The notes under the pieces: generated by a model
Databases searched by the model: none
The model's input: the letters and a program-made list of their open reading frames with translations, nothing else
What the model was told of the DNA's origin: nothing
Shown here: in pieces, positions 1 to 64,000 of the stretch
Position numbering within the stretch: position 1 is the stretch's first letter
Layout: every line of letters begins with the position of its first letter
Assembly (NCBI RefSeq): GCF_027571385.1
Contig: NZ_CP085636.1
Span: forward strand, 2,480,001-2,544,000
Direction of reading: 5' to 3'
DNA length: 64,000 nucleotides
DNA from: Shewanella sp. MTB7
GTDB taxonomy: Bacteria > Pseudomonadota > Gammaproteobacteria > Enterobacterales > Shewanellaceae
Program-made: the position numbers and the translations under genes

Positions 1-1797
1 CTAACTCTGCAGACGTTGGTTAACAGTTTTGAAAAAGGCTTAGCGACAGCTCATGGTGTTGATGCTGAAACACTCAGTTATTCAGGTCTCTTCACGACAC
101 AGTCAGTTGTGGATGTTTATGAGACGACAAAATTGTTGATGTTAGATCCAACACCCGGCAATCCCTATGCACCTTCTATCTCGCTTCCACAACCGCATCC
201 TTTAGGGATCACAGTTGCACAAGCTGCAGGCCTAACGCCTGCTGATGGTGATGCATATGCAGTATCGAATTTAGCGGATGTTTATACGGCAGAGCTGACG
301 ATTCCGACTTTTGGCCATTGTGATTCAACAAAATGTTCAGGTATCAGTGGTTCTTGGAAGGCGCTGGGAGATAGCCCTGTATCAGTGTTGCTTGCTCTGC
401 AAGCTGGTACTATGAGTCAAACTAAGTTTGGCATGCAGGCTGCAGCTTATGGTATTGATCCTACTGCAGCACTTGCCAACCCTGCGCTTTTAGCTGGAAA
501 AACTTGGTTATTAGATGATGACACTGCAGCTGATAAAGCAAAACATCTGACCAAATTCAATCCTATTGTACAGCCCACAGGCCAAGAAACTGTACCTGTG
601 CTCATCTCTATGCCAAATGCAGAGCGAGTGGCACAATTTAGCGCTGACAATGGATTAAACTTTACACCGCCTACAGCTGGATGGCCTACGACTATTGCTA
701 TGCATGGTTTAGGCGGTGGTAAAGAGATGTCTCTTGCCTACGCAGGAACTTACGCTGCCATGGGGATTGCGACTATCGCCATCGATATGCCGCTCCATGG
801 TGCACGTTCATTTGGCGCTAATGGTGAAGGCGTATATGCAGTATCAGCCTCAGACCCCTCTTATGGGGCTGTAATTGGACAGCCAAATGCTTTCGCAAAT
901 GGTAATCCCTTAGTATTTATTAACATTGAAAGTACCTTAAGTGTGCGTGATAACTTCCGTCAAGCAACCAATGATCACCTGGCTTTACGTGCTTCATTAA
1001 CGGGACTGGCGGGCGCACTTGCACAAGCTCAGTACCCACAGATGTTTGATATTAATAATATCAGTGCACAAGGGTTAAGTTTAGGCGCAATTGTCGGTAC
1101 AAACTTCTCTACCTATGCAAGCACTGGCGTGATTCATCCTGAGTCAGGACTTGATTTAAGTTATGTTTATAAGATTAATGCGACCTCGTTAGTGGCGCCA
1201 AGTGGTGGATTTGCCGGTACCTTTATCGGTTCAGCGACATTCGGTCCTTTACTGTTCGCTAATGTTACTGCAAGTGATACTTTTCAAGACTTGGTTGATG
1301 CGGCCAATATTGCTGGTTATGAACCTGGGTCAGCTGAGTATGCTGCTCTTGTTCAAGCGGTTTATGCTGGGTTCTTGCCTACATTTGCGTTTGCTGTGCA
1401 GACGGCTGTAGATAGTGCAGATCCAATTAACCATGCTGCTATGCTTAAGGCGACTGAGCTCCCAATTCATTTGATTGAAGTGGTCGGTGACGGTGATATG
1501 CATCTGCCGGATCAAGTGTTGCCAAATACTGTTGCAAACTTTCCTATATCAGGTACTGAACCATTAATCACCCATTTAGGGTTGGCGTGTGTAGAGACGA
1601 CAACAACAGGTGCTTCAGGTGCTGTACGATTCGTTAAAGGTCATCACAGTTCGATTGTCAGCCCTGCAGGTGTTGAAGGCTCTGCAGCTGCAACAATTGA
1701 GATGCAGCAACAAGTGGCAGGCTATGCTCTTACGGCAAGTAAGGGGAGTGCGGGTATTATTATTCAGGACTCAAGTGTTATTAAAAAATGTCCTTAA
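1..1797 (+). CDS. Pla-1/cef (VolA-type) extracellular lipase, 5' truncated
   Basis: The reading frame is open from base 1, so the N-terminus, with any signal peptide or lipobox, lies outside the window; 598 codons remain. The protein has the alpha/beta-hydrolase layout of the bacterial virulence-factor lipase family (Pla-1/cef, VolA). An oxyanion-hole region around MHGLGGG lies near codon 235, a nucleophile elbow GLSLG near codon 355, an acid candidate in VVGDGDMHLPD near codon 495, and a late His in KGHHSS. Known relatives are secreted or surface-exposed (lyso)phospholipases; activity here is inferred. The frame ends just before a strong terminator. The family call is good; the substrate is not determined by the sequence. 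Confidence 0.85.
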   Translation, partial: LTLQTLVNSFEKGLATAHGVDAETLSYSGLFTTQSVVDVYETTKLLMLDPTPGNPYAPSISLPQPHPLGITVAQAAGLTPADGDAYAVSNLADVYTAELTIPTFGHCDSTKCSGISGSWKALGDSPVSVLLALQAGTMSQTKFGMQAAAYGIDPTAALANPALLAGKTWLLDDDTAADKAKHLTKFNPIVQPTGQETVPVLISMPNAERVAQFSADNGLNFTPPTAGWPTTIAMHGLGGGKEMSLAYAGTYAAMGIATIAIDMPLHGARSFGANGEGVYAVSASDPSYGAVIGQPNAFANGNPLVFINIESTLSVRDNFRQATNDHLALRASLTGLAGALAQAQYPQMFDINNISAQGLSLGAIVGTNFSTYASTGVIHPESGLDLSYVYKINATSLVAPSGGFAGTFIGSATFGPLLFANVTASDTFQDLVDAANIAGYEPGSAEYAALVQAVYAGFLPTFAFAVQTAVDSADPINHAAMLKATELPIHLIEVVGDGDMHLPDQVLPNTVANFPISGTEPLITHLGLACVETTTTGASGAVRFVKGHHSSIVSPAGVEGSAAATIEMQQQVAGYALTASKGSAGIIIQDSSVIKKCP

Positions 1798-1846
1798 CCT
1801 TCAGGTTAAGTTGTCATTGAAACACATTTAATCTGTTAGTTTGTGT

Positions 1847-1874
1847 AAAAACCCAGCGTTTGCTGGGTTTTTTT
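1847..1874 (+). terminator. Rho-independent terminator after the lipase
   Basis: A stem AAAAACCCAGC/GCTGGGTTTTT with a short GTTT loop runs into a T tract. A second small perfect hairpin (CTTAACC-TTCA-GGTTAAG, 1793-1810) overlaps the lipase stop codon. Confidence 0.9.
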
Positions 1875-1968
1875 ATCCCATTCTTTTTTTATGCTCCTTT
1901 TGCTATTTGAAACTGTTAGAATGACGCTTATTTTCGATTGAACATAGAGCAGTTTGCTGGAGCATATT

Positions 1969-3000
1969 TTGGAATTTTTGTACGAGTATGGAATGTTTTT
2001 CGCTAAAGCGATCACTGTGGTGTTATCAATTATTGCGGTCGTGATTGTTGTTTTAGCTTCTGCTATTAAGCAAAAAGGGGGCAAAGGTGAGCTAAGACTG
2101 ACCAATCTCTCTGAAGAGCTTAAAGAACTACAACATGATCTTAAAGAGGACCTCTACAGTAAGCAGCAGTTTAAAGCTTATGAGAAGCAACTAAAAGCTG
2201 ATGAGAAAGCTAAAGAGAAGGCACTTAAAGAACAGAAAGAGCTAACAATAGACCCACGGGTTTTTGTTATTGATTTTAAAGGCAGTATCGATGCCCATGA
2301 GGTTTCTTCATTACGTGAAGAAATCAGTGCCATTATTGCTATCGCTGAGCCGGGTGATGAAGCCATCGTTAATGTCGAAAGTGGCGGCGGTATGGTTCAC
2401 GCTTATGGTTTAGCTTCGAGCCAACTTGATCGTTTGCGTCAGGCAAACATTAACCTAACTATCTGTGTTGATAAAGTGGCTGCCAGTGGTGGATATATGA
2501 TGGCCTGTGTGGCGAATAAAATATACGCAGCCCCTTTTGCCATTGTTGGTTCTATTGGCGTTGTAGCTCAAGTACCAAATTTCAATAAACTGTTAAAAAA
2601 GCATGATATTGATTATGAGCAGCACACTGCGGGTGATTTTAAACGTACTTTAACTGTCTTTGGTGAGAATACCGATGAAGGTCGTGAGAAGTTTCAGCAG
2701 GAGCTTGAGGAGACCCATGAGTTGTTTAAAGAGTTTATCGCACATTACCGTCCTGACTTAGATTTGGCTAAAGTAGCAACGGGTGAACATTGGTATGGCC
2801 AGCAAGCAATTGAGCTTGGGTTAATCGATGCTATCTCGACCAGTGACGATGTTATTCTTAATTTGGCGAAAGAGCGCACAGTGATTAAAGTGAGATATCA
2901 ATTAAAGAAAAAATTTGCTGATAAAATAGCCCATGCCGCGTCGTTATCTGTTAACTCTATTTTTAACAAAATGGCAGAAAAAAACCAAGCGATGAGTTAA
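1969..3000 (+). CDS. sohB: SohB, inner-membrane S49-family peptidase
   Basis: This 343-residue protein has one N-terminal membrane helix (about residues 10-30), a charged coiled region rich in Lys/Glu (about 50-85) and a C-terminal S49 (SppA/ClpP-fold) domain. The Ser nucleophile is expected in the ASGGYMMA motif, with a downstream Lys in a GDFKR context as the likely general base. E. coli SohB has the same size and start, beginning MELLSEYG; here TTG at 1969 gives MEFLYEYG. That TTG has a GGAG ribosome-binding site six bases upstream. A TTG further out at 1954 is also in frame but adds residues the family lacks. The physiological substrate is unknown. Confidence 0.9.
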   Translation: MEFLYEYGMFFAKAITVVLSIIAVVIVVLASAIKQKGGKGELRLTNLSEELKELQHDLKEDLYSKQQFKAYEKQLKADEKAKEKALKEQKELTIDPRVFVIDFKGSIDAHEVSSLREEISAIIAIAEPGDEAIVNVESGGGMVHAYGLASSQLDRLRQANINLTICVDKVAASGGYMMACVANKIYAAPFAIVGSIGVVAQVPNFNKLLKKHDIDYEQHTAGDFKRTLTVFGENTDEGREKFQQELEETHELFKEFIAHYRPDLDLAKVATGEHWYGQQAIELGLIDAISTSDDVILNLAKERTVIKVRYQLKKKFADKIAHAASLSVNSIFNKMAEKNQAMS

Positions 3001-3033
3001 CACTCGTGGTTCTCTGCTTTGTTATATGATTTA

Positions 3034-3060
3034 AGGCCTGCATTTCGCAGGCTTTTTTAT
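3034..3060 (+). terminator. Terminator after sohB
   Basis: The stem GCCTGC/GCAGGC (3036-3041 with 3047-3052) is followed directly by a run of six T and an AT-rich tail. Confidence 0.85.
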
Positions 3061-3147
3061 TTTTTCATTTTCATTTTGTTAAAAAACACTGTCAAATCGT
3101 CCTTGAATAATATACAAAATAGATAAGAATAAAAAAGAAGACTCTTG

Positions 3148-4176
3148 ATGAATTACGTGCAAAGTTATAAGCGGAATATGTTGGTCGGTGATCAGTCTTA
3201 TCCGGCCTATCAATTACGAAACTTACTTAACTATCTGCAACAGCATTTTGGTGATGAGGTAGTTGAGAGTTTATGTCTGCAGATTGGTGTTGGGGTGTCA
3301 GAGCTCGAACATCTACAACTTATTTATGTTTGGCAAGCCGACTTCGCTATGGAGTTTTTACAGCAATACACCCAAGATCCAGAGATTGGTGCCAAAGTGG
3401 GCTATCAATATACGGTCAATGATCTGGATTTCTTACTCAGTTTTTTTAATCAATGCAAAACGATAGGGGAATGCCTACAGTTCGTGCTTTCACATCCTGA
3501 ACGCGTGGGCAGTTTTACCGATACTCTAGTCAGTCATGAGGAGGGGAAGTTACGTATACGTTGGCTAAATACAGGTAAAATAAATAAGAAGCGCTACTCG
3601 TGTCAGTTTCAACACAGTGTGTGCGGTTTAATTAAGATTGGCACTGGTTTAGCTGGGCAGCCAATACTATTCGAGCGGATCAGCCTTGCTGAGACGAAAA
3701 GAGATGCTAGTTTTTTGTCTTCAATTACCGGTGCCGACGTGCAATTTGGCAGTGAATTTAATGAGTGGTCAATCGATCAAAAGTTTCTTTCTTTACCCGT
3801 AACTTATGTTTTCAATAAAAATCGAATCAATCCTATTTCGACCCAGCAACCCTCTTATATTGAAGCCTTGTTAGAGCAACTACGTCAATCGTTTCCTGAT
3901 TGTCCCAATATGGAGCAGATGGCTGTAAGGCAGAATATGAGTGCTCGAACACTTAGGCGTAAGATTTCACAAGCTGGAAGCAGTTATCAAAAACTGGTGG
4001 ATCAGGTGCGTTCTCAGGCCGCGATAGGCTTGATTCTATCAGAAGAACACAGCATCGAAGATATTGCTGAGGTGATGGGGTTTGGCGATGTGAGTCATTT
4101 TCGTCAAAGCTTTAAACATTGGCTAGGTCAACCACCAGGCCACTTCCTACGTCTCAATGAGAAGCCCGTAGATTAA
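3148..4176 (+). CDS. AraC-family transcriptional regulator
   Basis: The 342-residue protein has an N-terminal ligand-binding region of the arabinose-binding-like type (about 20-200) and a C-terminal double helix-turn-helix AraC domain (about 245-335). Both helices are visible: the first around MSARTLRRKISQ and the second around SIEDIAEVMGFGDVSHFRQSFKHWLG. ATG at 3148 is preferred over the in-frame TTG three bases earlier; an AAGAAG purine stretch precedes it. The stop lies 14 bases from the stop of the convergent cytochrome gene. Regulators of this class usually control a neighbouring gene set, so the beta-helix/cytochrome genes or the lipase are candidates, but nothing in the sequence proves it. 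Confidence 0.85.
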   Translation: MNYVQSYKRNMLVGDQSYPAYQLRNLLNYLQQHFGDEVVESLCLQIGVGVSELEHLQLIYVWQADFAMEFLQQYTQDPEIGAKVGYQYTVNDLDFLLSFFNQCKTIGECLQFVLSHPERVGSFTDTLVSHEEGKLRIRWLNTGKINKKRYSCQFQHSVCGLIKIGTGLAGQPILFERISLAETKRDASFLSSITGADVQFGSEFNEWSIDQKFLSLPVTYVFNKNRINPISTQQPSYIEALLEQLRQSFPDCPNMEQMAVRQNMSARTLRRKISQAGSSYQKLVDQVRSQAAIGLILSEEHSIEDIAEVMGFGDVSHFRQSFKHWLGQPPGHFLRLNEKPVD

Positions 4177-4190
4177 TCTTACCTAACACG

Positions 4191-5375
4191 TTAACTCTGG
4201 CAATTGCCCAGCGTTGGCGACAGTGAGTCAATCCACTGTTTAATAATGATGATCGCTTCACTATGAACAAGGCTTCTGCCAATAGAAGGCATGCGGTCTT
4301 TGGGGCTATTGAGCTCCTGCCTGTAAAGTAAAATAGAGTGTTCGCCATCTCCAGGAACAATGTCATAGGAGAGTCCTTCAGGACCTCCGTCCCAGCCTGG
4401 AGGCTGTTTGCATATACCATACTGATAGCTGGTGTGATCGATATGAAATCCCAGCCTAAGTCCTGAAATACTCGCAAAGCCTCCGGCTCTATGACAATGA
4501 GCACAGTTAATGTCTAAGTATCCTTTCACTCTTTGGGTGAGATTAGCATTGCTATCAAACAATGAAGGAGCGTAAGCAATATCAGTGATTCTGGGCAGAT
4601 TTGATAGCAGACCCATACTTTCCCAGTGTGTTAGTTGATTGACTGTTTGCCCTTGATATTCAATATCTTGGCTTAACAGGTGAGCCTTGAGTCCAATAGG
4701 CGCAATCTTACTTTCATTATCACGAGTTATTTGGTGACAGAGCTTACATTCCACGCGACTTGGTACATGATATTCAAATGATTCTACTTGTCCTTGATGA
4801 TTTAAGGTGTGTGGGATGTTGGCTCCGGCTATTGTGAGCTTGGCAGTGGCGTTTTGCCAAAGATAGGGAAGTGTCGTCCAGCCTGCTTCCCTGTGGATCA
4901 ATAAGCGCGTTTCTATCTTAATCTCATTTTCAGCACCCTTAACTTGAGTGTCGTAGGGCATGGAGAAGGTCTTCGTTAACACGGTCCCTATCGGGAAATC
5001 AAAGATGTCAGTAGGGTGATAGCTGGCTTGTTTTCCTTCAGGAATGAACATAAATCTGTGTTTATTAGCATAATTTGTGAATAACTCTGATGAGAGACTA
5101 TAAGCAATTCCAGGAGTGACCGCTGCTGATGTAGGAGTTGATGGATCGATAAAGAGGCCGTATTGTGCGAGTGTCTCACAATCCTCGTTCATTAAAGCTT
5201 CCCAGTTAACCACGCTTGTGGTCTGCTCGCACAATGAGCTAGGAGTGGTCTCTACGGGATCCGTTTCTACAGGAGGCGTCACTGGTGTCTCTGCTACTTG
5301 ATTGTCCGCCTCATCTCCCCCACCACAAGCGCTTAGGAAAAGAAGTAAAAACGTTAATCGAGTTAAGTTTCGCAT
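4191..5375 (-). CDS. Diheme c-type cytochrome lipoprotein, SO2930/HNE_0200 family (TIGR03806-like)
   Basis: The protein has 394 residues. A lipoprotein signal ends in LSAC with the lipidated Cys at 17, followed by a Pro/Thr/Glu-rich tether. Two heme-binding CXXCH motifs are present: CKLCH in the middle and CAHCH in the C-terminal part, followed by conserved PGDGEHS and RMPSIGRS stretches. As I recall, this family was first defined as an unknown that occurs beside parallel beta-helix proteins; the S. oneidensis member gives its name. Here it follows, 95 bases downstream on the same strand, a beta-helix protein that already carries a copy of this domain, so this is a paralogue. Envelope location is clear; electron donor and acceptor are not known. 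Confidence 0.85.
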   Translation of the reverse strand: MRNLTRLTFLLLFLSACGGGDEADNQVAETPVTPPVETDPVETTPSSLCEQTTSVVNWEALMNEDCETLAQYGLFIDPSTPTSAAVTPGIAYSLSSELFTNYANKHRFMFIPEGKQASYHPTDIFDFPIGTVLTKTFSMPYDTQVKGAENEIKIETRLLIHREAGWTTLPYLWQNATAKLTIAGANIPHTLNHQGQVESFEYHVPSRVECKLCHQITRDNESKIAPIGLKAHLLSQDIEYQGQTVNQLTHWESMGLLSNLPRITDIAYAPSLFDSNANLTQRVKGYLDINCAHCHRAGGFASISGLRLGFHIDHTSYQYGICKQPPGWDGGPEGLSYDIVPGDGEHSILLYRQELNSPKDRMPSIGRSLVHSEAIIIIKQWIDSLSPTLGNCQS

Positions 5376-5398
5376 ACATCACCACTTGAGTTTTGTAG

Positions 5399-5426
5399 AG
5401 AAAAAGGCCGGTATTAACCGGCCTTG
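5399..5426 (-). terminator. Terminator between the two cytochrome genes
   Basis: The stem AAGGCCGG/CCGGCCTT (5404-5411 with 5418-5425) reads into a T tract on the minus strand. It lies downstream of the beta-helix fusion gene and 5' of the free cytochrome gene, so the second gene may be read through only partly or may have its own promoter. Confidence 0.75.
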
Positions 5427-5470
5427 GGGTTCCTTTTAGAGCGATATCTAACGGTATTAGCTACTCAGCT

Positions 5471-8110
5471 TTACTCTGAACAGCTGGCTAGAGGTAGACG
5501 TCTAATCCATTCGTGGATAAGCGCGGTACCTTCACCATGGGTTAAGCTACGTCCTATCTCTGGCATACGATCGCCAGGGGCGTTGGTATCCATTCTGAAG
5601 TGAAGAATAGAACTCTCTGGTGATCCTGGGACCACATCATAACCCAGTGACCCCCCCCCATAGGCTACAGGTGATTTACAGGTGCCGTGGGCGAATCCAT
5701 CACCGTATTCACGCCAGTATTCCAAGTTAAGACCTGTATTTGAAGCATTGCCTTCTGGGCGATGACAATGGGCACAGTTGACATCTAAGTAGCCCTTAGC
5801 CGTATCCATTAGCATCTCATCAGAGAGTGTTGCTACGTTCAATTCATCAGCATCTGAGTAGGATGGTACAGTGTTGATTGTCGTGACATCAGGAACACCT
5901 TGGAGTATGCCGCTAGATTGCCATTTCATTAACTGGTTTATGGTACCTTCAGCGTAAGCATAATCTTTATTCAGATGTCGAGCTTTGGGCCCGATAGGAA
6001 CAAAGACCGCTGGTGTGTCGGGTGTCGCTTTAAGTTGATGACACTGCTTACATTGATTCATGCTTGGCACTACATAATCGAAATCGAGTGTTTCGCCATT
6101 ATGGATCACTTGCTTACCTTGAATCGCACCCGCTTTGGTTAAGGTGGCATCTGATTGCTCAGAATTGTAGACATAAGGTAGCGCAGACCAACCCGTTGCA
6201 CGACGGATCAACAAACGTGTCTCAATCATGTCTTCGTTGTCGATGCCACGTTCATCCGTATTGGCTGGCAGAGCGAAGGTCTTGCTGAGCACAGTACCAA
6301 CAGGAAAATCCATACTTTCGTTTTCTGTGTAGTTTGCAATTTTACCTTCAGGAACAAACACAAAACGGTATTTACTAGAATAATCAGTAAATAGTTGAGT
6401 ATTCATATCATAGGGTAAGCCGCCGGAGTTCGCGCCTGTGGTTGGATTTGATTCGTCGGCAAACAGGTTATAGTCTGACAGTTTTGGACAGTTAGCGCCT
6501 AACAGAGCATCCCAATTGACTTGATCGCCAGTGGTTTCACATAGGGCTAAATCACCGTCGCCGTCTAATCCACCTTCTCCTTCACCTATGGTGCCGCCAC
6601 CACCCACTAAGATACCGCCATCACAGCCAGCCACATCGTCATCGACGCCACAACCAAATATTTGATCACCGAATGTAACGGTATGGACAGGTAAGCTAAG
6701 CTGAGCACACTTCATGATGTTATCTTGTGTGGTTTCATAAAGTACATCAGGGATGCTGGGATCAGTGTTGTCATTAGCAAAGAGGCGACCAAAAGAAACA
6801 TCACCGTTATTGGTTGAGCACACATTATCGCTGCCATCTTCGGCGAATGGCATTTCCTGTAGGCCCAAATAAGCCGCTGTACCGTTATTGGATAACATCT
6901 CTCCTAAACCATCATAGAGCACGCCCGGAAACTCCCCGTGAGTGAAGAGGTAAGCCTTGATAATGTCGTCGATAAGGTAACCATTTGGCTTCTTACCGTA
7001 ACCAGTTATCACGTTATCGTGCAGGTAGATATTTCTTGGTGTGGGTCGCCAGCCATCTTCAATGGGCTGATCCGCTTGGCCATAGTTGGCCACAAATGCA
7101 TTCATATCTGGCTCAGCGATAAAGAAACTGGTTATTGCTACGCCCATGGTATCGTGGTTGGTGATCTCATTATTAAAGATCTCAACATCATCGGTGGCGA
7201 GGATAATCATACCTGTGCCCGGTGGCACGATATGTACCCCAGCCGGATTGGCTGAGGCATTGGCGAAATTCTTGGTGTTGTTATCGTAAATTTTATTATT
7301 GAAAATACGAACACTGGAGCCATATCGGTGATTATTAATCGGTAAGTCAAAGACTAAAATACCGCCAGTATTGCCCATCGCTTCGTTATCATAGACATCA
7401 GCATACTTTGAGTTTTCAATCTCAATACCGGCAACGTTCTCTTTGGCAATATTGCGGCGAACCACAATATACTCAGATTGTCCGACATAGATACCCGCAT
7501 CGGCACTACCACGGACATAGGTATCTTCGATGAGAATATTTTCACATTCAACGGGGTAGAGACCATATGCACCATTATCTTCATCGAGCTCACCTTCCCA
7601 GACTGTCGCTAAACGTCTGAGTATGATCCCGTTAGTATTCTTAAGTTTAATGCCGTTATTTTTGGCTTCATTAACAGAGAGATCTTGAATGATGATGTTA
7701 ACGGCATTTTGGACGAAGATACCATCGCCAGTGAGGGATTCTGAGAAGTCTAAAACGGTCTCATCCATGCCATATCCCATAATGGTGATATTTTTTGCCA
7801 TGGAGCCATCGCCATCGACATCCCCGTCGAATAGGAGAGTTGATGCTATTTTAAAATTACCTTTAGGCAACACGATGACATCATTGCTCTGGGCGTTGAT
7901 TAAGGCTTCCTGAATTCGGATGGTTAGATTTTCTCCATCTTCGATCATGATGGCTCCCTCAGGGAAGCTTGGAGCTGGATCGGGAGTCGGGGTAACGACG
8001 GGCTCCTCTACAACGGGCTCGTCATCATCGGATGAACATCCGCTTAGACTTAACGCGACGGCACTGGCCACAATTGAGGGCAGTAACCATGATGGTTTCT
8101 TGTTGAACAT
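5471..8110 (-). CDS. Parallel beta-helix lipoprotein fused to a diheme c-type cytochrome domain
   Basis: This 879-residue protein has a lipoprotein signal ending LSGC (Cys 25) and an Asp/Glu/Pro-rich tether. About residues 50-480 form a right-handed beta-helix with many Asn-rich turns (NIIIQDL, GIKLKN, NILIEDTYVRG, VVRRNI, VEIFNNEITNH). A Gly/Asp-rich linker covers about 485-522, and a C-terminal domain of about 355 residues is homologous to the neighbouring diheme cytochrome. Heme motifs CKQCH and CAHCH are intact. The two halves match families TIGR03805 and TIGR03806, which are usually separate adjacent genes; here one unbroken frame joins them. A GGAG site lies five bases before the ATG. 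The substrate of the beta-helix, if any, is unknown; a role at the outer surface is inferred from lipidation. Confidence 0.88.
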   Translation of the reverse strand: MFNKKPSWLLPSIVASAVALSLSGCSSDDDEPVVEEPVVTPTPDPAPSFPEGAIMIEDGENLTIRIQEALINAQSNDVIVLPKGNFKIASTLLFDGDVDGDGSMAKNITIMGYGMDETVLDFSESLTGDGIFVQNAVNIIIQDLSVNEAKNNGIKLKNTNGIILRRLATVWEGELDEDNGAYGLYPVECENILIEDTYVRGSADAGIYVGQSEYIVVRRNIAKENVAGIEIENSKYADVYDNEAMGNTGGILVFDLPINNHRYGSSVRIFNNKIYDNNTKNFANASANPAGVHIVPPGTGMIILATDDVEIFNNEITNHDTMGVAITSFFIAEPDMNAFVANYGQADQPIEDGWRPTPRNIYLHDNVITGYGKKPNGYLIDDIIKAYLFTHGEFPGVLYDGLGEMLSNNGTAAYLGLQEMPFAEDGSDNVCSTNNGDVSFGRLFANDNTDPSIPDVLYETTQDNIMKCAQLSLPVHTVTFGDQIFGCGVDDDVAGCDGGILVGGGGTIGEGEGGLDGDGDLALCETTGDQVNWDALLGANCPKLSDYNLFADESNPTTGANSGGLPYDMNTQLFTDYSSKYRFVFVPEGKIANYTENESMDFPVGTVLSKTFALPANTDERGIDNEDMIETRLLIRRATGWSALPYVYNSEQSDATLTKAGAIQGKQVIHNGETLDFDYVVPSMNQCKQCHQLKATPDTPAVFVPIGPKARHLNKDYAYAEGTINQLMKWQSSGILQGVPDVTTINTVPSYSDADELNVATLSDEMLMDTAKGYLDVNCAHCHRPEGNASNTGLNLEYWREYGDGFAHGTCKSPVAYGGGSLGYDVVPGSPESSILHFRMDTNAPGDRMPEIGRSLTHGEGTALIHEWIRRLPLASCSE

Positions 8111-8445
8111 AGCGTCTCCTACTTATTTTTATTATTCCTTTCTTAGATTGCACTGACGTACCATATAAGCAATGTGAGATCCGGCCAACAAGTGATTAAC
8201 AAGTTGTTATCAAGTGAGTCTGTGCATGAGTTAAACGTAGTCGGTTGTATTTTTCTTTATAAAACAATAATAAGAATACTTAAGTAAACAGAGAGTCAAG
8301 ATAAGGCAAGATTAAAAATATTTGAAAAAAGAGCGGGATAAAACATAGAGGCCGGAGATGAAAGTGTTATAAGCAACGACAGTGGCGGATTATACTGAAT
8401 AGTTAACATATCAGGCCACAAGGTGGCCTGATAGTCATCGTCAAA
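8111..8445. other. 335-bp gap upstream of the beta-helix gene
   Basis: No gene is seen. It should hold the promoter of the minus-strand beta-helix lipoprotein gene. A short inverted repeat TAACAA-G-TTGTTA lies at about 8197-8209, some 90 bases upstream of that start, and is a possible operator. The right end holds the hairpin listed separately. Confidence 0.5.
8409..8433 (-). terminator. Hairpin downstream of the DUF481 gene
   Basis: A perfect 11-bp stem TATCAGGCCAC/GTGGCCTGATA with a 3-base loop lies 12 bases past the stop of the DUF481 frame. There is no good T tract on the minus strand, so it may be a weak terminator or an mRNA end stabiliser. Confidence 0.6.
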
Positions 8446-9574
8446 CTAGATGTCGATGCCAAAACCTATGATAAATTGATAATCATTTTGTTTAGGCATG
8501 ATGTTATCTGAATCCGGTTGTGGTCTATTGGTATGATCCCAGACAAATGACAAGTCAAGATCGAACATATCGGTTAACTCAATTGAAAAAGCAGCAACGG
8601 CATGATGCGTGTATCCACCGGAGGTCTCATTACCATATTGAAGTCGATATAAGGTATTGAAATCGATGTCACTGGTTACCTCTGTATCAAATACGGTTTC
8701 AATGACCATTGCCGCACTGCTTTCACTCTCTTTTTGATCAACGGCGACATTGTCAAACTTATTGTAAGTGTACGCCGGACCACCACTGATGCTCCATTGT
8801 GTTTTTGAAGTATCGATGATGTCGTAACCCAAACCTAAACCTAGGGTGGTTTTATATTGAATGTTTTTAATCGGATCCGTGTAGATTTCGGCAAATACAG
8901 GTCGCAAATAAAAGTGTTTTGATAAATACCAGTCAAAGTAAGTGTTAATACGATGATTATTGATATTGTTTTCGCCTTCAGTCTTAGAGTAGTTCCCTAA
9001 ATAATCAAGGTTATATCTAGACTCTGTGGTGCGACGTTGAGTGTTAGCAATGGCGCTGTAATCAACTTGCTTGGTATTACCAGAACGAAGATTTGCATCT
9101 AAAGATATCTTACTGGACCAGTAGTTAGCTTCGGTCTGCTCACCGGCAATGATGGTCATGATCTTAGTGCGATCAAACTCATCGTTACCGATAAATGTTT
9201 TGTCGTCTTTAACTAATAATTTACCTGTTTTGGTGCTTAAGTCGGTAAAACCAACACTGACGATGCCAGTACTTTGCAGTACTTTGCAGTACTTTGATGT
9301 CTTCCCAGTCGATATATAAGGTGTCCAACTCATCACTTTTAAACTCAAGTTTGTCATCATAAAGGTTTTTAATTTCGCCTTTTAATAGTTCAAATGAAGT
9401 TAACTGAATCCAGTCATATGAGGCATCAGCCGGAGGGTAGAGCTGAGCTGGAACAATCTGTTGAGCCGCTGGTTTCATGGGCGTGGTTGCAGATGCGCTG
9501 GATACAAAAAGTAAAGGTGAACAGACTGCTAAGATGCCAGAAACGATACTGGCCTTGTTGAATCGACTTTGCAA
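8446..9574 (-). pseudogene. DUF481 outer-membrane beta-barrel protein, frame broken at a 10-bp repeat
   Basis: The N-terminal part (from 9574) encodes a signal peptide ending near SSASA and a domain reading YIDWEDIKVLQST. The C-terminal part (to 8446) continues in another frame as GIVSVGFTDLSTKTGKLL and then a DUF481-type barrel with alternating strands ending in the typical C-terminal aromatic/Ile pattern (QFIIGFGIDI). The frames part exactly inside three tandem 10-bp units at 9266-9295. With two units instead of three the protein reads through cleanly as KVLQSTGIVSVGF, 372 residues. The gene is therefore off in this sequence. It may be a recent slippage event, a phase-variable locus or an assembly error. 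DUF481 proteins are believed to sit in the outer membrane; function unknown. Confidence 0.85.
9266..9295. repeat. Three tandem copies of a 10-bp unit inside the DUF481 gene
   Basis: The unit on the plus strand is GCAGTACTTT; the first copy differs at one end base (CCAGTACTTT). Because 10 is not a multiple of three, each gain or loss of a unit shifts the frame. Two copies restore the DUF481 frame; three copies break it. Confidence 0.95.
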
Positions 9575-9680
9575 AAGCCTTCTCCTGAAGTCAAATGACC
9601 CATATTTAAAAGGACGAAAACTTTACAGATATTTGTCCTCTCTAACAATTGAATATCAAATTTTTGGGTGGTTATGGGAT

Positions 9681-10277
9681 CTACAACACCTTTTCAATCC
9701 AAGGTATGACAAACTCTGCGATGTCATTTTGGGCGAATGCATTAGGGTGAATACCATCTCTTTGCATATATTCTGGTTTGGTCGCTATCTCTGTCATAAA
9801 AAATGGCATCAGGGTAATTTGATGTTCGACAGCTAGATCGGCATAGACTTGATTAAACATTTTTGCATATCGAGGGCCGTAATTTGGTGGCACCATGATC
9901 TCAGAAAGGAGAACCTGACTCCCTTGAGACTTAGCTAAAGTAATTATTTTTGTAAGATTTTCTTTCAGTTGTTGGGGTGTAAAACCTCTCAATCCATCAT
10001 TTCCTCCTAGCTCGACTAAAATGAGTTCAGGCTGGACAGAGTCAAGCAGGGCGGGGAGTCTACGTAATCCTCCGGCTGTCGTTTCACCACTCACTGAGCC
10101 ATTAATTATCTCATGTTGTGGCATTTTTCCCTGCATTAAATGTACCCAACCTCGTTCTTCGTCGACACCATAACTTGCACTTAGGCTATCACCTAGGATT
10201 AATATAGGTGCAGCGTTCAGTTGTGAACACGTTAGAATGGCCGCAAAGCCCATTAGGGTAAGCGAACGTTTAAGCAC
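9681..10277 (-). CDS. tesA: TesA, periplasmic thioesterase I / lysophospholipase L1 / arylesterase
   Basis: This SGNH (GDSL) hydrolase has 198 residues, close to E. coli TesA. Block I is ILILGDSLSASYG with the Ser nucleophile, block III is VELGGNDGL, and block V is DGIHPN with the catalytic Asp and His. An N-terminal signal peptide (MLKRSLTLMGFAAIL, cleavage after an NAA-type site) points to the periplasm. The GTG at 10277 is chosen because it gives a complete signal peptide; ATG at 10253 would remove its basic end. The frame stays open further upstream, but there it runs antisense through ybbA and is not gene-like. The gene is divergent from ybbA with only 19 bases between the start codons, the same neighbourhood as in E. 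coli. Confidence 0.92.
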   Translation of the reverse strand: MLKRSLTLMGFAAILTCSQLNAAPILILGDSLSASYGVDEERGWVHLMQGKMPQHEIINGSVSGETTAGGLRRLPALLDSVQPELILVELGGNDGLRGFTPQQLKENLTKIITLAKSQGSQVLLSEIMVPPNYGPRYAKMFNQVYADLAVEHQITLMPFFMTEIATKPEYMQRDGIHPNAFAQNDIAEFVIPWIEKVL

Positions 10278-10296
10278 CAGGCGAGAGAAGGGTTTT

Positions 10297-11037
10297 ATGT
10301 CAGAAATTAATGCAATCACAGTAAAGGGTCTCATAAAGTCAGTGGCCACCCAAGAGGGAGAGCTTACTATCCTCAACGGCATTAATATGGAAGTCAAGCG
10401 GGGAGAGAGTGTTGCGATTTTGGGGCCATCAGGCTCAGGCAAGTCCACGTTACTCGGTTTATTGGCAGCGCTAGATTCGCCAACTGCCGGCGAAATAGTG
10501 CTCGACGGTGAAACACTACAACATATGGATGAGGAGGGCAAGGCTGCACTGAGAAAGAGAAAAGTGAGTTTTATTTTCCAATCATTTATGTTGGTCGACA
10601 CCTTAAATGCACTTGAAAACGTCATGTTACCTGCCGAGCTTGCAGGGATAGACAAGGCCAAAGAGAAAGCCGAGGCGATGTTAACGAGGGTGGGGTTAAG
10701 TCATCGACTGACTCATTTCCCTAATCAACTCTCAGGCGGGGAGCAGCAAAGGGTGGCAATTGCTCGAGCATTTATTTGTGAGCCTAAGGTATTGTTTGCC
10801 GATGAACCTACCGGTAATTTGGATGCAGCCAACAGCCAGAAAGTGGCCGATATGTTGTTTGAGCTTAATCATGAATGTGATACTACCTTAGTGCTTGTGA
10901 CCCATGACTTAGTGTTAGCCAAACGATGTGAACGTCAGTTGCTGATGGACAGTGGCGAGCTGACCGAAAAGAGGGACCAGCCTGAGCGAGAGAGCATTGA
11001 GCCCCCCGTTAGCCTGCATAGTGTGGAGGCTGGGTGA
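10297..11037 (+). CDS. ybbA: YbbA, ABC transporter ATP-binding protein
   Basis: This 246-residue ABC ATPase belongs to the LolD/MacB/FtsE-like group. It has Walker A GPSGSGKST, signature LSGGEQQRVAIARA, Walker B VLFADEPTGNLD and an H-loop in VLVTHD. ATG at 10297 follows a GAGAAGG ribosome-binding site; the frame is open upstream but lacks a site there. Its stop overlaps the ATG of ybbP (TGATG), so the two are translationally coupled and should form one transporter. The tesA-ybbA-ybbP arrangement is conserved in enterics. The transported substrate is not known; lipid or lipoprotein handling has been suggested from the family. Confidence 0.92.
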   Translation: MSEINAITVKGLIKSVATQEGELTILNGINMEVKRGESVAILGPSGSGKSTLLGLLAALDSPTAGEIVLDGETLQHMDEEGKAALRKRKVSFIFQSFMLVDTLNALENVMLPAELAGIDKAKEKAEAMLTRVGLSHRLTHFPNQLSGGEQQRVAIARAFICEPKVLFADEPTGNLDAANSQKVADMLFELNHECDTTLVLVTHDLVLAKRCERQLLMDSGELTEKRDQPERESIEPPVSLHSVEAG

Positions 11038-13502
11038 TGGAAGTACAGTTAGCTTGGCGGCTATTTAAGCGAGAGCTTTTACAAGGACAATTATTACTGA
11101 TCGTGTTGGCGATAACACTGGCGGTGTTATCTGTCACTGGGTTAGCACGAGTAAGTGAACGATTACAGATTGCGATTAACGGGCAAGCATCTAAATTTAT
11201 CGCTGCTGATAGAATTATTAACTCGCCAGTGAAAATTGATGAGTCGATTTTGACTAAGGCTTCCGAGTTGGGCTTAAGTCATGTATCGAGTATGCAGTTT
11301 AACTCTATGGTATTTGCTGATGATAAGTTTCAATTGGTTACCGTGCGGGCAGTCGAAGAGGGATACCCTCTTAAAGGTAAGATAGAGCTTAATGAGAAAG
11401 ACGGAGTTAGCCACTCAGGGCTGCCTAAAGCTGGGTATTTATGGTTTGAAACCCGTTTAGGTGGATTATTAGGGTATCCCCAAGAGCTTGAGCTTGGAAA
11501 TCGACAGTTTAGGCTAAGCGCCGAAATAGCCCGTTTGCCAGATGCGGGTTTTAACCCTTTTGCATCTTCCCCTGTTGTTTTGATGCGGATGGAAGATGTG
11601 GCCAGTACCGGTGTTATTCAGCCCGGCAGTCGAGTGACCTATTTGGCGCAATTTACCGGTGATGAAACGCAGTTAACTGAGTTTGAAACCTATGCTAAGC
11701 CACTGCTTAATAGCTCTCAGCGCTGGGTCGATGTGCAGTCTGGTGATTCACCGATTGCCGATGCTGTTAAGCGTGCTGAACGTTTTTTGCTATTGGCCAG
11801 TCTGCTTGGGATCGCACTCGCCTGTGCTGCGATTGGTATTGCTGCTCAGCGTTACTGTCAACGTCACTATGACGTGGTGGCGATGTTAAAGACGTTTGGC
11901 GCCTCTGCTAAACAGATCCGTACATTATTCGGTGTTCACCTACTGTTAGTGACTTTTTTTGGCGTGATATTAGGTTTGATAGGGGGCTTTGCGCTGGATG
12001 CGGGCATTACGGCTTTTTTACCGGACGAAATAGCTGCTTACTCACCGCCCATGATGAGACCTATATTGTTGGGTCTTGCAACGGGTTTTATCAGCGCCTT
12101 TATGTTTTCAGCTTATCCTCTGATGCGGCTGCTCTCCATTCCCCCTTTACGGGTGTTACAGCGTCAACTTGAAGGTCTGCAGCTTGGTATGTGGCTGCAT
12201 CTGTTACTCAGTCTTTCTGCTATGGCTCTTTTGGGCTATCTTTATTCCAAAAGCCTACCGTTAACCTTGACTGTGGTTGCTGGCGTTTTGTTACTCGGTC
12301 TGTTGCTAAGTGTGTTGGGCTTTTTAATGATCCGCGCAGGGCACAGTGTCGGCATGAAGACCACCAATCCACTGCAGCTGGCTTTGGCTGGTCTGAGACG
12401 ACGAGCTAAACAGAATGCGATTCAGTTAGTGGGTTTTAGCAGCGCTTTAGTGCTATTACTGACGATTCTTGCTTTGCGACAAGATCTGCTCAGTGAGTGG
12501 CAAAATCAGTTACCTGAAAATGCGCCTAATTACTTCTTGGTTAATATCGCACCGGATGAGTCGGAACCATTGGCTGAGTTTCTGGCACAAAATACCGTTA
12601 AAACAACGGATATCTATCCGGTTATTCGAGGTCGTCTGACTGAAATCAATGGTGAGCCCTTAATATCTGGCGAACAGGCTGATGAAGGTGTCGAAGGGCG
12701 ACGTGGGATCTCACGTGAGTTAAACCTCACTTGGCGCGATGCATTACCGGAAAACAACGAGTTGATAGAAGGTGCGTTTAATATCAACGATGATGATGTT
12801 TCCGTTGAGTCGGGCGTTGCAAAGCGCTTAGACATTAAGCTGGGAGACTCGCTCACTTATGTCATCGATAACATAAGTTTAACGGTGAATGTAGGTAGTA
12901 TACGTGAGGTGCACTGGGAGACGCTACAACCTAACTTTTTTATGGTTTTTACTCGGCATTCGCTCGCTTCGTTTGCACATACTTCTATGGCCAGTTTTTA
13001 TTTGGACGAAGGTAATTCAGAGGTGGTGTTACAGATCATAAAGCAGTTTCCGACGGTATCAATTATAGATGTGGGCAATATGATTAAGCAGCTACGCCAG
13101 ATAATTGATCAGGTATCACTGTCGCTAACTTTAGTGTTGGTGCTGGTAGTGCTGGCGAGTAGTTTAGTGATGGTAGCTCAGACGGAAGCGGGGATGGCGA
13201 CAAGACAAAGAGAGCTGGCGGTATTAAGGACCTTCGGCGCTTCAGGTTGGTTACTCAGAATGGCGACCGGTCTTGAGTTTGCGTTACTGGGCGCCATCTC
13301 AGGGCTGTTAGCCGTGATAGTGGCCGAGTTTACCCTCTACTTGCTAAAAACTCAGGTGTTTGAGCTTAATGTGTATATGCATTGGGAGTGGTGGGGCATA
13401 GCCCCTGTGTGTGGTGCGCTTATTGTCGCGCTATTGGGTGTGTGGCGTTGCCGACAGTTATTGAGTAAATCGTGTAGCGAACTGCTGAAAGCCCCAGTTT
13501 AA
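11037..13502 (+). CDS. ybbP: YbbP, ABC transporter permease (FtsX-like)
   Basis: The 821-residue permease has a first membrane helix near residues 18-40, a large periplasmic domain, then membrane helices in two FtsX-type blocks (about 250-370 and 690-815) separated by a middle group of helices and a second periplasmic domain. This double FtsX layout is typical of YbbP. ATG at 11037 is preferred over the GTG three bases earlier because GGAGG lies at a proper distance. It pairs with the ATPase directly upstream. An inverted repeat forms a shared terminator beyond the stop. Confidence 0.9.
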   Translation: MEVQLAWRLFKRELLQGQLLLIVLAITLAVLSVTGLARVSERLQIAINGQASKFIAADRIINSPVKIDESILTKASELGLSHVSSMQFNSMVFADDKFQLVTVRAVEEGYPLKGKIELNEKDGVSHSGLPKAGYLWFETRLGGLLGYPQELELGNRQFRLSAEIARLPDAGFNPFASSPVVLMRMEDVASTGVIQPGSRVTYLAQFTGDETQLTEFETYAKPLLNSSQRWVDVQSGDSPIADAVKRAERFLLLASLLGIALACAAIGIAAQRYCQRHYDVVAMLKTFGASAKQIRTLFGVHLLLVTFFGVILGLIGGFALDAGITAFLPDEIAAYSPPMMRPILLGLATGFISAFMFSAYPLMRLLSIPPLRVLQRQLEGLQLGMWLHLLLSLSAMALLGYLYSKSLPLTLTVVAGVLLLGLLLSVLGFLMIRAGHSVGMKTTNPLQLALAGLRRRAKQNAIQLVGFSSALVLLLTILALRQDLLSEWQNQLPENAPNYFLVNIAPDESEPLAEFLAQNTVKTTDIYPVIRGRLTEINGEPLISGEQADEGVEGRRGISRELNLTWRDALPENNELIEGAFNINDDDVSVESGVAKRLDIKLGDSLTYVIDNISLTVNVGSIREVHWETLQPNFFMVFTRHSLASFAHTSMASFYLDEGNSEVVLQIIKQFPTVSIIDVGNMIKQLRQIIDQVSLSLTLVLVLVVLASSLVMVAQTEAGMATRQRELAVLRTFGASGWLLRMATGLEFALLGAISGLLAVIVAEFTLYLLKTQVFELNVYMHWEWWGIAPVCGALIVALLGVWRCRQLLSKSCSELLKAPV

Positions 13503-13560
13503 GAGGTAAAGTTAACCACTTTTAAGTAAACGAAAGAGTAAACGAAAGAGTAAATAAACC

Positions 13561-13593
13561 AAAAGAGCGATATCAAGACGATACCGCTCTTTT
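13561..13593. terminator. Bidirectional terminator between ybbP and yfcH
   Basis: AAAAGAGCG and CGCTCTTTT arms (with a further ATATC/GATAC pairing) lie between convergent stops and offer T tracts both ways. Just before it, GTAAACGAAAGA is repeated twice in tandem (about 13526-13550). Confidence 0.85.
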
Positions 13594-13607
13594 GTATTTA
13601 AGGACAT

Positions 13608-14525
13608 TTAACTCTCAAGTACATCAGCAAGAGCATAATTTAATTGGGGGTGTTTAAAGGTAAACCCTGCGTCGAGAGACCGTGTTGGTATGACATACTG
13701 GCCTTGTGTTAACAGTTGCGCCATCTCTCCTAACAAGGTGTTGAGAATGAACCCCGGCATAGGAAGGATAGTAGGCCGCGATAGCGCATAGCCCAAGGCT
13801 TTGGAAAACTCGTGGTTGCTGACCGGATGTGGCGCCGTGGCATTAAAAATCCCAGAGCAGGTTTCATGGTTTATTAGGAAAGTGATCAAATCGACTAAAT
13901 CTTGTTGATGTATCCAGCTCATTCCTTGTTTACCTGAGGCGATAGTTCCACCAAGACCGAGCTTAAATGCGGGTAACATTTTAGGCAATGCACCACCAGA
14001 TAATCCCAGTACCAGACCAATACGGATAATGCAGACACGGGTTTGTTCAGATGCGGCGCTTAGGGCAATCTCTTCCCACTTCTGGCATACTATTTGTGGG
14101 AAAGGCAGGTTATCGTTGGCCTTTTTTTGAGGTACCAACAGGCTTTCATCGACACGCTGCTCCTCTCTATCTCCATAGATACCGATAGCCGATGCGCTAA
14201 TGAAGACTGAGGGAGGTATTTGACTTAGTTGAGTGAGTTCGGATAAACGGGTTGTTAGTTCCCAACGACTATTGCAGATCTTCTCTTTTTGAGTATCACT
14301 CCAGCGCTTATTTGCGATAGGTTCACCAGCTAAATTGATAACAACATCAAACTCATCAAGATTTGACATTTCGTCTAAGTTGGCTCTGTATTGATGTTGA
14401 ACTCCTAGTTTTTCTCTGGCTATAGCCGGGTGACGTGAAAGTATACAGAGCTGGTGCTCGCTTTCTAATGCCCTGACAACTTGATGTCCAATGAATCCGC
14501 TGCCTCCGGTGATTAATATTTTCAT
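13608..14525 (-). CDS. yfcH: YfcH, TIGR01777-type NAD(P)-dependent epimerase
   Basis: The 305-residue extended-SDR protein has the N-terminal nucleotide motif GGSGFIG directly after the start, a VVINLAGEPI strand-4 motif, a YGD-containing active-site region and a C-terminal DUF1731-like part (TRSLDAGFTFKHPQL). The start MKILITGG at 14525 fits the family; an upstream ATG (14543) would add six odd residues. It lies downstream of folX on the same strand, the same pairing as folX-yfcH in E. coli. Substrate unknown. Confidence 0.9.
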   Translation of the reverse strand: MKILITGGSGFIGHQVVRALESEHQLCILSRHPAIAREKLGVQHQYRANLDEMSNLDEFDVVINLAGEPIANKRWSDTQKEKICNSRWELTTRLSELTQLSQIPPSVFISASAIGIYGDREEQRVDESLLVPQKKANDNLPFPQIVCQKWEEIALSAASEQTRVCIIRIGLVLGLSGGALPKMLPAFKLGLGGTIASGKQGMSWIHQQDLVDLITFLINHETCSGIFNATAPHPVSNHEFSKALGYALSRPTILPMPGFILNTLLGEMAQLLTQGQYVIPTRSLDAGFTFKHPQLNYALADVLES

Positions 14526-14592
14526 AGCATAGCATCTCATCAAGTTAAAGATTGATATACTTTCAGGATAGCAAAAAGGATCGTTTTGAACT

Positions 14593-14704
14593 ATGTTCGT
14601 TCGCGATATCTAACATTTGTCTTGTAAGGTGTTCAAGTAAGAAAAATCGGTTATGCTCAACTAATGCAACGGTTTGTTTTGGTTCATGGCTGCCGATAAT
14701 TCAC
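14593..14704 (-). pseudogene. Decayed partial copy of folX
   Basis: This stretch matches the 3' half of the intact folX next to it (14843-14947): 47 consecutive bases (14623-14669) are identical to 14872-14918, and similarity continues with scattered changes on both sides. Read on the minus strand it still encodes [15 protein letters not shown], the folX sequence, but has no start and the frame soon degrades. It looks like a remnant of a tandem duplication. Confidence 0.85.
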
Positions 14705-14739
14705 AGCAGCCACCTAACTCATCCAACTAGGTAACGAAA

Positions 14740-15111
14740 TTAATCGTTATTCTTATGATAGCTAAGCTGCATTGAGACCGAATCTGCAAATCTGAGCGCA
14801 TGAGGCTTATCAATTTCCACTTGTGCAAAGTCGACCCAGTCATGTTCGCTGGCGATATCTAGCACTTGTCCTGTAAGGTGTTCAAGTAAGAAAAATCGGT
14901 TATGCTCAACTAATGCAATGATTTTTTTAGTTATCGTGCGATAATTCAATGCGTCATCCATATTGTCGCTATTGCGTGCTTTCTTAGCACAATAGTGAAT
15001 CTCTGCATTGATTAAGACATCTTGTTTATTCTGAGTTTCATCATCCTTAATGCCGATGAATGTACGTAGACGTAGATTTTTAATACGAATTACCGCGATT
15101 TCTGGTTTCAT
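14740..15111 (-). CDS. folX: FolX, dihydroneopterin triphosphate 2'-epimerase
   Basis: The 123-residue protein of the FolB/FolX fold is close to E. coli FolX throughout ([50 protein letters not shown]). FolX epimerises 7,8-dihydroneopterin triphosphate to the monapterin form; FolB aldolases are shorter and lack this N-terminal pattern. The gene is followed on the same strand by the folX remnant and yfcH, and is divergent from the TqsA-like gene across 76 bases. Confidence 0.93.
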
Positions 15112-15187
15112 AATTATTACTAGCTCTATGTTGAAGTTGCTACTAAGCCTATCAATGTATTAGTTAATCAAGAAGGGTTTTATTTAA

Positions 15188-16312
15188 ATGCCAAGAATTG
15201 ATACTCAATCGGTTGCCTATAAAGGTTTTGCCATTATGGCTTTTATCGTGATTATTTTAGCTGGTATTAAAGCGGCTAGTCCTATCGTGGTTCCCTTTGT
15301 ATTGTCCGCTTTTATTGCTGTGATCTGTAATCCTGTGATTGTTGGGCTCACTAAGTTGCGCGTTCCAAGGGCGTTAGCCATATTATTGATGATGATATTT
15401 ATCGTGATGATGGGACTATGGCTTGCCCAAGTGGTGGGCAGTTCAATCAACGAGTTTTCCAGCCAACTCCCCCTATATCGAGATCAGCTGGTCGAGCAGT
15501 TTGGCTGGATTATCGGTAAACTGCGTACGTTCAATATCATCATTACCAAAGAGCAGATGCTGGCCTATTTCGATCCTGGCGTGGCATTGTCTATGACGAC
15601 CAATATGCTGACTGGAGTAGGTAGTGTAATGGCTAATCTATTTTTGATCATTTTGACCGTTGTATTTATGTTATTTGAGTCTCAAACCATGCCGAAGAAA
15701 TTGCATTTCGCTCTGGATGATCCAGATATGAGAATGCAGCAGATCGATAAGTTTTTACAGTCAGTTAATCAGTATATGGTGATTAAAACGTTAGTCAGCT
15801 TAGCGACGGGGGTGATAGTAGGTATAGGACTTGCGATTATAGGCGTCGATTACGCGTTGCTATGGGGTGTGGTGGCATTCCTGTTTAACTATATTCCTAA
15901 CATCGGTTCAATTATTGCCGCGATTCCATCTGTATTACTCGCTTTTATTCAGCTTGGCCCAGCAGCGGCAGGTGCGACGGGTTTACTTTATTTAGCCACT
16001 AATATGGTGATGGGTAATGTGATTGAGCCTAAATACATGGGCAGAGGTTTAGGGCTTTCAACACTCGTAGTGTTTTTGTCCTTGATCTTTTGGGGCTGGT
16101 TATTAGGCTCTGTCGGTATGCTGTTATCAGTGCCATTGACCATGATTGTTAAAATAGCATTAGAGTCGAGTAAAGGTGGCAGTTGGTTGGCTATTTTGTT
16201 AGCTGACGATGTGGATGAACTAAAACCTGAGTCTAAGCTAGTGTCCGCATCAGATTCTAAAGCGGAAGTGGCACAGACTGAAGATGTAAAATCTTCAGGA
16301 ATAGCTAAGTAA
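15188..16312 (+). CDS. tqsA: TqsA-like AI-2E family transporter
   Basis: The 374-residue membrane protein has the AI-2E (DUF20) architecture: about eight helices with clusters at residues 15-90, 145-170 and 200-325. The conserved C-terminal segment reads MGRGLGLSTLVVFLSLIFWGWLLG, almost the same as in E. coli TqsA, which exports autoinducer-2. The last 45 residues are a hydrophilic tail rich in Ser, Asp and Lys. TqsA is the best match within the family; the substrate is inferred. Another AI-2E member of a different branch is at 30903-31985. Confidence 0.82.
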   Translation: MPRIDTQSVAYKGFAIMAFIVIILAGIKAASPIVVPFVLSAFIAVICNPVIVGLTKLRVPRALAILLMMIFIVMMGLWLAQVVGSSINEFSSQLPLYRDQLVEQFGWIIGKLRTFNIIITKEQMLAYFDPGVALSMTTNMLTGVGSVMANLFLIILTVVFMLFESQTMPKKLHFALDDPDMRMQQIDKFLQSVNQYMVIKTLVSLATGVIVGIGLAIIGVDYALLWGVVAFLFNYIPNIGSIIAAIPSVLLAFIQLGPAAAGATGLLYLATNMVMGNVIEPKYMGRGLGLSTLVVFLSLIFWGWLLGSVGMLLSVPLTMIVKIALESSKGGSWLAILLADDVDELKPESKLVSASDSKAEVAQTEDVKSSGIAK

Positions 16313-16345
16313 GTCAAATGTTTTTAGTCATAGTAAAAGTTAAAA

Positions 16346-17266
16346 GTGAATTTAATGCAGTTATTTTTTGATGAGTTGAATAAGGTTACTTTAAGCGAAG
16401 AAGTTAATCGGCTTTTTCATGGTCGTGGTGGGGTTTACCCTGGTATGGAGCATCTGTGTGTCGATTGGTTTCCTCCTGTACTGTTATTGACTAGCTTTAA
16501 GCCGTTAGTGGAAGATGAGCTTGCATTAGCAACACAGAGATTATCTCAGTTGTGGTGTGAACAGCGCAGTGCGAATGAAACGATGAATCTCGTTTATCAG
16601 TATCGCAGTGGTGGTCAAACTCATACAGAACTGGTGTCTGGAGAGGTTCCAGAACAGCACACTGTAAGTGAGAATGGTGCCGAGTTCCATGTACACCTTC
16701 TTAGAGGCCAAAACCATGGGCTGTTTTTAGACATGAAGAACGGCAGACAGTGGGTGAGGGAGCATGCGGAGGATAAGAAGGTTTTAAATCTTTTTGCCTA
16801 TACTTGTGCTTTTTCGGTTGCGGCATTGCAGGGCGGGGCAGATAGTGTTGTCAATATTGATATGAGCAAGGGCGCCTTGTCTATCGGTAAACAGAATCAC
16901 CTACTCAATGGTTTTGGCGCAGTAGCGCGTTTTTTTGGTCACGATATTTTTAAATCTTGGGGTAAGCTGACTAAACTTGGGCCTTACGAGATGATCATTG
17001 CCGATCCACCAAGTAATCAAAAAGGAAGCTTCGTTGCGACGAAGGATTACTCTCGGTTATTAAAGCGTTTACCCGAGCTCTTAACGCCCGGTGGCGAGGT
17101 GCTTTTATGCCTTAATGCACCTGAGTTGGGGATTGAGTTCTTGATGAATCAAGTGGAGGAGTACAGTGCTAGTTTGGAGTTTGTCGAACAGTTAGAAAAC
17201 CCTCCAGTGTTTACAGATGTTGACGCGAATAAGGCGTTAAAAGTATTGCGCTATAGACGACTGTAG
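16346..17266 (+). CDS. Class I SAM-dependent methyltransferase, RlmI/RlmK-like
   Basis: The protein has about 306 residues. The C-terminal two thirds form a Rossmann methyltransferase: motif I NLFAYTCAFSVAALQGGA, an acidic SAM contact in NIDMSKGAL and a catalytic-loop motif ADPPS. This pattern belongs to the RNA m5C/m2G methyltransferases of the YccW/RlmI and RlmL-C groups. The N-terminal PUA domain of RlmI is not evident. Start may be GTG 16346 or ATG 16355; neither has a strong ribosome-binding site. An RNA target is inferred from the family. Confidence 0.78.
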   Translation: MNLMQLFFDELNKVTLSEEVNRLFHGRGGVYPGMEHLCVDWFPPVLLLTSFKPLVEDELALATQRLSQLWCEQRSANETMNLVYQYRSGGQTHTELVSGEVPEQHTVSENGAEFHVHLLRGQNHGLFLDMKNGRQWVREHAEDKKVLNLFAYTCAFSVAALQGGADSVVNIDMSKGALSIGKQNHLLNGFGAVARFFGHDIFKSWGKLTKLGPYEMIIADPPSNQKGSFVATKDYSRLLKRLPELLTPGGEVLLCLNAPELGIEFLMNQVEEYSASLEFVEQLENPPVFTDVDANKALKVLRYRRL

Positions 17267-17270
17267 TCAT

Positions 17271-17304
17271 TTCCGCCTATGGCCAGTCTGAGCTCTAGGC
17301 GGAA
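17271..17304. terminator. Hairpin between convergent genes
   Basis: A perfect 9-bp stem TTCCGCCTA/TAGGCGGAA with a 16-base loop directly follows the methyltransferase stop. The following CATTTATTTT is T-rich on the plus strand; on the minus side it could also end the small gene at 17345. Confidence 0.6.
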
Positions 17305-17344
17305 CATTTATTTTGGATAATATAAGGTAAGAGTTAAATTTCCT

Positions 17345-17569
17345 TTAATATCCTAAACGCTCGTGTAATATCGATTGACCATGTGATTCGATAATTATCG
17401 CTATCTTGGATCTATCGACGTTTTGCAGTGATGAGATCTCAAAGAAAAGTTTGTCCTGAACATCATAGGGCATTTTCATCATATCCATGAACATATGTAT
17501 GTTCAAAGAATCACCTTCATCGAATAGATCGACCAATTTCCCTGCTTCAAATTCAACCAGCGCATTCAT
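17345..17569 (-). CDS. Small hypothetical protein, 74 residues
   Basis: I do not recognise a family. The protein is acidic, without signal peptide or membrane helix, and probably mainly helical (FEAGKLVDLFDEGDSLNIHMFMDMM). An AGAGG ribosome-binding site precedes the ATG by about seven bases, and a hairpin follows the stop, so it looks like a genuine single gene. Function unknown. Confidence 0.6.
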   Translation of the reverse strand: MNALVEFEAGKLVDLFDEGDSLNIHMFMDMMKMPYDVQDKLFFEISSLQNVDRSKIAIIIESHGQSILHERLGY

Positions 17570-17920
17570 AATTGCTACCTCTTAATGACCACAACGCTAT
17601 TTATAGATATCCTTTATTGATAGCAGTTGACAAGTCAGAGTCTAGATTTTTTGGCTTTAACACTAGGCTGCTTATCACTAAAGACTATTAAAAACTGAAA
17701 GTCTTTCATGTTTAAGTACATTTTTTAGATCTGTTTTAGCTGTTTTTGTAGTTTTTAGCGTGGAAACTAACACAATACTGAAAGTATTCTGTAACTGCGT
17801 GTCTGCGACTGGTATAATTTAGCAAGAAGTAGATTGAACATCAGCTTCTTCCTCTATTGGCAGAATGTCATCCAAGTAATGACATGCCACAGACCCTACA
17901 AACAGTAATTCGGAGTTGTT
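17570..17920. other. 351-bp gap holding the promoter and leader of the acidic small ORF
   Basis: No longer ORF is seen. It contains an extended -10 promoter at 17810-17818 and, in the presumed leader, two hairpins: AAGAAG/CTTCTT (17824-17829 with 17845-17850) and ATGTCAT/ATGACAT (17865-17871 with 17879-17885). The left part should also hold the promoter of the 74-residue gene. Confidence 0.5.
17810..17818 (+). promoter_or_regulatory. Extended -10 promoter
   Basis: TGGTATAAT is a perfect extended -10 element (TGN plus TATAAT). No good -35 is seen 17 bases upstream, which extended -10 promoters can tolerate. The predicted start near 17825 gives a leader of about 95 bases before the small ORF. 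Confidence 0.6.
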
Positions 17921-18019
17921 ATGGAAGTTCAAGAATATGAAAGCGCATATTACCAAGTACAAGATGAAGTGATTGAGTCTTTACCGGTAGAGATGGATGA
18001 AGAAGCGTTTTTGGATTAA
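17921..18019 (+). CDS. Very acidic small protein, 32 residues
   Basis: The ORF reads MEVQEYESAYYQVQDEVIES and ends in MDEEAFLD: 11 Asp/Glu and no Lys, Arg or His. A CGGAG ribosome-binding site sits five bases before the ATG, an extended -10 promoter lies about 100 bases upstream and a strong terminator follows the stop by about 40 bases. So a complete small transcription unit is present. I know no family for it. It could equally be a leader of a small RNA, but the ribosome-binding site and start fit translation. Confidence 0.6.
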   Translation: MEVQEYESAYYQVQDEVIESLPVEMDEEAFLD

Positions 18020-18053
18020 AGAACAATCTGCTAGTTAATCCAATGACAGCCAG

Positions 18054-18088
18054 TCAAAAAATAGCAACCAATAGGTTGCTATTTTTTG
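18054..18088. terminator. Bidirectional terminator
   Basis: A perfect 10-bp stem AATAGCAACC/GGTTGCTATT with an AATA loop is flanked by an A run on the left and a T run on the right. It serves the small ORF from the left and the lipoprotein gene from the right. Confidence 0.92.
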
Positions 18089-18095
18089 TGCATTT

Positions 18096-18515
18096 TTATC
18101 TTTCAGGTAAGATCTCTGCAATCTCCCATTTAATACCATTTTTGTGAAGTCTAAGGGTGCGATCATCAATCCAAGGACTTCCTCCTTTGAGCCCATGCAT
18201 CTTGACGATAACAGTAACGTCTTCGGCTGATTTTCTGAAAAAGTCGATATCGATCTCTTCTATCTCAAGTGTCACCTCTGTCATAGAAAGATTAAGCATG
18301 TGTCGTTGAACTGATGCGGCGATATGATAATGCGAAATGACCTCTTTCATCGGGTCGCTAACATAGAGCTGCGCTTTTTGAATGTCTTTATCCACATATA
18401 TTGCGGTGAAGAAACCTAATGAAACATCTTCAGGTGAACGGGTCGAGCCTTTATCTGAAGTCGCCGGCTCACAGCCTGAAAGACAAAGTAAACATAATAT
18501 AGTTATTATTCTCAT
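18096..18515 (-). CDS. Putative lipoprotein, 139 residues
   Basis: A short lipoprotein signal ends in LSGC (Cys 15), followed by a Ser/Thr-rich tether and a compact domain (about 30-139) that resembles small NTF2-like or DUF4878-type folds in pattern (SPEDVSLGFFTAIYVDKDIQKA and a closing WEIAEI strand). The fold is a guess from pattern only. It is monocistronic, ends in a shared terminator and lies downstream of a non-coding gap. Function unknown. Confidence 0.7.
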   Translation of the reverse strand: MRIITILCLLCLSGCEPATSDKGSTRSPEDVSLGFFTAIYVDKDIQKAQLYVSDPMKEVISHYHIAASVQRHMLNLSMTEVTLEIEEIDIDFFRKSAEDVTVIVKMHGLKGGSPWIDDRTLRLHKNGIKWEIAEILPER

Positions 18516-18820
18516 ATACTTGATACAAAGGGAATTTGAATTAAGTATCGCTATTTAACGGGAGGTTGGCAAGCTATTGGGATAACACTGCTAATCTAGA
18601 AATTTTTAATACTTGACCCTGAGCGTTAAATCAGTCATATCTAAAAAGATAAGTTTTAACGGTTATCCACAAAATCTGTGGACAAGTATGTTGAAGACTA
18701 GATACATAACTTTTAACTTGTTGTTTTTTAATTATTTATTTCACTGGTTAAAAAGTGACGCATTCCGATTTTTATAGATTTCATTCAGTTTATATACAGT
18801 AACGTGTTCTTTTTGTGCAT
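18516..18820. other. 305-bp AT-rich gap between the lipoprotein and pta
   Basis: No gene is seen. The gap holds the likely promoter of the minus-strand lipoprotein gene, a pair of facing DnaA boxes and a T-rich run (18720-18745). Confidence 0.5.
18663..18685. promoter_or_regulatory. Two facing DnaA-box sequences
   Basis: TTATCCACA at 18663-18671 is a perfect DnaA box. TGTGGACAA at 18677-18685 is an inverted box with one change. They form an inverted repeat with a 5-base spacer in AT-rich DNA. Binding is inferred. Confidence 0.5.
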
Positions 18821-18850
18821 AAAAAAGCCTGTCATTGACAGGCTTTTTTA
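18821..18850 (-). terminator. Terminator downstream of pta
   Basis: AAAAAAGCCTGTCA pairs with TGACAGGCTTTTTT across a very small loop, giving T tracts on both strands. It lies 27 bases past the pta stop. Confidence 0.92.
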
Positions 18851-18876
18851 TTTATTTCATACGAAAGTACTAACTG

Positions 18877-21027
18877 TTATTTAGCTTGTTCCGCTTGCGC
18901 AGCTTGGATTGCTGTTAGGGCGATGGTGTAAACGATATCGTCAACTAGCGCACCACGAGACAGATCGTTAACAGGCTTACGCATACCTTGAAGCATTGGA
19001 CCAATACTGATTAGGTCTGCACTTCTCTGCACGGCTTTGTATGTTGTATTACCAGTATTTAGGTCTGGGAATACGAACACTGTCGCTTGACCTGCTACTG
19101 GGCTGTTTGGTGCTTTAGATAGCGCAACGTTAGGCATCACAGCTGCATCATACTGTAGTGGACCGTCGATGATGAGATCAGGACGCTTCTCTTTAGCAAT
19201 TCGAGTCGCTTCACGTACCTTATCAACATCTGAACCGGTACCAGAACTACCGGTTGAGTAACTTATCATAGCAACGCGAGGCTCAATGCCAAATGCTGCG
19301 GCAGAATCAGCTGATTGGATGGCGATATCAGCAAGTTGCTCGGCGTTTGGATCTGGATTAATCGCACAGTCACCATAAACAAGTACTTGATCTGGCATCA
19401 ACATAAAGAAGATTGAAGAGACTAAGCTTGAACCTGGTGCAGTCTTGATCAACTGAAGTGGCGGACGAATCGTGTTGGCTGTGGTATTTACCGCGCCAGA
19501 AACAATACCGTCGACTTCGTTTTGCGCCAACATCATGGTACCTAATACCATGTTGTCACCGAGTTGCTCACGAGCCACAACTTCAGTCAGACCTTTATGG
19601 CGACGAAGATCAAGCATTGGTTCAATGTAACGCTCACGTGCTGTGTCTGGGTCTATAATTTCAACACCATCACCGAGAATGACACCTTGCAGAGCGGCAA
19701 TACGTTGGATCTCTTCTGGGTTACCCAGAAGTATACACTTAGCAATGCCGCGTTCAGCACAGATACTTGCAGCTTCAATAGTACGTGTGTCATAACCTTC
19801 AGGTAGAACAACCGTTTTACGTGCAGCGCGTGCAAGTTCAGTCAGTTTATATCTAAATGCTGGTGGAGACAGTCTGTGCTCCCGAGGAGAGTTTTTCGTT
19901 GCGCTTTGAATCCAGTTTTGATCAATATGACTTGCAACGTACTCTTGAACTTCTTCAATACGCACAGCGTCATCAACCGGCACTTCATGATCGAAACGTT
20001 GGATGTTAAGTGATGTCTGCCAAGTATTGGTGTCAATCAAGAATACTGGAAGGCCAGTTTCGAAAGCTTGCTCACACAATTCCATGATCTGTGGCTCTGG
20101 TTCATAACCACCAGTAAGCAGTAGTGCACCTATTTTTACACCGTTCATGGCCGCAAGACAGGCTGATACGATAACATCAGATCGATCACCAGAGGTGACT
20201 AATAGTGAGTCAGTCTTAATGTGAGTGACCATGTTTGGAAGACTACGAGCACAGAATGTCACTTTACGCAGACGACGAGCATTCATCTCACCGGCATTGA
20301 TGATTTTTGCACTAAGGTGCTTAGCAAGATCTGATGCACGTGGTGCAATAAGATCTAAGTTGTAAGGTACGCTGCCTAGTATACGAAGTGAGCTCTTACC
20401 TGGAAGTTGGAACATACTAGCCGGATCTGGACGCTGAACATCTGTATGATCAAAGACTTCAGATAGATCTGGACGTGCACGACCTTCGTTATCAACTGGC
20501 GCACCAATTTTGTTGATCATCGCGCCAATAATACGTTTGTTATTAATGCCACCCCATGAATTGTGGGCGATTTCTAGGCGATTCATCAGTGCTGTAGCAC
20601 TTTCATTACCTGGTGTGGCAACAAAGATAATATCTGCATCGAGCGATTTTGCGATGGCATAGTTGATATCACTTGAAAACGGGTGGTTTCTAGTTTGAAC
20701 TAAGCCTTCAACGACAAGAGTTTCAGTATCGTCAGTACATTCAGTGACACGAGCAATAATCTGCTCCATTAAGACATCTGTCTTATCACCACGAATGAGT
20801 CCTTCAGCATGTTCCATATCAAATGGTTCAAGGGGATTAACGGTAGGCGACTTACTTAAAATCGTCGTTGAGCGCTCAGGACCACTATCATTTGGACGCT
20901 GTTGAGCGATAGGCTTGAAAAAACGAACCTTAACACCGTGGTGTTCAAAAGCTCGAACGAGTCCTAAACTGATAGAAGTGAGACCGACACCTGTGCCGAT
21001 GGGTACGAGCATAATATTGCGAGACAT
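18877..21027 (-). CDS. pta: Pta, phosphate acetyltransferase
   Basis: The 716-residue enzyme is the size of E. coli Pta (714). It has an N-terminal BioD-like P-loop domain ([10 protein letters not shown]), a middle DRTGG domain and a C-terminal PTA_PTB catalytic domain (about 390-716) with [16 protein letters not shown] and LQYDAA. It interconverts acetyl-CoA plus phosphate with acetyl phosphate plus CoA in the cytoplasm. [11 protein letters not shown] at 21027 is chosen; the frame is open 22 codons upstream but AGAGG sits just before this ATG. It lies 118 bases downstream of ackA on the same strand, the usual ackA-pta operon. Confidence 0.96.
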
Positions 21028-21145
21028 AAAAACCTCTGTTTGAAGCTTAGACTGGCGTAGTAATACTACACCGAACTGTATGGTGCAACTCAATAAAAGT
21101 ATGAGTTTTGGCCTGAAACTAAAAAAAAGATTTCAGGCCAATGTA

Positions 21146-22342
21146 TTATTTCAGTAGGCGCATCGCATCTTCTGCAATAACCCACTCTTCGTTAGTCGGA
21201 ATAACCATAGCGATAGGACCGTTATCTGTGGTGATTTGACCTTGCTTACCAAAACGGGCAGCCTTGTTACGCTCGTCATCAACTTCAAAGTTGAAGATCT
21301 CAAGTAAGTTAAGCACCTTAGCGCGGATTAGATCAGAATTTTCACCGATACCACCGGTAAATACCAGTGCATCTAAACGTCCTAACGGTACAGTGTAAGA
21401 TGCGATGTACTTAGCTAAACGGTAGCAGAAAATCTCTAGTGCAAGTGTGGCACCTTTATGACCTTCACTGTAAGCCTCTTCGATGCCGCGGCAATCGTTA
21501 GTTAATTCAGAAATACCTAAAAGACCACTTTGCTTGTTCATCAGGTTATTAACTTCATCTAAGGTGTAACCTAGGCGACTCACTAAGTGATGAATGATTG
21601 ATGGGTCGATATCACCACAACGAGTACCCATAACCAAACCTTCGAGAGGTGTCATGCCCATTGAAGTATCGACACTCTTACCGCCTTTAATAGCCGTTAC
21701 AGAAGCGCCATTGCCTAAGTGAGCACAGATGATGTTGTTATCTTCGATGTTCTTACCCATTGCTTTAGCCGCTTCACGGCTAATGAATAGGTGGCTAGTA
21801 CCGTGCATGCCATAGCGACGGATACTATTTTCGCGGTATAACTTGTAAGGAAGCGCGTAGATGAACGCTTTCTCAGGCATTGTCTGGTGGAAAGCGGTAT
21901 CGAAAACGGCAACTTGTGGCAGTTCAGGGAATGAAGCCTGAGCTGCACGAATACCGATCAAGTGAGCAGGGTTGTGGAGTGGAGCAAGCGCAGCACAATC
22001 TTCAATACCTTGGATAACGCTCTCATCGATGATAACCGACTGAGTGAATTTCTCACCACCGTGAACAACTCGGTGTCCAATTGCATGAATTTGTGATGCA
22101 ATTTCAGGATGAGCACCAAGAATATTATTAACAATATACTCAACAGCTTCACGGTGTGAGGTGAATGCACCTAGGCTAGCTTCTTGCTTAACGCCATTGA
22201 CTTTCCACTTAATCTTAGCGTCTTCTAGACCAAAACATTCTGCTAGACCTGAGATCTGGTCATCACCTGTAAGGGCGTCGATAATCGCAAATTTTAATGA
22301 CGAGCTACCGCAGTTAAGTACCAATACCAGTTTATTTGACAT
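21146..22342 (-). CDS. ackA: AckA, acetate kinase
   Basis: The 398-residue ASKHA-fold kinase begins [12 protein letters not shown] (phosphate-binding loop) and carries GHRVVHGG, the catalytic-Asp region [19 protein letters not shown] and FTGGIGENS. It makes acetate and ATP from acetyl phosphate. It is the first gene of ackA-pta and is divergent from yfbV, as in E. coli. Confidence 0.97.
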
Positions 22343-22536
22343 CTTTAAAACCTTTTACAATGTAGTGAACATTTGTCACTGAACAATAATGACTTCGTTG
22401 GTAAAAATCATCGAAGCCGCTAGAAGCGCTCTGAGATCAGAGCAGGGAACTGCTAATAATGCGGCTACAATGCCTTGGGGCTCTATTGCAGCTTGTGCTA
22501 TTGTAAAAGCAGTATCCCATTCAATCGGTGTAACAC
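22343..22536. promoter_or_regulatory. ackA/yfbV divergent regulatory region
   Basis: The 194 bases between divergent starts contain a perfect inverted repeat GCTCTGA-GA-TCAGAGC (22428-22443) and a looser AGTGA-N7-TCACT (about 22364-22380). The N7 spacing does not match the CRP consensus (N6). Regulators are not assigned. Confidence 0.5.
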
Positions 22537-22980
22537 TTGAGCTTTCAAGCTTTCAAAACCCTAGGGCAAGGTCGTCAATATATGAAGACGTGGCCTATGG
22601 TCAGACAACTTAGTTTTTATTTCCCTGAGTATCGCGTGATTCGCGCCACTCAGATTGCGCTACCTGTAATGCCCTTCTTGGCACTACTGGTTGCAGCGAG
22701 TCAGTTATATATTCATGGTTGGGAATTTCTTCCACAAGCCATCACATTAGCGCTGTTTTTTATTAGCTTACCTATTCAAGGTTTGCTGTGGCTAGGCTGG
22801 CGCTCTCGTCATCCATTACCGTTAACTCTACTTGGGTGGTGCGATAAATTGACCACTAAAATGATCGCCATGGGGATCAGTTGTCGTCCATTAGGACCTA
22901 AAGCTTGCTACTTCGATATGGCGCTTATTCTTAAAGCGGCATTCGAACGTTTAGACGAGCAATATTGGGAAGAACTTTAA
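22537..22980 (+). CDS. yfbV: YfbV, UPF0208/DUF412 membrane protein
   Basis: The 147-residue protein has two membrane helices (about 40-58 and 65-85) joined by a short turn, with conserved LPIQGLLWLGWRS and a C-terminal AFERLDEQY helix. It matches E. coli YfbV, which has been linked to insulation of the Ter macrodomain. The first residues (GQGRQYMKTWP) align with the E. coli N-terminus, which supports the TTG start at 22537. It is convergent with pflA. Confidence 0.88.
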   Translation: MSFQAFKTLGQGRQYMKTWPMVRQLSFYFPEYRVIRATQIALPVMPFLALLVAASQLYIHGWEFLPQAITLALFFISLPIQGLLWLGWRSRHPLPLTLLGWCDKLTTKMIAMGISCRPLGPKACYFDMALILKAAFERLDEQYWEEL

Positions 22981-23025
22981 CCGGTATTGTCGGTCAATTA
23001 TTAATATTGCTACATCTTGAAACTC

Positions 23026-23766
23026 TTAGTAGATGGCGTTTAATCCCGCTTCTACAAAGACCTTCTTGATCTGTTCCATTGTTTCACCCGATGGAGGAGA
23101 GATGTCATTGAGTTGATACTTTTCTCCCATCGCTTCCCACTTATGCTTGCCCAACTCGTGATAGGGAAGTAACTCAACCTTTTCGACATTGGTCATCGGT
23201 TTAAGAAAATCGGCCAGTTTCTTGGCTGAGGCTATATCGTCAGTGAACCCACCAACCACAACATAACGTATCCAGGTTTTTTGCTGGCGTTTATGTAAAA
23301 GCTCAGCAAACTGCAACGTGCGATAATTACTGACTTGAGTGAGGTCAATATGGCGCTGATCATCAATATGTTTAATGTCTAGTAGTACCAGATCGGTATT
23401 ATCGAGTAGTTCATCAATGATTGGGGTGTATTTTCTGACGAAACCATTGGTGTCTAGGCAAGTGTGAATACCCTCTTTTTTACAAGCTTCAAAAAGAGCT
23501 GAAACGAATTCCGCTTGTAATATGGCTTCACCACCACTGGCAGTTACACCACCACCGCTGGATTCAAGAAAAGGGCGGTAGCTGATAATTTGAGACATGA
23601 GTTCTTCGACCTGCACATCCGTGCCGCCGTGTAGATCCCAAGTATCGCGATTGTGACAGTACTGACAACGCATTAAACAGCCTTGCATAAAGGCGATAAA
23701 CCTTATGCCTGGACCGTCAACGGTACCAAAGGATTCCAGTGAGTGGATCCGACCAGTTACTGCCAT
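23026..23766 (-). CDS. pflA: PflA, pyruvate formate-lyase activating enzyme
   Basis: The 246-residue radical-SAM enzyme has exactly the length of E. coli PflA. The cluster motif CLMRCQYC (CX3CX2C) is near residue 30 and [11 protein letters not shown] is the SAM-contact motif. It makes the glycyl radical on Pfl[10 protein letters not shown] at 23766 has a GGAG site five bases upstream; the open frame further out is not family sequence. It follows pflB after 205 bases that hold a repeat and a hairpin, so it may be expressed at a lower level than pflB. Confidence 0.96.
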
Positions 23767-23844
23767 TGTGACTCCATATCTATAGTTGCAATTGTTAATG
23801 TTGTAGCTTTCATAACAATGCCACAATCTTAAGTTTTAAATAAA

Positions 23845-23899
23845 TATACCCAAGCGACCTTAAAATGCTGAACCCTACATTTCGAGGTGGTTTGGGTAT
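23845..23899. repeat. Intergenic palindromic repeat (Shewanella/Vibrio type), copy 1
   Basis: TATACCCAAGCGACC at the left and GGTGGTTTGGGTAT at the right are inverted arms around an AAATGC...CATTT core. A second related copy is at 26829-26869. I recall similar sequences being scattered in Shewanella and Vibrio genomes. Confidence 0.65.
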
Positions 23900-23900
23900 C

Positions 23901-23924
23901 GGCTGTACTATTGTCAGTACAGCC
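23901..23924 (-). terminator. Hairpin between pflB and pflA
   Basis: A perfect 9-bp stem GGCTGTACT/AGTACAGCC with a 6-base loop lies in the pflB-pflA spacer. It lacks a T tract on either side, so attenuation or protection of the pflB mRNA end is more likely than full termination. Confidence 0.5.
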
Positions 23925-23971
23925 TAGTTATAGCTCGTTACTACCTCAATATCTGTGAAAGATATCTGGTA

Positions 23972-26254
23972 TTACATACCTTTAGTGAAGGTACGAGTGA
24001 TAACGTCTTGCTGCTGTTCTGGTGTCAGAGCATTGAAGCGAACAGCATAACCAGAAACTCGGATTGTAAGCTGAGGATACTTCTCAGGGTTAACAATCGC
24101 ATCTTCAAGCATTTCACGGTTCATCACGTTCACGTTCAGGTGCTGACCACCTTCACGGCTGTCGCTATGAGCAAAGTAACCGTCCATAAGCGCGGCTAAG
24201 TTAGTGCGACGACCATCTTCATCTTTACCTAACGCGTTTGGCACGATAGAGAAGGTATAAGAGATACCGTCTTGAGCGTGTGCAAACGGAAGTTTAGCAA
24301 CAGAAGTTAGTGATGCAACAGCGCCTTTCTCGTCACGACCATGCATAGGGTTTGCACCCGGAGCAAACGGAGCACCAGATGGACGACCATCAGGCGTAGT
24401 CCCCGTTTTCTTACCGTACACAACGTTAGAAGTGATGGTTAAGATTGACTGAGTAGGGATCGCGTTACGATACATCTTCATCTTACGGATCTTAGCCATA
24501 AAACGCTCTACAAGCTCAGTCGCTAGATCATCAACACGTGCATCGTTGTTACCGAACTTAGGATAGTCACCTTCGATTTCGAAATCGACAGCGATACCGT
24601 TTTCGTCACGGATTGGCTTAACTTTGGCAAACTTAATTGCAGAAAGAGAATCAGCAGCGATAGAAAGACCCGCGATACCACATGCCATAGTACGACGAAC
24701 GTCACGGTCATGAAGTGCCATAAGGGCAGATTCATAAGAGTACTTATCGTGCATGAAGTGGATAGCGTTTAGTGCAGTCACATATTGTGTTGCTAACCAA
24801 TCCATCATGGTGTCTAGGCGACCTAGCACATCATCAAAGTCTAAATACTCAGAAGTGATAGCATCGAACTTAGGACCAATTTGAGTCTTAAGTTTTTCAT
24901 CAACACCACCGTTGATAGCATAAAGCATTGTTTTAGCTAAGTTAGCGCGAGCTCCGAAGAACTGCATGTGCTTACCTACAACCATAGGGCTTACACAACA
25001 AGCGATAGCATAGTCATCTGAATTAAAGTCAGGACGCATTAGATCATCGTTTTCGTACTGAATTGAACTGGTGTCGATAGACACTTTTGCACAGTACTTT
25101 TTGAAATCTAATGGTAATTTTTCAGACCATAAAACAGTGATGTTTGGCTCTGGACTTGGACCCATGTTGTACAAGGTGTGCAAGAAACGGAAGCTAGACT
25201 TAGTCACCAAAGTACGACCATCAACACCCATACCACCGATAGACTCTGTCGCCCAAATTGGGTCGCCAGAGAATAGCTCATCGTATTCAGGAGTACGTAG
25301 GAAACGAACCATACGTAGCTTCATCACGAAATGGTCAACCATCTCTTGAGCTTGTTGCTCAGTGATAACGCCATTTTTAAGATCACGTTCGATGAAAATA
25401 TCAAGGAAACTTGAAGTACGACCAAGAGACATCGCCGCGCCGTTTTGACTTTTAACTGCAGCTAGGTAGCCGAAGTAAGTCCACTGAATCGCTTCTTGTG
25501 CATTGGTAGCAGGTAGCGAGATGTCGAAGCCATAGCTTGCAGCCATTTTCTTCATCTGACCTAGTGCACGGTGCTGTTCAGCAATCTCTTCACGAAGCTG
25601 CATAGTGTAAGACAAGTCTTCACCTGTTTCAAAATCTGCTTGAAGTGAACCAAACTGAGCAAACTTGTCAGCCATCAAATAATCGATACCGTAAAGTGCG
25701 ATACGACGGTAATCACCAATGATACGACCACGACCGTAAGCATCAGGTAAACCAGTCAAAATACCTGATTTACGACAACCCATGATTTCAGGTGTGTAGA
25801 TATCGAAAACACCTTGGTTGTGAGTCTTACGCAGCTCAGAGTAAACGTATTTAACGTCAGCATTTAACTCACGGTCATAGGCTTTACAAGAACTTTCAAC
25901 CATACGAATGCCGCCATTTGGCAACATTGCACGCTTAAGTGGCGCTTCAGTCTGTAGGCCAACAATAGTTTCAAGCTCTTGCTCGATATAGCCAGCAGCG
26001 TGTGAAGTGATGGTAGATACAACTTCAGTATCAAAATCAACAGGTGCGTGAGTCGCGTTTTCCTGTTTGATGCCTACCATTACCTTGTCCCAAAGCTTTG
26101 TAGTAGCAGAAGTTGCTTCAGCTAGGAAAGATTCATTACCTTCATAAGGCGTGTAGTTAGCTTGGATAAAGTCACGAACGTTGACTTCAGTTTTCCATTC
26201 GCCAGAAGCAAAACCTTCCCACGCGTTAGCAAACTTTTCAGTTTTTTCGGTCAT
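23972..26254 (-). CDS. pflB: PflB, pyruvate formate-lyase (glycyl-radical enzyme)
   Basis: The 760-residue enzyme is the size of E. coli PflB. It has the adjacent active-site cysteines (AIACCVSPM, near residue 415) and the C-terminal glycyl-radical motif RVSGYAVRF (near 735). It cleaves pyruvate with CoA to formate and acetyl-CoA without oxygen. The start ATG reads [15 protein letters not shown] as in enterics. A GntR-type operator overlaps a candidate promoter about 220 bases upstream. The next gene downstream is its activase. Confidence 0.97.
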
Positions 26255-26474
26255 CGTACAAATACCTTTTAGTTGAGATACATGTTATTGGTTATCGATG
26301 TTGGCTTTGAAAGCGAGAGTAATCGATATCTCAATAGCTAAGTCTTAAAAAGCTTCCTCTCGATAATATGTGGTGGAGGAAACTGGTTTCCGAGTATTTT
26401 AATTCTCGGAGTGATTTGTTGTTTTGATACCGATATGAGAAAGAATCCGTTTACGATGAATATCGATTATCAGT

Positions 26475-26493
26475 AAATTGGTAAGACCAATTT
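26475..26493. promoter_or_regulatory. GntR/FadR-type operator (PdhR- or LldR-like), pflB side
   Basis: AAATTGGTAAGACCAATTT is a perfect 19-bp palindrome around a 3-base centre and matches the AATTGGT-N3-ACCAATT consensus known for PdhR (pyruvate) and resembling LldR (lactate). On the minus strand a possible -10 TATACT (26505-26500) lies just upstream, placing the operator over the start site, as expected for a repressor. Confidence 0.7.
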
Positions 26494-26828
26494 ACCATTA
26501 GTATATTAACACAAGCAAACATAGGCTGCATCTTAATACATTTTGTTTTGGTCTATAAATTCAAAAACTGTTATCCATGCATCAGTTTTTAGCTAAAATA
26601 ATGTTTGCACCTAACACTAATGTCAGTTCCTAGAATGATTGTGAGTACATTATGTTGCGCTTATTGAATGTTCATGTAAGTCCAAGTAACAATCACGATG
26701 GGTGAGTTTGTCACTTGCATAACTAAAGAATTATCTCTCTATGCAATTTATTTTTCGTCATCACTAACACTGATATTAAGTGTTATGTGCTAAATAAAAT
26801 AAGCACCAGATAAATGCTGAGGTGAATT

Positions 26829-26869
26829 CAAGACAGATTGAATCCTGCATTTCCAAGTAGCTTGGGTAT
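26829..26869. repeat. Intergenic repeat, copy 2
   Basis: GATTGAATCCTGCATTTCC followed by AAGTAGCTTGGGTATA matches the right half of copy 1 at 23845-23899 (CTGAACCCTACATTTCG then GTGGTTTGGGTAT). The left arm is shorter here. Confidence 0.6.
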
Positions 26870-26870
26870 A

Positions 26871-26903
26871 GATAACGAGAAGTGAAATGCACCTCTCGTT
26901 ATC
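26871..26903 (-). terminator. Hairpin downstream of the DUF3360 gene
   Basis: GATAACGAGAAGTG pairs with CACCTCTCGTTATC (14 pairs, one mismatch) around an AAATG loop, 12 bases past the stop. No strong T tract follows on the minus strand. Confidence 0.6.
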
Positions 26904-26914
26904 AGTCTTCTCTT

Positions 26915-28447
26915 TTATAAGAGTGCTGGAATGCCAGTGATCATCCCGACTGCAAGCATGGCTGCTAAACAGATCACAAACGCGAGGCCTGGGATAATAA
27001 CGCGATCAGCGAGTGACAATGATTTTGCACGTTCTTTATCACCGATAAGTCCGTTGTTGTCCAAAAACATCGTTAATGCCCATGCCAATACTGGATTTGC
27101 AACAAAAGAGGCGAATATACAAATACCTGCAGCCTGACTGTTCTGAGTATTTTTCACCATCTGCATTCCCGCCTCGAGTAGAGGTAAAAATACGCCTACA
27201 AGTAACGCGATTGACATGACTGGTTGCCAGACTGCGATATCCATAGGATAGCCAATGATAGCCACTACGATACATAAGATACCCAGTAAAATGGCACCTG
27301 CAGGGATCGGACGTTTTGCCGTTGCAGCAGGGATCATGTAAGTCCCCCAAGATGAAGTGATATTACCACCACCAACAGCAGTACCTACGATTTGGCGCAG
27401 TGAACAAGTCGTCATGGTGTCATCAACATCCATCAAGACTTTTTCTGCACCTTTAGGGTAGTTAAGTTCTTGGAATATACGGTGTCCCAAAAAGTCTGGT
27501 GACCACATGGCCACAGCCAAGATAGCAAAAGGCAAAGAAGCAATGAAATGCTGCAGATTAGGTAAGCCTAACTGCCAGCCTTGCTCAGTAGAGCCCCACC
27601 AATAAACAGGGTTAAGATTTGGAATGCCAGGTTCGGTGACAAACTGTAGATCCAGCCCTGCACCTAGCACGAATGCCATCGCTACCGCGGCAATAGAGCA
27701 AAGTGGGATAGCTAACCAACGTTTCCCCACCTTTGCCAGGATCGCATATAAAATCACATTGGCAAGTAAGATGAAAAACGCAACATAACCTAAGCTGTAA
27801 CCGAGATCATGCTTAGCCTGTAAATTACCTGCCCATTCAAATAGTGAACTTATCTGACCCTCTGCACCCATAAAGCCAAGGAAGACCAGTAAACCGCCAG
27901 CAACACCGCTACTGGTAAGGTTCACTAACCGTGACCCACCTTTTACATAGCTTAATATAAGACCAAACACCCCCAGTAAAATAGCAAGCGCAAGTGGATG
28001 TGCACCCGCCAGCGCAATTGCACCGATAAGTGGGATCATTGGACCGTGATTACCGGCCAAGTTCGCTTTAGGATTGAAAAATCCTGAGCTAATAATACAA
28101 AATAGTAGTGCTGGAATAAGCATCTCTACACGGACAACTTGAGTCGCAAATTCTGCGCCCAGATTAACATGTTCCCATTTCTCGCTTAGGCCCGCAGCCC
28201 ATGCTGCCATTACCGCTGAGTACATCACGGTAATACCGATAGTACCTGCAATCGCCGGGACAAGATCTTCCCATTCAAAGCGGAAATCTCTCCCTGGTAG
28301 GTTAAGTCCCCAGCGCTTAGGCTTCATGATTTTCAATTCATTGTCTAAGTACTCTTCACGAGTGGCAAACTCAGACGCAGGACGATGAAGCTCTTGATAA
28401 GATTTAGTGGAGTCTTCGCTCTGTTGGTTTTTCACAGTTTCTGACAT
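26915..28447 (-). CDS. DUF3360 family membrane transporter
   Basis: The 510-residue polytopic protein has about 12-14 hydrophobic helices after a 70-residue hydrophilic N-terminus. The overall pattern and motifs such as FFNPKANLAGNHGPMIPL and GTAVGGGNITSSWGTYMIPAA resemble the NCS2/SulP (uracil/xanthine and sulfate permease) fold. The family is unnamed (DUF3360) and found in Vibrio and Shewanella. It lies upstream of pflB on the same strand but as a separate unit, and carries the same PdhR/LldR-type operator about 200 bases before its start. A substrate linked to pyruvate, lactate or formate metabolism is therefore a reasonable inference, not proved. Confidence 0.8.
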   Translation of the reverse strand: MSETVKNQQSEDSTKSYQELHRPASEFATREEYLDNELKIMKPKRWGLNLPGRDFRFEWEDLVPAIAGTIGITVMYSAVMAAWAAGLSEKWEHVNLGAEFATQVVRVEMLIPALLFCIISSGFFNPKANLAGNHGPMIPLIGAIALAGAHPLALAILLGVFGLILSYVKGGSRLVNLTSSGVAGGLLVFLGFMGAEGQISSLFEWAGNLQAKHDLGYSLGYVAFFILLANVILYAILAKVGKRWLAIPLCSIAAVAMAFVLGAGLDLQFVTEPGIPNLNPVYWWGSTEQGWQLGLPNLQHFIASLPFAILAVAMWSPDFLGHRIFQELNYPKGAEKVLMDVDDTMTTCSLRQIVGTAVGGGNITSSWGTYMIPAATAKRPIPAGAILLGILCIVVAIIGYPMDIAVWQPVMSIALLVGVFLPLLEAGMQMVKNTQNSQAAGICIFASFVANPVLAWALTMFLDNNGLIGDKERAKSLSLADRVIIPGLAFVICLAAMLAVGMITGIPALL

Positions 28448-28644
28448 ATTTTCTCATTCTCCGAGAAGAACATAGTGATTCATCTAATTCGATGACAACT
28501 TAAGTGATCTATGAGTGTTAGCTTGAGTATTACGAGCCTCTTTGGCTGCACTATTCATTGAGTCAACTAGCCAGCATAATATGATAAAGAATCAAAAATC
28601 GATTCTGTCAGCGATGCTGTTGTTTTCTCTAACAATCTTTATTT

Positions 28645-28661
28645 AATTGGTAAGACCAATT
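28645..28661. promoter_or_regulatory. GntR/FadR-type operator (PdhR- or LldR-like), DUF3360 side
   Basis: AATTGGTAAGACCAATT is identical to the core of the site upstream of pflB, and identity extends to TTACC beyond it. Further out both share TTAACACArGCAAA at the same distance. On the minus strand a possible -10 TAAAAT (28677-28672) lies just upstream of the operator. Confidence 0.7.
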
Positions 28662-29210
28662 TACCTTATGAATTTTAACACAGGCAAAGATGATCTTCAT
28701 CAAGTATCAATATTCTTGAATAGGGTGTTTGAGCTATTTGAGATCTACTTAACAACTAATGCAGGGATTGCTAAATAAAGAGGGTGTTGGTGTATATATT
28801 TCTATGCTCAACATCACGCATTCAATCAATGTGCGATGCCTGTCACTGATTTAGCTTGTTGTTGTTGAGTGTTGGTTTTTTATGTTTTATTTGACGCTGA
28901 TCGCTAAATCGAGATTGCTAAGCGAGATGACTATCACGTTTGCGCGGTGTGAGTTCGTTGGTTGTTAGCCTCTAGCTCAATATCACTAATTTACTTTTGG
29001 CACTGGCCTTATTATCAATGTTTATGATATCAGGCTGAATGTCGGCGGTTTAACAGTAAATAAGTGTATGAGTTTTTTATTTATTAGAATCGTTTGAGTT
29101 TTTTCTAGCTTGCAGTTAAATGTGAATGGTTATAAATCCTTACTTAACAATGTGTTCGGTTGCAAAGTGTTAAGGTTTGAAATTTTACATTTTGAAACAC
29201 TCACCTCAAG

Positions 29211-29229
29211 GTATCAAGTTCATTGATAC
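29211..29229. promoter_or_regulatory. Palindrome upstream of the formate channel gene
   Basis: GTATCAA-GTTCA-TTGATAC is a perfect 7-bp inverted repeat about 135 bases before the start of the channel-CBS gene. The half-sites are oriented opposite to an FNR box, so it is not a standard FNR site. Regulator unknown. Confidence 0.45.
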
Positions 29230-29364
29230 TCACCATCATAATTATCAAATTTTATTATTTTATATTTCTGGCTATCTTATCAATACAAAATAACAAGCTG
29301 AGGATATAGATAAGTATGTATATCAAACACAATAGATTACGACGTCTTAATCTGGAGACGATAA

Positions 29365-30849
29365 ATGACGTCCAATAATGAGGTTAGTGAATTAATGCTA
29401 ACTAATATTCTTCATAAAACAATGGAAACGTCAAAACCAGTGCAAGCCAGCTTATATGAACAAGCTGAGTTTTATGGTCAGTCAAAAGTCATAAAATCTG
29501 CTTGGCAATCTTTTGGTTTAGCTGCTTTTGCCGGTGCATTTATCGCCTTGGCTTTTGTCTTCTTTATTACCGTAACAACTGGTAACGAAGGTGGTTCCTG
29601 GGGGTTAGTCCGACTTGTAGGAGGCTTAGCCTTTAGTTTAGGTTTAATGTTAGTGGTGATATGTGGCGGAGAGCTCTTTACCAGTACCGTACTTAGCAGT
29701 GTAGCTTGGGCGCAAAAGTTAGTGACAACGCGAGATCTCATCAAATGCTGGTGCCGAGTTTATATAGGGAACTTATTAGGCGCTATGATTATGTTGACAT
29801 TAATCATATCAGCTCGTATGCATGAACTTGATGGCGGATTGTGGGGGCTTAATGCGCTACAGATAGCACAACATAAGCTTCATCATGGTTGGCTACAGGC
29901 TTTTGTCCTTGGTGTACTTTGCAATATGTTGGTGTGCTTAGGTGTGTGGATGACGTTTGCCAGTCGAGATGCATTAACCAAAGCGATACTACTCATGCTT
30001 CCTGTTGCTATGTTTGTCAGTAGTGGTTTTGAGCACAGCATTGCTAATCTGTTTATGGTGCCTTTAGGAATTGCTATTTCTCAATTTGCACAACCTGAAT
30101 TTTTTACCTCATTGGGTATAGACTCTGCACAGTTCGCCGATCTGACCTTAAGCAATTTTATATTCAACAACCTTATTCCTGTGACCTTAGGCAACATTGT
30201 CGGTGGTGGTGTATTTGTAGGTTTAGGTTATTGGCTTATCGAAAAATCAGGAAAAACTGTTGAACTCTCTCTAGTCCATAGTGTTTCACCATTAGAAAGT
30301 GTTACCCCAATACACCCATTACCTACTTCTGGAGTTTCTCATAAAATGCCTAAAACAATTCAAAAATTATGTGTCCAAGACCTAATGGACACTAACCCGT
30401 TGACAGTCTCTTCTGATCTGTCGGTGTATGCTGGTTTGGCCATACTTACCGATAATGATTGCAGAAGTGCTCCTGTACTGGATGAGAAAAAACGCTTACT
30501 TGGTTTCATTTCACAACAAGATTTACTGCGTAGCTTATGGTCAGAAGAGTTTGCCAGAGGTATATCTTACAAAGTGGCAGACTTGATGCAAAAAGAGGTG
30601 ATGACCCTATCGCCGCAAGATTCGGTGGCTGAATTGATTGAGTTAATGGTGGTTGACCGTAGTAAGCTCTTTCCTGTGAATGAGTATGGGATATTAACGG
30701 GCAATACTTTCACCAGTTATGAAGAGAGATTACGTTGTGCTTCAGCCGATAAACCTAGCATGTTCCCTGTCTTGGATAAGGGGTTATTGTGCGGCGTTAT
30801 CACCCGTGAGGTGATTGCTAAAAAGATATGCGATATCTATAAGGTATAG
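29365..30849 (+). CDS. FocA/NirC-type formate channel with C-terminal CBS domains
   Basis: The 494-residue protein has an N-terminal formate/nitrite transporter domain of six membrane helices (about 40-290) with both family signatures, CGGELFTS and GVLCNMLVCLGVWM. A hydrophilic linker follows, then a CBS pair (about 330-490: VQDLMDTNPLTVSSD and VADLMQKEVMTLSPQD). Classical FocA is about 285 residues without CBS domains. CBS pairs usually bind adenine nucleotides, so channel gating by energy state is a natural inference. A GGAG site precedes the ATG. It sits beside pflB, so formate is the likely substrate; nitrite cannot be excluded. Confidence 0.9.
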   Translation: MTSNNEVSELMLTNILHKTMETSKPVQASLYEQAEFYGQSKVIKSAWQSFGLAAFAGAFIALAFVFFITVTTGNEGGSWGLVRLVGGLAFSLGLMLVVICGGELFTSTVLSSVAWAQKLVTTRDLIKCWCRVYIGNLLGAMIMLTLIISARMHELDGGLWGLNALQIAQHKLHHGWLQAFVLGVLCNMLVCLGVWMTFASRDALTKAILLMLPVAMFVSSGFEHSIANLFMVPLGIAISQFAQPEFFTSLGIDSAQFADLTLSNFIFNNLIPVTLGNIVGGGVFVGLGYWLIEKSGKTVELSLVHSVSPLESVTPIHPLPTSGVSHKMPKTIQKLCVQDLMDTNPLTVSSDLSVYAGLAILTDNDCRSAPVLDEKKRLLGFISQQDLLRSLWSEEFARGISYKVADLMQKEVMTLSPQDSVAELIELMVVDRSKLFPVNEYGILTGNTFTSYEERLRCASADKPSMFPVLDKGLLCGVITREVIAKKICDIYKV

Positions 30850-30865
30850 CAGAGTAAATTGAATC

Positions 30866-30896
30866 AGAGACGGTGCTAATATGGCACCGCTTTTGT
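30866..30896 (+). terminator. Terminator after the channel-CBS gene
   Basis: CGGTGC (30871-30876) pairs with GCACCG (30884-30889) around a 7-base loop and is followed by CTTTTG. It separates two convergent genes. Confidence 0.75.
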
Positions 30897-30902
30897 GTCT
30901 AT

Positions 30903-31985
30903 TTATTCTTTATTTTGTTGTTCTAAAAAACCTTCAAATTCAACTTCATACAACTTAAATAATACCAATGTCACCGCAAATACTATGGGGCCATAAATTA
31001 AACCAATTAAGCCAAATAGTTGTAACCCACCGAGCAAGGAGAAAAAGAGTAACAATGTACTCATGCCTGTGTTGCCTTGCATAAGCCAGGGCCTGAGAAA
31101 GTTATCAATCGAGCCGACTACCACGACTCCCCAAACAACCAAGAATGTGCCCCATTGCCAGTCTCCTGTTAAGAACAAGTAAATAGAAGCTGGAAGCCAA
31201 ATCATGGCGGTTCCAACGAAGGGAATAAAGGAAGCAAATGCCATCATGCTACCCCAAAATAAGCCAGGGAATCCGGCCAACGCCATGGCAATGCCACCGA
31301 GCACTCCTTGGGCTAAAGCCGTAAGAAATGAACCTAATACTGCTGATTTAGCGACTGTTCCTATTTCATTTAAGATGAGATCTTCTTGTGAACGTGTTAA
31401 CGGAATGATGTGTCGTATATTGTCGATAATTTTGTCTTGATCTCGCAAAAAGAAAAATAACACAAACAGCATTAATGAAAAATCTAGAATTGTATCGGCT
31501 AAATCACCCACTAAACCCGTACTGGCACCTATCAAGGTACTGCTTAGTGCGGTGGCTGTCGATGCCGCTCGTTGTACAAAATCATCGGGCTTAATGGTGT
31601 CAAATGGCAGCCATTTATTTAATAAACTAATACCGCTATGGATCCATGGATGAGCAAAAAAGGCTTTTGCGCCTCCTTCTGTTAGCCATTGGTAGGCATT
31701 GCTCATAAAATTGATGCCTTGATCCATAATGGCTGCTGTCACCAATAATAATGGAATTAATACCATCACTGTGACCAATGTACATGAACATGCAGAGGCC
31801 ATATTAGGACTGGCTGGCATCCGCTGTAGAACTCGAGCATGAATAGGCAGAAACAACAAGGAGACGATAAAGCCCAATATAATTGACCCTAAATAGGGTG
31901 CAATAAGTAAATAACAGGCATAAACGGCGATGACTAAGGCGACCATCAACACTAGGTGGCGAGGTTTTAGGTTAAGGCTGTTCAT
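30903..31985 (-). CDS. AI-2E family (YdiK/PerM-like) membrane transporter
   Basis: The 360-residue DUF20 protein has helices near 12-60, 75-95, 150-170 and a C-terminal cluster at 205-345 with conserved FLRDQDKI and GVLGGIAMALAGFPG. It is closer in pattern to YdiK-type members than to the TqsA-like protein at 15188. ATG at 31985 follows GGAG with seven bases between; six more codons upstream are open but lack a site. Substrate unknown. Confidence 0.82.
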   Translation of the reverse strand: MNSLNLKPRHLVLMVALVIAVYACYLLIAPYLGSIILGFIVSLLFLPIHARVLQRMPASPNMASACSCTLVTVMVLIPLLLVTAAIMDQGINFMSNAYQWLTEGGAKAFFAHPWIHSGISLLNKWLPFDTIKPDDFVQRAASTATALSSTLIGASTGLVGDLADTILDFSLMLFVLFFFLRDQDKIIDNIRHIIPLTRSQEDLILNEIGTVAKSAVLGSFLTALAQGVLGGIAMALAGFPGLFWGSMMAFASFIPFVGTAMIWLPASIYLFLTGDWQWGTFLVVWGVVVVGSIDNFLRPWLMQGNTGMSTLLLFFSLLGGLQLFGLIGLIYGPIVFAVTLVLFKLYEVEFEGFLEQQNKE

Positions 31986-32309
31986 CAAAAAGCTCCAGAA
32001 CAAATGGCAGGTAAATCATTTTGGAAGAGAATTAAATCATGGTCATCTACTCTCTACAAGTTAATTCAGGCTTATTGATGCTTATTATCAGATAAACAAA
32101 GGGTTGAAGGAACAGGACAGCTGAGAATTTTTCCTGTCATTGTTGGCCCGAATACTTTTCTGCAAGATATTCAGCATAAGGCTACACATACAAAATTGCA
32201 GAGTTAAATTGAAACTCTGCAACTAGATAAGCTGATCAAATACTGATTTAGTCCAATGGAGTTAATCCGAGCAGAGGTTTCAAACTTGTGATCTTAGAAA
32301 GCACAAATA
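31986..32309. other. 324-bp gap
   Basis: Upstream of the AI-2E family gene and downstream of the LysR gene, both minus strand. I see no gene, clear terminator or operator in it. Confidence 0.4.
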
Positions 32310-33215
32310 CTATCTCTTTATTTGCCTACTGCGGCTTAATCGTCTTGCTTCTGTGATGATACAGTCACGCAGTGGGTTTTCACCTGAGTCAGCACGCCAG
32401 ATGAATGAGAGGTGGCGTTGCATATTAAGCTGTGGTGTTTGTAGGATAACTAATTCACCCTTCGCGACCTCATTCTCAACATCAAGAAAAGGTAAGCTGC
32501 TGATATATTGTCCATTTTTAACCAGGGACTTTAATACCGATACTTGCTCATATTCCTTCCATACATTGAGTTTTTCGATAACACCGTGAATGGCCCCTTC
32601 GAAAATCCTTCTGGTTCCAGCCCCTTGTTCCCGTAACACCCATTTTGCTTGTTCGAGTTGCGATAAACTGGTCATTTCACATTTAGCATAGGGGTGGTGA
32701 GGCGAAGAGAAGACCACCAGATGATCATCAATCCATCTTTCCTGATGTAATCGAGTATCGTCGTTTCGGCCTTCAATGATGCCAAGATCAAACTCATAGT
32801 TGAGCAAGCCATCGATAACATTTTCGGTATTCTCAACCATCAGATCGATCCTTAGCTCAGGAAAATCAGTATCAAGCCTGCTGATGAGTTCTGGAATTAA
32901 ATGCTCTGCTGCGGTTTGGCTTGAACATAATCGAAATTTACCACTGATAAGGTGTTGTTCATGAAGACCTAATTCAATATGTTGCGCATCTTGGAGTAGA
33001 CGTCTTGCTTTAGGGCGAAGCCAGTTTCCCCAATGGCTTAATGTTAACCTGTTACCTTGGCGGATAAAGAGTGGTCGCCCGAGCAAATTTTCTAGCTGAC
33101 CCAGTGACATACTGACTGCCGATTGTGTCATAGATAATTTTCTTGCGGCAGCACTGACGCTTTCTAGACTGGCAACTGCATCAAAAACGGTGATCTGCTT
33201 GAGTGAATACTTCAT
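32310..33215 (-). CDS. LysR-family transcriptional regulator
   Basis: The 301-residue protein has the N-terminal winged HTH (LESVSAAARKLSMTQSAVSMSLGQLE) and a periplasmic-binding-type effector domain (about 90-295). The sequence resembles the YeiE/CbbR branch rather than CysB. An inverted repeat of LysR-box type lies 45 bases upstream of its own start, which suggests autoregulation. No divergent partner gene is close, so targets are unknown. Confidence 0.85.
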   Translation of the reverse strand: MKYSLKQITVFDAVASLESVSAAARKLSMTQSAVSMSLGQLENLLGRPLFIRQGNRLTLSHWGNWLRPKARRLLQDAQHIELGLHEQHLISGKFRLCSSQTAAEHLIPELISRLDTDFPELRIDLMVENTENVIDGLLNYEFDLGIIEGRNDDTRLHQERWIDDHLVVFSSPHHPYAKCEMTSLSQLEQAKWVLREQGAGTRRIFEGAIHGVIEKLNVWKEYEQVSVLKSLVKNGQYISSLPFLDVENEVAKGELVILQTPQLNMQRHLSFIWRADSGENPLRDCIITEARRLSRSRQIKR

Positions 33216-33259
33216 CGACTACTTGTGGCTTCCCTATATGAAAATAATAACAATTGAAA

Positions 33260-33278
33260 CTATCAATATAATTGATAG
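33260..33278. promoter_or_regulatory. LysR-type operator (ATC-N9-GAT)
   Basis: CTATCAAT-ATA-ATTGATAG is a perfect 8-bp inverted repeat that contains the ATC-N9-GAT / T-N11-A pattern of LysR-family sites, directly before the LysR gene. Confidence 0.55.
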
Positions 33279-33450
33279 CTGTGTGTTTTTGATTTTAATG
33301 TGTGTATATGAGCATAACAAGCAGAGTTGATGTTGGCGTAACAGAAGTTAGAGGGGACTCACCCTTTTTAGGTAGATATAACAATTTTTTAGTTTGCTTT
33401 ACGTTTTTTGAGTCAGAAATATTTATAAGTTACTTTTTTTAGACAGAAAT

Positions 33451-33478
33451 AAAAAGAGCGCGTACTGCTCGCGCTCTA
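33451..33478 (-). terminator. Terminator after ycaO
   Basis: AGAGCGCG/CGCGCTCT (8 bp, 7-base loop) reads into a T tract on the minus strand. Confidence 0.9.
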
Positions 33479-33516
33479 ATGTCATTTAAAACATCAATAC
33501 TCAATAATGAGTAAGG

Positions 33517-35283
33517 TTAAACATCCCATTTGGTGTACTTAGCTTTGGCTCTTTGTAACTTGTCATAGGCAACAAGTAGGCTTTGGTGCTTCTTAAAGCT
33601 GAGTATTTGCTTCACTGATTTAAGATCATAGCCTTGCGCTTCATTTAACACGTGCAGTTTTGCTTCGTTATAGTCGACTTCGGTAAACATGCGCTTGAGT
33701 TTAGTTTCATACTGCTCAAGATCTTTACCGTCTAGCTCAATATTAATGATGGCCATCATTGCATGGTAGAAACGCAGACGTTTCTGTTGAGCAGGACTGA
33801 TCCCACCGGCATTAAAGTCGGTGGTCCATTGCGCCCATTCGTAGGCAGATTCAAGGTCATTAAGGGCTAAATTGAGCAGACATTTAAACTCACCCATTCT
33901 AAGAGTTGCCCAAGGTGTGTTGGCATCGACGCCCAAACCTAATAGCTGATCCAATGGCTGGAACTCATCGAGATCAAGTTGATCGACTGTGTCTAAAATC
34001 GTCTGTGTCAGCTCAACATCGCTGCTGTCGTTTAACCATTGCTGGATCATGGCGCGCAATGCCATACCTCGGTTATTATTGACCCAAGTTAGTTCATAAA
34101 CTGGGTAAATTTCCGAGTAACCAGGAACAAGCACACGACAAGCATAAGTGCCGAGGTGAGCGTAATCTGCAATGTAAACTTCGGCGCCGAGTTTATGGAA
34201 TTGACCTAAAAGCTGAGCGTACTCCTCTTCGGTTGTGCCAGTGAAGTTCCAGTCCACAAATGGGAAGTCAGCATTTTCTTTAAACATATCCCACGAGATA
34301 AGCCCTGAAGAGTCGATAAAGTGAGTTTCAAGATTGGTATGTTCTGCTACTTCGTCATTATCAAATGATGGGCTAGGGAATATGTCGAGATCTTTCAGGC
34401 TACGGCCCTGAAGAAGTTCTGTAACGGTACGCTCTAAGGCGATTTCAAACCTTGGATGTGCCCCGAAAGAAGCGAAACATCCACCATTTTCTGGATTGAA
34501 AAGTGTGACACAGATAACCGGGAAATCTCCCCCTAATGACGCGTCAAAGCAGGTGATCGGGAACCCCTGTTTTTCGAGCTCATCGATCGCCGCAACGACT
34601 TTCGGGAAACGATTCACGACGTCGGCTGGAATTTCTGGCAGAGATATCGCTTCGGCAATGATGCGGTTCTTAATGTAACGCTCGAAACATTCAGAAAGAG
34701 CTTGTGTACGAGCTTCTGTCTGGCTGTTACCCGCGGCCATGCCGTTGCTGACAAACATGTTACCAACGATGTTCATCGGAATATAGGTTAGCTGACTGTC
34801 AGATTGACGTGTAAAAGGTAAGCTACATACGCCGCGCTCTGGATTACCAGACTGAATATCAACGAGACCTTCTAGGGTCACTTCGCCTTCAGGATCGTAG
34901 TGATCCCATAAAGCTTGGTTCATTAGTCCTTCTGGACGTGTGTTGTCAGAAATTGGGAACCATTTTTCGTTAGGGTAATGAACAAAGTCACTGTTGGCCA
35001 CTTTGTCACCTAAATGGAAATCGGCAAAGAAGTAATTACAGGCTAAACGCTCGAAGTATTCACCCAGTGCGCTTGCTAGTGCAGCATCACGACTCGCGCC
35101 TTTACCATTGGTAAAGCAGGCTGGGCAGTTACGGTCACGGATGTGCACAGACCAAACATAAGGTACTGGATTCAGCCATGAGGCTTCCTCTATATCAAAG
35201 CCCAGATCAACGAGTCTTTGTTGCATGGTGGCGATGGATACTTCGAGTGCTTCGTCTTTACCTGGAATGTAGGTGTGATTCAT
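33517..35283 (-). CDS. ycaO: YcaO, partner of RimO in ribosomal S12 methylthiolation
   Basis: The 588-residue protein aligns with E. coli YcaO (586) along its length: FIPGKD-like start, EASWLNPVPYVWSVHIRD, FTNGKGA, ALGEYFERL, ALSECFERYIKNR and VTELLQGR, which are the ATP-binding segments of the YcaO fold, plus a C-terminal TPR-like helical region. YcaO uses ATP for amide-backbone or related activation chemistry; the E. coli protein assists RimO in beta-methylthiolation of S12. No azoline or thioamide peptide cluster surrounds it, so the housekeeping role is preferred. Single gene with its own terminator. Confidence 0.92.
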   Translation of the reverse strand: MNHTYIPGKDEALEVSIATMQQRLVDLGFDIEEASWLNPVPYVWSVHIRDRNCPACFTNGKGASRDAALASALGEYFERLACNYFFADFHLGDKVANSDFVHYPNEKWFPISDNTRPEGLMNQALWDHYDPEGEVTLEGLVDIQSGNPERGVCSLPFTRQSDSQLTYIPMNIVGNMFVSNGMAAGNSQTEARTQALSECFERYIKNRIIAEAISLPEIPADVVNRFPKVVAAIDELEKQGFPITCFDASLGGDFPVICVTLFNPENGGCFASFGAHPRFEIALERTVTELLQGRSLKDLDIFPSPSFDNDEVAEHTNLETHFIDSSGLISWDMFKENADFPFVDWNFTGTTEEEYAQLLGQFHKLGAEVYIADYAHLGTYACRVLVPGYSEIYPVYELTWVNNNRGMALRAMIQQWLNDSSDVELTQTILDTVDQLDLDEFQPLDQLLGLGVDANTPWATLRMGEFKCLLNLALNDLESAYEWAQWTTDFNAGGISPAQQKRLRFYHAMMAIINIELDGKDLEQYETKLKRMFTEVDYNEAKLHVLNEAQGYDLKSVKQILSFKKHQSLLVAYDKLQRAKAKYTKWDV

Positions 35284-35596
35284 TACTGCCTCTATAACAA
35301 ATGGGGAAAACTGATCATTTTTGTGACACCAAGGTGTTAAAAAATGTGATTACTGAGATCAAGTCCGCAATTGTATAGATAAGGTGGCCAAAGTGGAAAT
35401 TTGAGCCGTGTGTTTCGAAGAATTTAATGGCATTTTTTTGATATTAACGATAACTATCGGTGATTTGCTTCTCAACTGAACACAAAGATGGGGAAAGTGC
35501 TTATCAGCTGGGGTTAATTACGAGGATTAGCTCTAGCCTGTGCACTGAGTTTAGGTATAAAATCCGCTATCTGATTTTACTTCCCACATTACTTTT
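35284..35596. other. 313-bp gap between divergent ycaO and yhdT
   Basis: Should contain both promoters. I see no gene, no strong hairpin and no recognisable operator. Confidence 0.4.
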
Positions 35597-35788
35597 ATGT
35601 CCTCACTGTCTAAAACTGCACTTATGCTGACCTTAAGTTACTTTATCTTATGGTGTGCAGGGCCTCTATTTATCGACAAGACTTGGGTTTGGCAAGGGGT
35701 ACCAGTTTGGTTTTGGTTCTCCTGCATTTTGGCGCCATTGGTATTAATCCTATCTCTTGTCATTTTTGTGGGAAGGGGGCATGACTAA
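35597..35788 (+). CDS. yhdT: YhdT, DUF997 small membrane protein
   Basis: The 63-residue protein has two membrane helices (about 8-25 and 38-57) with a FWFSCILAPL motif like E. coli YhdT. It overlaps panF by eight bases, and yhdT-panF pairing is conserved. It probably forms or assists the pantothenate transporter as a small subunit; that role is inferred from the pairing. Confidence 0.85.
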   Translation: MSSLSKTALMLTLSYFILWCAGPLFIDKTWVWQGVPVWFWFSCILAPLVLILSLVIFVGRGHD

Positions 35789-37220
35789 CTTAATTCCTGT
35801 GCTTATCTATTTAATGCTCAGCCTTGTCATCACCCGCTGGTGGAGCCGTCGCACATCAGATACAGATTCTCTTCATCAAGATAAAGCCAAGCGATTTTTT
35901 ATTGGAGGTTCATTTCTCAATGGCCCCATGTTGGCGTTGACTCTAGTTGCGACTTATACCAGCGCTAGTTCTTTTATTGGAGGACCTGGTGCGGCTTATA
36001 AAATGGGACTTGGCTGGGTATGGTTAGCCCTTATACAAGTGCCTGTTGCCGTATTAGCCTTAGGCGTTTTAGGTCCGAAATTTTTAGCATTGCGCGAAAA
36101 ACAGCACGCGACCTTAATCGAGTGGCTCGACAGTCGGTTTCAACATCCTTGGTTGAGTCGATTGGCCATGGTGAGTTTAGTCATGGGTTTTATTGCCATG
36201 ATAGCGGTACAGTTTATTGGTGGTGCCCGCTTATTTTCAGGAGTGAGCGGGATCAGCTACGAGATAGGTTTAGGACTATTTGTAGTCACCGTTCTAGCCT
36301 ATACCTTGACCGGTGGCTTTAGGGCGGTTGTCTTGACCGACGTCTTACAGGGAGTGGTAATGTTGGCGGGTTTAATCCTGCTGTTTGGCGCGATTTTATC
36401 TCAGGGAACCTTGCCCGAACTGATGGCAAAGGTGAATGACTACTCTCCCGAGATGCTCAGCCCTCATGGGGTTAATGAGTACCTCGGCTGGCCAATGATT
36501 TTGTCGTTTTGGATACTCATCTGTTTTGGTACCATGGGCTTACCCCATACTTTAGTGCGCTTGCTTGCGGTTAAAGATACTCATTCTCTTAAACGTGGCA
36601 TGATATGGGGGACTATAATTTGTTTTTTGATGACCTTGATACCGCATCTGTGTGGTGTTTTAGGCCGTGCGCTTTATCCTGACTTGAGTGTCCCCGATGA
36701 GATTATGCCGACACTTATTGTTGGCCTATTTAATCCATTTTGGGCGGGGGTTTTACTCGCAGCGCCTATCGCAGCAGTGATGTCGTCGGTTGACTCAATG
36801 TTACTTCAATCGGCGGTAAGCCTTGTCCGTGATGGGATAGTGAAGAAATACCCAAGTTTAAATTCGTTGCAACAGGTCAAACTGACCCGGATGAGTATGT
36901 TGTTGATCACGGCTGTAGCCACTTATTGGGCTATTAAGCCTCCCCTGATGATTGTTTGGATCAATTTGGCTGCATTTGGTGCTCTACAGGCGGTATTTTT
37001 ATGGCCTATTATCGCGGGCGTTTTTTGGAAGAATATTAATGGTAATAGTGCGTTTCTTGCGATGGCGTCAGGGTTATTTAGTTACCTTGCTTTGCAGTTG
37101 AACGCACCATTGGTTTGGCAAATTCATCCTATCGCACCGGCCTTAGCCTTGTCTTTGTTTGTGATGCTTGTAGCTCACGTGATTAGTGCTCGGACAGAGT
37201 CAAAAGCGTTTGAAGGTTAA
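35781..37220 (+). CDS. panF: PanF, sodium/pantothenate symporter
   Basis: The 479-residue SSS-family symporter has about 13 membrane helices, conserved GGSFLNGPMLALTLVATYTSASSFIGGPG near the N-terminus and AAPIAAVMSSVDSMLL for the Na+-binding helix 8 region. ATG at 35781 has GGAAGGGGG directly before it, unlike the frame extension inside yhdT. In E. coli prmA follows panF; here it does not. Confidence 0.92.
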   Translation: MTNLIPVLIYLMLSLVITRWWSRRTSDTDSLHQDKAKRFFIGGSFLNGPMLALTLVATYTSASSFIGGPGAAYKMGLGWVWLALIQVPVAVLALGVLGPKFLALREKQHATLIEWLDSRFQHPWLSRLAMVSLVMGFIAMIAVQFIGGARLFSGVSGISYEIGLGLFVVTVLAYTLTGGFRAVVLTDVLQGVVMLAGLILLFGAILSQGTLPELMAKVNDYSPEMLSPHGVNEYLGWPMILSFWILICFGTMGLPHTLVRLLAVKDTHSLKRGMIWGTIICFLMTLIPHLCGVLGRALYPDLSVPDEIMPTLIVGLFNPFWAGVLLAAPIAAVMSSVDSMLLQSAVSLVRDGIVKKYPSLNSLQQVKLTRMSMLLITAVATYWAIKPPLMIVWINLAAFGALQAVFLWPIIAGVFWKNINGNSAFLAMASGLFSYLALQLNAPLVWQIHPIAPALALSLFVMLVAHVISARTESKAFEG

Positions 37221-37399
37221 GGGGTAAATGCCGTGGAACTCATTGACTCTGCATCTGTTATATTTTGTGCTGTTGATTAATGAGTTTCATTTTTGTTTAA
37301 CTCGTTCATGGTTAGGGTTAACTTCATGGATGCTAATCTGTAAACTTCAATATAATTAGTTTATATTTGCTGCCATATAATAATTAGAATGGCCCAAGC

Positions 37400-38962
37400 A
37401 TGAACACGCAAACCTCTTTATCTCAAGATGCACCACCAAATCCCTCATCGGAAACACCTACAACTCAGTCCAAAACCTGGCAGATGCCAGATACTTTAGT
37501 CCTCATCTTTTTTGTCGCAGTCGCGGCCGCGCTACTCACCTATATTGTGCCAACGGGGTCATTTCAAACTCAAGAGGTTAACTACCTTGTTGATGGTATA
37601 GAGAAAAGCCGCAGTGTGATCGATCCTAATTCGTTTAGTTATGATCTTGACGATAACGGTGAGCCCCAATTGGCTCCAGTAGGTTTGTTCGAAGGCAATG
37701 GCGGCGCTGGTTTTTTTAACTTCGCATTTGAAGGATTAGTCTCAGGTTCTAAATGGGGCAGCGCCATTGGTGTCATCATGTTTATGTTGGTGATTGGAGG
37801 CTCATTTGGTGTGGTGATGGCAACGGGCACCATAGATAACGGCATATTAAAGCTGATTGACAGAACGCGAGGAAATGAATCGCTGTTTATCCCCGTTATC
37901 TTTGTGCTATTTTCACTCGGTGGTGCGGTATTTGGTATGGGGGAGGAGGCTATTGCCTTTGCAATTATCATCTGCCCATTAATGATACGGCTCGGCTATG
38001 ACGGGATCACCACAGTTATGGTGACCTATGTGGCGACTCAGATCGGGTTTGCCAGCTCTTGGATGAATCCTTTTAGTGTTGCTATAGCCCAAGGCATTGC
38101 CGATATTCCGGTACTGTCTGGTGCTGGTGTGCGTGTGGTACTTTGGTTGGGATTTACCCTCATGGGGCTTATTTTTACCCTAAGATACGCTAATAAGGTC
38201 AAACTTAGGCCTGAGTACTCCTTTAGTTATCACAGTGATGCTTACTTTAGAGAAAACCAGAGCAAAGCGAGCTTGGATAGCCGCTTTAATCTTGGCGATA
38301 TTCTCGTGTTAACGACTATTATCGCAACCATCATTTGGGTTATCTGGGGCGTAGTGACTCAAGCTTGGTTTATCCCTGAAATTGCTAGTCAATTTTTTAC
38401 CATGGGGATTGTGATCGGTACCATAGGTGTCATCTTTAAACTTAATGCTATGACAGTAAACGACATCGCGATTAGTTTTAAGCAAGGGGCTGCTAACATG
38501 TTAGAGCCCTGTATTTTAGTCGGATGTGCATCAGGTATTCTTATCTTGTTAGGCAGCGGTGGACCAAGTGAGCCTAGCGTCTTGAACTCAATTCTTAACA
38601 GTGCAGGGAACTTCATTGGCCAGCTACCGAATGCACTTTCGGCTTGGTTTATGTTGGTTTTCCAAACAATATTTAATTTCTTTGTGACGTCAGGATCGGG
38701 ACAAGCTGCGTTGACCATGCCATTAATGGCACCTCTTGCCGATATTGTTGGTGTCACTAGACAAGTTGCGGTATTGGCATTCCAGTTAGGGGATGGATTT
38801 TCTAATGTATTGGTGCCAACATCGGCTTCGTTAATGGCAACATTAGGTGTGTGTCGCGTGGACTGGGGAGACTGGCTCAGGTTTATCTGGCGATTTATGT
38901 TGGTATTATTTGTTGTGTCGAGCCTTGTAGTGGTTGGTGCTCACTATATGGGATTTAGCTAG
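37400..38962 (+). CDS. YfcC family (DcuC/arginine-ornithine-antiporter-like) membrane carrier
   Basis: The 520-residue protein has a 30-residue hydrophilic start and about 12 membrane helices of the C4-dicarboxylate anaerobic carrier superfamily (PF03606). Characteristic stretches include GGSFGVVMATGTID, FGMGEEAIAFAII and a C-terminal SGSGQAALTMPLMAPLADIVGVTRQV. YfcC members are usually annotated as basic-amino-acid antiporters but few have been tested. Single gene with a shared terminator. Substrate not determined. Confidence 0.85.
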   Translation: MNTQTSLSQDAPPNPSSETPTTQSKTWQMPDTLVLIFFVAVAAALLTYIVPTGSFQTQEVNYLVDGIEKSRSVIDPNSFSYDLDDNGEPQLAPVGLFEGNGGAGFFNFAFEGLVSGSKWGSAIGVIMFMLVIGGSFGVVMATGTIDNGILKLIDRTRGNESLFIPVIFVLFSLGGAVFGMGEEAIAFAIIICPLMIRLGYDGITTVMVTYVATQIGFASSWMNPFSVAIAQGIADIPVLSGAGVRVVLWLGFTLMGLIFTLRYANKVKLRPEYSFSYHSDAYFRENQSKASLDSRFNLGDILVLTTIIATIIWVIWGVVTQAWFIPEIASQFFTMGIVIGTIGVIFKLNAMTVNDIAISFKQGAANMLEPCILVGCASGILILLGSGGPSEPSVLNSILNSAGNFIGQLPNALSAWFMLVFQTIFNFFVTSGSGQAALTMPLMAPLADIVGVTRQVAVLAFQLGDGFSNVLVPTSASLMATLGVCRVDWGDWLRFIWRFMLVLFVVSSLVVVGAHYMGFS

Positions 38963-38992
38963 CCAATTAATCAATTAGCAAGTTAATTTAAA

Positions 38993-39031
38993 ATAGAAAT
39001 GCCAGTAGCTCATTGTTACTGACATTTCTAG
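38993..39031. terminator. Bidirectional hairpin between convergent genes
   Basis: AGAAATGCCAGTA (38995-39007) pairs with TACTGACATTTCT (39017-39029) with one mismatch. It lies between the YfcC-type and TDT-family stops. Confidence 0.7.
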
Positions 39032-39044
39032 ATGAGGAATTTAT

Positions 39045-40013
39045 TTACGCGTTAATAGCTCTTGGCTTGTAGTGTGAGAGATAACGATAAGTCACATAAA
39101 TCACCACTGCAGTTGATATAAATAATTCCCCTTGTGCTGCATAAACAATTGAATCTGTAAATGAACTCTCACCGTAGGATTGACTAAGCCAATGGGCTGC
39201 TTTAAACAATGCTGTTGCACCTATTACCATAGGAAAAGTAAAGGCCGCATACCCTGGTGAAAATGGAAGTCTTAGTAAGTGAAAGAAAGCTAAGTAGATA
39301 ACACTGGTCATCAATACCGCAATACTGAGTAATAACGCCACAATAATGAGCGAAGGCTGGCTACTCACGGTTAAATATCCTGCCAAAGATAAACTAGCCG
39401 GTGCGGCCATAATTGCTATTGTTGGTTTTGCTGCGTCAGGGATAGGCGCACAAAATATCAAACGATATAACATCACAGGCAGCATGATGAGATAACAGAT
39501 CATACCGAAATTAAGTGTTGCATTTGCTAACCATTGGTATTGTTCGCCTGGAAAACTCACTGCAGCCACTATGATACCAATGGGCGGGACAAACCAGCTT
39601 GGTACCATGTGTTCAAGCTTGAAATCTATTGCTCTAAAGTAAGCAAACATGGCTAAGAACACAATATGAATAGCAATAGCCGTAAGCCATAAAATGAGTC
39701 CTTCAGTGGGAAAGTAATGTCCCAGTGCATTAGAGACCACCATTAATCCCATGGCGAAAGTTGGAATAACGCTACCAACAACAGGATGTGACAGCTCCTG
39801 CTTTAAAATAGTAGGATGAAACACAAACTTAATCACTAATGAAGCTAACATAAGTGCTGCGATCACCGCGCATATGCTTTGAGCACGTCCATCAATACTA
39901 GATGACATGTTTTCCCATGCCCAGCCTAAACTAGCAATGGCGAGTGCGAGTCCTGCCATAGGGCTTGGTAATTGAGATGCGTGATGTGAGATTTTTTTGA
40001 ATGAAGATTTCAT
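39045..40013 (-). CDS. TDT-family (TehA/SLAC1-like) channel protein
   Basis: The 322-residue protein has ten predicted membrane helices with an N-terminal PSPMAGLALAIASLGWAWEN and a central conserved PSWFVPPIGIIVAA, the hallmark of the TehA/SLAC1 anion-channel fold. It lies downstream of a SAM methyltransferase on the same strand, a TehA/TehB-like pairing, although the methyltransferase is not TehB. Anion or dicarboxylate transport is inferred. Confidence 0.85.
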   Translation of the reverse strand: MKSSFKKISHHASQLPSPMAGLALAIASLGWAWENMSSSIDGRAQSICAVIAALMLASLVIKFVFHPTILKQELSHPVVGSVIPTFAMGLMVVSNALGHYFPTEGLILWLTAIAIHIVFLAMFAYFRAIDFKLEHMVPSWFVPPIGIIVAAVSFPGEQYQWLANATLNFGMICYLIMLPVMLYRLIFCAPIPDAAKPTIAIMAAPASLSLAGYLTVSSQPSLIIVALLLSIAVLMTSVIYLAFFHLLRLPFSPGYAAFTFPMVIGATALFKAAHWLSQSYGESSFTDSIVYAAQGELFISTAVVIYVTYRYLSHYKPRAINA

Positions 40014-40087
40014 CTCTATTCTCCTAGTAAATAGTCTATGACTAAATAATAAAAGAGTATGGTAAGTAAGAATATTTGAGTTTAGTT

Positions 40088-40120
40088 AACCATAGATTAA
40101 GTTTAATTTAATCTATGGTT
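40088..40120. terminator. Perfect 13-bp hairpin between the methyltransferase and the TDT gene
   Basis: AACCATAGATTAA/TTAATCTATGGTT with a 7-base loop. It is symmetric for both strands and has no long T tract. It lies in the 132-bp spacer between two minus-strand genes, so it may attenuate read-through. Confidence 0.6.
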
Positions 40121-40145
40121 ATGGTTTGATTAAATCTTGCTGGTC

Positions 40146-41225
40146 TTAGGCTACTGGTTTACGTTTACATCGGAGTAAGGTGTGGCCTAAGCCTATCTCA
40201 TCAATATCTTCATCCACATAGAGACCCGCTTGAGATATAAGAGATAACATCTCTTTTGAGTGGTACATGCGGCTGTCACCATTTGCCATGGCGGTAAAAT
40301 AAATAGAGGTGGCATTAACGCAATATGCGCCTGCTTCAAAGGGTTGTCTGTCCCAGTAGGTTTCTAAGATACAGAGTTCACTGTTGGCTGTCATGCTTTG
40401 AGCTGTGCGAGTTAAAATACTTAAAATTTGATCTTTTGAGAAGCAATCGAGAAATTGGCTCATCCAATAGAGATCGCCGTTTTGACAGAAATCCTGCGAC
40501 GCGTCTAGCAGATCACATTGAAAGCCAGCGACTCTGTCGGCTACGCCTTTCTCTTTGGCATTGGCGAGGGCGACATTAAGCTGACCGGGCAAGTCCATAA
40601 TGGTGATATTGACACTTGGATCATAAGCAGTGCAAGCAAGTGCCCACTTGCCTGTATTACCACCTACGTCGACGATATGCTTTGGCTTGGCCTGAAAAAT
40701 AAGTGGCAGCAGTTGGCCAAATGCATGATCTGAATAGTAATGATCAAATTCAAACCAACTTTGCTTTACCTGAGCAGGCAACTCACTCAAGGTTGGGTAG
40801 ATGGTGTCCCAATCCCCAAAGATCCTAAGTCCCTTTGGTTTACCCTCAAGCAAAGAGGATTCAAGCTCAAACATGCCTTGGTAACAAACATCATGAACAA
40901 AGTTAAGGTTGACCTTAGCCATATCATCTACAACGAGAAAGTGACCGATTTTATCGAGCAGATATTTATCTTCATTTTGCCAGAGTAAGCCCATACTAAG
41001 ACCCATATCGATAAGAACACTAATGGCATACTCTGATAATCCGGTTTTTTCTTTTATGTCGGCGAGGGAGCAACCTTGCTCTGCAGAAGTCTCAATTTGC
41101 GCTAAGATGCCAAATTTAAGTAAACAACGGGCGACTTGAAAACTGATGGGAGCAAATGCGATTTTTTGTGCTTCAAACTTAGCGTTAAATGCGCTTATTT
41201 TCTTTGGGGATTGATAAAAAGCCAT
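40146..41225 (-). CDS. SAM-dependent O-methyltransferase with N-terminal winged helix
   Basis: The 359-residue protein has the layout of the plant-type/hydroxyneurosporene O-methyltransferase family (PF00891): an N-terminal dimerisation winged helix (about 20-105, with LADIKEKTGLSEYAISVLIDMG) and a C-terminal Rossmann domain with motif I VDVGGNTGKWA, then IMDLPGQL. A DLYWMSQFLDCF stretch replaces the usual His-containing motif (DxxxxxHxLHDW), so the catalytic base may differ. Substrate unknown. It lies directly downstream of the nuo operon but after a hairpin. Confidence 0.75.
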   Translation of the reverse strand: MAFYQSPKKISAFNAKFEAQKIAFAPISFQVARCLLKFGILAQIETSAEQGCSLADIKEKTGLSEYAISVLIDMGLSMGLLWQNEDKYLLDKIGHFLVVDDMAKVNLNFVHDVCYQGMFELESSLLEGKPKGLRIFGDWDTIYPTLSELPAQVKQSWFEFDHYYSDHAFGQLLPLIFQAKPKHIVDVGGNTGKWALACTAYDPSVNITIMDLPGQLNVALANAKEKGVADRVAGFQCDLLDASQDFCQNGDLYWMSQFLDCFSKDQILSILTRTAQSMTANSELCILETYWDRQPFEAGAYCVNATSIYFTAMANGDSRMYHSKEMLSLISQAGLYVDEDIDEIGLGHTLLRCKRKPVA

Positions 41226-41304
41226 AGATATTCCGGGTGTTATTTCTCATTATGGAGGGACAGTATCATGATCATGCTTAATAAAAGTATGAATTATTCA
41301 AAGG

Positions 41305-41330
41305 GACCCCATATTTTTAACTATGGGGTC
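41305..41330 (-). terminator. Hairpin at the end of the nuo operon
   Basis: GACCCCATA/TATGGGGTC (9 bp, 8-base loop) lies 18 bases beyond the nuoN stop. The T tract is weak. Confidence 0.65.
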
Positions 41331-41347
41331 TGAACACTTGTAAAATG

Positions 41348-42769
41348 CTAATGGACTGTGTGCCTGATGACCTCGGCAAAGAGTGCAGGGAAGGTACCTA
41401 ATCCCATAACGACGGCGATAATAAACCAGAGACTAGCCTGTTCTCCCGTGGTTGATGTCTGGCGTTTTTCTGCTTGGTTTATTGATGACAACATCACCAT
41501 AATTATCCTGAGATAGAAAAATAGCCCAACTACGCTGGCGATGACCAAAAAGGGTAGCGGCCACAGAATTTGATGAGAAATGGTTGCGGTCACCAGATAA
41601 AACTTCCCCATAAAACCAACAGTCAGCGGGATCCCCGCCAGTGAAAGCATCAAAATGCTCAGGCTTGCAGCATGCAGTGGTCGGATCCAAAAGAGCCCGC
41701 TTAACTGTTCAAGGGTGGTTTTTCCCTCCAATTGCATCAAAACAGAGAAGGTGCCGGTTAATGTAATGAGATAAGCACACAAATAGAAAACAAGTGCTTC
41801 GAGTGGAAATTTTGCATTTTCAAGCAGGTCAGCATTGTGATTAAACAGCAGCAGTAAAATCAACAGATATCCGAAATGTGAGATTGATGAAAATGCCATT
41901 ATGCGAAGAATATTGTTCTGCAATAGAGCGAGTAAGTTCCCTATGAGCATCGAAGTCACAGCCACTAAACCGATGATCTCGAGGATAATTTGATTATGTT
42001 GCCAGCCACCTAAGTTAAACATCTTCCAAAGCACAACAAATGAAGCCAGTTTAGAGACGGTTGATAATAGGGCGGTTGAAGCAAGAGGGGCGCCTTGGAA
42101 AATATCAGCAACCCATAGGTGGCATGGCACCATAGAGAGTTTGAAAAAGAGTCCGATAAGAATAAAGATAATACCGGTGGTGGTTAATAAAGGCATAGAG
42201 TCAGCAGAGCTGACTTCAGTTGTAATATGTTCAAATGTAAGACTGCCTGTTTGCAGATAGATGATGGCGATCCCCATGAGTAAAAAGGCTGAGGCAACGG
42301 CTGATAGAACTAAATATTTTATTCCAGCCTCTTGGCCTACGGGTTTATCTTGTGAGTAAGCGATTAATCCGACAAAGGATAGGCTCATTAGCTCTAAGGT
42401 TAAAAAGAAACTGGCAAAATGCTCGCTGACTATCATCCCTAGTGCGCCTAAGCTAGTAAGTAGAAAGAGTAAGTAAAACTCCTCCTTGTGTCCCGTTTGT
42501 TTCTCAAGCCAAGCATACATTTGTAACCAGAGAAAGATGAGGATGCTCAGCAGTAATAAACTGAGTAGGCCGCTAACAGGAGAAAATACAAAAAGTTCGT
42601 CTGACGAATTTGGTTCATTTAAGAGTAAGCATTGACTAAAACAAGCGCCGATTAGTCCTAGCCCAGTAATGATAAATGCTAAGTTGTGGGACCGTTTAAG
42701 AGCGATCGCCAACAACAAGACCAATATGGCGACAGAGATGATCATTGCTGGGAGATAATGAAGGCTCAT
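41348..42769 (-). CDS. nuoN: NuoN, complex I membrane subunit
   Basis: The 473-residue antiporter-like subunit has about 14 helices. It has the Glu in TLELMSLSF (helix 5), the helix-7 Lys region FFKLSMVPCHLWVADIFQGAP and MAFSSISHFGYLL. It is a proton-translocating core subunit of NADH:quinone oxidoreductase. The ATG overlaps the nuoM stop (ATGA). Last gene of the operon. Confidence 0.95.
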   Translation of the reverse strand: MSLHYLPAMIISVAILVLLLAIALKRSHNLAFIITGLGLIGACFSQCLLLNEPNSSDELFVFSPVSGLLSLLLLSILIFLWLQMYAWLEKQTGHKEEFYLLFLLTSLGALGMIVSEHFASFFLTLELMSLSFVGLIAYSQDKPVGQEAGIKYLVLSAVASAFLLMGIAIIYLQTGSLTFEHITTEVSSADSMPLLTTTGIIFILIGLFFKLSMVPCHLWVADIFQGAPLASTALLSTVSKLASFVVLWKMFNLGGWQHNQIILEIIGLVAVTSMLIGNLLALLQNNILRIMAFSSISHFGYLLILLLLFNHNADLLENAKFPLEALVFYLCAYLITLTGTFSVLMQLEGKTTLEQLSGLFWIRPLHAASLSILMLSLAGIPLTVGFMGKFYLVTATISHQILWPLPFLVIASVVGLFFYLRIIMVMLSSINQAEKRQTSTTGEQASLWFIIAVVMGLGTFPALFAEVIRHTVH

Positions 42770-44355
42770 AGCTGCACCTCTAATAGTTGGATCTCTGGTT
42801 GGAGTGGAGCTTGAAATGGTGTTTGAAAGAGTAAGGCTATCTCCATTAATGAACCATTAACTAAGTTAAAAATAGGCTGAGGGTGAAGTCCCATTAGTAT
42901 CAGAGCTAAACACATCAACATTAAGGTGATTTTCTCTTTGGTATTCAGATCTGTGATGACCTGCTTAGGGGGATGTGCCGTTTGACTATCAAGTTTGTTT
43001 GAGTTTTCTGTTTCAGTCTTTATGTTTTCATCCGAGTTTACGCTCACGCCAAAGAAACTTTTTTGGATCATGCGTAGGGAATAAACTGCGGCTAATATCA
43101 GCCCTGACGTTGCCACTAAAGCAAACATTGGCGCTTGTTTAAAGGTGCCGATAAGCACCAATAACTCAGCGATAAAATTTCCAAGTCCAGGCATGCCTAA
43201 AGAGGCGACACCAAAAAACAATCCCATGGCTGATAGCTTAGGCAAGGTGTTCCAGAGTCCTCTTACTTGATTAAGATCTCGAGTGTGAAATTTATGTTGG
43301 ATTAACCCCACCAACATAAAAAGGGCCGCCGTGCTGATCCCGTGTGCCAACATCTGCATGACAGCACCTTGTAGGGCATAAAAGTTAAGACTAAAACAAC
43401 CTAAAAGCACAAAGCCCATATGACTCACACTTGAATAAGCCACCAGTCGTTTAAGATCCGTTTGTGAAAAAGCCATCATGGCGCCATAGATGATACTCAC
43501 TCCGGCAAGTCCCATCATCAGAGGCGACCAAAATTGACTGGCATCGGGGAACAAAGGTAATACAAATCTGAGTAATCCATAACCACCGGTTTTGAGCAAT
43601 ACCGCAGCCAGTATGATACTGGCAGGTGTTGGTGCTTGTGTGTGCGCATCGGGCAACCAGCTATGGAAGGGGAAAGCGGGGAGTTTGACAATAAAAGCAA
43701 TAATGAATCCCAGACAGATCCACTTGGCAAATTCAGATTCAATGGGTGATTGAACCAATATTTGATAATCAAAGCTAAGAATTTGAGTTTGCTGATAATG
43801 TATAACGGCCAGAGCGATAATACTTAAGAGCATCAATAAGCCACCAGTTTGGGTAAAAAGGAAGAATTTTAAGGCGGCGTAGCGACGGTTTTCATTGCCC
43901 CATATAGCAATAAGAAAATACATGGGCACTAACATAACTTCCCAAAAGACGAAGAAAAGCAGCAGATCCATGGCTAAAAACACACCAATAATGCCTGCTA
44001 ATGTCCACAGATAATTACCATAAAAGAAACCTGTGTGTTGGCTTATTTCGTTCCACGCTGAGGACAAGCCCACTAATCCCATTAAGAGCGTTAATAGGAT
44101 CAACACGAAGCTGAGCCCATCCATGGCAAGGTGGGCACTGATATTGAGTCTGGGGATCCAAGCAAGTGTCTCATCGACAAGCCAGAGATTGGATGCATCT
44201 ATATTGGTGCCGAACTTAAGCGAAGTTAGAAAGGCTAATGACAGGAGTAAACACAGACAGGTTACCCATTTGGGCGCATCTTGATGTACTCGCTGACTCC
44301 AACATGCGATAACGCCACCAATAAGCGGCAGTAAGATCAAAGTAAATAGCATCAT
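42766..44355 (-). CDS. nuoM: NuoM, complex I membrane subunit
   Basis: The 529-residue antiporter-like subunit has the WEVMLVPMYFLI Glu helix, FHSWLPDAHTQAPTPASIILA and VAYSSVSHMGFVLLG. ATG at 44355 overlaps the nuoL stop, giving tight coupling; the frame runs further into nuoL but that part is not NuoM. A hydrophilic Lys/Asn/Thr-rich loop (about residues 440-480) before the last helix is longer than usual. Confidence 0.95.
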   Translation of the reverse strand: MMLFTLILLPLIGGVIACWSQRVHQDAPKWVTCLCLLLSLAFLTSLKFGTNIDASNLWLVDETLAWIPRLNISAHLAMDGLSFVLILLTLLMGLVGLSSAWNEISQHTGFFYGNYLWTLAGIIGVFLAMDLLLFFVFWEVMLVPMYFLIAIWGNENRRYAALKFFLFTQTGGLLMLLSIIALAVIHYQQTQILSFDYQILVQSPIESEFAKWICLGFIIAFIVKLPAFPFHSWLPDAHTQAPTPASIILAAVLLKTGGYGLLRFVLPLFPDASQFWSPLMMGLAGVSIIYGAMMAFSQTDLKRLVAYSSVSHMGFVLLGCFSLNFYALQGAVMQMLAHGISTAALFMLVGLIQHKFHTRDLNQVRGLWNTLPKLSAMGLFFGVASLGMPGLGNFIAELLVLIGTFKQAPMFALVATSGLILAAVYSLRMIQKSFFGVSVNSDENIKTETENSNKLDSQTAHPPKQVITDLNTKEKITLMLMCLALILMGLHPQPIFNLVNGSLMEIALLFQTPFQAPLQPEIQLLEVQL

Positions 44356-46223
44356 TGTATTAACCCCCAAACGATGGCTAACACGCAAAATATCACCAGA
44401 CTTGCACTATAGTATCTAAGTTGCCCGGTTTGAAAACGATTGAGCTGTCTGTAGAGTAATGAACTGAACGTTTCAAGCTGACGATAGGCCAGATCGATAA
44501 TATCCCTTCGATTATATTCAGTGACGAATTTAAACGGTTTGATAAATATAAAATAGTACAGTCTATCGAAATCCCAACCAGATAATAAAAAACTATGTAA
44601 CTCTTGCCTAAAGCTGGATGAGGATTGGCTGGGTGGAGAGCTTGGTGTAAATACGCCCTTAATAAACAGAAACCAGGCTAAGATAACAGTGAATATAGGT
44701 AAGAGGATTGGCAACCAATGCTGAAATAAACTAAGAGTATGTTCCTGTGATACCGATAGAACGACAGTAGAAAAGTGGGTAAATACACCTTGAGGTTGTA
44801 TACCGCCTACAAGTGACAATAGCATTAAGATAATAAGTACGCTTGCCATAATTGTTGGCGTGTTATGAGTACTTGGTTGGTTTAGTTTGCCAAAAAAGAT
44901 GATAAAAAATAGTTTGGCACTGTAAAGGGCGGTAAAAAATGCGCCAATGATACCGCCCCACCAAAGTAAAGGCTGATGAGCAAGCAGTGTTTGTTCAAGA
45001 ATAAGTTCTTTACTGAAAAAGCCAGACGTCATGGGAAGTGATGCTAATGCAGCGCAGCCGATACCGAATGAGAGGGCCAACAGTGGCTGAGATTTTCTTA
45101 ATCCTCCCATTTTAAAAATATTTTGCTCATGATGCATACAATAAATAAGTGCTCCGGCGCTAAGAAATAACAGTGCCTTAAAGAAAGCATGGGTCATCAG
45201 ATGAAATACAGCAGCAGAGGCAGAGCCAACGCCAAGGGCTAGAAACATATAGCCTAATTGGCTAATGGTAGAGTAGGCGAGTATTCGTTTCAGATCAGAC
45301 TGAGCCAGCGCTGAGCTCGCCCCTAAAATCAAGGTGATAACGCCGATAATGGCGATAAGATGTAATACATCGGGAGCGAGTTGGAACAGTTCCATATTTC
45401 TTGCTATCAGGTAGATTCCTGCGGTGACCATAGTAGCTGCATGGATCAAGGCACTCACGGGAGTCGGACCTGCCATGGCATCGGGAAGCCAGGATTGCAG
45501 AGGCACCTGTGCCGATTTACCTGCAGCGCCAGCAAATAGAAGTAAACAGCATAAGCTGATAATACTCGTTGTTGAATCCCTAGTCGAAAGCCCTACAGTT
45601 TGCAGTAGTTGCTGTGATTGTTGCTGTATCTGCTGGATATTTAAGGTGTCGAATTGGTAGAAGAGCAAAATAATGCCGATAAGCATGGCGGTATCACCGA
45701 TACGCGTGATGATAAATGCCTTATTAGCGGCTTGACTGTTTTTCTGTTCACGATACCAAAAACCGATCAGTAAATAACTGCATAAACCCACGCCTTCCCA
45801 CCCTAAGTAGAGCAAGATCAGATTATCGGCGAGGACCAGAAATAACATGGCCGAGACAAAGAGATTAAGGTAGGCGAAAAAACGACACACATCGGCATCA
45901 TCTTTCATGTAGCTGGCCGAGTAGAGGTGGATCAGCGCACCAACACAGGTAATAATCGTGACCATAATTAAAGATAAAGGGTCGAGATACAGGTTAAAAT
46001 CTAAGGACAAGTTATCTATAGTAAACCATTGTCCAAGCGATACCTGAAGTATAAATTGAGTCTGATCCCAAAATTGAATGTTTAGAGTCAATGCCAATAA
46101 TGCTGCTAGACTTACTGAGCCTACGGCGATGATTTGGGTTATAACAAGTTTAGGCTGCCAGAAGATCAGTAGGCAGGCGCTAATCAAGGGAAAAAGAGGA
46201 ATTAAGCCAAGCAATATCTTCAT
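44352..46223 (-). CDS. nuoL: NuoL, complex I membrane subunit
   Basis: The 623-residue subunit has sixteen or so helices. It has GWEGVGLCSYLLIGFWY, QVPLQSWLPDAMAGPTPVSALIHAATMVTAG, AYSTISQLGYMF and the long lateral C-terminal helix region (about 540-600). Start ATG is one base beyond the nuoK stop. It forms the distal proton channel. Confidence 0.96.
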   Translation of the reverse strand: MKILLGLIPLFPLISACLLIFWQPKLVITQIIAVGSVSLAALLALTLNIQFWDQTQFILQVSLGQWFTIDNLSLDFNLYLDPLSLIMVTIITCVGALIHLYSASYMKDDADVCRFFAYLNLFVSAMLFLVLADNLILLYLGWEGVGLCSYLLIGFWYREQKNSQAANKAFIITRIGDTAMLIGIILLFYQFDTLNIQQIQQQSQQLLQTVGLSTRDSTTSIISLCCLLLFAGAAGKSAQVPLQSWLPDAMAGPTPVSALIHAATMVTAGIYLIARNMELFQLAPDVLHLIAIIGVITLILGASSALAQSDLKRILAYSTISQLGYMFLALGVGSASAAVFHLMTHAFFKALLFLSAGALIYCMHHEQNIFKMGGLRKSQPLLALSFGIGCAALASLPMTSGFFSKELILEQTLLAHQPLLWWGGIIGAFFTALYSAKLFFIIFFGKLNQPSTHNTPTIMASVLIILMLLSLVGGIQPQGVFTHFSTVVLSVSQEHTLSLFQHWLPILLPIFTVILAWFLFIKGVFTPSSPPSQSSSSFRQELHSFLLSGWDFDRLYYFIFIKPFKFVTEYNRRDIIDLAYRQLETFSSLLYRQLNRFQTGQLRYYSASLVIFCVLAIVWGLIQ

Positions 46224-46224
46224 A

Positions 46225-46527
46225 TTAGCCCCGCAACTTAGTCAGTGTATCAACATCGAGATTCTGTTGCTGCCTGTAAATTTGCATGACCAAAGCAAGG
46301 CCTACGGCGACTTCTGATGCAGCTAAAGTCAGAACCAGCAGGTACATGATCTGACCATCGTTATTGCCATGCAAGTTGGATGCTGCAACAAACAGTAAGA
46401 TTATGCCATTAAGCATGATCTCCAGTGAAAGTAAGATAAAGAGTAGGTTTCTTCTGCTTATTAGACCAAATACCCCGATGGCGAACAGTGAAAAACTCAG
46501 TATTAGTACCCATAGAGTTTCTATCAT
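46225..46527 (-). CDS. nuoK: NuoK, complex I membrane subunit
   Basis: The 100-residue, three-helix (MrpC-like) subunit has the two conserved membrane Glu residues in FILLSLEIMLNG and LTLAASEVAVGLALV. Start overlaps the nuoJ stop by four bases (ATGA). Confidence 0.96.
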   Translation of the reverse strand: MIETLWVLILSFSLFAIGVFGLISRRNLLFILLSLEIMLNGIILLFVAASNLHGNNDGQIMYLLVLTLAASEVAVGLALVMQIYRQQQNLDVDTLTKLRG

Positions 46528-47168
46528 GGGTTTTCCTCCTGCTGTTTACTTGCTAGTAGTGGCCTTTCTGGCCTAGGAGTTTCGTCTTCTGACTTTGGTC
46601 TTTTTCGCGCAATGTGTATGGCTCCAATTAATGCAGAGAGCAAAAGCATTGCGGCAATAAGGACCAATAAACGATAGGGACCATAGAGTTGTATGGCGAG
46701 TGATTTGACTGAGTTGAGCTGTGAAGTGTTGTCGCCCTGAGTTGAATGCTGCTCAGCTCCGCTGCTAAAGACTTCATTGTTAATAGGGCTGAGAGGTACA
46801 AGTGCAGCGTTGGCTTCTAGCGGTTGCACACTAATCACCAGTAGCTCAATGATCAGTATCGTGGCCAGTAATAGTGGGCCTTTAGCACTTTTTAGATTAA
46901 AGAGAGCTTTCTCATCAAGGATACTTTTCTCGCCTTGATGTAGCATCATGGTGACAAACACAAACAGCACCATTACGGCTCCGGCATAGACAATGATCTG
47001 CAGCGCTGCGGCAAAAGGAGAGCCAAATAGAAAGAAAATTAGCGCAATAGCGATCATCATCGTCACTAGATAAAGCAGGGCATGCACTGCGTTGTGGGCC
47101 GTGACGGTTAATAATGCTGCGATAACGCAGATGATTGCAGTAATAATAAAAATGACTTCAATCATCAT
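46524..47168 (-). CDS. nuoJ: NuoJ, complex I membrane subunit
   Basis: The 214-residue, five-helix subunit has the conserved IVYAGAVMVLFVFVTMML helix containing the pi-bulge. A hydrophilic tail (KRPKSEDETPRPERP) ends the protein. The gap to nuoI is 39 bases, one of the larger spacers in the operon. Confidence 0.94.
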   Translation of the reverse strand: MMIEVIFIITAIICVIAALLTVTAHNAVHALLYLVTMMIAIALIFFLFGSPFAAALQIIVYAGAVMVLFVFVTMMLHQGEKSILDEKALFNLKSAKGPLLLATILIIELLVISVQPLEANAALVPLSPINNEVFSSGAEQHSTQGDNTSQLNSVKSLAIQLYGPYRLLVLIAAMLLLSALIGAIHIARKRPKSEDETPRPERPLLASKQQEENP

Positions 47169-47207
47169 TCTGCCCCTTTAACGGTGTAGGGGGGATCTTA
47201 TTGATTT

Positions 47208-47723
47208 TCATGGCAATAAACTCCTTACATTAATGGGAGGCAATTCATTTTCAGCTTCTCCTTTGCCTTTGCCTTTGATGGCTTTGCCACTCACTTTGTA
47301 AAAGTTGTAGTCATGATACTTACCTGGACCGGAGATAAGCAGATGCTCCTTTTCATAGACTAGGTTTTGTCTGTCATATTCGGCCATCTCTACATCTGGG
47401 GTTAGCTGAATGGCGTGAGTCGGACAGGCTTCCTCACAAAACCCACACATGATGCAGCGAGAAAAATTGACGGTGAAACTTTCAGCTTCCCAGCGCCCGT
47501 CTGGTTTCTCTGTTTTAACCACTGATATACAATCGACAGGGCAGGCCACAGAGCAAAGATTGCAGGCGACACAGCGCTCTTCACCATCTGGATCGCGGGT
47601 CAAGACTATTCGACCACGGTAACGAGGCGACAGATAAGGTTTTTGCTCCGGATACTCGACCGTGTCGGCACGGGTGAATGTGTGCTTTAGGATTGTGATT
47701 AGCGTTCTTATTTGACTTAACAT
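47208..47723 (-). CDS. nuoI: NuoI, 2x[4Fe-4S] subunit of complex I
   Basis: The 171-residue ferredoxin-type subunit has two full cluster motifs, [12 protein letters not shown] and [12 protein letters not shown], that carry N6a and N6b in the electron path to NuoB. It has the family's short amphipathic N-terminal helix and a basic C-terminal tail. Confidence 0.97.
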
Positions 47724-47735
47724 GTCACGCTCCTC

Positions 47736-48689
47736 TTAAAAGCCTATGGTTAATTTCCATACTGCGGTAAGCAGCAGGTTTAATAGTGCCAGTGGCAGTA
47801 AAATGGACCAGCCAAAGCTCATCAGTTGATCGTATCTAGGCCTTGGTATCGCGGCGCGAAGTAGAATAAAAAACATCACAAAAAAAATGGTTTTGAGTGT
47901 GAACCAGACAATTGGCGGCAGCAAGGGGCCTTGCCAACCACCGAAATAGAGGGTGGTGATTAAGGCAGAGATGAAGATCACCCCTAGGTATTCTCCAATG
48001 AAAAACATACCAAATTTCATGCTGGCATATTCGGTATGAAACCCTGCAACAATTTCGGTCTCTGCTTCAGGAAGATCGAATGGGGCACGGTGACTTTCGG
48101 CAACACCAGCAAAGAGAAAAAGTAGAAATCCCAGAGGTTGACTGAGGATAAACCAATATTGGCTTTGAGCCTGAACGATCTCATTGAGACTGAAACTGCC
48201 AGCTATTACTACAACTCCCATTAAAGACAGTCCCATAAACACCTCGTAGGAAAGCATTTGAGCTGTGGTTCGCAGCGCACCTAAGAGTGAATATTTACTG
48301 TTAGATGAAAATCCAGCCAACATGATGCTATACACAGACAAGGAGCTAATTGCCAAGATAAATAGCAAGGCGTTATCAAATTCAGCGATCTGAATATCTG
48401 GGGAAAAGGGGATAATAGCGAAACCAAGTAAGGTCATGATCATCAAGATCATTGGTGCGATAACAAACAGCGCTTTATCTGCAAACGGTGGGATCCAATC
48501 CTCTTTGGTGAAAATCTTTATCATATCGGCAATAACCTGAAACAGGCCAAACGGGCCGACTCGGTTAGGGCCTAATCTGTCTTGCCAGATGCCCAGTAAA
48601 CGTCGCTCGAGCCAAGTTGACCAGGCGGCGGCAAGCAGTAAAACAATCAACACTGCCAATGGGGTTAAAAGAGAGGTTAACTCAATCAT
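47736..48689 (-). CDS. nuoH: NuoH, complex I membrane subunit at the quinone site
   Basis: The 317-residue, eight-helix subunit has ERRLLGIWQDRLGPNRVGPFGLFQVIADMIKIFTKED, the Glu-rich loop ESHRAPFDLPEAETEIVAGFHTEY and the RAAIPRPRYDQLM quinone-chamber segment. Start overlaps the nuoG stop by four bases. Confidence 0.97.
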   Translation of the reverse strand: MIELTSLLTPLAVLIVLLLAAAWSTWLERRLLGIWQDRLGPNRVGPFGLFQVIADMIKIFTKEDWIPPFADKALFVIAPMILMIMTLLGFAIIPFSPDIQIAEFDNALLFILAISSLSVYSIMLAGFSSNSKYSLLGALRTTAQMLSYEVFMGLSLMGVVVIAGSFSLNEIVQAQSQYWFILSQPLGFLLFLFAGVAESHRAPFDLPEAETEIVAGFHTEYASMKFGMFFIGEYLGVIFISALITTLYFGGWQGPLLPPIVWFTLKTIFFVMFFILLRAAIPRPRYDQLMSFGWSILLPLALLNLLLTAVWKLTIGF

Positions 48690-51637
48690 GTTTCCTCCTC
48701 ATGCGAGGGGCGCTGTAATGGCTCTTGTGATAGTTCTTGTAAGGAGTCAAGTGGAGATGCTGGTGCAAGCTCTTGTTTAAGTTCAGAGGTAAGTTCAGGT
48801 GTAGAGAGTCGAGTCCATTTAGCACTATCCCCCAGTCGAGTGAAATACTCTGTCGGAATCAATATCAACTCTTTGGCTTGGCTTGAGTTAAATATGCATT
48901 CGAGTCCAATTTGGGTGCTCTCTTTAAACAGGCTTATGATATCTCCTTCCGCTAATTGCCACTTTGCTGCAGTATCAGGGTGGATGTTGGCCTGTTTTTT
49001 AGGAGCCAATGAAACTAGAGCTGCGGAGTATTGAGCCAGTTCAAAATCAGCATAGAGATTAGCCATGGGACCTAGTCTAGCGTTTTCACTTTCCTTCAGG
49101 GAAGAGAGGGAGTTTGTTGATTGAGAAGACGGATCTGCTATTTCTAGTGGGGTTGCTGTTGAAAAAATCTTGATGCCTTTATTCCAAATAGACAATAGGG
49201 AATTAGCCTCTTCGTAACCTTGCTCTCTTCCATGACCTCCTCCTTGATCTGAGTTCCATTTAGGTGACCATTGATTGGCTGGCAGTACTGAAATAGGTTG
49301 CACTAGCGTTTGACGAAATCCGGCAACGCCTTCCATGGAGTTATTAATAGGGGCCAGTAAATCGATAATGGGTTGGCTCTCTTTAACATCATCAACAGCA
49401 TGGATTGCGGTTCTACCGCTGTCTCTTACTGTTTGTCTGGCTATTTTGAAGGGAGATAATTCATTAAACCTTGTCAACTCAGCAAACGCTTCGATGACCT
49501 TAAGTGGAGCAGACTTAGCTGCTATCCAACGTACTAGTTCGCCATAGCTTGGCAGTCCTACTAGTGTCGACAACCATTGCCATGGGGACAATCTCCCCTT
49601 GATTTGGGGCATGGTCGCGAATGAAAACTGCAATCTTCCTTCGGAACTTAAATCACAGCCATATGATTCGGCAAATGAAGTAGCTGGAAGAATAAGGTCT
49701 GCCATGCTCGCTGTTTTTGTGAGTAGTTGGTCGATAACGATGATCTGTTTGACGTTATTTAAAGCGTTGTCGAGTTGGGTATTGTCTAGATAACGATAGA
49801 GATCGGTCTCTAACACGATTAAAGTCTCAACAGGGGCAGAATTAAGCCGTTTGATAAGGGAATCAAGTCCTTGGGGGCCGCGGCCATTGGTGTCATCATA
49901 GGAGTTATCACTTGAGTCGTTACTAGAATTATTACTTGATAAAAGTCCGAGATGAAGATCATTTCCTGCTTGAGTCGCAGCATAAAACCCTGCGTTTTGG
50001 TTTAGCTGTTTCAGCGAGTTGGCTATCTTAATACTCAAAGACAATAAGTGTATATCTCGACTTTGAATGCCGGTTAACACCAATGGCCGCTGGGCGCTTA
50101 GCAAGTCGTCGACGATATTTCTTGCCTCGTTAGAAGCCGACATCTCTGATCTATTTTGATCTTGCGAGGTATTGAATAGACGATCATCTAATAAAAATGC
50201 GACCTCTTCGAGTAGTCGTATTTGCTCAGCGGGATGCAAGATAATACTTTGGGTTGCGATGGGGGTCAGTTCACAGGCTTGACTCTCAATGATATGCAAC
50301 GGCGACAATGTTGTTTGGGCTATATTGCGAACGGCGCCATCTTGCCAATGTTGAACCCCTAGATTAGCCGCTTTTTTTAGTCCGGCATTACGACTCATTT
50401 GCCGTACGCTTAAGGCGAGTCTTGGCGCGGTGTGAGTGATATCTTCATTGATGATAAGCGTGGCATCACAGGTTTCAATCTCTGTTAACGACATAGGGGT
50501 CAACGAGGTTTCACTGTAGGTTTTACACAAGAGATCTAACAGCTGAGCGTGACTATCATTGATACCAAGATAGAATTGCGTTTCGCCTACCAGTTTTAGT
50601 AGCGCGCCATTGTTTTCAATGTGAGTACGCACTGATCCTACCGCAATACAATTTTCTTTTGGATTGTGGCAATATTCAGCAAGGAGCGCTTGAGTCTGTT
50701 CTTGGGTGAGAACGTCAGTGCTTTTATGCTCATTATTGCGCTTAAGTGGCCATTCAAGGCGTTCATTGTGATTGACATGCTCATATCCAAACAGGCCTGT
50801 ATTACATAAAAAATGGCCATTAATGGCATCGTGATGGCGATTGGTAACTCTTCTAATACTCTCACTGCGTTCACCTAGCGTGAGGTTGCAGCCTAAACTG
50901 CAGTGTGGGCAGACGACTGGTGCGGTCTGTAGATCCCATTTACGGCTGTAATGATGTGAAAAAGGCTTATCAGTAAATACGCCTGTGGGACAAACTTCGG
51001 CAAGATTACCGGAGAAGGGGCTTTCAAGTATGCCAGATTCAGCTCGCCCAAAATAGAGGTGGCTTTTAGAGCCAAACACATTGAGATCGTTACCGCCACA
51101 ATAATCACGGTAAAAACGAACACAACGGTAGCAGCCGATGCAGCGATTCATCTCATGATTGAGCAAAGGCCCTAAAAATTGGTTGAGATGGGTGCGTTTC
51201 TTGCCTGGGTATCGGCGGGTTATATGCTTGCTCATCAAGGTCATATCTTGTAGGTGGCAGTTTCCTCCCTCTTCACACACCGGACAGTCGTGGGGGTGAT
51301 TAGTCATGATGGCAGCAATATTGGTTTTTCTGAACTGTTGTGATTTATCATCTTGAAGAGAAATAATCATGCCTTCGCTTACGGTGGCCATGCATGACAT
51401 GACCAAACGACCTCGGGTATCTTCGCTATTTTGATATTGAGTGACAGCGCATTGTCTGCAAGAGCCAACAGATCCCATGGACGGATGCCAACAGAAGTAA
51501 GGCAGATCTAAACCTAAAGATAAGCAGGCTTGGAGTAAGTTTTGTCCTTTCTCTACACCATAGACTTGGTTATCTATGGTGAGGGAGATGGTTGCTACAC
51601 TTTCAACATTGGTGCTGTTAGTATCAGACTTGCTCAT
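48686..51637 (-). CDS. nuoG: NuoG, Fe-S subunit of complex I
   Basis: The 983-residue protein is longer than E. coli NuoG (about 908). The N-terminus has the 2Fe-2S motif (CWHPSMGSVGSCRQC), then HDCPVCEEGGNC (N5), CIGCYRC with CPTG (N4) and CPHCSLGCN, the N7-type site. A molybdopterin-oxidoreductase-like region follows, with Ser/Asn-rich low-complexity inserts near about 600 and 870. ATG at 51637 is chosen because GGAGGTG lies six bases upstream; it starts inside the nuoF 3' end. Confidence 0.94.
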   Translation of the reverse strand: MSKSDTNSTNVESVATISLTIDNQVYGVEKGQNLLQACLSLGLDLPYFCWHPSMGSVGSCRQCAVTQYQNSEDTRGRLVMSCMATVSEGMIISLQDDKSQQFRKTNIAAIMTNHPHDCPVCEEGGNCHLQDMTLMSKHITRRYPGKKRTHLNQFLGPLLNHEMNRCIGCYRCVRFYRDYCGGNDLNVFGSKSHLYFGRAESGILESPFSGNLAEVCPTGVFTDKPFSHHYSRKWDLQTAPVVCPHCSLGCNLTLGERSESIRRVTNRHHDAINGHFLCNTGLFGYEHVNHNERLEWPLKRNNEHKSTDVLTQEQTQALLAEYCHNPKENCIAVGSVRTHIENNGALLKLVGETQFYLGINDSHAQLLDLLCKTYSETSLTPMSLTEIETCDATLIINEDITHTAPRLALSVRQMSRNAGLKKAANLGVQHWQDGAVRNIAQTTLSPLHIIESQACELTPIATQSIILHPAEQIRLLEEVAFLLDDRLFNTSQDQNRSEMSASNEARNIVDDLLSAQRPLVLTGIQSRDIHLLSLSIKIANSLKQLNQNAGFYAATQAGNDLHLGLLSSNNSSNDSSDNSYDDTNGRGPQGLDSLIKRLNSAPVETLIVLETDLYRYLDNTQLDNALNNVKQIIVIDQLLTKTASMADLILPATSFAESYGCDLSSEGRLQFSFATMPQIKGRLSPWQWLSTLVGLPSYGELVRWIAAKSAPLKVIEAFAELTRFNELSPFKIARQTVRDSGRTAIHAVDDVKESQPIIDLLAPINNSMEGVAGFRQTLVQPISVLPANQWSPKWNSDQGGGHGREQGYEEANSLLSIWNKGIKIFSTATPLEIADPSSQSTNSLSSLKESENARLGPMANLYADFELAQYSAALVSLAPKKQANIHPDTAAKWQLAEGDIISLFKESTQIGLECIFNSSQAKELILIPTEYFTRLGDSAKWTRLSTPELTSELKQELAPASPLDSLQELSQEPLQRPSHEEET

Positions 51638-52988
51638 GGCTTTCACCTCCATCTTTATTCATAGAGTGCGAATGACCGAGGTCGAGTTTCAGGTCTTGTT
51701 GAACATGGAAAGGACAGCAAGCTTGAGTAATATGAGATTCAAAATCCTTCTTGAAATAGTTAAGCGCGCTCTGTAAAGGTTCAACAGCGCCAGGGGCTAG
51801 GGCGCAAAATGTGTTACCAGGGGCGGCAAAGCGACAAAGTTCCTCGAGTTGGGTTATATCTTCGAGTTCACCTTCACCAGATTCAATTTTTTCTAGCAAT
51901 ACTTGCGCCCAAGGCAAGCCATCACGGCAAGGTGTACACCACCCACAAGACTCTTGAGCAAAAAACTTAATCAGGTTCAGTACCATAGATACAGGGCAGT
52001 ATTTATCATCCAATATGATAATAGTGCCAGTGCCCATTCGACTGCCTTGTTTGCCAATGGCGTCGTAATCCATCGGAACATCTAAATGCTCTGTCACTAA
52101 AAAGTCAGTGGATCCACCACCGGGGAGAAAGCCCTTAAGCGAGTAGCCATCACACATTCCGCCAGCATGTTGCTCAATAATTTCTCTGATAGGGGTTCCC
52201 ATTGGTAGCTCCCACAATCCAGGATTGTTGACTCTGCCACTGACGCCAAAAATTTTAGTGCCCGCATCTTCCTCAAGCCCCAGTTCTTTAAACCATTGAG
52301 GACCAAAGTTGATAATGTGTGGCAGGTTACAGAAGGTCTCGACATTGTTGACTATGGTGGGTTTACCCCATAAGCCTGCTACTTGGGGAAAAGGGGGTTT
52401 AGCCCTTGGAGTGGCGCGTTTACCCTCCATCGAATTGATTAATGCAGTCTCTTCGCCGCAGATATAGCGGCCAGCGCTAGTATGAAGATGAATATCGAAA
52501 TTTAATTCCGACCCTAAGATATTTTGACCTAAAAGATTGGCAGCACGACATTCATTTAGTGCTTGAGTTAATCGCTCCTCGGCTAAGTAGTAGTCACCAC
52601 GTAGAAAGATATATCCGATAGAGGCTCCTAAGGTTTGTGCACCGACAAGCAAACCCTCAATGATCTGATGCGGGGTTTTTTCCAACAGCATGCGATCTTT
52701 AAAGACACCAGGCTCCATCTCATCAGCATTAACAATGAGGTAGCGAGGTGAGGGAGCATTATTTCCTCTTGGAACGAAGCTCCACTTAAGGCCTGTAGGG
52801 AAACCTGCGCCGCCTCGGCCTCTAAGGTTGGACTCTTTGAGGGTATCGAGTAGTTGGTCTTGACTCATATCCAAAGACTTACGAAAACCTTGGTAGCCAC
52901 CATGGGCTTGGTACTGTTCAAGGCACCAACTCGTTTCATCTGAGGTGATGAAACGAGTTAAGGGATTGTGAGGGAAGGTTTGACTCAT
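51624..52988 (-). CDS. nuoF: NuoF, NADH- and FMN-binding subunit of complex I
   Basis: The 454-residue subunit has the FMN/NADH loop LRGRGGAGFPTGLKW, NADEMEPG, GAYICGEETAL-type segment (AGRYICGEETALINS) and the N3 cluster motif ESCGWCTPCRDG. It oxidises NADH and passes electrons to the Fe-S chain. Its start overlaps the nuoE stop (ATGA) and its end overlaps nuoG by 14 bases. Confidence 0.97.
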   Translation of the reverse strand: MSQTFPHNPLTRFITSDETSWCLEQYQAHGGYQGFRKSLDMSQDQLLDTLKESNLRGRGGAGFPTGLKWSFVPRGNNAPSPRYLIVNADEMEPGVFKDRMLLEKTPHQIIEGLLVGAQTLGASIGYIFLRGDYYLAEERLTQALNECRAANLLGQNILGSELNFDIHLHTSAGRYICGEETALINSMEGKRATPRAKPPFPQVAGLWGKPTIVNNVETFCNLPHIINFGPQWFKELGLEEDAGTKIFGVSGRVNNPGLWELPMGTPIREIIEQHAGGMCDGYSLKGFLPGGGSTDFLVTEHLDVPMDYDAIGKQGSRMGTGTIIILDDKYCPVSMVLNLIKFFAQESCGWCTPCRDGLPWAQVLLEKIESGEGELEDITQLEELCRFAAPGNTFCALAPGAVEPLQSALNYFKKDFESHITQACCPFHVQQDLKLDLGHSHSMNKDGGESHEQV

Positions 52989-53518
52989 TTACTCACCTCG
53001 CCTAATGCCTTAATTAACTCTGGTATCTCTTTTTCAGTCATATTTTCAAATAGCTGTTTATTGGCTATCATGACCGGCGCTTTATCGCAGGCACCCAAAC
53101 AAGGTAGCGGAATAAGAGTGAAGTGATTATCCGGTGTTGTTTCGCCCGTATTGATGTTCAGTTGTTGACTAAGACACTGACGAATGTGTTCAGCTCCCAT
53201 TAAGTCGCAGCTAATTCCATCACAGGGGTGGAGCACGACTGTACCAACAGGCTGACGAAAGATGAGATTGTAGAAGGTGGCAACACTATCGAGATCAGCC
53301 ACTGGAATGTTGGTATAAAGAGACAGGGCATGTAAGCTTGCATCGCTTACCCAGCCTCGCTCAGCTTGTATCAGTTTTAGGGCATCGATAGTTATTCCGG
53401 CAAGCTGAGGAGAATGAGAGATCAGCGCATCAATCCCGTGCTGTTCTTCTGCACTCAAGCGGGTACTATCAGCCTCAACTAATGCAATGGGGATCGCTTG
53501 TTGGTGTAGATTTTCCAT
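52985..53518 (-). CDS. nuoE: NuoE, 2Fe-2S subunit of complex I
   Basis: The 177-residue thioredoxin-like subunit has the N1a ligands in CDGISC and CLGAC, spaced as in the family. It starts nine bases after the nuoCD stop with an AGGAGG-like site (GGAGGACTTT before the ATG). Confidence 0.95.
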   Translation of the reverse strand: MENLHQQAIPIALVEADSTRLSAEEQHGIDALISHSPQLAGITIDALKLIQAERGWVSDASLHALSLYTNIPVADLDSVATFYNLIFRQPVGTVVLHPCDGISCDLMGAEHIRQCLSQQLNINTGETTPDNHFTLIPLPCLGACDKAPVMIANKQLFENMTEKEIPELIKALGEVSK

Positions 53519-53527
53519 AAAGTCCTC

Positions 53528-55324
53528 CTACCTATCCACGTCGGCCATTACAAAGTCGATACTGGCTAAGATCACAATGAGATCCGCTACCATCAAACCT
53601 TTTGCCATTTTAGGTATCATCTGTAAGTGGGCAAATGAGGGAGTGCGAATACGGGTGCGATAACTGGTGTTACTGCCATCGCTGATAATGGTGTAGGCGT
53701 TGATTCCTTTGGTGGCCTCAACGGCGAAACAAGACTCGCCTTTTGGCATTACTGGCCCCCAACTTACATTGAGAAAGTGCTGAATTAAGGTTTCTATGTC
53801 CTGTTTGCTACGCTGGTCTGGCGGAGTCGTTAATGGATGATCTGCCTTAATGTTTCCTTGGGGCATGTTATTAATGCATTGTTGGATAATGTTGACGCTC
53901 TGCCTCATCTCATCAATTCTAAGTTGGCATCTGTCGTAAGCATCACCATTATTGGCTGTGGGTATCTCAAACTCATAATTCTCATAGCCTGAATAGGGAC
54001 GAGTTTTACGAAGATCCAAACCGAGCCCCGTGGCGCGTAAACCTGCGCCGGTAATATTCCAATCTAGGGCTTCTTGTGTGTTGTACTGTCCTATTCCGAT
54101 AGCACGTCGTTTCAATATGCTGTTCTGCATCACCATGATTTCATATTCATCGAGTTTTTTTGGAAATTCATCGATAAACTCCTGCATCATACTGTCCCAG
54201 CCTGTGGGGAGATCTTGAGCAAGACCACCAATTCTGAACCAGCTTGGGTGCATACGTGCCCCTGTGATAGCCTCAATGATGCCAAACAGTTTCTCTCTAT
54301 CAATAAACAGATAGAAAATTGGAGAGAGCTGTCCTACATCTTGGGCAAACGTTCCAAAAAAAAGCATATGACTTAAGATCCGGAAACACTCGGATAACAT
54401 GACTCTAATGCATTTGACTCGTTCTGATACCTGAATATTAGCCAGCTGTTCTATGGCTAAGATATAAGGGAAGTTATTCATCACTCCCCCGAGATAATCG
54501 ATCCTGTCAGTGTAAGGAATAAAGCCATGCCAGCTTTGGCGTTCGGCAATCTTCTCGGCGCCTCGATGGTGATAACCAATATCGGGAACTGAGTTGATGA
54601 TATGTTCACCATCGAGCTGTAAGGCTATGCGAAAGACCCCATGTACACTGGGGTGGTTAGGCCCTAGGTTTAGAAACATGTAGTCATTGTCTTTGTTGTT
54701 TTCCTCCATGCCCCAACGTTTTGGGTCGAACTTGAGTGCTTCTTGCTCTATGGCTAAACGTTCATCATCTAAGCTAAATGGCTCAGTTTCTGTAGCGCGA
54801 CAAGGAAACTCTTTGCGCAGTGGATGGCCTTTGAATGTGGGAGGGAGGAGTATGCGGTATAGATTGGGGTGGTCATCAAATACGATACCAAACAGATCCC
54901 ACGCTTCTCGCTCATACCAGTTGGCTGAAGGCCAAAAGCCAGTAATGGTTGAGATATGAGCTTCATCTTGAGAGAGTGCGACTTTAAGCCTGATATCTTG
55001 GTTACGGCTAACTGACATGAGTTGATAAACTAAGGTGAAATCTTTTGCTGGGATCGTTTCTCTATCTAATCTCAGTCGCTCGTCGACAGCGTAAAGGTCA
55101 AATAGAAAATCAAAAGGTTGTTGCATCCCTTTGAGCAGTTTCAGAGTTGGAATGAGCAATGTTTTATCTATCCAAAGCGTTAAAATTTGGTCAAGGCAAA
55201 CTTGTTGCTGTGCAGAGGTGCGTAACAAGTTATCAAGCTCAGGTAACATCTTTAGATTAAGTGTTTTTTGAATCTTTTCAGACTGAATTTTATGTGGTGA
55301 TATCGCCTTAGTGATTATGCTCAT
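53528..55324 (-). CDS. nuoC: NuoCD, fused 30-kDa/49-kDa subunit of complex I
   Basis: The 598-residue protein matches the fused NuoCD of enterics. The NuoC part (about 1-190) has [26 protein letters not shown]. The NuoD part (about 215-598) has [39 protein letters not shown] and ends VMADVDR. The conserved His and Asp at the quinone site are present. Fusion of nuoC and nuoD is typical of gammaproteobacteria and some other lineages. Confidence 0.97.
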
Positions 55325-55326
55325 GT

Positions 55327-55968
55327 TTACACCTCGTCTGGTGGTGTGAGCTTATCGGTTTGAATTCTCTGCTCATGCTTCTCATCACGCATATTGCGAC
55401 AGGAAAAAGCTTGGATCTCTTCAGGGGTGATCGTCCGATTGAGTGGTCTGGCTTGGCGAGGTTCACCTTTTTGTATCGCTTCTTGCAGTAGAGTGAGTCC
55501 ATACATCAAGGCTTCGGGTCTTGGAGGGCAACCGGGGACATAAAGGTCGATAGGGAGAAAACGGTCGGCACCTTGCACTACGCTATAAACATCATACATG
55601 CCACCAGAGTTGGCACAAGAACCCATGCAAATCACCCACTTAGGCTCTAGCATCTGATCATAAAGGTGTTTAATTACCGGTGCCATTTTAAGAAAAACGG
55701 TACCAGAAATAACAATAAGATCAGCCTCTCTAGGTGTTGCTCGGATCACTTCTGAACCAAATCTAGCGATATCATGGCGACTGGTAAATGAAGTGGCCAT
55801 CTCAACATAACAACAAGAAAGGCCAAAGTTAAACGGCCAGAGCGAGTTGCTTCGACCCCAAGCGACAAGATCTTCAAGTCGAGTGACCAGCAGGTTCTTT
55901 TCAACCACTTCCTGCATGGTTTGAGGTGCTGTTGGAATGATCTCAGGCTTACTCAATTGCCAGCGCAT
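55327..55968 (-). CDS. nuoB: NuoB, N2-cluster subunit of complex I
   Basis: The 213-residue subunit has the tandem Cys of N2 in [11 protein letters not shown] plus [11 protein letters not shown] and [14 protein letters not shown]. It carries the last cluster before quinone. Two bases separate it from both neighbours' reading frames. Confidence 0.97.
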
Positions 55969-55970
55969 AG

Positions 55971-56339
55971 CTACTCTCCTTGTTGTCTTTTACCCCAATC
56001 AAAAGCACCTTGTTTAATTTCGTATATTAGTGCGATAAGCAGGGCCAAGATGAAAAGGCTGGCGGTGGTTAATCCGGGCCAGCTTGTCTCTAACACAACC
56101 AGAGACCATAAGTAGAGGTAAACGGCTTCGATATCGAAGATGACAAAGGAGATAGCAATTAAGAAATAGTTAACGTTCCAACGAATATTGGTGTCCCCAA
56201 CAGGAACGATGCCTGATTCGTAGGGGTAGCTATTTTTCCTTTTTTGACCTCTGGGGTTGAGCGCATAAGAGACGAGCAACATTGTCATGGTGACAATGAC
56301 GATAGCGAAAGCGTAAAAAATAAAACTCGCAGATACCAT
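55971..56339 (-). CDS. nuoA: NuoA, complex I membrane subunit, first gene of the operon
   Basis: The 122-residue, three-helix subunit has [22 protein letters not shown] and [14 protein letters not shown]. It heads the 15-kb operon; the promoter must lie in the 220-bp gap to the CBS gene. Confidence 0.95.
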
Positions 56340-56559
56340 AACCTAGCGCCTTATTCTTTGTTTCTTATATTTATTCATTTGTTAGTTTGACGGAGTAAAG
56401 CATAGACAACTATGTGCAAGCTGCCTGATTTATGAACAATGATCAAGTCGGGAGCACAATTAATAACCAAACAACCAAACTAATATCTTTGATATAATGC
56501 CTACTGTCTGGGCTCACAGTGAGACTTGGGAGATAAAGAGAACGCTTCAAAAAACATCA

Positions 56560-56991
56560 TTAGACTAGGCGAGAGTGCCCTTGTTGATACATGGCTTTCA
56601 ATTGGTCATCAATCGCCCTTAGTACATCAGAGCGACTGATCACGCCGATGAGTTGATTCGACTCATCTATGATGGGGTAGATTTTGGGCTTAGCATGAGT
56701 CATCTGTTGGGCCAGATCTAACACTGAAGCGTCTGGACGTACAGTAAGGGGCTTATCATGCATTATATCCCCTATGACATAGTGATCTTCGTTAAGGTAG
56801 GTGGCTTCTAGCATTTTGATTAAACAGTCCTGTTCTGACAGAAAACCGATAACATGATTGTTTTCATCGATAACCGGTCCACCTATCTGTTTAGCGCGAA
56901 GAAAGATCTCAACGGCTTCTGCGATATGCATATTGGCTGTAAACGTCACTGGACGTCTATTCATAAAGCTGGATATTTTAATTGATTCCAT
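56560..56991 (-). CDS. CBS-domain pair protein
   Basis: The 143-residue protein is almost entirely two CBS motifs (about 5-60 and 75-135: ISSFMNRRPVTFTANMHIAEAV and IGDIMHDKPLTVRPDASVLDLA). Such proteins bind adenine nucleotides and sense energy state. It sits upstream of nuoA on the same strand but is a separate unit. Partner unknown. Confidence 0.85.
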   Translation of the reverse strand: MESIKISSFMNRRPVTFTANMHIAEAVEIFLRAKQIGGPVIDENNHVIGFLSEQDCLIKMLEATYLNEDHYVIGDIMHDKPLTVRPDASVLDLAQQMTHAKPKIYPIIDESNQLIGVISRSDVLRAIDDQLKAMYQQGHSRLV

Positions 56992-57154
56992 ATCAAATCC
57001 CTTAATTGAAACTTGGTAGTCTTGTCTGCCATAGTAAGTTAATGTATAGGTGGATGAACTCTTTGGTTATTTTTAGCTCACTGCTTATAAGGTTAGTCCG
57101 AATTTATTTTTATTGTTTAATAAAAATAAAATTTACACTGGCTGAAGGAGCACA

Positions 57155-57835
57155 ATGACTCACCTATTAACCTATGTTGGACGTCAGACGAGCAGAAGTG
57201 ATGGAGAGGCGCGAAGGGTTATTATTCTCGAAGCCACACTCAGGTTAATCGTTAAAGAGGGGATCCGTGGCGTTCGTCATCGAGCTGTGGCAAAAGAGGC
57301 CAATGTCCCTTTAGCCTCTACTACGTATTACTTCAAAAATATTAAAGTCTTGATTAGTGATTCATTAACCTATTTTGCTGAAAAGACACTTTGGATGAAT
57401 CGGGAGCTGGAAAATAGCAGTTTTGAATTAATCAATTATTTGAGTGAGCAGGAAGGTACCAGAGATGAGGAACATTTGCTGACCTACTTAACCCAGTTTA
57501 TTTGTGAGCACATTCGTGAGCAAGTTAGGCACAGTGATGACAGAATTTTAGAGATGGCTTTCCACGAGGAAGCATTGAGAAACAGTCAGCTTGCAGATGC
57601 GATCAGCACTCTAGATGACTCTTTTTTAGCGACAATTAAACAGTTTTTTGAACAGTTGGGCTCAAGCACCTCGCTCGCGGATGCGTATCAGGTATTAGGG
57701 CTTATTAAGTTGCTTGAATATCAGTATGTGATGAGAGGCAATATTATTGAAGATAAAATTCAGTTCGAGCATATTGTAAACGCTAGCGTAAGCAAGATTA
57801 TCGGAATCAGCGATCTCACTTGCATGGAGAGTTAA
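57155..57835 (+). CDS. TetR-family transcriptional regulator
   Basis: The 226-residue protein has the N-terminal TetR HTH (VIILEATLRLIVKEGIRGVRHRAVAKEANVPLASTTYYF) and a helical C-terminal domain. AAGGAG precedes the ATG. It is divergent from the CBS gene across 163 bases, which makes the CBS gene (or itself) the first candidate target. Confidence 0.87.
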   Translation: MTHLLTYVGRQTSRSDGEARRVIILEATLRLIVKEGIRGVRHRAVAKEANVPLASTTYYFKNIKVLISDSLTYFAEKTLWMNRELENSSFELINYLSEQEGTRDEEHLLTYLTQFICEHIREQVRHSDDRILEMAFHEEALRNSQLADAISTLDDSFLATIKQFFEQLGSSTSLADAYQVLGLIKLLEYQYVMRGNIIEDKIQFEHIVNASVSKIIGISDLTCMES

Positions 57836-57844
57836 GCGTCATGA

Positions 57845-57877
57845 ATAAAAAAACCAGATTAACTCTGGTTTTTTTAT
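57845..57877. terminator. Bidirectional terminator
   Basis: AAAAAAACCAGA/TCTGGTTTTTTT (12 bp, 5-base loop) lies between the convergent tetR-type and cysK genes. Confidence 0.95.
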
Positions 57878-57896
57878 TCAATGTTAACTGCAGTTA

Positions 57897-58865
57897 TTAT
57901 TGTACGTTTTCAGCATCACCAAACTCGCCCTGGAATAGAACTGATGATAGGTAACGTTCTGCGGCAGAGGGTAAGATAACGACGATAGTCTTATCTTTAA
58001 ATTCTGGTAGTGCGGCAATGCGATTCGCGGCTACAACTGCTGCGCCTGAAGAGATCCCGACTAGAATACCCTCTTCTTTCATTAGACGTTGAGCCATCTC
58101 TATGGATTCTTCATTGGTTACGGCTTCGACACGGTCGATCATCTCCAAATCTAAGTTACCCGGAATAAAGCCTGCGCCTATACCCTGTATTTTATGAGGA
58201 CCTGGTTTTAGCTCTAATCCTGAAATAGTTTGTTGGATAACAGGAGAGTCTGCTGGTTCTACAGCCACAGAAGTGATTGCTTTACCTTTTGCATTTTTGA
58301 TATAGCGGCTAATACCTGTGATAGTACCACCAGTACCAACACCCGCAACAACAACATCCACTTCACCGTCAGTATCATTCCAGATCTCAGGACCTGTGGT
58401 TTTTTCGTGGATCTCTGGGTTTGCTGGGTTATCAAACTGCTGTAATAGCACATATTTTTCAGGTGCCGATTGACGTATCTCTTCTGCTTTATCAATCGCG
58501 CCTTTCATGCCTTTGGCACCTTCGGTTAATACGAGGTTAGCACCTAATGCCTTTAGGAGTTTACGACGCTCAAGGCTCATGGTATTTGGCATAGTAAGCG
58601 TCAATTTGTAACCCCGAGCTGCTGCAACATATGCCAGTGCGATACCTGTATTACCTGAAGTGGGCTCAATCAGTTCTTTGTCTTGGGTTAGCATCCCCTT
58701 CTTCTCCGCATCCCAGATCATATTGGCACCGATACGACACTTAACACTAAAGCTAGGATTTCTGGCTTCGATTTTAGCTAAGACATTACCCGGACTAACG
58801 CGCTTAAGACGAACAAGAGGGGTATTACCAATAGTATGTGAGTTATCTTCGAAAATTTTGCTCAT
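57897..58865 (-). CDS. cysK: CysK, O-acetylserine sulfhydrylase (cysteine synthase A)
   Basis: The 322-residue PLP enzyme has the Schiff-base Lys in NPSFSVKCR, the TSGNTG phosphate/substrate loop and GTGGTITG. CysK makes cysteine from O-acetylserine and sulfide. Length and motifs match CysK rather than CysM. Confidence 0.95.
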
Positions 58866-59156
58866 GGGTGCTTGCTCCTAACAATTTAGTACTTGAATCA
58901 TAATCGCCTTTGACAGCATTTGAAGTGATTGTTTGTTCTTCTTTATTCTATTTAGTTATTAATAGCTGAATTCTTATTAGTAAAGCTATTGGTTGATTGG
59001 CGGGTAAAAGTGTTAATCTTCTGTTTGGGTGAGCAGAATAAGCACAATCTATAGTGTTTATGTTCAGAACGAATATAGATTATTTTCGATTCAGGGGTAA
59101 GTGTTTATCTCTTAAAATGATAAATTCCAATAAAAATAATAAGAAAGTGACTTTAT

Positions 59157-60296
59157 ATGACTAGGGAAAATCAAGAAAGCGATCCAAAATCCATGGTGAC
59201 ACCCTTCGCTTTTGAGATTGCTCCAAAACTTTTATACACCCCACTTGCCAGCCCTTTAAAACGAGGTTTAGCCATGATTATCGATGGTCTACTCGTCGCC
59301 GTATTGGCAGAGCAAGCGGGCTGGGTATTTATACTTCTTGTGGGGTTAACCCTATTGATACAGAAAAAAAACCGTCAGTTAGGCAAACTTTTTAAGTGGG
59401 GTCTCTACTTGCTTATGCTGGTCATGATGATCTTGGTGGCTGTGGATTATGTCACCCCATCGGAAAGATCGAGCACAGAGAAAAATGCTGCTGACGGGGT
59501 TGAGCTTAGTTCACTTGAAGTGATAGGTGAGCTGATAGATTTTGGTCCCAAAATTATTAAATTTAGTCAGTGTACCCATATTAGTTGTGCTGAAAATGAG
59601 CTTTCACATCTGCTTCCTGCCATTAAAGAGTCAAATTTAAGCTTAGATGAAAAAAAGTCGATAGTGATCAATTTAATTGATGATTTTCCCTTCCCTTTAG
59701 ATGAGAAGAGACGCTTGTTAGACATTGTTAATACTGAGTTTACTCAGCCTTTAACTGTGGATTTCGAGTCTAAATTGGCCGAGGGTGAGTTACTGCAGCC
59801 TCTGGGGAGTGACCACAATGTTAAGACAGCAGAGATTACGGCCAAAACTTCAGCTAATGATAAGGTGACTTCTCAGTATGTTGATGACAATCAGTTCAAA
59901 TATCTCGAAGAACTTGGCGAAGAAAAACAAGAGCTGAAGGATGAATACAGCTTACTTGCTTGGGCGAAAGGGATGTTAAACGATTTGGGGTTAGGTTTTG
60001 GTTGGTCTGCCTTTTATTTTACCGTCTTTACTGCTTGGTTTGATGGTCAAACTTTGGGTAAAAAGTTATTTAGGATCAGAGTTGTTCAACTCGATGGTAC
60101 AAGGTTGTCACTCTGGGACTCTTTTGGCCGTTACGGTGGCTATGGTGCAGGATTTGCGACAGGGTTGCTGGGTTTTTTACAGATCTACTGGGATGCAAAT
60201 AGGCAAGCGATTCAAGATAAAATCTCGGCAACAGTGGTTATTGATTTAAATCGATTAACGCAAGAGCAGGCGAGTTCTTACGAAACAAAGCTATAG
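59157..60296 (+). CDS. RDD-family membrane protein with a long internal insertion
   Basis: The 379-residue protein has the first RDD helix near residues 35-60 (SPLKRGLAMIIDGLLVAVLAEQAGW with R and D), two more helices at about 60-105, then a hydrophilic insertion of about 170 residues (about 110-280) with an acidic, helical character and two close Cys (CTHISC). The second half of the RDD domain follows (GQTLGKKLFRIRVV and IQDKIS). Ordinary RDD proteins lack such an insertion. Function unknown. Confidence 0.75.
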   Translation: MTRENQESDPKSMVTPFAFEIAPKLLYTPLASPLKRGLAMIIDGLLVAVLAEQAGWVFILLVGLTLLIQKKNRQLGKLFKWGLYLLMLVMMILVAVDYVTPSERSSTEKNAADGVELSSLEVIGELIDFGPKIIKFSQCTHISCAENELSHLLPAIKESNLSLDEKKSIVINLIDDFPFPLDEKRRLLDIVNTEFTQPLTVDFESKLAEGELLQPLGSDHNVKTAEITAKTSANDKVTSQYVDDNQFKYLEELGEEKQELKDEYSLLAWAKGMLNDLGLGFGWSAFYFTVFTAWFDGQTLGKKLFRIRVVQLDGTRLSLWDSFGRYGGYGAGFATGLLGFLQIYWDANRQAIQDKISATVVIDLNRLTQEQASSYETKL

Positions 60297-60401
60297 TAGT
60301 ATAAGAGCGTCAGAGACATTAAGGCTTTTAAATTTATTCTTAAAATTTCAATCAAAGATTAGGGAACTAATGTCTAAACGACGAATTTTGGGAGAGGGAA
60401 T

Positions 60402-61689
60402 GTGGGATTAATGACTCTGCAGTTGAAGTTTGAGGAGAGCAGGTTGCGAATATTAGTCGTTGAGGACAGCAGAGTTGTGTCCCGTATTTTACAACTCCTT
60501 ATCGCGCAAGAACTGGGCTGCGAAGTCGATTTTGCTGAAGATATGGTCAGCGCAGAGCTGTTATTAAATCAACACAAATACTTTGTAGCCATAACGGATC
60601 TTAATTTGCCAGATGCTCAGGATGGAGAGATAGTTCAATTGGTACAGTCTCACCAAACTCCTTGCATCGTCTTAACGGGAGTTTGGATAGCCAGCAGAGA
60701 AAACGACTTCTTCAGTTTGGCATCGTTGATTATATCTTAAAGGAAAACCGTTTCAGTTATGAGTATGTCGTCAGGCTGGTAAAACGGCTTAAACGCAATG
60801 AAAATGTTAAAGTGCTGGTGGCCGATGATTCACTGGTTAGCCGTAAGTTTGTCAGAAATTTATTAGAGCAACAGTTATTTCAAATTATTGAAGCTGATGA
60901 TGGTTTATCGGCATTAGCGATACTGCAAACTCAGTCGGATATCACCTTGCTTATCACAGATTATAATATGCCGGGTCTGGATGGCTTCGGTTTGATCCTC
61001 AAAGTGAGGGAGATTTTAGCCGTGAGGAGTTGGCTATTATTGGGCTTTCCAGTGATGCTGATGAGAGCCTATCTGCTCGCTTTATCAAAAATGGAGCTAA
61101 CGATTTTCTGCAAAAACCCTTCGTTCATGAAGAGTTCCACTGTCGGGTACTCAATACGTTAGATTCGTTAGATATGATCCGTAAACTGTGGGAACAAGCC
61201 AATTTGGACTACCTAACTGGCGTTTATAATCGTCGTTACTTTTTTGGCCTATATGAAGAGCAACTTGAACAGATTAAACAGAAAAAAAGTAGCTTAACGG
61301 TCGCTCTGCTTGATATAGACTTTTTCAAGAAAGTGAATGATAGCTATGGTCACGACGTGGGAGATGAGGTGTTAGTGGAGTTCGCTTCTCGTTTAAATGG
61401 CTTCTTCGGCCAACATTTTAATGTATCCCGATTTGGTGGTGAAGAGTTTATCGTTGCTTTTAGAGGCTTAAACGAAGATAAGGCATTTTCCTTAATGGAC
61501 AGGTTTCGTGCTCAGCTAGAGGCTGAGCCTATCTTAACGTCTCAAGGACCGCTGACGATAACGGTCAGTACCGGAATTGCAGGTTTTACTGGTGGCAATT
61601 TAGACAGCCTGATTAATAGAGCCGATAAAGCCCTTTATGATGCGAAAGCGTTGGGCAGAAATTTAGTCTGCATCGAAAGGACTCAGTAA
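60402..61689 (+). pseudogene. PleD-like diguanylate cyclase (REC-REC-GGDEF) with two frameshifts
   Basis: Three overlapping frames join into one family protein of about 429 residues. REC1 (LRILVVEDS...ITDLNLPD) breaks near 60680 at TPCIVLTG and continues as SLDSQQRKRLLQFGIVDYILK. REC2 (VLVADDS...ITDYNMPG) breaks near 61012 after LILKVRE and continues as FSREELAIIGLSSDADES. The GGDEF domain has an intact catalytic RFGGEEF; the RxxD inhibitory site is absent. Each break behaves like a missing single base. Both fall at short G or T runs, so sequencing error and true decay are both possible. Start is GTG 60402 or ATG 60411, after GGGAGAGGG. Confidence 0.85.
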
Positions 61690-61738
61690 TAGCGGTTATT
61701 TGGCTATTGAAACGGCTAATAAGCTACTAATCTTGGCT

Positions 61739-62347
61739 TTATTCTTTTACAAAGTGCAGTAAACGGTTGTTAGCAGGCATTGCATGATCATCAATTAATT
61801 TCAGTCCCTCGTTCTCAGCAAGTTGACTAATCCATTCGATATCTCGAATGGCACTGTTTGGATTTTGTTGAGCTAACCAGATATCAAATCTAGCATTACT
61901 CTCACTGGAATAATTCCCCCCATAATTAAAGGGTCCGTAAATACAGAGTTGGCCTTGGATCTGTAAGTGCTCTCCTACTCCTTTAAAAAAGGCTTCCACC
62001 ATATCTTTCGCCATTATATGCAAGGTGTTGGCTGTAAAAATAGCATCGATATTGGCTTGTTTGTTCAGTGGCCAAGTTGTCGTCACGTCCAGTGTTAAAG
62101 GCATCTGCAAATTAGCGATCTGGGATTGAGCGAGTCTCATCTCAATTCCCTGAAGATAGATAGATTGATCGCTGGTTTGCCAGATAAGATGGGGTAGGTG
62201 CTTGGCAAAATGAACTGCATGCTGGCCTGTTCCTGTGCCTATTTCAAGTAGATGGGTGGCGGTTGAAAAAATGGGATTAATGATATTCAGAATCGAGTCT
62301 TTATTATTTTCACAGGCTTGAGAAAAGGGCAGTTGGCTCGTGGTCAT
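61739..62347 (-). CDS. DUF938 class I SAM methyltransferase-like protein
   Basis: The 202-residue protein has motif I LLEIGTGTGQHAVHFA, IWQTSDQ and the DUF938 signatures FNYGGNYSSESNARFD and AENEGL. Substrate unknown. Single gene, convergent with the diguanylate cyclase locus. Confidence 0.87.
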   Translation of the reverse strand: MTTSQLPFSQACENNKDSILNIINPIFSTATHLLEIGTGTGQHAVHFAKHLPHLIWQTSDQSIYLQGIEMRLAQSQIANLQMPLTLDVTTTWPLNKQANIDAIFTANTLHIMAKDMVEAFFKGVGEHLQIQGQLCIYGPFNYGGNYSSESNARFDIWLAQQNPNSAIRDIEWISQLAENEGLKLIDDHAMPANNRLLHFVKE

Positions 62348-62740
62348 TGTTCGATACTCGATTAGTGTGACTGAGGTCGATACCGTTATGGCATGTTAGT
62401 TTTACACTGTATCGTGATTTATCTATTCAAAGAAGAGGGAAGAGGATTTTTGGAACTGTGTTAAATCATTATCTAGCCGTGCTTTGCTGATGAGGCCTTT
62501 GTCGAAAATCAATATAGTCGAGGTCATTTTTGGTTGTTTGATGGTAGTGCCCGCCTCCTCTTATCCCCACATAGTTCCCTTGCCCTTTTCTGTTGAGGCT
62601 GATGTGGAGCAGAGATAGTGTTGTAACGATTAAATGGTGTTTTATACTAAACGCTATTACTTGCCTCGCGAGATAATGCGAGGCAAGAGTTCATGTTATT
62701 TTTATTTATTCAGTGAAAAGGTATGACGAGTAAATATGAA
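62348..62740. other. 393-bp gap
   Basis: A perfect 10-bp hairpin CTTGCCTCGC/GCGAGGCAAG at 62660-62687 lies downstream of the minus-strand orphan gene. A 34-codon minus-strand ORF at 62423-62527 has no ribosome-binding site and is not called. No other feature is seen. Confidence 0.45.
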
Positions 62741-63013
62741 CTAGCTGGTTTCAGCTTTTCCTGCTTCTTTTGCTTTTTTAATGTCGAAATTGTCCAGCAA
62801 AAGTAGGGTATCTGCCAGAGCTGATTTTAGCTTTGTTGCGGGGGGAATTTTTTTCGCATGACTTAATGATTCCCTTCTGGTAACTGATTCTAATATTGCA
62901 TCCAGTCTTTCGGGGGATTCGAGCTCGAGCTCAGGCAGTTTGTTAGTCGTAGAATCATTGTAAAGCTTATACTCATTCTTTAGATGCTCTTGTGCTTCCT
63001 TAATTCTATTCAT
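62741..63013 (-). CDS. Small hypothetical protein, 90 residues
   Basis: I do not recognise a family. The protein is soluble, highly charged and predicted mostly helical (RIKEAQEHLKNEYKLYND at the start, Lys/Ala-rich end). GGAG lies eight bases before the ATG. Flanked by hairpins on both sides, it looks like an independent gene. Function unknown. Confidence 0.6.
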   Translation of the reverse strand: MNRIKEAQEHLKNEYKLYNDSTTNKLPELELESPERLDAILESVTRRESLSHAKKIPPATKLKSALADTLLLLDNFDIKKAKEAGKAETS

Positions 63014-63181
63014 TTACGCTTCTCCATTTTAAAATGCTTAGTAATTAAGCTAGTTCATAAGTCAACTTTTCGCAAGTAGTTGAATTATATTAAAATGAAA
63101 GCTAATACTGAGAATAGAAAGCTAAAAGGCTCTGGTAGTTGAATAGACGAGTCGAACTGGGGATAAAATAAAATCATGTGA

Positions 63182-63218
63182 GAATAAAGATCCGTTTGCA
63201 AAAACGGACCTTTATTTT
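63182..63218 (-). terminator. Terminator after the YibE/F gene
   Basis: AATAAAGATCCGTTT pairs with AAACGGACCTTTATT with one mismatch around GCAA. AT tracts lie on both sides. Confidence 0.8.
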
Positions 63219-63257
63219 TGATTAATACCGATTAGTTCTAATTGGAATTATATCAAT

Positions 63258-64000
63258 TTATCTTTTTATTGCTGTCATGTCAGTTTTGAGAATAGCAGTA
63301 TCAATCTTTGACTTTGAATGGACTGTTGCAGTATCTCGTGGGTCATTTAAGAAATACATAGCAAGCCATGCAGTGATAGGAATTGTTAGCACAATACCCA
63401 CGCTACCAGCCAGTGCATGTATGATGCTTAATGCAATAACAGGCGTATTTATAAACTGAGTTAATGGCATATCCAACCCCCACACCATCATAATCGTAGT
63501 GAGCGAGCTACCTGCAAAGGCCATAATCAGTGTGTTGGTCATGGTACCCATAATGTCACGTCCAATGTTCATGCTGGCTTGCATAAGCTGTTTTGGCGTG
63601 AGTTTAGGATCGGTAATTTTAAGCTCGTTATAAGCTGATGCAATAGAGATCGCTACGTCCATCACAGCGCCTAATGCTGAGATCATGATGGCGACAAACA
63701 TTAACCAGCGGATCTGTATTGGTTGAGTAGCAAGATAGATAACATCCTCACCCTTATCGAGATAAATTCCTGATAAATGTGCAAACTCACCGAAGAGTTG
63801 CGCCATTACCCCTGCAGCGATAACACCCAGAAGTGTGCCCGCCATGGCACAATAGCTTTTGCGATTATTTCCAGTCACCAACAAGAAGTTGACCACAATT
63901 TTTAAGCCCATCAAGATGATAGTAATAAGCACGGGATCCCAACCAGCAAAAATAGCGGGTATTAATATTCCTATGACTAGGGCTGCGGTAAAATAGAGCG
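63258..64000 (-). CDS. YibE/F family membrane protein, N-terminus outside the window
   Basis: The frame stays open to base 64000; a GTG at 63932 is an internal Val, because upstream codons continue a membrane helix (ALVIGILIPAIFAGWDP). The visible part (about 247 residues) has six or seven helices and the family motif SALGAVMDVAISIASAYNEL, followed by MQASMNIGRDIMGTMTNTLIMAFAG. YibE/F proteins are conserved membrane proteins of unknown function. Confidence 0.88.
   Translation of the reverse strand, partial: LYFTAALVIGILIPAIFAGWDPVLITIILMGLKIVVNFLLVTGNNRKSYCAMAGTLLGVIAAGVMAQLFGEFAHLSGIYLDKGEDVIYLATQPIQIRWLMFVAIMISALGAVMDVAISIASAYNELKITDPKLTPKQLMQASMNIGRDIMGTMTNTLIMAFAGSSLTTIMMVWGLDMPLTQFINTPVIALSIIHALAGSVGIVLTIPITAWLAMYFLNDPRDTATVHSKSKIDTAILKTDMTAIKR

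Follow-up and report, generated by a model that had tools for sequence, protein, structure and literature searches.

In Escherichia coli, the genes coding for pyruvate formate-lyase (PFL) and its partners form a ycaO-focA-pflB-pflA cluster. In the Shewanellaceae, the pyruvate-responsive regulator PdhR has an expanded regulon (PMC5343134, PMC3223726), to which the text of PMC5343134 assigns sdhCDAB, gltA, aceAB, oadGAB, pflBA, focA and lldP-dld in addition to the operon of pdhR itself. Another regulator, PflR, was predicted to govern the fermentation of pyruvate to formate in part of the genus; it is listed for 10 of the 16 Shewanella in Table 2 of PMC3223726, the text of which gives no family, sites or targets for it. 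LldR is absent from 2 of the 16 in the same table. PdhR control of pflBA in Shewanella is therefore already published, and the new part reported here is a gene of the DUF3360 family as a candidate target; the main text of PMC5343134 does not mention DUF3360.

The window, i.e. the whole stretch of 64,000 nt that was analysed (G000:C1:2480001-2544000), belongs to the genome of Shewanella sp. MTB7 (6.37 Mb, one contig). The gene order is pta, ackA, a yfbV-type DUF412 gene, pflA, pflB, the DUF3360 gene, focA-CBS, an AI-2E family gene, lysR and ycaO; the DUF412 gene and focA are on the plus strand and all the others on the minus strand. The genes central to the analysis are the following:

23026..23826, minus strand: pflA, PFL-activating radical SAM enzyme (Pfam Radical_SAM and Fer4_12)
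23972..26254, minus strand: pflB, pyruvate formate-lyase (Pfam PFL-like and Gly_radical; ATG at 26254)
26915..28447, minus strand: DUF3360 (PF11840) protein, 510 aa, predicted UraA-fold transporter (ATG at 28447)
29365..30849, plus strand: FocA formate channel fused to two CBS domains (TIGR04060; Form_Nir_trans and two CBS stretches)
32310..33215, minus strand: LysR-type regulator, candidate PflR (HTH_1 and LysR_substrate)

As in the E. coli cluster, a formate channel gene adjoins pflB and ycaO (33517-35283) adjoins the cluster, the latter being also found beside DUF3360-pflB in Photobacterium (L124). However, the slot directly upstream of pflB is held here by DUF3360, and FocA is divergent and fused to CBS domains. 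Our main reading, with a probability of roughly 0.7, is that two PdhR operators lie just downstream of the -10 boxes of pflB and DUF3360, and that the DUF3360 protein would be a UraA-fold secondary transporter, most likely of a monocarboxylate of the PFL pathway. It draws on sites, their conservation and positions, synteny, co-occurrence and a fold predicted from sequence.

Twin operators at the pflB and DUF3360 promoters

Upstream of both genes lies the same 21-base sequence AATTGGTAAGACCAATTTACC, with AATTGGTAAGACCAATT as the operator core, 221 nt from the start codon of pflB and 197 nt from that of DUF3360 as measured from the coordinates. A second shared block, TTAACACArGCAAA, starts 30 nt after the operator start in both cases (26506-26519 and 28675-28688). 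On the minus (coding) strand it reads TTTGCyTGTGTTAA and merges into an extended -10 (TGTGTTAATAT and TGTGTTAAAAT), which is followed by 10 nt and then by the operator:

26476..26496, minus strand: PdhR-type operator of pflB (core palindrome 26476-26492 plus TTACC flank)
26503..26508, minus strand: candidate -10 box of pflB, TAATAT (10 nt upstream of the operator, overlapping the second block)
28645..28665, minus strand: PdhR-type operator of DUF3360 (core palindrome 28645-28661 plus TTACC flank)
28672..28677, minus strand: candidate -10 box of DUF3360, TAAAAT (10 nt upstream of the operator, overlapping the second block)

The first-pass annotation of this DNA had described identical 21-base operators about 220 and about 200 bases from the two genes, a second block at equal spacing and -10 boxes beside both operators, and all of this was recovered. 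By its sequence, what had been described as the second block is the predicted core promoter, and the operators would lie at about the transcription start in both promoters. A TA...T pattern at the -10 offset is present in 26 of 35 aligned DUF3360 promoters (the window and 34 relatives) and in 20 of the 30 aligned pflB promoters having the site.

The palindrome AATTGGTNNNACCAATT occurs in the 6.37-Mb genome in four exact copies and in two copies with one mismatch, for about 0.04 exact copies expected from base composition (estimated by hand). The exact copies lie at pflB, at DUF3360, on the pdhR-aceE promoter (L004), where aceE comes after pdhR, and at L001. A scan of this kind, with comparison to pdhR/aceEF, had been proposed in the first-pass annotation; here it yielded the palindrome on the promoter of pdhR itself. 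One of the one-mismatch copies (L006) is located ahead of an operon containing the oxaloacetate decarboxylase alpha gene; both the pdhR operon and oadGAB belong to the Shewanella PdhR regulon as published (PMC5343134). The exact copy at L001 (L001:1501-1517, G000:C1:854511-854527; AATTGGTATTACCAATT) precedes the gene of a DEAD-box RNA helicase, for which control by PdhR has no evident explanation.

The PdhR of this genome scores 413 bits against the NCBIfam equivalog (cut-off 330), and a search of the genome with it retrieved no close GntR protein other than PdhR itself. The next match is 29% identical, and the seven further GntR matches comprise five at 29-31% identity and two at 36% and 38% over about 70 residues. 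The shared operator is most likely bound by PdhR. The locus resembles the PdhR regulon of Shewanellaceae by its probable regulator and by pflBA, focA and oadGAB, which are members of that regulon, but differs in that DUF3360, and not focA, bears the operator. Indeed, none of the 25 focA upstream regions taken as a control from the same loci has a site within 2 mismatches, and PdhR control of focA was discarded for these loci.

Conservation was assessed in the best 80 of 329 named DUF3360 loci, by searching 350 bp upstream with at most 2 mismatches. The operator was found in 32/32 loci of Shewanella, 2/2 of Parashewanella, 5/5 of Ferrimonas and 2/4 of Motilimonas, and in 0/37 loci of seven other genera (Vibrio 21, Pseudovibrio 9, Photobacterium 3, and Agarivorans, Psychromonas, Thalassotalea and Corallincola 1 each); 25 of the 80 loci have an exact copy. 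The first-pass annotation had named absence of the site from DUF3360 homologues elsewhere as evidence against its proposal, and the outcome is divided: the 39 loci of Shewanella, Parashewanella and Ferrimonas all have the site, and the 37 loci of the seven genera all lack it. Conservation of a shared PdhR-type site at DUF3360 is supported for the former three genera. The operator is kept in two Parashewanella loci and in L074 with no pflB in the examined flanks, and in five Ferrimonas loci where pflB is not downstream.

On the pflB side, 30 of 32 Shewanella promoters, the window included, have the operator with at most one mismatch. L076 and L078 carry it at DUF3360, yet it is missing from the 350 bp next to pflB, so the two genes need not be co-controlled. 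Among the 30 pflB loci listed of the 96 genus genomes with pflB, an exact operator is present in 20/20 DUF3360-positive loci and in 3/10 negative ones (G462, G469 and G470); the seven other negative loci have a focA match directly upstream and no operator within 500 bp. The operator was found within 2 mismatches in 2 of 32 lysR upstream regions, both from Motilimonas, in which a single intergenic region serves lysR and DUF3360 alike. No other part of the pflB and DUF3360 promoters is as well conserved across relatives as the operator.

This conservation across three genera contradicts the reading of the palindrome upstream of DUF3360 as a chance match. Short sites can arise randomly, as the exact copy at the helicase gene may illustrate, but within 3 mismatches the two operators are the only matches in the window (four strand-wise), against a mean of 0.35 and a maximum of 3 in shuffled versions of it (0/100 reach 4), and we give this explanation practically no weight. 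It is also highly improbable that the shared promoter block reflects a recent duplication, the promoter having been copied with an inserted gene and being devoid of regulatory meaning for DUF3360. Such an event would account for the adjacency of the genes and for an operator, flank and -10 common to both promoters at equal spacing, but over 35 DUF3360 and 30 pflB promoters the operator persists while the upstream parts diverge (a LysR box lies at DUF3360 and not at pflB), and the site is retained in Parashewanella and Ferrimonas at loci where pflB does not directly follow DUF3360. The sites could finally belong to LldR or another lactate-sensing GntR regulator, with DUF3360 as a lactate carrier. 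The operator of E. coli LldR is close to this palindrome, and the genome has no match to the lactate permease family PF02652, which leaves room for another carrier. However, PF02652 was found in 77 of the 97 genus genomes, 39 of the 43 with pfl-type DUF3360 among them, which argues against DUF3360 as a stand-in for the permease; its absence from 4/43 DUF3360-positive vs 16/54 negative genomes gives no link. We consider this explanation improbable and prefer PdhR over LldR because the same palindrome sits on the pdhR promoter, PdhR matches its equivalog, the search with PdhR gave no second close GntR protein and PF02652 is missing from the genome. The first-pass annotation, which had called the site a PdhR consensus resembling LldR sites, is thus better supported for PdhR than for LldR.

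The LysR-type regulator, the FocA-CBS fusion and gene co-occurrence

Boxes of LysR-type regulators are dyads of the T-N11-A form. The LysR protein of the window has HTH_1 and LysR_substrate domains and a dyad box of this kind at its own promoter, as expected for the type, and candidate boxes are found at three genes of the cluster:

28705..28721, minus strand: candidate LysR box of DUF3360, ATTCAAGAATATTGATA (differing from TATCAAN5TTGATA at 2 positions; about 60 nt upstream of the operator start)
29212..29228, plus strand: candidate LysR box of focA (exact TATCAAN5TTGATA)
33261..33277, minus strand: candidate LysR box of lysR (exact; 45 nt upstream of the LysR start codon, suggesting autoregulation)

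With at most 2 mismatches, the box is found in 21/32 lysR, 21/25 focA, 30/80 DUF3360 and 2/62 pflB upstream regions, base-shuffled controls giving 3-5%. The element TCAA-N5-TTGATA lies 59-61 nt upstream of the DUF3360 operator start in 27 of 34 Shewanella and Parashewanella loci (at most 2 mismatches), the seven others having no LysR box at DUF3360. Two of the six exact copies of the genome, those at focA and lysR, lie in one 4.1-kb stretch. Single matches mean little because the genome as a whole has an excess of the motif (101 places with at most one mismatch vs 20 for the reversed control; in the window, 72 matches at up to 3 mismatches vs a mean of 51), and the argument rests on the conserved position. 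The pattern fits an autoregulating LysR protein that would also control focA and DUF3360. This protein is probably the published PflR (PMC3223726). Neither the LysR box nor the link to the FocA-CBS fusion appears in the first-pass annotation.

The FocA of the window matches TIGR04060 with 402.9 bits (cut-off 290.1) and has an extra pair of CBS domains. Among the 90 genus genomes with a focA match over the cut-off, frames of at least 450 aa are found in 40/42 DUF3360-positive vs 1/48 negative genomes; the CBS domains were checked in the window protein, and the long frames elsewhere are presumed to be CBS fusions. No paper uniting FocA, a CBS domain and a formate nitrite transporter was found. 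The fusion, which appears to travel with DUF3360 and the LysR regulator, may be a gated formate channel. DUF3360 does not strictly replace FocA, since nearly all DUF3360-positive genomes retain focA (42/43 with a match over the cut-off, G471 being without). In 47 DUF3360-negative genomes, focA is co-directional and directly upstream of pflB in 11, near it in another arrangement in 35 and not near it in one; the count leaves out 7 of the 54 negatives (G404, G415, G422, G448, G450, G459 and G482), which have no pflB or a split one, or no intact focA over the cut-off.

The 97 genus genomes were drawn from a larger group, and PF11840 is present in 49 of them: 42 have an intact pfl-type copy (over 860 bits to PF11840), one a broken copy (G442), five another type only and one a fragment (G470). 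All 42 intact pfl-type genes lie directly upstream of pflB on the same strand, with a gap of 388-850 nt. The LysR gene is present in 43/97 genomes, 42 of which also have DUF3360 (G442 counted); DUF3360 occurs alone in G471, LysR alone in G456, and 53 genomes have neither (Fisher p 3e-25, on counts that ignore shared ancestry). DUF3360, this LysR and a long, presumably CBS-fused, FocA therefore co-occur. In G442, with its broken DUF3360 gene, a stop interrupts the LysR match too. In G470, DUF3360 is reduced to a decayed fragment, LysR is missing and FocA is short, which looks like joint loss of all three.

Among the best 80 of 329 named loci, DUF3360 is directly upstream of pflB in 56, including 19/21 in Vibrio, where the remaining two end at a contig edge, and 3/3 in Photobacterium. 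A transcript shared by DUF3360 and pflB is possible in Vibrio, judging from this gene order.

Fold and possible substrate of the DUF3360 protein

The DUF3360 protein matches PF11840 with 976.4 bits (cut-off 26.2) and is 97% identical to its relative in Shewanella hanedai and 94% to that of S. pealeana; the family has at least 1,423 database members. Its predicted structure adopts the UraA fold (NAT/SLC26/SLC4) over residues 39-479, a match over most of the membrane domain with Foldseek TM-scores to the best match of only 0.54-0.60. This model supports the proposal of the first-pass annotation that DUF3360 is a transporter. The fold is shared with NAT/NCS2, SLC26/SulP and SLC4 carriers, but DUF3360 differs from these families by the lack of a family-level sequence match and of any STAS domain reported by Pfam. 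Proteins of this fold transport nucleobases, anions or bicarbonate, so that the fold names no substrate.

It is unlikely, in our view, that DUF3360 transports nucleobases or inorganic anions and is only indirectly co-regulated with PFL, for example through bicarbonate or pH balance. The best structural matches are indeed NAT/NCS2 nucleobase carriers, followed by SLC4 and SLC26 anion carriers, and some database members are named xanthine/uracil/vitamin C permease. However, 22 DUF3360 members gave no Pfam match to PF00860 (NCS2/NAT; up to E 10) or PF00916 (SulP/SLC26), and sequence-level homology to either is weak at most: hhalign against the members of the same genome gave a probability of 1.4% and a local P of 0.037 for PF00860 (n=10), and a local P of 0.18 for PF00916 (n=3). 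The genome is moreover already provided with 10 PF00860 and 3 PF00916 matches over the cut-off, and the genomic and regulatory links point to PFL and FocA.

A monocarboxylate of the PFL pathway is thus preferred as the substrate of DUF3360. Formate is the leading candidate, at somewhat under even odds, and pyruvate is possible but doubtful; otherwise, another small acid may be carried. Formate is placed ahead of pyruvate because DUF3360 appears to share control with FocA. From the sites and their context we infer PdhR binding, repression, the effect of pyruvate, and the identity of the LysR regulator and the sign of its action. At low pyruvate, PdhR would occupy the start regions of pflB(A) and DUF3360 and both would be blocked; pyruvate would release PdhR, and the pyruvate-cleaving enzyme and the DUF3360 transporter would be switched on together. 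The LysR protein would additionally control DUF3360, as well as focA and itself, and DUF3360 would be the meeting point of the pyruvate signal and of a second, probably formate-pathway, signal.

More tentatively, DUF3360, the FocA-CBS fusion channel and the LysR regulator may represent a co-inherited formate/pyruvate module of marine gammaproteobacteria. DUF3360 would then be a new family of UraA-fold monocarboxylate transporters joining FocA beside pyruvate formate-lyase, DUF3360 being switched by pyruvate via PdhR and by a second metabolite via LysR, and FocA being nucleotide-gated via its CBS domains. No paper was found under DUF3360 or PF11840, and neither a role of DUF3360 as a PdhR target nor as a UraA-fold transporter of a PFL module was found in the literature searched, although RegPrecise tables may list the target. 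Two regulators, gene order and fold tie this domain of unknown function to pyruvate formate-lyase and provide a specific transporter hypothesis for it in Shewanella.

A second DUF3360 gene is present in the genome (L141:5989-7503; G000:C1:1249488-1251002), 50% identical to the first. It has no operator and no PFL gene nearby, its neighbours coding for an Ap4A phosphorylase, a DUF3703 protein and an acyl-CoA ligase; the family as a whole is therefore not tied to PFL, and no regulatory clue was gained from this paralog. Likewise, none of the nine Pseudovibrio loci among the best 80 of 329 has pflB in the examined flanks. For Pseudovibrio, an association of DUF3360 with the glycyl-radical enzyme YjjI seemed promising in L090, yet it was found in only 2/9 of these loci and was not retained. 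In L090 itself, from the alphaproteobacterium Pseudovibrio exalbescens, a DUF3360 with 78% identity is accompanied by a cation ATPase and a YjjI/radical-SAM pair, an occurrence that looks like horizontal transfer.
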